Translations under genes and position numbers: made by a program
Shown: in pieces, positions 1 through 31,514 of the stretch
Layout: every line of letters starts with the position of its first letter
Numbering within the stretch: position 1 is the first letter of the stretch
Notes under the pieces: generated by a model
The model's input: only the letters and a program-made list of their open reading frames with translations
Told to the model about the DNA's origin: nothing
Databases searched by the model: none
Virus record (IMG/VR): IMGVR_UViG_3300048573_000182
Span: 1-31,514 of that record
Source: a virus
DNA length: 31,514 bases
Strand: one strand, 5' to 3'

Positions 1-719
1 AACGCTGCTGATAACTGAGGTGCAAAGATGAGCGCAACAATAGCAAACACCTTAACAGCGTCGTCACCGGGAAGACATCTATATTCTATCGAATCGTGCT
101 CTTTAACTAGAGTAGTCTCCCATTTATTTTTTGTGATAGGAACACCGTTAATCATAATCACGAAAGTAGATTCGTAATCAGGGGATATGTCGTGATCGGT
201 GTTGATTTGTTCAACAACACTAGCAATAGTAGTACCTTCTAGGACAGCTACTGTAAATCGCTCGGTTTTAAGCGGATGAGGAATAGCGTTTAATATAGCT
301 ACTTTCCTGCTCAAAGGTTTATCTAAGCATGATTTGTTTTCTACATAACGAAAGAAGCCAGCAACACGTTTATTCCACTTAGGGTTGCTAAGGTACTCCA
401 CGACAGAATCAGAGCCTTCACGGACGTGTAGGAAGCTCTCAGGGGTAATCATGACTCCTATGTGTCTGACTTTACCAAGTACACGGAACAAAACAACATC
501 GCCGTGTAAAGGTGTAGTTACTTCATCCCAACCCTCACGGTATTGTGCGAACAATTCTTGTATACGCTGTTCTTCTGTAGCTTCGTACTCGCTGTCAAAA
601 GCTGGCAAGTCTATTTTCAGTTCTTCTTTGTAGAACAACCGAACCAAGCCGTAACAATCAGTACCAGAGAAATCTCTTCCCTTGGCTTTATACCGTAGCC
701 CAATGTATTTCTCTGTCAT
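1..719 (-). CDS. NlpC/P60 tail-tip peptidase fused to a lambda I-like domain (partial)
   Basis: Tail-tip assembly protein of the lambda K/I kind; the C-terminus is cut off by the left window edge after 239 codons. Residues 1-125 read as an NlpC/P60 cysteine peptidase: Cys22 in DCYGLVRLFY, then HGDVVLF and His86 in VRHIGVMI, with another His near 98 in SFLHV. Such enzymes cut peptidoglycan peptides and help the tail tip cross the cell wall. Residues 140-225 look like a beta-grasp (ubiquitin/ThiS-like) segment ending in YRCLPGDD, followed by a hydrophobic stretch typical of lambda I-type proteins, so K-like and I-like parts seem joined in one chain. ATG at 719 follows an AAGAAG-type ribosome site and lies 16 bases after the upstream tail gene. 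It is the last visible member of the minus-strand tail operon. The peptidase call is firm; the second domain is inferred. Confidence 0.85.
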   Translation of the reverse strand, partial: MTEKYIGLRYKAKGRDFSGTDCYGLVRLFYKEELKIDLPAFDSEYEATEEQRIQELFAQYREGWDEVTTPLHGDVVLFRVLGKVRHIGVMITPESFLHVREGSDSVVEYLSNPKWNKRVAGFFRYVENKSCLDKPLSRKVAILNAIPHPLKTERFTVAVLEGTTIASVVEQINTDHDISPDYESTFVIMINGVPITKNKWETTLVKEHDSIEYRCLPGDDAVKVFAIVALIFAPQLSAA

Positions 720-735
720 TTTCTTTTCTTCTTAA

Positions 736-1254
736 TTAGAACAACCCAGGATTGAAACGGGGTGTGTATGTGTAAGCAGGGAAAGGTTCTCTATCCTGCT
801 CTGGAGTCATCAATTCAGCAGTGACTTGCCCTGCGTTGTACTGAAAGTTTGTGATATAGAAATTATCGAACACGATCTCTACCACGTCTGGTGTTTTTGA
901 TAGAACAAGCTCTATTTTGATTTTAGGAGGACTAGCTAGCGATCTGATTATCGGTGTAATGTACCGAGTAACGTCTTCAAGCACTAGACTACACCTACTA
1001 GAGCCTTCTCTTTCTTCTGATGGTAGTGCTATTCGCAGAGGAAGAAACGTAAATGAATCTCCTCTGCTGACAACACCGTAAGTCACATCTTCGGAATCTT
1101 CACTTATACGGGAAGTATAGTTATCAGCTAAACGAACCCTAGGTGTAACTCCATCGGTATCGTAGATAGTCAAGAGTACTATTAAAGTAGAATCCCCATC
1201 TGGACTAAACATCTGTTTAATCGCTTCAGGGGACATTGTTGCTAGTCTGCTCAT
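736..1254 (-). CDS. minor tail protein, DUF1833-like
   Basis: A 172-residue protein whose start (MSRLATMSPEAIKQMF), beta-rich middle and position between the tape measure and the NlpC/P60 tip protein match the DUF1833 family of siphovirus tail proteins, thought to be part of the tail tip or distal tail. No catalytic motif is visible. The reading frame extends upstream to 1287, but ATG at 1254 is preferred because it forms an ATGA overlap with the stop codon of the preceding gene, the usual coupled arrangement here. The extra 11 upstream residues would overlap that gene by 37 bases with no ribosome site. The C-terminus (FPAYTYTPRFNPGLF) is aromatic and proline-rich. Function is inferred from family resemblance and gene order. 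Confidence 0.75.
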   Translation of the reverse strand: MSRLATMSPEAIKQMFSPDGDSTLIVLLTIYDTDGVTPRVRLADNYTSRISEDSEDVTYGVVSRGDSFTFLPLRIALPSEEREGSSRCSLVLEDVTRYITPIIRSLASPPKIKIELVLSKTPDVVEIVFDNFYITNFQYNAGQVTAELMTPEQDREPFPAYTYTPRFNPGLF

Positions 1255-1616
1255 GGTAGTATTTCCATCTGCATAGACGTGCTCCAAACATCGTTCGTAA
1301 TATAAGAAACGGTGTACATTTCTCCGTTATCAGTAGCGACAAGTCTTGCCTCTACGATAGCTCCTGTACGTGGATGTGGGAAACCAAATCTTGCAGTACC
1401 TTTGATGGTATCTTCTACAAACACACGCAGTGCTTCTACTTGCGATGTACGCATGTGAAAGGTACACTGCATTGTGTGTATACGCTTACCTATTCTTCTT
1501 TGCTTCGCAGCACCCTTGTCTTGGGGAGTTCTCAGAAGCAGAACACCACCTGTCTCTGAGAAGTTCTCCTGTGGACTTTGCGGCAATGTTGGAGGCCATG
1601 TGTAACTGTATGCCAT
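1251..1616 (-). CDS. minor tail protein
   Basis: A 121-residue protein directly after the tape measure gene, where lambda-like phages place gene M and related distal-tail proteins. The pattern of a central MQCTFHMRTSQVEAL helix, then FGFPHPRTGAIVEARL and a C-terminal W-S-MQMEILP strand is typical of small all-beta minor tail proteins that cap the tape measure and start the tail tip. ATG at 1616 has AAAGGATAAA immediately upstream. The stop overlaps the next gene as ATGA, so the two are translationally coupled. There is no signal peptide, membrane segment or catalytic motif. The exact lambda equivalent (M-like or the N-terminal part of L) cannot be decided here. Confidence 0.65.
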   Translation of the reverse strand: MAYSYTWPPTLPQSPQENFSETGGVLLLRTPQDKGAAKQRRIGKRIHTMQCTFHMRTSQVEALRVFVEDTIKGTARFGFPHPRTGAIVEARLVATDNGEMYTVSYITNDVWSTSMQMEILP

Positions 1617-1624
1617 TTTATCCT

Positions 1625-4600
1625 TTATCTTGAAAGCAGAGAAGGGCGCATACCGAAGGTTTGACCGATTGAGCGTTGCACAGAACTACCAGAGCGTTGT
1701 GCTTCACCTGCAATCATTTCACCCACGGTTACTTCTACTCTACGATTACCTCTGCTATCTACAGTTTCTTTCTGCGAAACCTGAGCACCAGAGTTGTTGT
1801 TAATAACTACCTGTACGCTAGTACCGCTAGAACCACGAGTAGCACCTTTAGTATGATCTATGACGGTTTCCTGTGGGTGCATTACTGCGTAGTACCCACC
1901 TTTACCATCAACACCGCCTGATCTGCTACCGTTGCCCGTGTAACCACCACCATCATACGAGGGGAAGAAGCTCTTAATTAAGCCGAAGATACCTTGGCTA
2001 CCACCAGCAGCAGAAGCTGACTCGTATGCTTTCATGAAGGACATACGCAACTCAAGTTTAGCTAAGTCGATTAACATTGATTTGATCATGTCACCAAACG
2101 AGGATTTACCTGTAGCGGCGAAATCAACAAGTATATCTGCCGCATCACCAAAACCTTTCTTGAAAACATCATTGAAAGCTATCTGTCTTTGGTAATCATC
2201 GTCAAAGGTTTTACGCACGGCCTCGGAAGATTGTTCTACTAAATCACGTTTAGCTATATAAAACTCTGTTAAACGTACCAGAGAATTTTGAAGGTCTACA
2301 CCTTGCTCTTCTCTCATACGAGTATCAACTTCTTTAAGATATTCAACATCGAGCTGTTTATATCTTTTCTGTAGGTCGTACTGATTTTGAAGTTGTTGTC
2401 TTACTTTCTCAGTTTTACCCCTAAGAGACTCAGTAAATTCAAAATCTTCTTTCTCGATCTTAAATTTCTCAGAAGTACCCTTATCTTCTATCTCTTGTTT
2501 GCGAGAAAACTTATAAGTCTGTGAAAACTTTATAAGGTTCTGTAGCCTAACTTCTGCTGCTTTTTCTGCTGACAACATTCCTGCTGCCTCTAGACGATTG
2601 ATCGAAGCGAGTTGTCGTTCGTATTCAGCACCGTTTGCAGAAAGTTTTTGCTCGATGATTAGGATTTGTCGCTTGTCTTCTAGGTGCTCTTTGTCAATAT
2701 CTGACCTGTCTTTCTCAATCTGCTCAAGTAGACTTTTCGTTGATATTTCTTCCTTGGCTAGCTTCAGTAGACCAGCAGCACGAACTTCAATTTTTTCGTT
2801 TGCCAACCTACCTTGAGCAGTTTCACCCTGCTTTTTGTACATTGGATCATTACGAATATCTAGTATCTTTTTCTCTAACGGAAGCAACTCGCGTAGTCTA
2901 CCGATGGTGCTTATGTAAGCATCACTAAGCTGTTCCTCTACAGTCAACGCAAAAGGTTTTGACTTGTCTACAGGTTCTTTCTTTTTGAACCTATCCTGAA
3001 TCTTTTTCTTACGTTCATCGTAGTCTTCCTTGTCTATCTTACTACCTACAGCTCTGTAATCTTCTTCAAGCTTTTTAAGCTCTAGATCAGCTTTCTTTCT
3101 TTCACTGAGATACTCTAAATGATTCTTTTCGTTCTTCTGTATTTGTTCTGCTTTTTCTTTATTGAACTTAGCTTCTTTTATTTCTTGTTTTTCAATATCA
3201 AGATAAACCTTTAGCTCCTTTTCTTTTGCAGCAACTGTAGCAGCTATACCTTCTCTGCGGAAAAGGGTATTAGCACCTACGTTTTTATCAGAATCAATCT
3301 GGGCTAGTTTAAGTCTACCTTCAGTTATATCTTGTGTTAATTTTTGAACAGGTGACTGATTACCAGCAAGACGGTTCAAAGAAGAAACAACATCGTCTAC
3401 TCTCTGCTTGAATGAAATCCAGTAGTTTGTCAGGGGAGTCAAATCTCTTTCCATTCGAGCAACAGCAGCGGTTGTCTGCGTAGCCATTGCACCCATAGCC
3501 AATGCAACCAAGTCAGCTTTTCTACCCTGTTGTTCGAGGTCATAAGCAAGTTGCAGGACTTTAGGGGACACATCACCTGTTTTAATAGCTAACTCTGTCA
3601 AAACTTTTACAGGGTCTTTAGCAAGGTCTTGGAAGGCTTTAATGGTGTCTTTAATAGCAACACCACCGTATCTTTCCATATCGATCGCAGCCTTACCCAC
3701 AAGACTAATTTGAGAAGCAGAGAACGTACCCGCATCGGACATTAAGCCGATAATCTCAGTGGCTTTCAGTGTAGTTGCACCAAGGTTTGTTAAGTTGTTT
3801 ATATAGTCCGAACTAGCTGCTTTTGTTACACCAAAAACATTACCAGTAACAGCTAAACTTCTTGTCAAGTCATCATTGGCAGAGATTAGCTTTACCTGCT
3901 GATAAACAAGTGTACCAAGTGCTGCTATCAGACCAGTAATACCAACACCCATTAGGACACTCATTGCGTTTCGTATCGTATTGAATGAACCCGCTAGAGC
4001 AGGGAAACGGTTGCTTAACGAATCCATTGCTAAGGATAAACCTGTGAACTTCAAACCAAGGTCAACAACAGCACGACCTGCGTCAGCTAAAGCACCAAAA
4101 GTTAATGCACCAAGAGCACTTACTGTTCCACCGATTGACCTAACCATGTCAGATGCTGCTGTCTTAAAGACTGTTTGTAGTTTTTCCGTAGCTACACCAG
4201 ATTGTGCAATCAAATCTCGGATTTGCAAACCTTGCTGCATGATAACTAAGTGCAACGGCATACCACCTGCGACAGACACAGCAACGTCTGATATTTGAGG
4301 GGTTAACGATCTTGATAATCTGGTAGCAGCACGCTTCTCGTCTTGTGATGCAACTTCCTGTACTTTCTTTCTGTATTTTTCAAGCTGTGTAGAAGCCTCT
4401 GCTCCGCTTACACCTGCACGCTGCAACGCTACGGAGTACTTAGATACAGCAGCAGCAGCACGTTCTCCTGTCGCTACGTTTAAACCAAACGTGCTGTTCA
4501 TTTCAGCTAGTACAGCATCTACACGCATCATTTCTTGTGTCAAGAACTTGTTAGCTGCTACGTTTTGCTTCAAAACCGTACTACGGTCTTTTTCTGCTGT

Positions 4601-5203
4601 ACTTAGCACGTTAGCAGCCTTAGCAGTATCAAGATACACACGCTCTTGTTCTTTTATTCTACGAACATATTCAGCGCTATCAGCAAGTTTAGGGTCTTTA
4701 CCCCCTGCCTTCATCTGTCCTTCTACTTCAAAAGGAATACGGCTAAATTCACGCATTTGTTTTGCAGTAAGCAACAAACCTTCGTTCGCTAATGAAATTC
4801 TGTTTTGCAGTTGTTCAAAATGCTGTGTAATACTACGAACAGAACCAATTGCAGAATCAAAAGGGTCTTGTGATAGTTTACGGATTCCAGCAAGCTGTTC
4901 TCTGACGTCCTCAAGCGGAACACCCATCTGACGAGCAGCACGGAGTTGGCTAGCTTCCCAACGGGTAGCACCTGATGCTAAATCCTTGTACATATCTGCA
5001 AGTTTAGTCAACAGGTCTAGTTGCGGCTTCAGTGGATTTCCACCACCCCCTCTACCCGATCCTCCCCCAACAGGTGAACTAGGAGCACTCGTTGGCTTCG
5101 CTAGTTGTCTTGCGAGTTCAACTAACTTCTCGTATTTACTAATTGCTTCAGTTAATTGGTTTGTATCTACTGTAAATACAAGTTTACTTAGTTCCACAGA
5201 CAT
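1625..5203 (-). CDS. tail tape measure protein
   Basis: At 1192 residues this is the longest gene of the window. It sets tail length, fills the tail tube and probably helps DNA pass the inner membrane. Residues about 1-300 are helical with a low-complexity Pro/Gly/Ser stretch near 45-60. Around 415-445 there is a hydrophobic segment (VLMGVGITGLIAAL). Residues about 640-1010 are highly charged coiled coil. Near 1010-1090 the motif FGDMIKSMLIDLAKLELRM followed by a Gly-rich DGGGYTGNG region and HPQETVIDH is characteristic of the lambda-type tape-measure C-terminus. ATG at 5203 is chosen over the GTG at 5212 because AAGGTGA, which contains that GTG, is an ideal ribosome site five bases before the ATG. 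At about 0.15 nm per residue, the known relation, the tail would be near 180 nm. It follows the G/G-T chaperones, as expected. Confidence 0.93.
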   Translation of the reverse strand: MSVELSKLVFTVDTNQLTEAISKYEKLVELARQLAKPTSAPSSPVGGGSGRGGGGNPLKPQLDLLTKLADMYKDLASGATRWEASQLRAARQMGVPLEDVREQLAGIRKLSQDPFDSAIGSVRSITQHFEQLQNRISLANEGLLLTAKQMREFSRIPFEVEGQMKAGGKDPKLADSAEYVRRIKEQERVYLDTAKAANVLSTAEKDRSTVLKQNVAANKFLTQEMMRVDAVLAEMNSTFGLNVATGERAAAAVSKYSVALQRAGVSGAEASTQLEKYRKKVQEVASQDEKRAATRLSRSLTPQISDVAVSVAGGMPLHLVIMQQGLQIRDLIAQSGVATEKLQTVFKTAASDMVRSIGGTVSALGALTFGALADAGRAVVDLGLKFTGLSLAMDSLSNRFPALAGSFNTIRNAMSVLMGVGITGLIAALGTLVYQQVKLISANDDLTRSLAVTGNVFGVTKAASSDYINNLTNLGATTLKATEIIGLMSDAGTFSASQISLVGKAAIDMERYGGVAIKDTIKAFQDLAKDPVKVLTELAIKTGDVSPKVLQLAYDLEQQGRKADLVALAMGAMATQTTAAVARMERDLTPLTNYWISFKQRVDDVVSSLNRLAGNQSPVQKLTQDITEGRLKLAQIDSDKNVGANTLFRREGIAATVAAKEKELKVYLDIEKQEIKEAKFNKEKAEQIQKNEKNHLEYLSERKKADLELKKLEEDYRAVGSKIDKEDYDERKKKIQDRFKKKEPVDKSKPFALTVEEQLSDAYISTIGRLRELLPLEKKILDIRNDPMYKKQGETAQGRLANEKIEVRAAGLLKLAKEEISTKSLLEQIEKDRSDIDKEHLEDKRQILIIEQKLSANGAEYERQLASINRLEAAGMLSAEKAAEVRLQNLIKFSQTYKFSRKQEIEDKGTSEKFKIEKEDFEFTESLRGKTEKVRQQLQNQYDLQKRYKQLDVEYLKEVDTRMREEQGVDLQNSLVRLTEFYIAKRDLVEQSSEAVRKTFDDDYQRQIAFNDVFKKGFGDAADILVDFAATGKSSFGDMIKSMLIDLAKLELRMSFMKAYESASAAGGSQGIFGLIKSFFPSYDGGGYTGNGSRSGGVDGKGGYYAVMHPQETVIDHTKGATRGSSGTSVQVVINNNSGAQVSQKETVDSRGNRRVEVTVGEMIAGEAQRSGSSVQRSIGQTFGMRPSLLSR

Positions 5204-5283
5204 TGCAGTCACCTTTTCTTATTGTTCTTTTTCTAAAGACTTTGCTGGTTTGCTTTTCTGTCAAAAGACAAGTCAAAGTACTT

Positions 5284-5309
5284 AAAAAAAAAGCCCTCTT
5301 TTGGAGGGC
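5284..5309 (-). terminator. rho-independent terminator after the tail chaperone genes
   Basis: On the minus strand GCCCTC and GAGGGC pair around CAAAA, followed by nine T. It lies between the end of the G-T frame (5347) and the tape measure start. The hairpin is identical, base for base over 17 bases, to the one after the major capsid gene at 9900-9916. Confidence 0.85.
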
Positions 5310-5346
5310 AAGTTTATAGTTATATTATTATACCTAGATGTAAAAC

Positions 5347-6106
5347 CTAGGTTGCGGATTTACTCCGCTTATGATTCAAGTAGACAACATCAAATCTATC
5401 AATCATACTTATCTCCCACTCTAAGGGTTGAAGTTTAAACAACTGAAAGAAAGCAATCATTTCTGTGTAGGTGATGGGATTCTCACCATCAAAACCACTA
5501 GTTCTTTTGTTGTTTAACACCCAAAACCAATCCCAACATCTCCACATCTTTCGAGGGAGTTCTACTAAGTTGTCTAGCTCTTTTGGTAAATTTTTTGCTT
5601 GTCGCTGGACACTTAGTAGTTGACTACGGAGTGAACTAGGGTCTGACTCCGAACCTAGTTTAAACTCCTGTCTTGCAAACTCAAGTGCTTGGTTTATCTC
5701 GTCCGCGAAAAAAGTTTGTAGGCTCAGCCGACTCCTTGATTACTTGCAAAGCAATCCATTCGTATTTGGAGATCACACCTGAGATGAGAGCTACATCGTT
5801 GCCAACTTCCTTACCACCATCTGACAACCCAACAATACTTTCCACCCTTGAAGCAATCCTGCGATTAATAACGCTCTCACGCCACAACAGGTCTTCTTCG
5901 GTTTGTGGGTCTGATGCTTTACGACCTTTGCGGGCTAGCATCTTCTCACGGTTGTCTTCCTCTAGTTCAAGCAAGTTGTTTATTTCTTTTACTTTTGGGT
6001 GAAAGCTACTACGAATAGTAATTGTCACATCCTTTAGGATTTCACCGTTAGGAGTTACAGGGTTGAACTTGTGACTGTCGGATTGTATGGTTGATGGATC
6101 AAACAT
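5347..6106 (-). CDS. tail assembly chaperone G-T fusion by ribosomal frameshift
   Basis: Frameshift product of the tail chaperone pair, predicted 252 residues. Translation starts as the G protein at 6106, reads 133 codons to the T run at 5713-5708, then moves +1 (or -2) so that C5707 is skipped and reading resumes at GCG 5706-5704. It continues for 119 residues to TAG at 5347. The downstream frame is open without interruption and has the features of a T domain: a helix, then the aromatic motif WRCWDWFWVLNNKR, GENPITYTEMIAFF and ISMIDRFDVVYL. In lambda the G-T protein binds the tape measure while G binds the tube protein, recruiting them during tail assembly; the position just before the tape measure fits. 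No good start codon serves the T frame alone; its first ATG (5547) would remove half of it. The fusion is a confident inference; the shift direction is not settled. Confidence 0.85.
5681..6106 (-). CDS. tail assembly chaperone G
   Basis: A 141-residue unshifted product of the tail chaperone gene, located between the tube protein and the tape measure, the standard G position. It is acidic and helical, with a charged segment at 45-65 (LLELEEDNREKMLARKGRK) and no membrane or catalytic motif. ATG at 6106 follows AAAGGAAAA at about eight bases' distance. Only eight residues (RGRDKPST) are made after the slip site before the stop, so most of the protein is shared with the G-T fusion. G is normally in large excess over G-T. 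It has its own promoter at 6164-6192, separating its transcription from the tube gene upstream. Confidence 0.85.
   Translation of the reverse strand: MFDPSTIQSDSHKFNPVTPNGEILKDVTITIRSSFHPKVKEINNLLELEEDNREKMLARKGRKASDPQTEEDLLWRESVINRRIASRVESIVGLSDGGKEVGNDVALISGVISKYEWIALQVIKESAEPTNFFRGRDKPST
5704..5714 (-). promoter_or_regulatory. programmed frameshift site of the G/G-T gene
   Basis: Read on the minus strand the site is C TTT TTT CGC GG, with G-frame codons TTT TTT CGC. The same Phe tRNA reads UUU and UUC, so a +1 slip from TTT to TTC is fully matched, and GCG is then read. A -2 slip of one Phe tRNA inside the T run gives the same frame. A -1 slip would hit TAA after four codons, so the common lambda-type shift is excluded. 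Confidence 0.75.
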
Positions 6107-6163
6107 TGTGTATATTTTCCTTTGTTGTTAATTAAAGTAAACTTATTGTCTACGTGTGTTGTT

Positions 6164-6192
6164 ATTTTAACACTCAAACACCTAAAAGTCAA
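6164..6192 (-). promoter_or_regulatory. sigma70-type promoter for the tail chaperone and tape measure genes
   Basis: On the minus strand TTGACT (6192-6187), a 17-base spacer and TAAAAT (6169-6164). Transcription would start near 6157, about 50 bases before the G start codon. It is the same box pair with the same spacing as the minus-strand promoter at 22816-22844. Confidence 0.7.
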
Positions 6193-6266
6193 GCGGAATA
6201 CGTCAACTTATGTTATTGTTTGTTTTTCTTTCGGAAACGGCTAAAGCGGGTGGCCTTCACCTCTCC

Positions 6267-6290
6267 CCTAAAAGAAACAGCGCTAGCTGT
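6267..6290 (-). terminator. weak terminator-like hairpin
   Basis: On the minus strand ACAGC pairs with GCTGT around TAGC, extendable by a G-U and an A-U pair, then TTCTTTT. It lies about 340 bases downstream of the promoter at 6636-6664 and before the chaperone promoter, so it could end the short transcript between them. The stem is short and the T run interrupted. Confidence 0.4.
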
Positions 6291-6629
6291 CTTATTACTT
6301 AATCAAAGGATATACTTAAAAGATAAATATATTAAAGATATAAATAAATAGGAAATAAGAAGAACCACCACTGCTCCATTAGATAAGCGCTTCTGTCTTA
6401 TTCTAACCAAGTGTGCATGACACATATATTCATTGAGTCTCATAGCAACGCCGCCTTGCCACCATATTCTATGAGAGTCTACTCTAGTCCCTATATGAAG
6501 GCTAGAACGGTACTGTTTGGTCTTGAGTCCAGTCCGATTGTCTTTCATGGGAGGCAGCCGATTTCAAGCTCACGACACTAACGTGTTCCCAGACGTATCT
6601 TTTATTTAAAGCAAGAGATAACCTTGCTA
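6291..6629 (-). ncRNA. candidate structured RNA between tail tube and chaperone genes
   Basis: No recognised RNA family, but the region behaves like an RNA gene. The promoter at 6636-6664 puts the 5' end near 6629, and the first hairpin, GCAAG/CTTGC (6627-6611), begins at once. A compact three-way element follows at 6590-6549: GGGA/TCCC closes an ACAC-taac-GTGT hairpin and an AGC/GCT hairpin. Next come a weaker CGG-TGG/CCA-CCG stem (6536-6508), a CTAGCC/GG-CTAG stem with one bulge (6505-6484) and an 8-bp stem CTATGAGA/TCTCATAG (6476-6438) with an inner GCAA/TTGC. The folded part is richer in G+C than the AT-rich flanks. A weak terminator lies at 6267-6290. An 81-codon frame overlaps the 3' part, so a leader or dual-function RNA is possible. 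No folding program was run. Confidence 0.45.
6303..6548 (-). CDS. possible small membrane protein inside the structured transcript
   Basis: An 81-codon frame with a basic N-terminal two thirds and a C-terminal hydrophobic segment at about residues 60-78 (AVVVLLISYLFISLIYLSF), which would make a tail-anchored inner-membrane protein. Against it, no Shine-Dalgarno sequence precedes ATG 6548 (upstream is CGGCTGCCTCCC) or the internal ATGs, and its first half coincides with strong hairpins. It could be the product of the transcript from the 6636-6664 promoter, or an accidental frame across an RNA gene. The second explanation is slightly preferred. No family is recognised. Confidence 0.25.
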   Translation of the reverse strand: MKDNRTGLKTKQYRSSLHIGTRVDSHRIWWQGGVAMRLNEYMCHAHLVRIRQKRLSNGAVVVLLISYLFISLIYLSFKYIL

Positions 6630-6635
6630 TCCTCA

Positions 6636-6664
6636 ATAGTAGCACTAGATTTGCTTGTTGTCAA
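6636..6664 (-). promoter_or_regulatory. strong sigma70-type promoter with extended -10
   Basis: On the minus strand TTGACA (6664-6659), exactly 17 bases, then TACTAT (6641-6636) preceded by TGC, an extended -10. This is the closest match to consensus among the promoters seen here. No obvious protein gene follows directly; the hairpin series at 6291-6629 does. The stretch 6665-6800 upstream is AT-rich and holds no gene that I can see. Confidence 0.75.
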
Positions 6665-6802
6665 TAGCAACACAGTATTTATTACAAACAAAATAAATTA
6701 ATTTAAATCACCACACAAGCCATTAAACTACTTCACGGCTACCAAGGTATTGATTGGTTGTGATAGCAGCTTAAAAGACTGTTTAAATCAATCCTAGACG
6801 CA

Positions 6803-6844
6803 TAAAACAAAACCCCTACTAACCGATTAAAGCTAGTAGGGGTT
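6803..6844 (-). terminator. rho-independent terminator after the tail tube gene
   Basis: A perfect 11-bp stem, AACCCCTACTA (6811-6821) with TAGTAGGGGTT (6834-6844), and a 12-base loop. On the minus strand it is followed by TTGTTTTA. It begins 17 bases after the stop of the tube gene. The reverse direction ends in TTCTAATT and is less convincing. Confidence 0.85.
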
Positions 6845-6861
6845 CTAATTAATAAACCAGA

Positions 6862-8073
6862 TTACAAAGAAGTATCTTGCACCATGATCGTGGTTGCAAT
6901 AGCTCCACCAGAAGTAACGCTGTTTTCCAGTGCTACAAAACTACCGGAGGCCATGATACCGTTCTCACCATCGGCTTTAGTAAATTCGTTCAACTTTACT
7001 CTCGGGAAAGTAAAAGTCATCACGTTAGCAGCAGCGAGATTACTTTCAGTCAAGGCAAACGTTATAGAGAACTCGGTTTCATCGGTGAATCTTGTTCGTA
7101 CATCACCGTCAATAAAATAAACACTTAGGTTACCGTTTGCACGGATACGACCTGTGAACATGTCTACAATAGTATTACTACCAACAACAGCAGCATTTTC
7201 TGTTTGACGCTCTACTGCAAAATCAGCGGAAGTAATAACACCAACAACAGCACCGTCGAGAATCAACGCACCGTTAGCACCAGAGAAAATCCCTGTACTA
7301 GATTGTGCAGAAGGCGATGTAAAATACGGTGTAACGTCTGCTCTATCACGGTCTTTGCCCATAAAAGAGAAGTCCACGGTAACAAGACCGTTTGAAGGAA
7401 TCTTGACCGACATGTTACTGACTTTGTTTCCAACATATCTTTCATATTGGTTAATATCCGTGTAACGTTCTTCTACTGTGAAAGACTGGTCTGTATGGCC
7501 TGTTAATGGTGCGTATGTTACCTTACCCTTAACCAGCATAGTTGCTGCTGTTATAGCAGCTTCTGGAGTCATTGCACTACCGTTTAAGACCTTCACGGTC
7601 AACGCAAGAGCAGTTGATGTCAGAACCAAAAGGTTTTTGTTCAAGTTAGGCACAGCAAAAGAACCTGCTGTTAACTGCACCACCATACCCGGCGCTACAC
7701 CACCCGATAAAAACGAACCTGCTGCACGAGTCACTACATAGTTTTCACCAGAAGCAGTGATTGTGATGGTCATACCAGTCAGTGCGGATACAGCAGCAAA
7801 GTCCCTGGCCAAGATAGCTTCTGTTAGGTCAAAGTACGAACCAGTTGATAGTTCTCCGTTCAATGAGCCTTCGGTGCTTTTAGTACCGTGACGACTGTCA
7901 CTAATTTGTTGGGAAGTACGAATTTCAGCAGACTCGTAAGATTCCTTTTTAAGATTAAAGTTAGCTGTGACTCTTCGTAGTTGACGAGCCGAACCTGCTA
8001 CTGGTGCAACACCCCACGTAACCTCTTTGGAGACAGCCACGACTTTGTTCACGCCTTTTGCAATGATACCCAT
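6862..8073 (-). CDS. major tail tube protein
   Basis: A 403-residue protein forming the stacked rings of the non-contractile tail tube. The N-terminus (VAVSKEVTWGVAP) and the run of beta strands resemble long tube proteins of the Phage_tube_2 (T5 pb6-like) type. Residues about 95-165 form a Thr/Val/Ala-rich insert (MTITITASGENYVVTRAAGSF) that could be an extra surface domain. The place after a tail terminator-type gene and before the G chaperone is the standard location, and a strong terminator directly downstream fits a gene expressed at high level as its own unit. ATG at 8073 follows GAAAGAAATATT, a weak ribosome site. The hairpin CTAGG/CCTAG in the leader (8099-8117 region) may influence translation. 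Confidence 0.88.
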   Translation of the reverse strand: MGIIAKGVNKVVAVSKEVTWGVAPVAGSARQLRRVTANFNLKKESYESAEIRTSQQISDSRHGTKSTEGSLNGELSTGSYFDLTEAILARDFAAVSALTGMTITITASGENYVVTRAAGSFLSGGVAPGMVVQLTAGSFAVPNLNKNLLVLTSTALALTVKVLNGSAMTPEAAITAATMLVKGKVTYAPLTGHTDQSFTVEERYTDINQYERYVGNKVSNMSVKIPSNGLVTVDFSFMGKDRDRADVTPYFTSPSAQSSTGIFSGANGALILDGAVVGVITSADFAVERQTENAAVVGSNTIVDMFTGRIRANGNLSVYFIDGDVRTRFTDETEFSITFALTESNLAAANVMTFTFPRVKLNEFTKADGENGIMASGSFVALENSVTSGGAIATTIMVQDTSL

Positions 8074-8125
8074 AATATTTCTTTCAAGTTGTTATACCTA
8101 GGGTAATTGTTCCTAGATTTTATTT

Positions 8126-8530
8126 TTAAGCTGATATTTCTGCTATTACTGTGATGATCACAGGGCAGAGTATTCTGTCACCTATGACTACAGTTCCACT
8201 AATAGCGGGAGTCTCAGGTACATGTATTGGTACTTGTTGCTCTATAAGAGTCGTTCCCTTCTTGAAGTGCTGTCGTAGCGCTTCAGCACGGTCTAGTACT
8301 TCACCAGTGCCTTTGTTGATTTCACCATAAACAAATACTTGGATTTCAAGTCGTTCTCTATAGTAACCTTTCCCAAGAACAGGGTCATCAGGTTTTGATA
8401 TTCTGAACTGAACACGTTGGTGCATTCCTGTCGGTGGAGTAAAACTCACACCTTCGTATGCGGTAGGTAACGCTGGTGAAAGCGTTTGTAGGTGTTTTAT
8501 TAATCCTACTTGTGTTTTCTTAATTGACAT
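8126..8530 (-). CDS. tail terminator-like protein (lambda U / DUF4128 type)
   Basis: A 134-residue protein just upstream of the tube gene, where siphophages encode the terminator that stops tube growth and joins the tail to the head. The sequence has the mixed alpha/beta pattern of that group: an N-terminal helix (MSIKKTQVGLIKHLQTL), the FTPPTGMHQRVQFRISKP segment, a strand reading YRERLEIQVFVYG, a helix with DRAEALRQHF and closing beta strands. Hexamer formation is known for the family and only inferred here. ATG at 8530 has AGAGGA about 12 bases upstream, somewhat far. It follows the neck protein gene after nine bases. Confidence 0.7.
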   Translation of the reverse strand: MSIKKTQVGLIKHLQTLSPALPTAYEGVSFTPPTGMHQRVQFRISKPDDPVLGKGYYRERLEIQVFVYGEINKGTGEVLDRAEALRQHFKKGTTLIEQQVPIHVPETPAISGTVVIGDRILCPVIITVIAEISA

Positions 8531-8539
8531 ACAAGCTGG

Positions 8540-9013
8540 TTATCCTCTATCAAAATGAAGCCTAATATCTGATGCATATGCAGCTAGTACTCCGGCTTCA
8601 GTCACCTTAGCTCTAATACCATCACGTTCGTTAAGATACGCGATGTTTGGTGCAATAGAACCGATGTAGAAAGTATTACCTAGTTTGTAATTCGCAAGTG
8701 CTTCACCCTCTACTTGATTCTGTACCATGTCTATTGATTTAATCACGGGGTCTAATACAAGCTCTCCTTCCGTGTACTGCCAAGAGCCTTGGTGAAATCC
8801 ACGACTCATCGGTATTCCAAAAGCAGTCTGACGCTGTGCATAGAGCGCTTGGTGACTTTGTACGTACTGTTCTGTTGCTATTGGTGTGTTGATAGCTGCT
8901 TGCATTGCTACATCACCTGCAAACCCTGCAATCATGTGCTGCAACTTCTTCTCTAGGTTTTCTTTGTACTTTTGCAACGAACCAGCTACCTCGTTTCCGT
9001 TGTTAGTAATCAT
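8540..9013 (-). CDS. neck / tail completion protein (HK97 gp10-like, lambda Z-like)
   Basis: A 157-residue protein between the head-stopper and tail-terminator genes. The first half is helical (residues 10-45, with KYKENLEKKLQHMIAGFAGDV), followed by NTPIATEQYVQSH, GFHQGSWQY and a C-terminal part with YIGSIAPNIAYLNE. This order, including a motif close to the N-x-x-YA/Y-L-E element of the HK97 gp10 family, points to the minor protein placed at the head-tail joint of siphophages. ATG at 9013 begins one base after the TAA of the preceding gene, giving tight coupling. The ribosome site is poor, which agrees with coupled translation. Confidence 0.7.
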   Translation of the reverse strand: MITNNGNEVAGSLQKYKENLEKKLQHMIAGFAGDVAMQAAINTPIATEQYVQSHQALYAQRQTAFGIPMSRGFHQGSWQYTEGELVLDPVIKSIDMVQNQVEGEALANYKLGNTFYIGSIAPNIAYLNERDGIRAKVTEAGVLAAYASDIRLHFDRG

Positions 9014-9014
9014 C

Positions 9015-9371
9015 TTAGTTCTTTACCGCAACGAAAGCATAAAGAACAACATCACCGTTTGCTGTGTGTTTTTCAAGATTTTCTATTGTATAAGAGCTAC
9101 CTAGATAGACTATCTTGTCACGAATCTTTGGGGTGAACAGCAGATTATTGTTCGCAAGATAAAACATACCAACTTCCTTGCCAACAAGATTAGGGTAGTT
9201 GTATTGATTTACCTTGATACTACTTTGAAACGTGGTGACAGTATGTGTAGTCTGGGTGTTTACTACACCGAGAGTATTGGGGTCAAAAACACCTTGAGCA
9301 ACTTCAACATACGACGCTGATGTTCCGTGTTTACTGATACCTTTAATTGATGCTTTTAAAAAAGGATTCAT
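9015..9371 (-). CDS. head closure / stopper protein
   Basis: A 118-residue mostly beta protein. Its place, third after the major capsid gene and just before the neck protein, is that of head-closure proteins (lambda FII, SPP1 gp16 type) that plug the portal channel after packaging. A visible feature is the core of strands THTVTTFQSSIK, VGMFYLANNN and DKIVYLGSSYTIENLEKH, a pattern seen in stopper proteins, which typically measure 100-120 residues. ATG at 9371 has TAGGA nine bases upstream. There is no catalytic motif or membrane segment. The function is inferred mainly from gene order and size. Confidence 0.6.
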   Translation of the reverse strand: MNPFLKASIKGISKHGTSASYVEVAQGVFDPNTLGVVNTQTTHTVTTFQSSIKVNQYNYPNLVGKEVGMFYLANNNLLFTPKIRDKIVYLGSSYTIENLEKHTANGDVVLYAFVAVKN

Positions 9372-9379
9372 TGTCTATC

Positions 9380-9841
9380 CTATACTTCAAAAGCACCACG
9401 AAACGTATTCTGTTCTTGTTTTTGATAAACAGGAGAAGGTATGTAATTGTTGTCAGAGTTAGACACGTTTGCAAGCATGTCGCTGTTAGATATACCGCCA
9501 GCGTAGACAGGGTTCTGTGTATCTCCGTTTACATCTACAAAGCTACCCAAACCACTTAGAACTGGGTTTAGATAAGGGGACTTCAGATACAACTCTAATG
9601 CGAGACGATACTGCTCTGCTACTTTACTTCCTTTTACAGAAATAATACCAACCATGTCATCGCCAGATTGAGCCAGCTTCATTAAGATGACTCTTGCAGC
9701 ATCTAGGCTAGCTCTTTTAATTGACTCAGTGTTTTTAGTTAAGAAATATGTTATTTCTAAATCAGAGAGAATAGGTAGAGCTGGGTCAAAATCTGCTGTC
9801 TCTAGCCGAACAGCGTTGATCATATCGGGTGTGACAGCCAT
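9380..9841 (-). CDS. head-tail connector (adaptor) protein
   Basis: A 153-residue protein directly downstream of the major capsid gene. The N-terminal 90 residues are helical: MINAVRLETADFDPALPILSDLEITYFL, then an Ala-rich helix with SLDAARVILMKLAQ and a helix with VAEQYRLALELYL. This is the arrangement of gp6/gp15-type connectors that dock under the portal. The C-terminus (about 100-153) is Asn/Ser-rich and probably flexible. ATG at 9841 has an excellent site, AAAGGA, about seven bases away. Upstream lie the capsid terminator and a second 12-bp hairpin, so this gene depends on read-through from the capsid gene or on a promoter not recognised here. Confidence 0.7.
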   Translation of the reverse strand: MAVTPDMINAVRLETADFDPALPILSDLEITYFLTKNTESIKRASLDAARVILMKLAQSGDDMVGIISVKGSKVAEQYRLALELYLKSPYLNPVLSGLGSFVDVNGDTQNPVYAGGISNSDMLANVSNSDNNYIPSPVYQKQEQNTFRGAFEV

Positions 9842-9859
9842 TGTTTTTCCTTTTGTTAT

Positions 9860-9899
9860 TTTCTTTCTAAAACACTCTATTGAATACTTTAGAAAGAAA
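9860..9899 (-). promoter_or_regulatory. 12-bp hairpin overlapping the T tract of the capsid terminator
   Basis: On the minus strand TTTCTTTCTAAA (9899-9888) pairs perfectly with TTTAGAAAGAAA (9871-9860) around 16 bases. The first arm is also the T tract of the terminator at 9900-9916, so the two structures share bases. It could be an RNase III-type processing stem or an element that weakens termination. Confidence 0.55.
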
Positions 9900-9916
9900 G
9901 CCCTCTTTTGGAGGGC
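9892..9916 (-). terminator. rho-independent terminator after the major capsid gene
   Basis: Minus strand GCCCTC / GAGGGC around CAAAA (9916-9900), followed by TTTCTTTC. It lies 20 bases after the capsid stop codon. The 17-base hairpin is identical to the one at 5293-5309, but the T tract is interrupted, so partial read-through into the connector genes is likely. Confidence 0.75.
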
Positions 9917-9936
9917 AATCTTATCAACTTATTTTA

Positions 9937-10959
9937 TTAAGCTGTTGCAGTGCTCTTGACAATACACTGAGGACGACGAATCAAGTTAGCAAAGTTAGAC
10001 TCGCTAGAAATCTTGATTGAAGTGTTATCTTCGCTACGTTGTGTCCACATGTAAGCCTCTTCACCGAGTGTGTTGATCGTGTCAAAACGCTCAGCAGGGC
10101 CGTGGTAGGTAACGAAAGTATCCTGAGTACCGAGAGGCAGAATGTATGCTTCGTTCAAAGGAATCATTGGAGAACCATCGGGACGGAAACCAAAGTAACG
10201 GATATAACGAATATTACCGAAGGTAATTTCGTCGTATTGCCCTTTACGGAAGCCTTCACGGTTGTACATCTCAAGAGTTTGAGTAGCACGCCAAGCATCA
10301 ATCACACCTACTTGTGACACCATCTTGTCGAAATAGTCAGGGTTGCAGAGAGCAACAAAGCCATTAGGAGTTTCACCAGACATGATGTTTTTCTGAATGC
10401 TGTCAACAGCAGAGCGAGAAATATCACGGATGATGGTAGGAGAGGTGCTTGCTGCACTGAAAGTAGTAGTAGTCTGAGTCACACCGAAGTCAGTGTAGAA
10501 GTTCGCAGACACAGTACCGTTAGGAGCAAACTGAGAACCAGTAACTAAGGTGTGAACTCGTGCAACTTCTTTAGTCATTGCATGAGATTTACGGATACGT
10601 TCCATTTTACGCATGATTGCAGCGGCTTCGTTTTCTGCCATGTCAGCAGAACCGTATGCACGTTTGCCAACCAGTTCACGAGCAGTCAACTGATCGTCGA
10701 GTGGGAAGTGCGCTAGGATGTAAGCGTGTGCCTTGCGTTGGTCTTCAGATGACATAGTATTGCGTGTTCCGCGATACTGGTCAGTAACCAAGCCAAGGGT
10801 TTGGTTGTTGGCTTCAAATTGAACCACGTTTTGAGCAACAGGTTCGCTACGGAAGATACCAAGTTCTTGTGTCAAACCATACATGTTAGGCAACTGGTTT
10901 AATTCCAGAGTCCAGTCAACAATTTCGTAGGCAGACGTTAGTGAACGTGCAGTAGTCAT
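9937..10959 (-). CDS. major capsid protein (lambda E type)
   Basis: A 340-residue protein of the phage_cap_E kind that builds the icosahedral shell with an HK97-like fold. Typical features are an N-terminal region with LPNMYGLTQELGIF, the RAYGSADMAENEAAAIMRKMERIRKSHAMTKE-type spine-helix region near residues 105-140 and a GFVALCNPDYFDKMV domain near 200. The C-terminal part has YIRYFGF, MIPLNEAYILPLGTQDTFVTYHGPAE and FANLIRRPQCIV. The length is that expected for this family without an N-terminal prohead extension, which matches the separate scaffold gene upstream. The decoration gene precedes it and a terminator follows. No strong ribosome site is seen before ATG 10959 (AAGAAAGTAAG at some distance). 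Confidence 0.93.
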   Translation of the reverse strand: MTTARSLTSAYEIVDWTLELNQLPNMYGLTQELGIFRSEPVAQNVVQFEANNQTLGLVTDQYRGTRNTMSSEDQRKAHAYILAHFPLDDQLTARELVGKRAYGSADMAENEAAAIMRKMERIRKSHAMTKEVARVHTLVTGSQFAPNGTVSANFYTDFGVTQTTTTFSAASTSPTIIRDISRSAVDSIQKNIMSGETPNGFVALCNPDYFDKMVSQVGVIDAWRATQTLEMYNREGFRKGQYDEITFGNIRYIRYFGFRPDGSPMIPLNEAYILPLGTQDTFVTYHGPAERFDTINTLGEEAYMWTQRSEDNTSIKISSESNFANLIRRPQCIVKSTATA

Positions 10960-10978
10960 ATTAATCTTACTTTCTTAT

Positions 10979-11341
10979 TTAGATTTGTGCGTTGACTTGA
11001 ATGTCGCGTGCTTCTAGCAAAGCGTTCACTGCAAGTTTGTTTGGGTTGGTAGCTCCACCGAAGTACGTCAGTGCGTTTGCACCAACTACAGCTTCACCTT
11101 TTACCAAGATACGCTTCTTAGTAGGGTCTTCTTTTGTAGCATCTAAGACAATACCGATGGTGTCGGTAGAAAGAGGGACTGCGGTAATAGCAGCCCATAC
11201 AGCACCAGTTTTAAGCATTATCTGCCCCATGACAGCAGCGGTAGTATATACCTCTAGACCGTATCCTTCGGACTCCATCCAAGGGTGATTACGCTTGAGC
11301 AAGTGGCTCAGTGACAACGATTCAATAGCAATTTGTGCCAT
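10979..11341 (-). CDS. head decoration protein (lambda D-like)
   Basis: A 120-residue small protein directly before the major capsid gene, the usual place of the decoration protein that binds the threefold sites of the expanded capsid. It has a beta-rich middle with LVKGEAVVGANALTYFGG, preceded by GIVLDATKEDPTKKRIL, a pattern shared by D-family (HDPD) proteins. The C-terminus ends in a short LEARDIQVNAQI strand. ATG at 11341 follows AAGGAAAAATT, a good ribosome site. The neighbours (scaffold upstream, E-type capsid downstream) support the call. Assignment rests on size, context and general sequence pattern. Confidence 0.78.
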   Translation of the reverse strand: MAQIAIESLSLSHLLKRNHPWMESEGYGLEVYTTAAVMGQIMLKTGAVWAAITAVPLSTDTIGIVLDATKEDPTKKRILVKGEAVVGANALTYFGGATNPNKLAVNALLEARDIQVNAQI

Positions 11342-11350
11342 AATTTTTCC

Positions 11351-12382
11351 TTATTTATTTTTAGTAGCAGCAATTTTTGCTTGAACTGCTTTTTTAACAT
11401 CAGACTGAGTATCTGCCTTGGTTTCAGGAGCACCTTCAGCACCAATAGATTTAAACAAATCAGAACTATTCGATGCTGCTTGCAAATCATTAAGTGCTTT
11501 GATTACTTCACCAAACACCTGCTCATCTTCCACAAGACCAACAGCTTTGAACAAAACTTCTGCTTGCTCTTTGCTCTTAATTACAGCATCGAGCTTCTCT
11601 TTACGAGCCTTGATGACCGCTTCTTGTTTTTCTCTTTCAAACTGCTTGACGAGTTCCAAGGCTTTCGTAAGTTCTACTTTTTGATCATCAAGTGCTTTTT
11701 GCACTTCAACCAAAAAAGACTTTTCTACAAGCTCTTTTTCAACATCAGCGACAACGGTTTTAACCTCTTTTGTCATATCTACTTTCTTCTTTATTAAAGA
11801 GCCTGTTGGCTCGGACGATTGCCCAACAATCTTTTGCTGAGTAACAGACTCTAGGGTTACCCCATCGTCAGATTTCTTTGGTTTTACTTTAGCTGCTTGC
11901 TTGATTGCATCAACTTGAGTAAACACTTGTTCTAGTTTTTCCTGATCCTGTAGAAACTGAATATATTGTTCACCGTTCATTTTTGAGATGACATCTACAA
12001 ACTCAGATTTGTCTTTGAGTGATTTCATCACCTCGATAGACCCTACTTTCTCGTCAATATACTTACGATAATCCTCTGCATAATCAAAGGTTTCTTTTTC
12101 AGATGCTTGTGTCGTAAAGCCCAGAGCTGTTGCTAGTACTTCGGCATCATCCCAGTAAAGACCATAGAAACGAGTTAAATACTCTTCTATTGATAGTGTT
12201 ACTTTTACCTTGGTTGCTTTTTCGATTATCTCGTCAGTAAACCCTTCACCTGCTTTCAAGCATACTGCGTAGTTTTGGAGGTTTGCAGCACCACCCACAG
12301 CAGCACCGACTAAGGCTATGTGTCCTTGATCGTGGTCGAACGACAAGTTTTGTAGTTGTTTCTTTTTTGTTTTTACCGTCAT
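11351..12382 (-). CDS. capsid scaffolding protein
   Basis: A 343-residue protein between the prohead protease and the decoration/capsid genes. Residues 1-150 contain a compact acidic domain with FTDEIIEKATKVKVTLSIEEYL and repeated short helices. Residues about 185-310 are an almost continuous Lys/Glu-rich coiled coil with KELVEKSFLVEVQKAL and FEREKQEAVIKARKEK, and the last 30 residues form a Lys-rich tail. High charge, coiled coil and a basic capsid-binding tail are the hallmarks of scaffolds that are cleaved and lost during maturation. ATG at 12382 overlaps the protease stop as ATGA, so protease and scaffold are translated together. In the XkdF-type family the protease is often linked or fused to such a scaffold. 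No other function is likely. Confidence 0.8.
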   Translation of the reverse strand: MTVKTKKKQLQNLSFDHDQGHIALVGAAVGGAANLQNYAVCLKAGEGFTDEIIEKATKVKVTLSIEEYLTRFYGLYWDDAEVLATALGFTTQASEKETFDYAEDYRKYIDEKVGSIEVMKSLKDKSEFVDVISKMNGEQYIQFLQDQEKLEQVFTQVDAIKQAAKVKPKKSDDGVTLESVTQQKIVGQSSEPTGSLIKKKVDMTKEVKTVVADVEKELVEKSFLVEVQKALDDQKVELTKALELVKQFEREKQEAVIKARKEKLDAVIKSKEQAEVLFKAVGLVEDEQVFGEVIKALNDLQAASNSSDLFKSIGAEGAPETKADTQSDVKKAVQAKIAATKNK

Positions 12383-12774
12383 TGTTCTTCCGTTTCGATT
12401 TCTACTCTTTCACCGATTGCTCCGATAGAAACACCAGAGAAAGTTCCGTCTTTTTGAGCTTCCCATATGGCATCACTACTTGTTTCTGAGACAACTAACC
12501 AACTACCTTTAGGTATGTAGCGGAGAACTCCGTTGGAGTCTGCAATGTTTATATCTGTTGGGAGAATATAAGATTCTACAAATTCAACATCTGTAGTCAT
12601 CATTTTATGGAAAAGATTTGCCCGTTTAGGGCTTCTGTTGAATGCGTGACATGCTTTCCTTATCTCGTCGATACTGGTGTTGTCACCGTGTGCATCTTCA
12701 ATTGGGAGCATACAAACGTATGTGGCTTGACGAAGCTCGTCATTGAATGCTTTTACTATGTTGTTTTTACCCAT
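12379..12774 (-). CDS. prohead maturation protease, XkdF-like
   Basis: A 131-residue protein like the XkdF putative serine protease family. The order of motifs fits: AFNDELRQATYVCMLPIED at the start, SIDEIRKACHAFNRSP, a FHKM segment with the histidine, VEFVESYILPTDI, then YIPKGSWLVV, DAIWEAQKDGTFSGVSIGAIGE with the conserved small-residue/Ser region. It would cut scaffold and itself inside the prohead. ATG at 12774 is chosen because AGAGGA lies six bases upstream; the open frame reaches 12837, but that would run into the promoter -10 at 12809-12814. It has its own promoter (12809-12837) and its stop overlaps the scaffold start. The catalytic triad cannot be proven from this sequence alone. 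Confidence 0.75.
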   Translation of the reverse strand: MGKNNIVKAFNDELRQATYVCMLPIEDAHGDNTSIDEIRKACHAFNRSPKRANLFHKMMTTDVEFVESYILPTDINIADSNGVLRYIPKGSWLVVSETSSDAIWEAQKDGTFSGVSIGAIGERVEIETEEQ

Positions 12775-12808
12775 GTTTCCTCTAGTACAAACATTGTTAT
12801 TTGTTGTT

Positions 12809-12837
12809 ATTTTATCACAGAAATGGAGAAAAAGCAA
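12809..12837 (-). promoter_or_regulatory. promoter for the protease-scaffold-capsid genes
   Basis: Minus strand TTGCTT (12837-12832), 17 bases, TAAAAT (12814-12809) preceded by TGA, an extended -10. The -35 box lies within the 3' arm and T tract of the terminator at 12829-12871, so terminator and promoter are overlaid. Confidence 0.6.
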
Positions 12838-12871
12838 GTGAAATCGTTTTTTGTGTTGACTTTCACCTGCT
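12829..12871 (-). terminator. terminator between the 179-aa gene and the protease
   Basis: Minus strand AGCAGGTGAAA (12871-12861) pairs with TTTCACTTGCT (12843-12833), 11 pairs with one G-U, then TTTTT. The loop is 17 bases. Read in the plus direction it has a shorter T run (TTTT) and could also act. Confidence 0.65.
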
Positions 12872-12885
12872 TTTATGGTAAATAG

Positions 12886-13425
12886 TTATGCGGACAATGC
12901 TACAGCAAGGCTTGCTTGTTGTTTAATCTTCACCAAACTATGGTTGTCTGTAGTAAAACCAGCACCTTTTATTGAATTGAAATCTGGTTGTAGAGCAGCT
13001 AGTACAGCGTTGGCAATATCAGCAGTAGAACCTCCACCTACGGTTATTGTTCTAACCTCGACAGCAGGAACTTGTACATCAATGTCTACGTTTGAGACAG
13101 TTGTTGTCCTGTCGAAGCACTCCGCAGCCGATCTACCATCATCTGAGAACGTTTCCCTAATTAGGGTAATTTTCCCAGAAGAATCAAAAGGAACTAAAGT
13201 AGCACCGTATAACAATTGCACATAGGGTTGTGTGTATGTACTTGCTGTTTTCTGAATGTTACCACCACCAACTATTATTGGTCTATACCTGCGGTGAGAT
13301 TCGTTTGTTCTACGCAAGTTACGAACCTCCCGATAAACTTGCATAGTGTCAAACGTAGCACCCAGAGCATCAGTAGTTAAATATATACGCTTTGTGGCGT
13401 AATCAACACTAGCAACTAATGGCAT
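12886..13425 (-). CDS. virion structural protein of unknown role
   Basis: A 179-residue protein between the two large beta-rich structural genes and the protease. The N-terminal 120 residues are beta-rich (DYATKRIYLTTDALG, RYRPIIVGGGNIQ, VQLLYGATLVPFDSSGKITL). The C-terminal 55 residues read as a linker plus a short helical module, IANAVLAALQPDF then GFTTDNHSLVKIKQQA. A module of that kind recurs at the end of several phage structural proteins. ATG at 13425 follows GAGGTG at seven bases. It is probably co-transcribed with the 502-aa gene 16 bases upstream and stops before a terminator. A head or neck appendage partner is my inference; no family name can be given with confidence. Confidence 0.55.
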   Translation of the reverse strand: MPLVASVDYATKRIYLTTDALGATFDTMQVYREVRNLRRTNESHRRYRPIIVGGGNIQKTASTYTQPYVQLLYGATLVPFDSSGKITLIRETFSDDGRSAAECFDRTTTVSNVDIDVQVPAVEVRTITVGGGSTADIANAVLAALQPDFNSIKGAGFTTDNHSLVKIKQQASLAVALSA

Positions 13426-13441
13426 GTTGTTACACCTCTAA

Positions 13442-14950
13442 TTAAGCGTTGTTGTCGCTAGGTGGAGCACATGTAACAGAAACTATAGTGCTTCTTGTTG
13501 TTGTGAAAAAAGTAATAGCTTGACCAGCAACACCGTCGCCCTCGACCAGTACAACCATTGGTTTGTCTACCCCTGCTGATAACCCTGCTTGAGTGTTAGT
13601 ATCGTACCCGTATGAGAACAGTATTTTTCCAGCAACTTGGTTTACTGAAACATTACCTTTGACAGGATTACCTGCGCTGTCGTTAACAGTAACTGCACCA
13701 GTTGTATCGAAGTCAGCGGTGGATGCTCCGTCAGAGTAAAACACATGATACCAAGCGTTTGCATCTGATACCGCTGCTGCTCCTACAGTGATTTCTACAG
13801 TAGGAAAGAACGGGTATGTTTTAGAAGCAGCAGCATCATCGGTCATGATGATATTTTGCTTTTCTACGGTGCTCAGGTTCTCGATAAAAAGACCCTCACC
13901 ACCTATACTTGCTGTAACTACTTTACCGCTTGCGTTCCTGCTATACCATACTCGACCTTTACGCCCATTGTATGAACCTGTCCCTGCATCTACATCAGAG
14001 TCTTGCAGAGTCACAGCATCTAAGTATGCCGCACATTGTTGAACAGTTCCACCAGCAGGATTGTTTAAAACCCATCGGAAATTCCCGTTTGCTTCGTTGA
14101 ACCCTGTTTCAACCTGAGGGGTCGCAAGTCGCTCAAGAGTCATTGTACTAAAAGGAGCTACAGCAGCACCTCCATACACGTTAGCAAGTACGTAAGGATT
14201 ACTTGGATTAATAGATTCGCCTACACCGTATCCTGCTGAGAATCCTGAAAACTCTGCGATACCTGTAGCAACAGATGTTGTTTCGCCAGCGTTGTAACCC
14301 CAACTGCGAACTCGAACAAACACGTTGCGGGTTGTGTAGTCGAAATTACCTGCGGTTGCGTCACCATTCGCTGTAGTCCCAAACACTTGAATGGCTTCGT
14401 TAATGTCGCCAGCACGAATAAAGTTTGTCCAAGTAGCTGCTTGTAGCGTTGCCTCAGAAGGGGATGCACCAACAACCAAAGCCCAGTAAGGTACTGTTCC
14501 TGTTTGAATATCTACAAGAGAAAGAATACCATGATAAATACGGTCTTTTACCGTCTGACCATCTCCTGTTGCAGCATACTCAATCCAACCTGAGTTACCG
14601 ATTTTATTACGGTCGTTCGCGTCAAGTTTTACACCGTTTACAAAATTGAATGCACCCGCAAAACGATAATCACCATCTGTACCTCGTTTGTACTTGCGCA
14701 TATCCTCATCTAGCCTGCGACGCAAGTTCTCGAAGTTGTACAAACCTCGCAGGGTGATACGGTCAAAATTATTTAAAGGATTTGTTACTAATCCTGAACC
14801 AAAATCTACAGTAGCAAGTTCGTCTGCACCGATAAGTTGAATCTTATTATTCGCAAGATCGAAATAAACGTTTCCGTTTGGACTAGAACCTCTTGGGTTG
14901 GTGGATCGCTTTAGTGTAGTGGTGTAGTTACTGTGGTCAATAAGTGCCAT
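13442..14950 (-). CDS. large structural protein, possible head fibre or spike
   Basis: A 502-residue protein with almost entirely beta and Gly/Ala/Thr/Asn-rich sequence. The start has short strands (YTTTLKRSTNPRGSSPNGNVYFD, IQLIGADELATVDFG) and a helical insert LYNFENLRRRLDEDMRKYKRG near 70-90. Residues 100-330 contain domains with WIEYAATGDGQTVKDRIYHG and FVRVRSWGYNAGE. The C-terminal 120 residues look like an Ig-like fold with VTVNDSAGNPVKGNVSVNQVAGKILFSY and a final strand-rich tail. It lies between portal and capsid genes, not with the tail fibres, so attachment to the head or neck is a reasonable guess. There is no enzyme motif. ATG 14950 has AGAGAA upstream. The gene pairs with the 861-aa gene 11 bases before it. 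Confidence 0.6.
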   Translation of the reverse strand: MALIDHSNYTTTLKRSTNPRGSSPNGNVYFDLANNKIQLIGADELATVDFGSGLVTNPLNNFDRITLRGLYNFENLRRRLDEDMRKYKRGTDGDYRFAGAFNFVNGVKLDANDRNKIGNSGWIEYAATGDGQTVKDRIYHGILSLVDIQTGTVPYWALVVGASPSEATLQAATWTNFIRAGDINEAIQVFGTTANGDATAGNFDYTTRNVFVRVRSWGYNAGETTSVATGIAEFSGFSAGYGVGESINPSNPYVLANVYGGAAVAPFSTMTLERLATPQVETGFNEANGNFRWVLNNPAGGTVQQCAAYLDAVTLQDSDVDAGTGSYNGRKGRVWYSRNASGKVVTASIGGEGLFIENLSTVEKQNIIMTDDAAASKTYPFFPTVEITVGAAAVSDANAWYHVFYSDGASTADFDTTGAVTVNDSAGNPVKGNVSVNQVAGKILFSYGYDTNTQAGLSAGVDKPMVVLVEGDGVAGQAITFFTTTRSTIVSVTCAPPSDNNA

Positions 14951-14961
14951 GTGTGTCTTCT

Positions 14962-17547
14962 CTAAGTGTTGTTATCTGCAACTAAAAGTGCAGTGAAAGT
15001 TGAACTTGTTGAACCAAGTAAAATTTGTTGTCCGAACTCTGCATAGCCTGTTTGCATTATTTGAACCCATACAGAATTAGATGCTTCAGTTTGAATACTA
15101 AGAGTCTCAGATACCGAGGACTCTGTACCCCCAAGTTCCGTACCTAGACTCCCAGTTGGTAGATTGTCAAGATCGTAAACTCGAATTTCAGCACCTATCA
15201 GTGAAACTTGAGCAGCTACTGTAAAAGTAATTGGGTCAAGAACATATACTTGATTTTGGTCTGTGCTTGTTGTGACAGTAGGGATTGCAATGTTTGTCAA
15301 CAAGTTACCAGCGTTGGCTATTGTACATGTTGCCCTTATTTTCAACCGAATACCTGTTGCTGGAACAATAGCGCCAACTGCTGTAAGATTTGCTGCGTTT
15401 AGAACCAACCAAACACCGTTGTAACCAACACCTTTATCGTACTGAAACTCGTAAGACAGGTTAGCGGTGTTTGTCCCTGTTAGCGTAATTGCTAGGTTTG
15501 CTAACGCAGTATGCCCTTTTGCAAAATAAGGCATTTCCCATTGAACCTGCTGTCCAAGAACAGTCATTGCAAGTTGACCAACGCTGTTGAACTGTGGTGT
15601 TCCGCTTGCAATCAAGCATTGCGACGCACTAGCTGTCGTTGGCTCATTGCATAGTATTTCAATCTTACCTACAGTAGCGCTAGTGAAACTGTCCTTCCAG
15701 TGTGACCCATAAACAGCAGTCTGCCCTGTTGTTGCCCCCAACAGCTTGCAACCTTTCATGATTGTGTTCAATGAAGTAATTACTGAAGTATCAGCGTAAT
15801 CTCCTACTACTGATTCAAACACTATGTTGTTGTCGGTGTTGGTGGAAGTATGAGTACCTGTTCTAGTGGTAGATGTGTAGCATCTCTGAACAGTAGCGTT
15901 GTCGCAATTACCACCGAAGTTCACAATAACACCTGTCTGGTTTGCGCTGCCTAGACTGAGAGGGCTTATTGCAGTTCCAATGTTTCTGAGCCTGATATTA
16001 TAAGAAGCTGTAAAACTTGCAATACCGTTATAAGGGTGTTGATTGACAAGTCCAGCAAAAGACAATCCATTAACCAATGGATTTGTGCAACCTGCTGCAA
16101 ATTCTAAACTGTAGTGTGGATTAGCTGTGCTAGTTGTACCGCTGAAGTTGTCCAAATAATTGTGACCAATGTAGGTAGTGTATTGGTCACTAGCGTGGAG
16201 TGAGCGAGCACCTATATCCAGACAGTCTGTCCAAGTACAATTGATGTTTTGGGTACAAGTCCAAGTACCAGTAGTTGCATTACCTCTGTTCAACAACGTC
16301 TGCGTTTTCACATTAGTAAACGTTACGTTTTTATTGTAGTTTACAGTATTAATATATGCACCGCTGGTGGCAAGACTGAATCTTGTAAACAGTGAGTTCT
16401 GTATGCTTCCACCAGCAAAGTTAGACACACAATTGAGGGCTACCTGTAGTTGTGCCTGCGTAGGGGATACAGTTATGTTATCCACATTCAATGCTGACGC
16501 AGACTCTTGAATAATCAACGAATCAGATATAAAACTGTTTTTTACCACTGCTCTATATGGTTGCACAAAATTACAATACCACTGAACAACAGCACCATTG
16601 ATACTTATGTCACCCGCGCTTGTAGTAACAAACTCTTGCCTAGTAGCTATCGTTGCATTCGGTAGAACTCTTATACCAGAACCACCTGCTGTGCGTGTAC
16701 AGTTAGTTAAAATGGCAGCAGGGATACGTACTTTGCAACCAACAGGAGGGAGGTATCCTACGTTGTTTGTACCGTCGAAGCCTATGCGAATACCTGCTGT
16801 GGTTTGCCAAATTATTTTTCCACGTTCATCTGTCGGGATAGCCGCCAAAGCAACGATAGAACCTGCTGAAGCAAATCGTTCGTATATTCCCGATCCTGCT
16901 GTTGTCTCTATCCAAACACCGGGGAAAATACCTGCGATGTTACCTGTTGTCGGACACGGTATAACTTGATTTCTTACTCCAGTTGTAGTTCCTAGTTCAA
17001 AATAAGATTCTACTGTTTCAAATTTACCAATCCGTGGAACAGTAATAGTCGAAACATCTGCACCGCGTACTTCAATCCATGCTTGCTTTTGAATACCAGA
17101 ACACGTTGCTGTGATTCCAGTCAATGCACCTGCTGCAAAATCACCAACTACGTTACCTATTTTTATAAAACCAGTTGCTCCAATAGCAGCAGCGGGTACG
17201 ATTGGTTCGGATTGCCAGTTTGTCCAAGCTCCAAGAAATACACCAGTAGCTCCCCCTGTGCTTGTAATCGTTGTACCAAAAGCAGGACTGTTACCGCTAC
17301 CTGCTGTGTATGCGATGTACTTCACATACGTTGGGTCAATACGAACAACCCCTCCTGTACCGGAAAAAGAAACCGTATCTAGGCTACCAACTGCTGTGCT
17401 GTGGTTTGTACAAGCGTAAGTATCTGTTCGTATTAACAACGTAGTAGAGTTGCTTATGACATGCGTGTCAACAGCAGCTACCGCTGAACCACCTGTCAAG
17501 GATTCAAAAGCTATCGTAGACCCTGTATTGTGTGTATATGCCGCCAT
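14962..17547 (-). CDS. large beta-helix-like structural protein
   Basis: An 861-residue Thr/Ser/Asn/Gly-rich protein. Residues about 330-640 show regularly spaced short strands with Asn and Cys (NCVSNFAGGSIQNSLFTRFS, TQNINCTWTDCLDIG, LVNGLSFAGLVNQHPYNG), as in right-handed parallel beta-helices of phage spikes and depolymerases. The C-terminus (about 740-861) has an AEIRVYDLDNLPTGSLGTEL-like strand set and VWVQIMQTGYAEFGQQILL, common in phage structural proteins. No catalytic motif can be fixed. The gene lies between portal and protease, so a head or neck spike with possible surface-glycan binding is inferred. ATG 17547 has only a weak AAGAAA site. It could also be a tail spike placed unusually far from the tail genes. 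Confidence 0.6.
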   Translation of the reverse strand: MAAYTHNTGSTIAFESLTGGSAVAAVDTHVISNSTTLLIRTDTYACTNHSTAVGSLDTVSFSGTGGVVRIDPTYVKYIAYTAGSGNSPAFGTTITSTGGATGVFLGAWTNWQSEPIVPAAAIGATGFIKIGNVVGDFAAGALTGITATCSGIQKQAWIEVRGADVSTITVPRIGKFETVESYFELGTTTGVRNQVIPCPTTGNIAGIFPGVWIETTAGSGIYERFASAGSIVALAAIPTDERGKIIWQTTAGIRIGFDGTNNVGYLPPVGCKVRIPAAILTNCTRTAGGSGIRVLPNATIATRQEFVTTSAGDISINGAVVQWYCNFVQPYRAVVKNSFISDSLIIQESASALNVDNITVSPTQAQLQVALNCVSNFAGGSIQNSLFTRFSLATSGAYINTVNYNKNVTFTNVKTQTLLNRGNATTGTWTCTQNINCTWTDCLDIGARSLHASDQYTTYIGHNYLDNFSGTTSTANPHYSLEFAAGCTNPLVNGLSFAGLVNQHPYNGIASFTASYNIRLRNIGTAISPLSLGSANQTGVIVNFGGNCDNATVQRCYTSTTRTGTHTSTNTDNNIVFESVVGDYADTSVITSLNTIMKGCKLLGATTGQTAVYGSHWKDSFTSATVGKIEILCNEPTTASASQCLIASGTPQFNSVGQLAMTVLGQQVQWEMPYFAKGHTALANLAITLTGTNTANLSYEFQYDKGVGYNGVWLVLNAANLTAVGAIVPATGIRLKIRATCTIANAGNLLTNIAIPTVTTSTDQNQVYVLDPITFTVAAQVSLIGAEIRVYDLDNLPTGSLGTELGGTESSVSETLSIQTEASNSVWVQIMQTGYAEFGQQILLGSTSSTFTALLVADNNT

Positions 17548-17564
17548 TAGTTTATTTCTTTTAT

Positions 17565-18170
17565 TTAACTGTAAGTAACAGCCACCAAATCATTTACTGA
17601 ATAGGTGAGGGTTTTTGTTAGTTCAATTCCACTTAGTGTTGTACCTGACAACACAATGCTAGTTAGCAGATTTAACGTGTAATTGAACGTTTTGACTACA
17701 CCACTAGAGTAAGTTATTGTGTGCAGGTCACCACTAGGTGAGTAAGCATACGCAGCGTCAGAAGAAGGCAGGTTTTTACTTACTGTTTCAAACGCTTCAG
17801 CCACGCCTGTTACGTTGTTATTAGGGTTAGATGTAGAAACGACAACCGAGCTTCTGATTTCATTAACAGGTACTGGTTTTGATACCAGTTTATCCCCGTT
17901 ATCAAACTCTAAGACTAACCGTGCTTGCTTGTCCCATTCAATACCCACCAAGGAACGGCTAGGATCAGGTTCTAGGCTACTGTCGTTGTCTTCTAAGGGG
18001 GTAGCTAGCTCGTTACCTGAAAGCGTCTCAGAAGGCGTTGAATCAGCTTTCCTCATTGCCAAAATAGCTGCAAGATGTGCTGGTACTGGAGTTGTTTGCT
18101 TCTTTACTACTACTTTCTCATTATCGAGTAAAGACTTGTCGTTTGTTGTTCTTATTTTTACTTTTTCCAC
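17565..18170 (-). CDS. hypothetical structural protein with YD-like strands
   Basis: A 201-residue protein after the portal. The first 60 residues are charged and disordered in appearance (KVKIRTTNDKSLLDNEK). The middle, VGIEWDKQARLVLEFDNGDKLVSKP, looks like a small beta domain. The last 70 residues have repeated strands reading YAYSPSGDLHTITYSSG and VVKTFNYTLNLLTSI, similar to YD (RHS-type) repeats seen in some phage structural proteins. The start is GTG at 18170, decided by AAGGTGA six bases upstream, an ideal ribosome site placed in the gap after the portal stop. A role as a portal-associated or neck-appendage protein is inferred from its place only. No family name is given. Confidence 0.55.
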   Translation of the reverse strand: MEKVKIRTTNDKSLLDNEKVVVKKQTTPVPAHLAAILAMRKADSTPSETLSGNELATPLEDNDSSLEPDPSRSLVGIEWDKQARLVLEFDNGDKLVSKPVPVNEIRSSVVVSTSNPNNNVTGVAEAFETVSKNLPSSDAAYAYSPSGDLHTITYSSGVVKTFNYTLNLLTSIVLSGTTLSGIELTKTLTYSVNDLVAVTYS

Positions 18171-18185
18171 AAGTCTTCACCTTAA

Positions 18186-19676
18186 TTATGCTGCGTTGTC
18201 GCTGTTCATATCTGATCCGTTACCAGAACCACCGTCAGCAGAACCCGTACCTGAGTTAAGTCCCTCAGACATACCTTGTCCTGATTTAGATGTTTTTTCA
18301 GACAGGATAGCATCAAGTTCTTCCTGCGTAGTAGTGTCGGGTAGCTCATCTACACCAATGCTGCGTAGAACCGCGTTGATTACATCAAGGGTTTTTGGAA
18401 GCATACCAGTAGCCGCTGCTCTTTGAATCATCTTGCTGAATGTATCTAGGTCATAGTCCTCGAAACCTTCGTAGTCAATCCTACAACGCTTAGAAGCATC
18501 CCAACCATTCAACTCGTACAACTGTCTAATCAGATCGTTATTGAGTACAGCAACAATCTGTTTGACATAGTTTTCAACAGCAGTACCAGTCAAGGAGTTC
18601 TTAATTGCACCTAGCGCAAAACTACCTGTCTCGCTGTTACCTGCTAAAAGAATATCAGAAGACATACCTATGAAAATCATCATACGGTAGTATTCTTTAA
18701 TCTTCGTTGTATCGTAGTTCTTCTTACCTTCGTTCGACAACAGTTCTAGTTTGAACATTGGTTGTCTAGTCTCAGGGTCATACATCAACGGATAAACAAT
18801 TCCCGATTGACTGTTCATCTGTATGTTGCGTACTAAGTTCTGAGCGTAAGTGTAGAAAGACTTTTGCTCTGGACTTGCATCAGCAGCCATGTATTGAGGT
18901 GGAATACCAAAACTAGGCAACCCCTGCAAGTCTTTAGCTACACCGGATGCCTCAAGTTCCTCAATTGCTTGTAGGTACTTCCAAGGTAAGTAAACATTAC
19001 GCAGAGGACTTGTACCGAAGGGGTTTGTCTTCTTGTCTCCAGCAGCGAAAAGCATGATCTTGTTACGGGGAATCACAGGACTCTTGACAGAAAGTTTTAC
19101 GTATCTGTTGTATGGGTCGGAGATCAAATCAATCTCTTGTTTTATTCCTAGTATTTGTTCACCTGTGTCATCAAACACAAATTTACTAATACTTCTTTGA
19201 TGTCTTAGACTGAGTTTGCGAATACCAATAAGACCATCATCATAGAGACTTCCAGCATCCTTGGTTCTACGCCTGAAGATTTTTTCCAACGGAGCAAAAC
19301 CATAGTCAATCATTGTCATTGCTTCTGCGACAACATCAGGGAGAGTAGTCTCCATGTCACCAAACATTTCTTCTATGATTCTAGTCTGAGACTTTTGTTC
19401 TTCTGTTGCGTCTTTTGGAGGTAGAAACCTGAAGGTTGTTTTTCCGACCATTGATTTATGTAACGCAACAGAAGCGTTGATGGAAGGGTGAAGCATCATT
19501 TTTTCAAAAGTATCATTTGACTTTGGATACTTCAAGTCGTCAACCATCTCGGTTTCAACAACACCATCAAAAATCTTCAGACCACTGTAACCTATCGAGG
19601 AGAGTTTAAAACGGTCTGGAGTATCAGTACCAGATGCTTTCTCAATTGTTTCTTTTGTATTTTTACGAGTAGCCAT
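18186..19676 (-). CDS. portal protein
   Basis: A 496-residue portal that forms the dodecameric ring at the packaging vertex through which DNA enters and leaves. It has the right size and lies immediately after the large terminase. Visible family-type features are an N-terminal DDLKYPKSNDTFEKMMLHPSINASVALHKSMV region, then MIDYGFAPLEKIFRRR (near 120-135), a wing with VIPRNKIMLFAAGD and the GTSPLRNVYLPWKYLQAIEELEASG stretch with its long helix. The barrel/crown part has IVAVLNNDLIRQLYELNGWD. The pattern resembles the Mu gp29-like (DUF935) portal group. The C-terminal 60 residues are Gly/Ser-rich and disordered. ATG at 19676 follows an AAAGGAAAG-type site. Confidence 0.88.
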   Translation of the reverse strand: MATRKNTKETIEKASGTDTPDRFKLSSIGYSGLKIFDGVVETEMVDDLKYPKSNDTFEKMMLHPSINASVALHKSMVGKTTFRFLPPKDATEEQKSQTRIIEEMFGDMETTLPDVVAEAMTMIDYGFAPLEKIFRRRTKDAGSLYDDGLIGIRKLSLRHQRSISKFVFDDTGEQILGIKQEIDLISDPYNRYVKLSVKSPVIPRNKIMLFAAGDKKTNPFGTSPLRNVYLPWKYLQAIEELEASGVAKDLQGLPSFGIPPQYMAADASPEQKSFYTYAQNLVRNIQMNSQSGIVYPLMYDPETRQPMFKLELLSNEGKKNYDTTKIKEYYRMMIFIGMSSDILLAGNSETGSFALGAIKNSLTGTAVENYVKQIVAVLNNDLIRQLYELNGWDASKRCRIDYEGFEDYDLDTFSKMIQRAAATGMLPKTLDVINAVLRSIGVDELPDTTTQEELDAILSEKTSKSGQGMSEGLNSGTGSADGGSGNGSDMNSDNAA

Positions 19677-19690
19677 CCGGCTTTCCTTTA

Positions 19691-21154
19691 TTATGATAGT
19701 TTGGTAACTAAGTGGCTAGGTATTGTTGTGTCTTGAAAACCGAACGAATTTGTTTTCGATGCAAAATCAGGAAGAACGAAGGAAGATGGAAGCTGGATAC
19801 CTTGGTTTAAATGGTAGAAACTATCTGATAAAGCGTCAGCTATATCGTCGTGTGTGTTTTGACTAAAATCCATTTTTTCAAGTTCAGTAAACGCAGAGTC
19901 TGTCCAGCTTGCTTTAACACATTGCACGTAACCAGCTTCGCAAGCACTGGCAAAAGGAAGAAATCTCTGAAGTTTTCCTTTTTCTGGGCGAATAAGTTTT
20001 ACATGAAAACCACGCTCAGACAAACGCCTAGCAAGGTCTTTGCAGTATGCCCCACCAGTTGCACCGGGGTCGAGAGGAAGAGATATTACAACTTCCTTGC
20101 CATCGCGTTCTGCTGTTTTAAAAATCACATCTTCAACAACATGTACCTTATCTCTGACAATAGCTAAATCTTCAAACGTGTAAACAGAAGCTTTGTCTTT
20201 AGACAAAAGAACTCCTGCTGTTGCATCTACATCAGGACGTACTTCAGATGGAGCACTGAATGCTAAATCCCAAGCACGAACTCTTTTAAATGCTGAAAAA
20301 TTCGCAGTGTCCACCATTTTCAGGTTTTCACGTTTGAAATATCCAGATTTACTTTCCCTAACCCAAGCACCATGTAGGAGTCTTTTTACCTCGACAGGAG
20401 GTAAGGCTTTCAAAGTACTTATGTAGTCTTTGTTTTGTTCAAGTCCAATAGGGTTGTCATATATTTTACCGGGCACAAACCTGTAGCTCTTGACTGGAGA
20501 ATTTCCCCTAGCATCTGCTGGATGTTTTCTCCGTGCCTCTTCTGCATCAGCGTAGAAGTGTGTGCCAAAACTATCTCGAACAAAGTATCTTTCAATATCT
20601 GCCACAGAGCTATCTGGTATCATGTCACTGTCTAGACTAAACTCGACAAAAGGCATTAGGAACGAATCTGGGTCTGGGTTGCAAGTAATATTGGCCTGCA
20701 AAGGATAGTCTACTATGGTTGATCTGAGTCTACTGAGCGCATACGCCACGTTATCACCATCTAGTTGCTGTCCCTCATCCAGCGAGATACGACTAAACTC
20801 CTTACCTTGTAAGTTCATGCGATCCGCAATCTTATCAAGATAGGTGAACTGTATCTGAGCACCAGAGCTAAACACTAGGGTTAAATCTCTAGTTTTTATT
20901 TTAAGTTTTGGATCAATTTTACTATAAAGCTGTATGGCTGCATCAAACAAACTACCACTACCAGACAACATTTTTGTCGTCTTACGTATAACTAGTGCTC
21001 TAGTTCCCTTGTGGTGTATGATAGGTAGCATACTCCCCAGTAGACACATTGATTTACCAGCAAAAGCAGCGCCACCGTATATCGTTAACCAGCTTTTACT
21101 CAATAAGAATGCCTGTTGAGCAGCACTAGCTGGCGCAAATAGTATTTTACTCAA
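19691..21154 (-). CDS. terL: terminase large subunit
   Basis: A 487-residue packaging motor with ATPase and nuclease. ATPase part: Gln13/Gln14 for adenine binding, Walker A GGAAFAGKS at 27-35, and Walker B ending in Asp126-Glu127 (RISLDEGQQ), with a likely coupling motif ITCNPDPDSF at 156-165. RNase H-fold nuclease part: Asp296 in RAWDLAFS, Asp362 in LPLDPGATGG and the acidic cluster around 436-440 (HDDIADALSD). All four expected elements are present, so the protein looks intact. It is preceded by the small subunit after 11 bases and followed by the portal. ATG at 21154 follows AAAGGAAATG. It would cut concatemeric DNA and pump it through the portal. Confidence 0.93.
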   Translation of the reverse strand: MSKILFAPASAAQQAFLLSKSWLTIYGGAAFAGKSMCLLGSMLPIIHHKGTRALVIRKTTKMLSGSGSLFDAAIQLYSKIDPKLKIKTRDLTLVFSSGAQIQFTYLDKIADRMNLQGKEFSRISLDEGQQLDGDNVAYALSRLRSTIVDYPLQANITCNPDPDSFLMPFVEFSLDSDMIPDSSVADIERYFVRDSFGTHFYADAEEARRKHPADARGNSPVKSYRFVPGKIYDNPIGLEQNKDYISTLKALPPVEVKRLLHGAWVRESKSGYFKRENLKMVDTANFSAFKRVRAWDLAFSAPSEVRPDVDATAGVLLSKDKASVYTFEDLAIVRDKVHVVEDVIFKTAERDGKEVVISLPLDPGATGGAYCKDLARRLSERGFHVKLIRPEKGKLQRFLPFASACEAGYVQCVKASWTDSAFTELEKMDFSQNTHDDIADALSDSFYHLNQGIQLPSSFVLPDFASKTNSFGFQDTTIPSHLVTKLS

Positions 21155-21165
21155 AACATTTCCTT

Positions 21166-21522
21166 TTATTCTTCTTTTTTGCTTCCATCAATTACGTGCA
21201 AGCTAAACGAAGGTGTAGAATCTTTCTGAATCTCTTCACCTTTTTCGTCATCATACTTTTCTTGATACAACTCTACACTTAGGCTACGGTTGAACTCCAT
21301 AATCCATTTACTCGCTTGGAATCGGACATTAGCTGGTGTTGCATTATCTTCCAACAACATGATCATGGTCTTCAAAGCCTTAGCCATGTGTGGTTTTACT
21401 TTCCTAGCAAGAGAAAGTAGTGTTTTTTCACGAAGCTCCCTATTGGTAAGATCGTCTGTAACGGTAGGTTCTTTAACCTTGTGTCCGAGAAGTTTTTTCT
21501 GAACGTTTGCGTCAAATGGCAT
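21166..21522 (-). CDS. terminase small subunit (probable)
   Basis: A 118-residue helical, charged protein placed just before the large terminase. Visible parts are a basic N-terminus (MPFDANVQKKLLGHKVKEP), helices with NRELREKTLLSLARKVKPHMAKAL and ANVRFQASKWIMEFNRSL, and an acidic C-terminus that may contact the large subunit. Size, order and helix content match small terminase subunits that recognise the packaging site. A clear helix-turn-helix is not seen. The open frame reaches 21570, but ATG 21522 is preferred, since the upstream part crosses the terminator hairpin at 21541-21577. The ribosome site AAGAAAAAT is weak. The packaging site may lie upstream in the tRNA/inverted-repeat region. 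Confidence 0.7.
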   Translation of the reverse strand: MPFDANVQKKLLGHKVKEPTVTDDLTNRELREKTLLSLARKVKPHMAKALKTMIMLLEDNATPANVRFQASKWIMEFNRSLSVELYQEKYDDEKGEEIQKDSTPSFSLHVIDGSKKEE

Positions 21523-21540
21523 TTTATTTTTCTTATTCTG

Positions 21541-21577
21541 AAAACGACAAAACCCCGTGCTAAAAAGCAAAGGGTTT
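21541..21577 (-). terminator. terminator at the end of the tRNA region
   Basis: Minus strand AAACCC (21577-21572) pairs with GGGTTT (21555-21550), with an inner TGCT/AGCA stem and TTTT loop, then TGTCGTTTTC. It separates the tRNA transcript from the terminase genes. The T tract is interrupted. Confidence 0.55.
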
Positions 21578-21592
21578 GAAATTAATTATGTT

Positions 21593-21668
21593 TGGAGTAT
21601 CCTAGGTGAATCGAACACCTGTACTTTACTTAGAAGGAAAAGAGTCTACCGTTAACTTAATTGGTACA
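21593..21668 (-). tRNA. tRNA-Arg(UCU)-like, acceptor stem defective
   Basis: The T arm AGGTG-TTCGATT-CACCT (21620-21604), the anticodon loop CTTCTAA with UCU at 21634-21632, a D arm (AGTT/GACT with GG in the loop) and an encoded CCA (21595-21593) are present. The anticodon stem has one T-T mismatch. The 3' acceptor strand AGGATAC has no proper partner: the only partial match, GTGTACC at 21669-21663, belongs to the 3' end of the neighbouring tRNA-Glu, leaves two mismatches and gives an overlong connector. It is either a decayed tRNA or one sharing bases with its neighbour. The 5' end is therefore uncertain. Confidence 0.5.
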
Positions 21669-21737
21669 CACACGGAGAATTGAACTCACGATTCTTTGGT
21701 TGAAAACCAAATATCCTAACCACTAGACGATGCGTGT
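21662..21737 (-). tRNA. tRNA-Glu(UUC)
   Basis: 76 bases with encoded CCA. The acceptor ACACGCA/TGTGTGT pairs fully with one G-U, discriminator A. The anticodon arm TTTGG-TTTTCAA-CCAAA gives UUC at 21704-21702. The D arm begins GTCTAGTGG, as in many Glu tRNAs. The T arm (loop TTCAATT) is weak, with three outer-loop pairs and a bulge. Confidence 0.85.
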
Positions 21738-21754
21738 AAATTATTGCTATCAAA

Positions 21755-21831
21755 TGGTCTATGTGGATGGATTTGAACCACCGACATCTTCCTTCCAAGG
21801 GAAGTAGGTTACCAGACTGCCCTACACATAG
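21755..21831 (-). tRNA. tRNA-Pro(UGG)
   Basis: 77 bases with encoded CCA. The acceptor CTATGTG/CACATAG is perfect, discriminator A. The anticodon arm CTTCC-CTTGGAA-GGAAG gives UGG. The T arm GGTGG-TTCAAAT-CCATC has one G-U. UGG can read most or all proline codons. The gene looks intact. Confidence 0.9.
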
Positions 21832-21840
21832 ATACTTGAT

Positions 21841-21915
21841 TGGAAGCGGGAGCTGGAATTGAACCAGCGACCTTTGGGTTATGATCCCAATAAGCTACCC
21901 CTGCTCCATCCCGCT
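21841..21915 (-). tRNA. initiator-type tRNA-fMet(CAU)
   Basis: 75 bases with encoded CCA; all stems pair: AGCGGGA/TCCCGCT, GAGC/GCTT, TTGGG/CCCAA, GCTGG/CCAGC. It carries initiator hallmarks: three consecutive G-C pairs next to the anticodon loop (GGG/CCC), the A11-U24 pair in the D stem, and loop ATCATAA with A37-A38. Unlike the E. coli initiator it has an A1-U72 pair instead of the C1/A72 mismatch and U73 instead of A73. An A1-U72 pair is weak and may still allow formylation. Confidence 0.9.
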
Positions 21916-21918
21916 GTA

Positions 21919-22065
21919 TTATTTCATAGAGTTCTTTGTTCTTTACACCACGTATCAACCACAGTATCAGTGTGTTCTAGGTTATATCTAGTTTCTACGT
22001 AGTTTTGCTATTTACCCACAAAGATAGGCTGTTGATTAGACATTTTTGCAGACTCTATGAAATAA
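21919..22065. repeat. 14-bp inverted repeat spacer between two tRNAs
   Basis: TTATTTCATAGAGT (21919-21932) and ACTCTATGAAATAA (22052-22065) are perfect inverted copies enclosing 119 bases. On the minus strand the arms directly follow the atypical tRNA and directly precede tRNA-fMet, so the transcript would fold into a long stem with a branched interior, including TTTG/CAAA and CTAG-type short stems. It may be a processing element or an unrecognised RNA; I see no tRNA or frame in the interior. Confidence 0.6.
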
Positions 22066-22066
22066 G

Positions 22067-22136
22067 AACTAGCGAGTGGACTCGAACCACCGCACAAGGA
22101 TTTTGGCCTTTGATCTACCGACTGATCTACGCTAGT
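22067..22136 (-). tRNA. atypical tRNA, identity undetermined
   Basis: Acceptor ACTAGCG/CGCTAGT perfect, D arm GATC/GATC with GG in the loop, T arm GGTGG-TTCGAGT-CCACT good. The anticodon arm is abnormal: AAGG/CCTT closes the loop CCAAAAT, which lacks the near-universal U33 and would give AAA at 34-36. The variable loop is only about three bases. The discriminator is U and CCA is not encoded (CTT follows), unlike the other tRNAs here. It may be a decayed gene or a tRNA-like RNA with another job. Confidence 0.6.
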
Positions 22137-22182
22137 AATGACGCTTTTCCGTTGCGACAAACGACCCTAAGGTAAGGTGTTC

Positions 22183-22329
22183 TAGTTTTATTTAATGATG
22201 GTCATTGTGTGCTCAGTGCAATAACATCACTGCCCAACGTTGGTGGCCTGTAGGGGTTCATCCACCCGCTTCTACGCCAAAGTTATCAACCTTTGTTTAG
22301 CACGCAATGGCCATCATTAAATAAAACTA
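22183..22329 (+). ncRNA. candidate structured RNA closed by a 31-bp stem
   Basis: The arms 22183-22213 and 22299-22329 are inverted copies differing at two positions. In a plus-strand RNA both differences are U-G pairs and the helix is continuous; in a minus-strand RNA they would be A-C mismatches. This points to a plus-strand RNA. The 85-base interior folds further: CAGTG/CACTG (22214-22232), a palindrome CCAACGTTGG, GGTGG/CCACC, and CAAAG/CTTTG (22278-22295 region). No RNA family is recognised. Alternatives are a packaging site upstream of the terminase genes, or a small mobile element with terminal inverted repeats. No clear plus-strand promoter is visible. Confidence 0.45.
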
Positions 22330-22391
22330 AATACCTGAGAAACTCTAGTATACCACGGTTTTGTAAAAACGCAAGCGGTTGTTTAAATAAA

Positions 22392-22583
22392 TTAATAATA
22401 ATCCGAATAAAGCACTGCTGGAGTTACTTTTGATCCGTTTATTGTACGCAGAGCTTCTATCTCATCTTGGATTTCAGCGTCACTAGGGTACTGCTGTTGC
22501 TCGTATTGGAAACAGTACTCACAGTGTATGGTTTTGTCGTATTTTACTGGTCTAATTACACCAGTGCAGTCAATGCATTTCAT
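22392..22583 (-). CDS. small zinc-ribbon protein
   Basis: A 63-residue protein with two CxxC pairs, Cys3-Cys6 and Cys21-Cys24 (CEYCFQYEQQ), which can bind one zinc ion in a ribbon fold. The remainder is an acidic helix (DAEIQDEIEALRTI) and a short Tyr-rich end. Proteins of this size and motif are frequent in phages and bind nucleic acid or host proteins; no specific role can be assigned. ATG at 22583 has only AT-rich sequence upstream, with a UUCG-loop hairpin (CCCC TTCG GGG) some 25 bases before it. It is the first clear gene after the promoter at 22816-22844 and could share its transcript with the tRNA region. Confidence 0.6.
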   Translation of the reverse strand: MKCIDCTGVIRPVKYDKTIHCEYCFQYEQQQYPSDAEIQDEIEALRTINGSKVTPAVLYSDYY

Positions 22584-22622
22584 TATTTTTATTTTTGTTT
22601 ATTAACCCCGAAGGGGAAGATT

Positions 22623-22808
22623 ATGGATTCTTCTGCAATCGAATCACTTAGAGTGTTATGTAAAAGGAATAAATATAACACAATGAACCTCATTGCCAAT
22701 TATTCATCAAAGCACTCAAGAGAGTTTGTGCCACAGAATGGAAAGTCTAATAAAGGTTCTTTGGTCTGTGTACTAAGCAATTGTAACTATTTAGTTGCAG
22801 TGCTGTGA
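22623..22808 (+). CDS. doubtful small protein
   Basis: A 61-codon plus-strand frame (MDSSAIESLRVLCKRNKY at the start, VCVLSNCNYLVAVL at the end) inside 271 bases between two minus-strand genes. In its favour is a good ribosome site, AAGGGGAAG, five bases before ATG 22623. Against it, a minus-strand promoter reads straight into the region, no convincing plus promoter is seen, and neighbouring genes run the other way. No family is recognised. The GTGCTA/TAGCAC hairpin after it (22811-22825) overlaps that promoter's -10 box. Confidence 0.25.
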   Translation: MDSSAIESLRVLCKRNKYNTMNLIANYSSKHSREFVPQNGKSNKGSLVCVLSNCNYLVAVL

Positions 22809-22815
22809 TTGTGCT

Positions 22816-22844
22816 ATTTTAGCACGAAAACAGTAAAAAGTCAA
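22816..22844 (-). promoter_or_regulatory. sigma70-type promoter
   Basis: Minus strand TTGACT (22844-22839), 17 bases, TAAAAT (22821-22816). The -10 box sits in the loop of a GTGCTA/TAGCAC palindrome that could be an operator. It would transcribe the zinc-ribbon gene and then the tRNA region. Confidence 0.65.
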
Positions 22845-22854
22845 ACGCAATGTG

Positions 22855-23370
22855 CTACTGACTAGTACGAATGTGCTGATTTACAAACTTCACCATTTCT
22901 AGGATTTTCTTTTGAGCAAAACTATTCGCACTACTTATATCATAAAAGGTATTACGATGATGTGATTTTCCCAACCAAGACACCACATAAGCGTGTTTAT
23001 CCTGTGTGTGTTGTTTTACGTTCAATCCCCCAGCCAAGTTCCTAAGTGCTACTTGTATTTTCGTATATACTTTCCTATCGACAAGTTTCAGATTATGAAA
23101 CTTTATGTTTTCGTTGTCTAAATCGAGACATAGTACTTTCTTATCAGAAGGAATAACCTTGCCCGATCCTAGAACAAAAGCTAGATTGTGATAGAGCAGG
23201 TTTTTCCGTAGTTTCGATTCAGTATCATACAAATACACCTTTCCCGTTTCTGGGTTTGGAAGGATTCTTCTGTTGTTTTCTTGTCTGTGAATCAATCCTT
23301 GTTCTTTATCATACTTGTAAAGAATCTGTAATCGTTCAGGGGTTATATCAGGAGACAGACGTTGTTGCAC
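22855..23370 (-). CDS. HNH-like homing endonuclease relative, probably inactive nuclease site
   Basis: 171 residues. Residues about 10-105 follow the layout of phage HNH endonucleases: a YKYDKEQGLIHRQENN strand segment, LYHNLAFVLGSGKVIP, then DLDNENIKFHNLKLVD, which matches the N-x-x-D-N-R-x-x-NL part. The DHxNGD-type histidine is replaced (VLCLDLDNEN), so the metal site looks lost. Residues about 115-165 (HAYVVSWLG to FAQKKILEMV) look like an AP2-type DNA-binding domain, often attached to such enzymes. The start is GTG 23370, decided by GGAGG five bases upstream; the frame also has TTG at 23382. It overlaps the gene before it by 23 bases. It could be a decayed homing gene or one kept as a DNA-binding protein. 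Confidence 0.5.
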   Translation of the reverse strand: MQQRLSPDITPERLQILYKYDKEQGLIHRQENNRRILPNPETGKVYLYDTESKLRKNLLYHNLAFVLGSGKVIPSDKKVLCLDLDNENIKFHNLKLVDRKVYTKIQVALRNLAGGLNVKQHTQDKHAYVVSWLGKSHHRNTFYDISSANSFAQKKILEMVKFVNQHIRTSQ

Positions 23371-23551
23371 CAGAACCTCCAATCAAGCCCCTACCACGGG
23401 CAAACCCTGCCATGAAACCTAGGCGCAACAACTCATAGGATAATTTCTTTTCTGTGTCGTCTAGATAACCTGTACACCGTTTAAAACGAGTCACGGAGTC
23501 TTTATCTGTCTCGTTCAACCATTCATGGAATTTAATATCATGTTCTTTCAT
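23348..23551 (-). CDS. small hypothetical protein
   Basis: 67 residues, unrecognised. The N-terminal part is charged (MKEHDIKFHEWLNETDKDSV), followed by a helix with ELLRLGFMAGFARGRG and a Gly/Ser-rich end. ATG at 23551 overlaps the stop of the preceding gene as ATGA, with AGGAGA seven bases upstream, so it is certainly translated if the operon is. The last 23 bases overlap the HNH-like gene in another frame. There is no membrane segment or metal motif. Gene order offers no functional hint. Confidence 0.6.
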   Translation of the reverse strand: MKEHDIKFHEWLNETDKDSVTRFKRCTGYLDDTEKKLSYELLRLGFMAGFARGRGLIGGSGATTSVS

Positions 23552-23754
23552 ACAATCTCCTTACTTGTTGTTCCTTCAAACAGAACACTCTCACCACGTA
23601 TCTCTCGCAGGAAACTCCAGAAAAAGTTTGCGTAAGCAGATTGAGCACTACTCTCTAAGTATCGAAATGGCGGCACTATGTCAAAGGTAGCCTCACCTTC
23701 TTCGTACATCATTGCATCAGTTTTTGCATTCAATAATATGTTTGCTGTGTTCAT
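23548..23754 (-). CDS. small hypothetical protein
   Basis: 68 residues, unrecognised. The start is MNTANILLNAKTDAMMYEEG and the middle is aromatic (FDIVPPFRYLESSAQSAYANFFWSFLREI), suggesting a small folded or membrane-surface protein, though no clear transmembrane stretch is present. It is the first gene of the minus-strand group leaving the divergent region 23755-23923. Its stop overlaps the next gene as ATGA. The ribosome site (AAAGGTTTTACATG) is reasonable. Promoters for this direction are not clear; the two seen in the divergent region point the other way. Confidence 0.6.
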   Translation of the reverse strand: MNTANILLNAKTDAMMYEEGEATFDIVPPFRYLESSAQSAYANFFWSFLREIRGESVLFEGTTSKEIV

Positions 23755-23828
23755 GTAAAACCTTTCTGATTGGTTAAAACTCTATTTTACCACAGATATT
23801 TTGATTTGCAACTTAGTCTTAGATTCTG

Positions 23829-23837
23829 TGGTATAAT
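23829..23837 (+). promoter_or_regulatory. extended -10 promoter element
   Basis: TGG-TATAAT, a consensus -10 with the TGn extension; no good -35 at 17 bases (CAACTT), TTGCAA at 20. It lies 66 bases before the next promoter and shares its TCTGTGGTA/CCTGTGGTA context. Confidence 0.5.
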
Positions 23838-23874
23838 TGCAAAAGCACTCAAGTTAGCCAAAGTAGATTCTACC

Positions 23875-23903
23875 TTGACTTTCAGAGTATCCTGTGGTAA
23901 TAT
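23875..23903 (+). promoter_or_regulatory. sigma70-type promoter for the plus-strand genes
   Basis: TTGACT (23875-23880), 17 bases, TAATAT (23898-23903) with TGG before it. It would start transcription near 23910, a few bases before the AAGGAG of the first plus-strand gene. Confidence 0.75.
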
Positions 23904-23923
23904 GTTATTTTAAGGAGAAGAAT

Positions 23924-24247
23924 TTGACAAAACGAATAGAAGCATACACGTTTTATGACTTTATTATGAAAGTACAGGAAGCAGTAAAGGAAGGGTGGTG
24001 TGTTGACCCCAACGACTCAGAGGGTTATCCTCAAGCACATACAGGGTTCTACCGTTGTGGTATGCATAGACAAGAGAAAATTGCCGCGTTATTGTTACCA
24101 AAGCAACCCGCGTTAGTTGTCGAAGCGCAAGAACCAGAACGAGAAACCGTTACTCAAGAGTTCACTCCTTCTCTGGTCTTCACAGTACAGGAAGATGTGC
24201 AACCAGTCAAACGTGCGGTTGGTCGTACTAAATCGAACTCAATCTAA
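23924..24247 (+). CDS. hypothetical protein
   Basis: 107 residues, unrecognised, first gene of the plus-strand operon. The start is TTG at 23924, chosen because AAGGAG lies six bases upstream; the upstream GTG at 23894 lies inside the promoter. The N-terminal 50 residues are alpha/beta (KRIEAYTFYDFIMKVQEAVKEG, then HTGFYRCGMHRQEKIAAL). The C-terminal half is Pro/Glu/Val-rich and ends basic (VGRTKSNSI), probably flexible. The tyrosine- and lysine-rich start resembles small regulators of early phage operons, but nothing definite can be said. A short frame begins two bases after the stop. Confidence 0.6.
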   Translation: MTKRIEAYTFYDFIMKVQEAVKEGWCVDPNDSEGYPQAHTGFYRCGMHRQEKIAALLLPKQPALVVEAQEPERETVTQEFTPSLVFTVQEDVQPVKRAVGRTKSNSI

Positions 24248-24248
24248 T

Positions 24249-24377
24249 ATGCGGCATAAACTAGAATTACTGTACATTTATTCAAGATTTAAAATCCTTG
24301 AGTGGTATTTCGTTAGTTGTATTGTTTTGCGTGAGTGGAAACGTGAAATATCACTCTTCACTAAAAATAATTCGTAA
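24249..24377 (+). CDS. possible 42-aa protein
   Basis: Starts at ATG 24249, one base after the preceding TAA, and ends 16 bases before the PhoH-like gene. It fills the gap exactly, which supports a coupled small gene, but no ribosome site is seen. The sequence is aromatic and basic with a hydrophobic middle (WYFVSCIVL). The same frame is open further upstream inside the preceding gene, so a chance frame is possible. Unrecognised. Confidence 0.35.
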   Translation: MRHKLELLYIYSRFKILEWYFVSCIVLREWKREISLFTKNNS

Positions 24378-24393
24378 ATAAAGGAGAACGGTT

Positions 24394-25170
24394 TTGAAAC
24401 GTAGACAAAAAACAACAGAAGATATTGTAAAGAAAGAGAAATTCCAACGGATTGATTTTCCACAGCTTTACCCAAAGAACGAAAATCAACGACTTTTCTT
24501 AGAATCTTTCAAGTACGATACAATGGTGGTTGGTGAAGGTAGCTCTGGTGTAGGTAAAACCCTACTAGCTTGCTATCACGCAGCTAAAAAACTACACTAC
24601 GGGGATGTTAAGAAAGTTGTACTTATTCGGGCATATCAACCCTTAGCTGGAAGAACTATCGGTTTCATGCCCGGCGATGCTCTGATGAAGTTGTTACCTT
24701 TTTATCAACAAATGGTTGACTACTTTGAGGACTATCTTGGTAAAGCACGTACGCAGATTCACCTTACTCAAGGTACAATTGAAATTTGTTCACTAGAGAC
24801 AATTCGTGGTCGGTCTTGGGATGATGCAATAATTATTGTAGATGAAGCACAAAACTTGTTTGTTCCTGAAATCCAAGCCTTGTGTACCCGATTGGGTGAG
24901 AAGAGTCAGATGATTTTTTGCGGAGATGACACTGGTTTTCAAACAGACGTGAAGAACAGCATGAACGGTTTAACGTATCTACAAAAACTGACGGAAAAAT
25001 ACAACATCCCTGAAGTGACTTTTGTTAAGTTCAACCGTGAGGATATTTGTCGCTCTGGTATTACGAAATCTTTTGTCACAGCTTTTGAGGATGAAATGCT
25101 AGCGGATAAAACAGGTAAAGCTATTTTGTCGCAGACAGAACAAGACAAACAGTTTAAAAAACACCGATAA
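24394..25170 (+). CDS. phoH: PhoH-like ATPase
   Basis: A 258-residue cytoplasmic ATPase of the PhoH family, common in tailed phages. Walker A is GSSGVGKT at 49-56, and the family signature RGRSWDDAIIIVDEAQN at 138-154 carries Walker B with Asp150-Glu151. Residues 77-81 (LIRAY) and 90-96 (GFMPGDA) match the LxRP and GFLPGD-type motifs of the family. Sensor residues lie in MIFCGDD near 173-179. The TTG start at 24394 is set by AAGGAG seven bases upstream. The biochemical role is uncertain; PhoH proteins are linked to nucleotide or RNA metabolism and are induced by phosphate stress in some hosts. The length is normal and the protein intact. It is followed after 14 bases by a ClpP-like gene. Confidence 0.92.
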   Translation: MKRRQKTTEDIVKKEKFQRIDFPQLYPKNENQRLFLESFKYDTMVVGEGSSGVGKTLLACYHAAKKLHYGDVKKVVLIRAYQPLAGRTIGFMPGDALMKLLPFYQQMVDYFEDYLGKARTQIHLTQGTIEICSLETIRGRSWDDAIIIVDEAQNLFVPEIQALCTRLGEKSQMIFCGDDTGFQTDVKNSMNGLTYLQKLTEKYNIPEVTFVKFNREDICRSGITKSFVTAFEDEMLADKTGKAILSQTEQDKQFKKHR

Positions 25171-25184
25171 GAAAAAGGGTAAAC

Positions 25185-25823
25185 ATGCTTGAATTGAGAA
25201 ATAAAAACTCTGAAGAATATAGTGATGAAGACTTTGACGATATACCACAACAACGCGGTAGTAAAAACCTGTTTGAAACAACTCACCGATCTACCGCTTA
25301 CGACTATTATCTAGATACCCCGATAGGCGACAAGAGCAAGTATCGAGATTTGCTTCACACGCTCTACAACATGGAAGAAGGAGATTCCCTAAGACTGTTT
25401 GTGAGCGGGCCGGGTGGACAACTCGATACAATGCTGGAGATTATCACTGCTGTTGAATCTTGTCGTGGGCGTGTTATTGGTGTTCTAACGGGTACAGCAG
25501 CGTCTGCTCACGGTATCCTTGCGTTAGCCTTGCCCGAGCTGCAAGTGCTCCACAGAGCTAGTATTATGATTCACAACGCTTCTTTTGGTGCGGGTGGTAA
25601 AGTACAAGAAGTTCAATCTATGGTTGACTATAGTATTAAAGTCTGCAAAGAAGTGTTTGAAGAATTTTATACAGGTTTTCTTAGTGAAACAGAACTTGCT
25701 GATCTTTTCAAAGGCGTGGATTTCTACTTTAATGCACAAGAAATACAAACAAGGTTGAAGAAGAGAAATACTTATCGTAAGAAACAAATCAATGTTGTGA
25801 AAAAGAAAACAACAGACAATTAA
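25185..25823 (+). CDS. ClpP-like serine protease
   Basis: A 212-residue member of the ClpP (S14) fold. The triad is visible: Ser107 in TGTAASAHG, His130 in MIHNASFG and Asp179 in KGVDFYFNAQEI, with the oxyanion-type SGPGGQLDT at 74-82. An N-terminal extension of about 40 acidic residues and a Lys/Arg-rich C-terminal tail (190-212) are unlike host ClpP. It lies next to the PhoH-like gene, far from the head genes, and the head module has its own XkdF-type protease. It is therefore probably not the prohead protease and may act on host or phage proteins, or as an adaptor-free ClpP. ATG 25185 follows AAGGGTAAAC. A terminator follows. Confidence 0.88.
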   Translation: MLELRNKNSEEYSDEDFDDIPQQRGSKNLFETTHRSTAYDYYLDTPIGDKSKYRDLLHTLYNMEEGDSLRLFVSGPGGQLDTMLEIITAVESCRGRVIGVLTGTAASAHGILALALPELQVLHRASIMIHNASFGAGGKVQEVQSMVDYSIKVCKEVFEEFYTGFLSETELADLFKGVDFYFNAQEIQTRLKKRNTYRKKQINVVKKKTTDN

Positions 25824-25832
25824 ACTGATAAA

Positions 25833-25872
25833 AACCTCCTACAAGAAATAAATCTCGTAGGAGGTTTTTCTT
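25833..25872 (+). terminator. rho-independent terminator after the ClpP-like gene
   Basis: A perfect 10-bp stem AACCTCCTAC (25833-25842) / GTAGGAGGTT (25857-25866), 14-base loop, then TTTCTTT. It closes the 23924-25823 operon. Confidence 0.88.
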
Positions 25873-25884
25873 TATTAAAAATAG

Positions 25885-25890
25885 TATAAT
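25885..25890 (+). promoter_or_regulatory. TATAAT -10 element
   Basis: A perfect TATAAT 33 bases before the next start codon. The position for a -35 box (25862-25867) falls in the terminator arm and T tract (AGGTTT), so the promoter would be weak or need an activator. Confidence 0.4.
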
Positions 25891-25922
25891 CTCTCCATCA
25901 ACAACTCTGAAAGGAAAACAAA

Positions 25923-26303
25923 ATGACTATAAAACACGCAGAAATCATCAAGCACATGGTAGATCATGGGTATGAAAGCGTAGAGTATGAGTATGGTGGT
26001 CGATGGTTTTTTGCTAGAGAAAGCATAACTCCTCTACGCCTTCCTACTTTTAACTGGCGCATTAGACCTGCTGAAAAATTATTGCACATAGAAAATTTTC
26101 CAACACCTGAGACAAAAGCACTCGCATACGGAGAAACATATTATCTGTTGACAATCAGTCCCTGCATACCAAACTTGTGTACATGGTACAACGCAAACGA
26201 TGAATGGGTAGCTTTGAAAAAGGGACGAGTGTATAAGTCGAAAGATAAATGCAATTTGGCACGCAATCTGCTCCTGTCTGCCTTGTCTGTAACGGTGACG
26301 TGA
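25923..26303 (+). CDS. hypothetical protein
   Basis: 126 residues, unrecognised. The first part pairs a helix with strands (IIKHMVDHGYESVEYEYGGRWFF), then FNWRIRPAEK, a pattern reminiscent of small phage proteins where a W-x-R-P element closes a domain. The second part has YLLTISPCIPNLCTWYNANDEW with two Cys and ends in a basic helix. It follows its own TATAAT and a good ribosome site (AAAGGAAAACAAA before ATG). It is the only gene between the terminator at 25866 and the promoter near 26379, so it may be regulated alone. Function unknown. Confidence 0.6.
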   Translation: MTIKHAEIIKHMVDHGYESVEYEYGGRWFFARESITPLRLPTFNWRIRPAEKLLHIENFPTPETKALAYGETYYLLTISPCIPNLCTWYNANDEWVALKKGRVYKSKDKCNLARNLLLSALSVTVT

Positions 26304-26349
26304 TGACTTTGCATTCGATTGTCACAGAACACGATCTTGTATTTCACAA

Positions 26350-26384
26350 AACACGTACTAGGTTAATAGAAAACGTGTTATACT
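26350..26384 (+). promoter_or_regulatory. promoter with operator-like inverted repeat
   Basis: AACACGT (26350-26356) and ACGTGTT (26373-26379) are 7-base inverted arms 16 bases apart. The second arm runs into TGT-TATACT (26376-26384), an extended -10. A protein bound at the arms would cover the -35 to -10 region. The following gene starts at 26417. Confidence 0.45.
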
Positions 26385-26416
26385 TACGTTGTTATTAATT
26401 TTAAAGGAGATCACAA

Positions 26417-26815
26417 ATGAGTAAAATCGAAATAGGTAAAAAATACCAAACGAAAAGCAACATCAAAGTAAAACGTGTACTCTGCACGGATGCTGCTGCC
26501 CCCTTTTCTGTTGTTGTGCTGTTGGAAAATGGTAAAATCATCCGAACCACAGAGCACGGCGAATATTATGAAGTAGAAATACCTCACGACTTTGATTTAG
26601 TAGAGGTATCTCCGTTCTCTGAATTTAAAGACGGAGACCCTGTTATGGTGCGTGACAACGATATGCAGGTTTGGAGAAAACGATATTTTGCTCGTGTTTC
26701 ACCGCAAAGTAGTTCAATACAGGCCTACACAGATGGTACAACCAAGTGGTCAAACGATGGTCGTTTTTCAGACTGGAATCAGTGCCGTAAACCAACACAA
26801 GCAGAACTGGAATGA
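26417..26815 (+). CDS. hypothetical protein
   Basis: 132 residues, unrecognised by name. The first 60 residues form a likely small beta barrel (IGKKYQTKSNIKVKRVLC, VVVLLENGKIIRTTEHGEYYEVE). The second half contains FKDGDPVMVRDNDMQVWRKRYFARV, a motif frequent in hypothetical phage proteins that read as an SH3-like or beta-barrel surface domain. ATG at 26417 follows AAAGGAGATCACAA, an excellent site. Its stop overlaps the next gene as ATGA. Transcription is likely from the element at 26350-26384. Confidence 0.65.
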   Translation: MSKIEIGKKYQTKSNIKVKRVLCTDAAAPFSVVVLLENGKIIRTTEHGEYYEVEIPHDFDLVEVSPFSEFKDGDPVMVRDNDMQVWRKRYFARVSPQSSSIQAYTDGTTKWSNDGRFSDWNQCRKPTQAELE

Positions 26816-27114
26816 CTTACACAGCCAATGAATTGTTCAGAACAGCGTTTAACTACATGGATTTACAATTAGACTGCGCCTTTGGAAGAGGATTACCGCA
26901 TGGAATAAACCAAGTATGCGTTTGTTGTAAGGCTGGATCGTTAGATGAAGCTGGAGCTACGATTGGTTCTGTTGATAGAATCACTGATGAATTAGAACTT
27001 AAACCGTGGTCAACCTTTTACAAGACAAAAGAATACACTGCTTATGTGTGTAGGAGTTGTGGTTATCAGTGGTCATGGTATAGAGACAAACAACAAAAGG
27101 AAACTACAGAATGA
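26812..27114 (+). CDS. zinc-binding small protein
   Basis: 100 residues with Cys36-x-Cys38-Cys39 (CVCC) and Cys80-x-x-Cys83 (CRSC followed by GYQW), suitable for one structural zinc. The region between them is acidic and soluble. ATG 26812 overlaps the preceding stop as ATGA, so translation is coupled. The end overlaps a 17-codon frame, again as ATGA. Similar C-terminal CxxCG-x-x-W elements occur in phage zinc ribbons; no specific role is known. It is co-transcribed with the methyltransferase. Confidence 0.65.
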   Translation: MTYTANELFRTAFNYMDLQLDCAFGRGLPHGINQVCVCCKAGSLDEAGATIGSVDRITDELELKPWSTFYKTKEYTAYVCRSCGYQWSWYRDKQQKETTE

Positions 27115-27164
27115 ATCCTAAACAATCCACGTTAAGCGAAAGAATAGTTTTATGCAAGAAATAA
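27111..27164 (+). CDS. 17-aa leader peptide upstream of the methyltransferase
   Basis: ATG 27111 overlaps the preceding stop as ATGA and has AAGGA nine bases upstream. The peptide MNPKQSTLSERIVLCKK ends at TAA 27162-27164, inside the methyltransferase gene, overlapping its start by 13 bases. The methyltransferase itself has no good ribosome site, so ribosomes finishing this peptide may start there. It may be only a coupling device. Confidence 0.4.
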   Translation: MNPKQSTLSERIVLCKK

Positions 27165-28213
27165 ACGTACTTAGTTTGTTTGATGGAATATCTTGTGGAC
27201 AAGTCGCACTACAAAGAGCAGGTGTTGTTGTAAACAACTACTTTGCGTCAGAGGTAGATAAATACGCTATAGCAGTTACACAGAAAAACTACCCAAATAC
27301 TCACCAACTCGGAGATGTTACAGCAATAAAAGCTGAGCACCTACCTAAGATTGATTTATTGATAGGAGGGAGTCCCTGTCAAGGTTTTTCTTTTGCTGGC
27401 AAAGGTTTAAACTTCGATGACCCACGGAGTAAACTGTTTTTTGAGTTTGTGAGACTACTAAAGGAAGTAAAACCTAAGTATTTCTTACTAGAAAACGTGG
27501 TTATGAAAAAAGAAATATCTGCTGTTATTTCAGAGCTTCTTGGTGTGCAACCAATCATGATAAACAGCAGTCTTGTCTCTGCTCAAAACCGCAAGAGGCT
27601 TTACTGGACAAACATACCGAACGTACAACAACCAGAAGACTTAGGTTTGATGTGGGGTCATGTTAGAGAAACAGGTGTTAATTCTGAGAGCTATTACTAC
27701 ACAGAGAAAGCAATGCAGTGGTTGGCTAGAAGTAGTCAGAAACGAAACAAAGTGCTGGTTGTTCACTCAGACTTCGAGAAAATGCAGATGATTGAAGCTA
27801 GTCACTGCAAGAAATACAGTAATCAGAGGTTTTTCGGTATTGTGGATTACCCGACATGCAAACAAACAATTGCTTCCTTGCGAGGGAGATTTGTTGTTGG
27901 TGGAAAAAGACAAGATAGTAAAGTAAGCACCGAAGGTTTGACAAAACAATACATTGAGTTCAGGTATGACAACAAGTCAAACTGCTTGAGTACAGTAAAG
28001 AAAGACAACATTGTTGTACCTTTTACACTTCCCTATAGGATACCTCCTGATGATTTCCTGTTCCGTTACATAACTCCTTTGGAATGCGAAAGACTTCAGA
28101 CGTTACCAGACGGATACACTAGCTGTGTGTCAGATACACAACGGTATAAGGCGATTGGTAACGGTTGGACTGTAGATGTTGTTGCTGGTATCTTCAAAAG
28201 CATGGTACAATAA
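27152..28213 (+). CDS. DNA cytosine-C5 methyltransferase, DNMT3-like
   Basis: 353 residues. Conserved motifs are in normal order: I, LSLFDGISCGQVAL (7-20), for S-adenosylmethionine; the acidic FASEVDKYA (31-39); IV, GGSPCQGFSFAG with Cys76 as nucleophile; VI, LLENV (112-116); VIII, QNRKRLYWTN (145-154); IX/X, ERLQTLPDGYT and AIGNGWTVDVVAGIF near the end. The variable target-recognition part is about 160-310. The FDGIS-CG-VAL form and SE-x-D element resemble the DNMT3-like group found in phages. It would put 5-methylcytosine in phage DNA, probably against restriction. No restriction enzyme is next to it, so it is an orphan enzyme. Recognition sequence unknown. All motifs seem intact. Confidence 0.93.
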   Translation: MQEINVLSLFDGISCGQVALQRAGVVVNNYFASEVDKYAIAVTQKNYPNTHQLGDVTAIKAEHLPKIDLLIGGSPCQGFSFAGKGLNFDDPRSKLFFEFVRLLKEVKPKYFLLENVVMKKEISAVISELLGVQPIMINSSLVSAQNRKRLYWTNIPNVQQPEDLGLMWGHVRETGVNSESYYYTEKAMQWLARSSQKRNKVLVVHSDFEKMQMIEASHCKKYSNQRFFGIVDYPTCKQTIASLRGRFVVGGKRQDSKVSTEGLTKQYIEFRYDNKSNCLSTVKKDNIVVPFTLPYRIPPDDFLFRYITPLECERLQTLPDGYTSCVSDTQRYKAIGNGWTVDVVAGIFKSMVQ

Positions 28214-28246
28214 CTTCATCAACAACACAGCCAGAAAGGAAACCTC

Positions 28247-28672
28247 ATGTCAAACTCTATGCAAATTAAACTAAGCGATTACGTATCCGATGAAGAAATA
28301 AAAGCTACCATCCTTGATGAAATCCGACGATTTACACGTAACAACACCGAGACTACACTCAAGAGAATCTTCTCCAACGGTGCTTACGAGATTCTTTCCC
28401 AGTGTATTGATAAGAACACATCTGCTTCTGTGTTGGAAGAACTAGCAAACACAGTCAATCGTTTGTTGACTGATAAAGCCTCAATTCAGTACCAGCTTTT
28501 CAAACAGCCCGACCAGTGGAATAGAGAACCAAGTATGGTTGCTAGAGTTTTCTCAGACTGTGTTTTTAAACGTGGAAAAGAAATCGCGGAAGCTGTTGAC
28601 AAACATCTTGCTACGTTAAACGCAAAAGATTTTAAAACTTTTCTAATCCGCTATGCGGTAAAAGAAAAATAA
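28247..28672 (+). CDS. hypothetical protein
   Basis: 141 residues, unrecognised, almost all helical: DEEIKATILDEIRRFTRN, VLEELANTVNRLLTDKAS, KEIAEAVDKHLATLNAKD. It is soluble, charged and has no motif for metal or nucleotide. The ribosome site AGAAAGGAAACCTC before ATG 28247 is good. It follows the methyltransferase after 33 bases, in the same transcription unit. Proteins of this shape are common in phage early regions; nothing more can be said. Confidence 0.6.
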   Translation: MSNSMQIKLSDYVSDEEIKATILDEIRRFTRNNTETTLKRIFSNGAYEILSQCIDKNTSASVLEELANTVNRLLTDKASIQYQLFKQPDQWNREPSMVARVFSDCVFKRGKEIAEAVDKHLATLNAKDFKTFLIRYAVKEK

Positions 28673-28708
28673 GCGCTTCAAACCTAAACCATCAGTGAAA
28701 GGAAAACC

Positions 28709-28903
28709 ATGTTATTCATGCCTATTTTATTCTTCTGTACAGTAAACGGTGTATGCGCGTTTAAAGCGTTTCCAGCTACTACAAACGTCTCTTACTGCAA
28801 TCAGGCAGTACAAGAGATCAAAACACGACTAGAACCCTCACTAGATGACTTCAGCACTATAGCCGTTACTTGTGTCAGTGTAAAGAAAGCTGAAGAAGTA
28901 TGA
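28709..28903 (+). CDS. small protein with hydrophobic N-terminus
   Basis: 64 residues. Residues 1-18 (MLFMPILFFCTVNGVCAF) are hydrophobic without a preceding positive charge, so a signal peptide is uncertain; a short membrane anchor or buried strand is possible. Three or four Cys follow across the chain (Cys10, Cys16, then one each near 30 and 55), so disulphides or metal binding could occur. The site GTGAAAGGAAAACC precedes the ATG. The end overlaps the next gene as ATGA. Unrecognised. Confidence 0.6.
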   Translation: MLFMPILFFCTVNGVCAFKAFPATTNVSYCNQAVQEIKTRLEPSLDDFSTIAVTCVSVKKAEEV

Positions 28904-29106
28904 ACTGGTGTTTATTTGGTTTTCATAAATATAGTAAATTTACTGGTTTAATAGATGCACGAAATAGTGATTTTACTAAATTACAGGCAAGAGTTTGTGA
29001 AGATTGTGGTAAAATACAAGTAAAGAAAATATCCCAACCTTGGAACACTTGGTTTCTTTTAAGCGATACAAACACAAAACTAGAAGAGTTGCAATGCAAA
29101 AATTAA
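28900..29106 (+). CDS. small zinc-finger-like protein
   Basis: 68 residues beginning MNWCLFGFHKYSKF with Cys4 and His9, and later Cys33 and Cys36 in RVCEDCGKIQ: a probable C-H-C-C zinc site. This C-x-F-G-x-H-K start with a distal CxxCGK is seen in a group of small phage/prophage proteins (DUF1660-like) of unknown role. ATG overlaps the preceding stop, so translation is coupled. The region 29107-29220 after it has no gene; TTGCAT and TATTAA 17 bases apart there form a possible weak promoter. Confidence 0.6.
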   Translation: MNWCLFGFHKYSKFTGLIDARNSDFTKLQARVCEDCGKIQVKKISQPWNTWFLLSDTNTKLEELQCKN

Positions 29107-29220
29107 CCAAAGATCAGCAGATTGTCAACTGTGTTGTTGTATTGATTTCAGAGTAATGACAAGACTTGCATAAAACTGTTCAAAACATATTAAATAACTT
29201 ACATATAAAGGTACTACTCA

Positions 29221-29595
29221 ATGGACTCTTTCAGTTTTCTTCTCTTTATTGTTATTGCTTTTGGTGGTTTCATCCTATTTTCACACATAGTGTATATAGT
29301 TGCTTTTGATGTGATTAACGAAAAAGCAGACGACAAAATAGCAAATTGTTTTAAAGATATAGATAAACTCTTATCTCCTCATGGTCTGGAAGTAATGAGG
29401 CGAAGTAACAATTGTTGGACAATTTATGACTGTGCTTGTAGTATGCCTTTTTCAGTTGCTATTCCAGCTAGTAAATTCTTATTTTTATTAAAACAATTAA
29501 AGTACGGTAAGATTACAACAGAAGATTTTTTGAGCTATCTTAGGAACACTGAAATAAAGCACACTAGGAAATTACAGAAATCCAAGGAACTATAA
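29221..29595 (+). CDS. small single-span membrane protein
   Basis: 124 residues with one clear transmembrane helix at about 5-29 (FLLFIVIAFGGFILFSHIVY), no basic residues before it, and a soluble C-terminal domain of about 90 residues with several Cys (CFKDID, NNCWTIYDCACSM) and a Lys-rich end. An N-out or N-in orientation cannot be fixed with certainty; the basic C-terminus suggests it stays in the cytoplasm. AAAGGTACTACTCA precedes ATG 29221. Unrecognised; it may act at the host inner membrane. Confidence 0.6.
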   Translation: MDSFSFLLFIVIAFGGFILFSHIVYIVAFDVINEKADDKIANCFKDIDKLLSPHGLEVMRRSNNCWTIYDCACSMPFSVAIPASKFLFLLKQLKYGKITTEDFLSYLRNTEIKHTRKLQKSKEL

Positions 29596-29617
29596 CGTTA
29601 GACACAAAGGAAAAGAA

Positions 29618-30088
29618 ATGGAAACCAGAACAAGTCAACAACAGAATCGAGAGCACAGTCATTATTTCAAGGATGTGTCCAAGTTATCTAAAATAGATGT
29701 TTACCGTGTCTTACAACTATTTAATGTCACTGACCCATGTATCCAGCACGCAGTTAAGAAGCTTCTTGTAGCTGGTGGTCGTGGTGCAGGTAAGGATGTA
29801 TCGAAAGATATTAAAGAAGCAAGGGAATCACTAGTACGCTGGCAAGAAATGCAGGTAGAAACAACCCCTGAAATTCAACAAACTTTTGATGAACAACCAA
29901 AAGAAAGTAAGGTTGCTCTTGCACCTGAAGATGTTGTAGTAACTTACGACAATCACACCGTTTATCTTGTTCACAGACCAACAAATCTTACTATTGTTTA
30001 CAATGATCTCTATGTAACCAAAAGGAGTGCTTGGGCACAGCTTACAGAGAAGGTTAAGAAACACAACCAACAAAAGGAAACTAAATGA
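29618..30088 (+). CDS. conserved phage protein of unknown function
   Basis: 156 residues. Residues about 15-75 contain the element YFKDVSKLSKIDVYRVLQLF, then VTDPCIQHAVKKLLVAGGRGAGKD, a pattern I recognise from many hypothetical phage proteins. AGGRGAGKD resembles a P-loop in letters, but it sits within a helical repeat with no Walker B, so ATP binding is not claimed. The second half (GlnThr-rich, then VVVTYDNHTVYLVHRP) is a separate beta segment. AAAGGAAAAGAA before ATG is a good site. The stop overlaps the next gene. Role unknown. Confidence 0.65.
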   Translation: METRTSQQQNREHSHYFKDVSKLSKIDVYRVLQLFNVTDPCIQHAVKKLLVAGGRGAGKDVSKDIKEARESLVRWQEMQVETTPEIQQTFDEQPKESKVALAPEDVVVTYDNHTVYLVHRPTNLTIVYNDLYVTKRSAWAQLTEKVKKHNQQKETK

Positions 30089-30375
30089 AATTCTATAATC
30101 CGTTTAAACCGCACATTGTCGAGATAAATAAACTTTATTATATTAAAATACAGCAGACAACGCGACCGTGGTTCAAGGATGCTTTGTACTTGAACTGTTA
30201 TTTTGTTTGGCATTATTTTGGAACAAATACGCAGTATTTCAGCACACAAGAAGCAGCAGAAAATTTCTGGCTAGAGTATTCGGCTAGGACTAAAAAAGAA
30301 AAAGAAGCATGCACAGAATGCGCACTTGTGGGGTGCAACGGTGAATGTTCCGGCAATGGCGCGATGGGAGATTGA
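30085..30375 (+). CDS. hypothetical protein with Cys-rich tail
   Basis: 96 residues. The first 75 form an alpha/beta segment rich in Tyr, Phe and Trp (FNPF-like start, YFVWHYFGTNTQYFS, AENFWLEYSARTKK). The tail carries four Cys in ACTECALVGCNGECSG, possibly a small metal knuckle. ATG 30085 overlaps the preceding TGA, and AAAAGGAAACTAA gives a ribosome site. Unrecognised. A stretch of 150 bases without a gene follows, holding a promoter candidate. Confidence 0.55.
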   Translation: MKFYNPFKPHIVEINKLYYIKIQQTTRPWFKDALYLNCYFVWHYFGTNTQYFSTQEAAENFWLEYSARTKKEKEACTECALVGCNGECSGNGAMGD

Positions 30376-30436
30376 AATGAAAATAACCAGTTGCAACACG
30401 TAAAACAGATGAGCCGAACAGAGAATTTATTTTTAA

Positions 30437-30481
30437 TTGACAAACAGGTATCATCTTCGTACCATGTAAACGTGATACAAT
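30437..30481 (+). promoter_or_regulatory. promoter candidate for the 30526-31062 genes
   Basis: TTGACA (30437-30442) with TACCAT at 17 bases (30460-30465), and an extended -10 TGA-TACAAT (30473-30481) just after. Either or both may work. The first downstream start is 30526. Confidence 0.5.
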
Positions 30482-30525
30482 ACCCTAAATCTATAACTTA
30501 ACCCTAACTCAATAAAGGAACAAAA

Positions 30526-30723
30526 ATGGCACTACGTATTTACAAATTTAACTTTAAAGGTATTTATCTCGGAGGCGAAGCTGTTGTTGTCGCTGGTAGT
30601 TTTGAAGAAGGTTTAGCCAAGGTTAAAACCATTCAACCCTTTAACAACGAACCAATTTGCGAGAACAAAAAAGGCGAAGTCATTAAAGCAGAGGTTGTTT
30701 ACTTTGCTAACGGAGACTATTGA
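30526..30723 (+). CDS. small hypothetical protein
   Basis: 65 residues with the compact pattern of a small alpha/beta fold: strands YKFNFKGIYLGGEAVVVAG, a helix with FEEGLAKVKTI and a final strand VIKAEVVYFANGDY. This arrangement is often seen in small phage proteins of unknown role. AAAGGAACAAAA precedes the ATG, an excellent site, and a promoter lies just upstream, so good expression is expected. No motif for catalysis or metal is present. Confidence 0.6.
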   Translation: MALRIYKFNFKGIYLGGEAVVVAGSFEEGLAKVKTIQPFNNEPICENKKGEVIKAEVVYFANGDY

Positions 30724-30748
30724 TTGTCATTAAGGACAGAACCATACA

Positions 30749-30871
30749 ATGATTGATGTAAACTTCAGTAACGACTTAATTAACTACGGAGCTACAGCAG
30801 CAGTTTTAATCTGCGTTGTTGGTTTGTTCGTGGAAATAGTTATATCCTTACCTAAGAAAGACAAGAAATGA
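30749..30871 (+). CDS. 40-aa single-span membrane protein
   Basis: A short gene of 40 codons plus stop. The peptide begins MIDVNFSNDLINYG, has a transmembrane helix at about 15-33 (ATAAVLICVVGLFVEIVI) and ends in a basic tail, PKKDKK, the usual sign of a cytoplasmic C-terminus. AAGGAC lies about 11 bases before ATG 30749. Its TGA overlaps the next start as ATGA, which strongly supports translation. Small membrane peptides of this kind can be lysis, exclusion or inhibitor proteins; no family is recognised. Confidence 0.6.
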   Translation: MIDVNFSNDLINYGATAAVLICVVGLFVEIVISLPKKDKK

Positions 30872-31062
30872 CTAGAACAGATTTACTAGCCCACGCTGCA
30901 AACGCACGGGTTGCCCGATGGTCTGCTATACACAATGATATGTTGGTGTGGGATATGCACCACCCAGAGCAACCATACATGATTTCCCAGTATAAAGCTG
31001 TACAGGACAACCTGCTAAATGAGGCTACTTTTCTTCAAGCATTGGCAGGGAGTGTAGAATAA
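30868..31062 (+). CDS. small hypothetical protein
   Basis: 64 residues, helical, with MTRTDLLAHAANARVARWSAIHNDM, a central WDMHHPEQPYM segment (two adjacent His) and a C-terminal helix LLNEATFLQALAGSVE. ATG overlaps the stop of the membrane peptide, so translation is coupled. It is the last clear gene on the plus strand. Unrecognised. Confidence 0.55.
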   Translation: MTRTDLLAHAANARVARWSAIHNDMLVWDMHHPEQPYMISQYKAVQDNLLNEATFLQALAGSVE

Positions 31063-31074
31063 GTAATAACGTCA

Positions 31075-31098
31075 GTAATACAAGCGTCTGGGTATTAC
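31075..31098 (+). terminator. terminator-like hairpin without T tract
   Basis: GTAATAC / GTATTAC (7 pairs) around 10 bases, starting 13 bases after the last gene. The following CTATTAG has no T run, so it is at best a weak or rho-assisted end. Confidence 0.3.
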
Positions 31099-31151
31099 CT
31101 ATTAGTAAAGCTCAATTCAATGCTCTAAGCTAGGTATCCAGATCATTTCAC

Positions 31152-31180
31152 TTGACTTGTTATTAAATCCGTGATAGAAT
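31152..31180 (+). promoter_or_regulatory. sigma70-type promoter
   Basis: TTGACT (31152-31157), 17 bases, TAGAAT (31175-31180). Start near 31187. It has the same -35 box and spacing as the promoters at 23875 (plus) and 6164 and 22816 (minus). Confidence 0.7.
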
Positions 31181-31186
31181 ACAAGT

Positions 31187-31514
31187 ATGAAAGAAAGTAC
31201 ATGTACTTGAATTAAACACTGCGGTTAACCTACATAAAAACTAGGCAAGATGTTGGGTGTTTACCCTACCACGAGGTAGGTTTCAGTTTTACAAGAGAAC
31301 CCCAAAGAACTAACGTGTGCTGAACTAGAGCGTATGGGTGGCGGTTGGCAATCCCAACTGAGAAGTCTAGGTTAAGTATCCAGTCTCAATCAATATGAAC
31401 TTTCTTCAAGTTCTTTAGATGCCGAGTCCGATAAGCTGTTTATTCCACATGCTGTTTACACAGCAACAGGAAGGTCTCGTGCCGTTCCGAACTCATCAAT
31501 ATGTTTTAAATTAC
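31187..31514 (+). other. structured stretch of unknown nature to the window edge
   Basis: 328 bases after the promoter without a convincing gene. Hairpins: palindrome AAGTACATGTACTT (31195-31208), CCTACC/GGTAGG with ACGA loop (31265-31280), GTTGG/CCAAC (31344-31358), GAACTT/AAGTTC (31397-31413), TGCTG/CAGCA (31450-31465). Protein-like frames exist: one reading ELTCAELERMGGGWQSQL stops at TAA 31372-31374 and goes on open in the same frame to the edge without a usual start codon; another starts at ATG 31419 without a ribosome site; a minus frame ends at 31456. It may be a structured RNA, a long leader, or a broken gene. Confidence 0.35.

Follow-up and report, generated by a model that had tools for sequence, protein, structure and literature searches.

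Phage tRNA clusters contain non-tRNA RNAs whose role is unexplained, among them the band C and band D RNAs of T4 and sRNA1 and sRNA2 of PAK_P3. RNase III cuts long RNA helices of the length described below, and the early mRNA sites of T7 and the stems of rRNA precursors are processing stems of this kind. In the Nankokuvirus PAK_P3, two abundant late small RNAs are encoded in the interval between tRNAs and terminase, one of them between two tRNAs (PMC4933390). A promoter is annotated upstream of this PAK_P3 interval, and antisense RNAs are annotated there as well. Another kind of structured phage RNA are the put RNAs, which are about 70 nt long and form two stem-loops (PMC9378689).

We analyzed a stretch of 31,514 nt from a virus (IMG/VR record IMGVR_UViG_3300048573_000182), here referred to as the window, in which a long hairpin is located at the head of such a tRNA-terminase interval. 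By sequence comparison the window phage is related to PAK_P3 and Pakpunavirus. Its large terminase subunit TerL (19691-21154, minus strand; PHROG 979, E 1e-134) had its best named match in Limnohabitans phage DC31 (42%), followed by Pseudomonas phages of the Pakpunavirus/PAK_P3 kind (38-40%). The probable small subunit TerS (21166-21522, minus strand) was 46% identical to the gene in the same place of contig L008, the nearest relative (TerL 79%). On the same strand follow tRNA-Glu, tRNA-Pro and tRNA-Met (21662-21915) and tRNA-Phe (22066-22136), of which the latter is the first minus-strand gene past the hairpin and keeps its cloverleaf fold beside it. The hairpin is situated between tRNA-Phe and, upstream of it, an ORF of 63 aa (22392-22583) whose two CxxC motifs resemble a zinc ribbon when judged by eye; tRNA-Phe and the ORF are both encoded by the minus strand. 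Small CxxC ORFs were found at the same position in L008 and DC31. A fifth tRNA-like match in the window (21603-21660, minus strand; Rfam 32 bits) is without the 5' acceptor part and was not called by ARAGORN. Several relatives carry group I introns (RF00028) in or beside TerL (L022:6351-6577, L023:6269-6478, L024:6354-6563 and L020:3704-3953), and the TerL matches in L018 and L021 are stretched by a length similar to such introns.

The initial annotation had described a 31-bp inverted repeat at this place, and this was confirmed: the left arm (22183-22213) and the right arm (22299-22329), which form the 3' and the 5' arm of the hairpin in minus-strand RNA, respectively, match in 29 of 31 Watson-Crick pairs with 85 nt between them. 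The two mismatches are, as had been stated, G-U on the plus and A-C on the minus strand. A BLAST self-match (90% over 39 nt) and the fold of the minus-strand leader extended the arms outwards by 22175-22182 and 22330-22336, which pair with a 1-base bulge, to 22175-22213 and 22299-22336. This extension brings in a third imperfect pair of the same type, G-U in plus-strand and A-C in minus-strand RNA. In minus-strand RNA the helix has 19 uninterrupted bp, or 31 bp with two A-C mismatches, and an MFE of -59.3 kcal/mol. Fold z-scores of the whole element were -8.7 on the plus and -7.1 on the minus strand. In a strand-neutral stem scan the hairpin scored 66. The runner-up stem of the window reached 33, and dinucleotide-shuffled sequence totalling 157 kb gave no stem above 36. 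The inverted repeat is therefore real and far above chance. Another stem of the window, formed by 21459-21474 and 21639-21654, had a score that chance alone would give and was dismissed.

The 85-base core (22214-22298) contains the 10-bp palindrome CCAACGTTGG that had been noted before. It is possible to draw stems in this interior, for which at least three had been claimed. Taken by itself, however, the core folds no differently from shuffled versions on the minus strand (-21.3 versus a shuffle mean of -21.1, z -0.05) as well as on the plus strand (-18.3 versus -17.6, z -0.21), and the helix is therefore the significant part of the element. As the initial annotation had argued, the structure is too long for a terminator; no U-run follows the stem on either strand, there is no T-run beyond either arm, and the scan reported no intrinsic terminator here. 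A tRNA hidden in the core was considered and rejected, since no T-arm was seen by eye on either strand and neither Rfam nor ARAGORN gave support. At gathering score Rfam returned tRNAs only, and a permissive search gave matches at chance level.

Which strand is transcribed was judged mainly from promoter-like sequences. A site TTGCGT-16-TATACT (22347-22374, minus strand) resembles a phage promoter motif, TTGACTTTTTA...CGTGnTAnAAT, which was built from only four repeated intergenic sites picked by eye. These repeats of TTGACTTTTTA...CGTGnTAAAAT are found intergenically at 22816-22844, 6164-6192 and 12809-12837 on the minus strand and at 31152-31180 on the plus strand. Outside the four training sites, the site next to the hairpin was the best of the window, with a score of 17.15 that was reached by 2 of 60 whole-window shuffles; the next best site within 300 nt scored 5.7. 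Between its end and the helix there are about 11-18 bases, so that an RNA started here would begin no more than about 15 bases from the helix. The -35 hexamer fits the sigma-70 consensus in 3 of 6 positions, and a general promoter scan missed the site. Owing to the four sites picked by eye and the poor -35 box, we regard this evidence as good but not conclusive. On the plus strand no promoter-like site above 5.6 was found in the 300 bases upstream of the hairpin, and the closest match to a general sigma-70 promoter is at a distance of about 600 bases. As a promoter-like site was found ahead of the hairpin on the minus strand only, the hairpin is most likely a minus-strand 5' leader. The earlier suggestion of a stable plus-strand RNA thus holds in so far as an RNA is plausible, but the minus strand is better supported, and the core shows no particular folding.

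The G-U pairs on which that suggestion was based make a weak argument, because the two-sided probability that all three differences point to the same strand by chance is 0.25. For comparison, the stem around a tRNA-Pro in L021 contains four imperfect pairs, all of them G-U on the tRNA strand. The asymmetry is worth mentioning but is not enough to override the promoter evidence.

The helix is the only significant part of the element and probably forms the 5' end of a long transcript starting with tRNAs. We therefore tentatively favor a leader close to the promoter of the minus-strand transcript of tRNAs and terminase, with the helix serving in RNase III-type processing or in protection of the 5' end, although our confidence in this reading stays somewhat below one half. 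Transcription would start from the putative promoter at about 22340 on the minus strand, and the first bases of the transcript would fold back onto 22175-22213 to form a helix of 31 to 38 bp with a loop that has no special structure. Having passed the tRNA cluster, the transcript would continue into the genes for terminase and structural proteins. Host RNase III would trim the helix and thereby release the tRNA precursor, and the helix might also, or instead, shield the 5' end against single-strand-dependent decay. The helix with its significance, the promoter-like site nearby and the gene order were observed directly, and the helix has the length of about 20 bp or more expected of an RNase III leader. 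Use of the promoter, a cut by RNase III at this site and an importance for the phage are inferred. This leader reading is supported by the gene order in DC31, the promoter and small RNAs of PAK_P3, the recurrence of stems in related tRNA clusters and the undisturbed cloverleaf of tRNA-Phe. It is weakened by the lack of a diverged hairpin homologue, with no hairpin at this place in the nearest relative L008, by the three imperfect pairs all being A-C on the minus strand, unlike those in the tRNA-Pro stem of L021, and by the sigma-70 match of only 3 of 6 in a -35 box that the general scan did not report.

The search for further copies of the arms, as proposed in the initial annotation, was carried out in the window and in other phages. 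The hairpin is single-copy in the window, also by BLAST self-comparison, and exact arms in viral contigs were restricted to the same locus. An exact 22-base arm had no match in 84,980 genomes, and blastn of the hairpin region against phages and against plasmids returned no homologue. The hairpin is also present in one further contig, which matches the window without a difference over 10,064 bases, so that the only copies found are identical, and this contig was the only carrier among the examined neighbors of TerL, TerS and the 63-aa ORF. A gapped double-arm pattern gave eight new matches in viral contigs, which were rejected as they appeared protein-coding and had unrelated interiors. An exact 19-base match in L004 falls in apparent coding sequence and was taken as chance. 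Elsewhere on this unrelated phage contig (L004:1871-1993) there is an intergenic 19-bp inverted repeat with ends TAGTTTTT... that also surrounds 85 bases; the shared spacing is probably a coincidence.

No conserved counterpart of the hairpin was found in L008, DC31 or PAK_P3. L008 is without it at the corresponding place and retains the order of small CxxC ORF, leader and tRNA-like gene. DC31 repeats the order of small CxxC ORF, promoter-like site (TTGACA-17-TACAAT), untranslated leader, tRNA cluster and terminase, with a short hairpin ahead of the first tRNA. In the data examined, the hairpin therefore appears to be limited to one phage lineage. In place of tRNA-Phe, L008 encodes a tRNA-like gene of 58 nt (L008:6014-6071; Rfam tRNA 42 bits) from which the anticodon arm is apparently missing.

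Long stems around RNA units recur in the tRNA clusters of this phage group. Between tRNA-Phe and tRNA-Met the window contains a weaker stem-enclosed unit, element B (21919-22065, minus strand), with a closing stem of 14-15 bp. Its homologue in L008 (6066-6230) has a closing stem with three two-sided pair changes relative to the window, and sliding the stem partner by 1-3 columns gave no two-sided changes. These changes were equaled by 53 of 500 shuffles and come from two sequences only, so that they are no more than suggestive. Element B overlaps a short reading frame common to the window and L008 (MSNQQPIFVGK* and MPNQQPIFEGRKQG..., L008 read by eye). The second case is the tRNA-Pro of L021 (L021:4934-5039), which is placed inside a stem of 22-23 bp, its acceptor stem being lengthened by about 16 bp.

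Other readings of the hairpin were weighed against the leader. A stable small or antisense RNA from the plus strand, opposite the tRNAs, would explain why all three imperfect arm pairs are G-U on plus, and the single imperfect pair in the element B stem of L008 likewise remains a pair only in RNA antisense to the tRNAs; the annotated antisense RNAs in the tRNA-terminase interval of PAK_P3 also fit. Even when element B's two positions are pooled with the three in the arms, however, the two-sided chance is still about 0.06, and with upstream plus-strand scores of at most 5.6 and a plus-strand core fold at chance we consider this reading unlikely. A cis-acting antitermination leader similar to put, in which the nascent hairpin would bind RNA polymerase and allow readthrough of the untranslated tRNA region of about 770 bases to the late genes, agrees with the position directly past a promoter-like site and ahead of an extended untranslated region that is followed by about 21 kb of codirectional genes. 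HK022 putL is likewise encoded just downstream of its own promoter (PMC9378689). The architecture of two stem-loops in about 70 nt differs, however, from one helix of 31-38 bp with an unstructured loop, and the hairpin is not common to relatives, which makes such a leader rather improbable. We would give still less credence to a phage RNA device peculiar to this lineage, such as a double-stranded RNA, put-like or acting as a decoy, that heads the tRNA transcript and might manipulate RNA polymerase or an RNA-directed defence of the host.

Explanations at the DNA level were also considered. The long, nearly perfect palindromic arrangement close to the terminase genes would suit a packaging, replication or protein-binding site or a cruciform, and packaging (cos/pac) had been among the first proposals. 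The termini of the related Pakpunavirus Adele were mapped by PhageTerm and consist of direct terminal repeats of 1165 bp, its record of 93,202 bases comprising 90,872 plus two such repeats, and its tRNA-TerL interval is about 22-25 kb away from the physical end, with the tRNAs and TerL at 22.3-26.7 kb. A packaging site is thus disfavored, the mapped ends being those of a relative and not of the window phage, and given the absence of a conserved counterpart in L008, DC31 and PAK_P3 we see only a small chance for a DNA-level site in general. The least probable explanation, in our estimate, is a small mobile element or its remnant. The MITE-like appearance that had been pointed out is genuine in its size of 147 bp, its 31-bp terminal inverted repeats and its ends TAG...CTA, but there is a single copy in the window, viral contigs have it at the same locus only, plasmids and phages lack it, no exact arm occurs in 84,980 genomes, and there is no target duplication beyond a palindromic TA.

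The hairpin is a real and strong, if modest, lineage-specific feature and probably the leader at the 5' end of the tRNA-terminase transcript, its function being inferred. Together with element B, the helix behind its promoter-like site offers a concrete and cheap case in which start, processing and protection of phage tRNA transcripts can be addressed.

Among described systems, HK022 put RNA resembles the hairpin as a structured RNA right after a promoter that heads a long transcript, but it has two stem-loops where the hairpin is a single long helix. The stable RNAs of T4, 139 and 119 nt long and not tRNAs themselves, are encoded beside a phage tRNA cluster; they differ in being located at the distant end of the cluster rather than next to a promoter, in having no 31-bp closing helix and, for rnaC, in ending in a tRNA-like T-arm. 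sRNA1 and sRNA2 of PAK_P3 are closer in setting, being non-coding RNAs of the tRNA interval upstream of terminase in a related phage (TerL about 39%), and their annotated lengths of 83 and 134 nt are similar to that of the hairpin element. No sequence similarity to them was detected, and the PAK_P3 interval has no long closing helix and no stem scoring 30 or more; sRNA2 has a fold z of -0.34 and a tRNA-like T-arm that is absent from the window hairpin. Both sRNA2 (L047:6310-6430) and rnaC of T4 (L058:1409-1547) carry the T-arm (GGTTCGATTCC and GGTTCGAATCC, respectively) in the 3' half, and the remainder is non-tRNA. These T-arms hint that stable RNAs of phage tRNA clusters may derive from tRNAs. 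Although the hairpin encloses no recognizable mature RNA and its cleavage is a prediction, it shares with RNase III processing stems a long uninterrupted RNA helix, located in what would be an untranslated portion of a polycistronic transcript.
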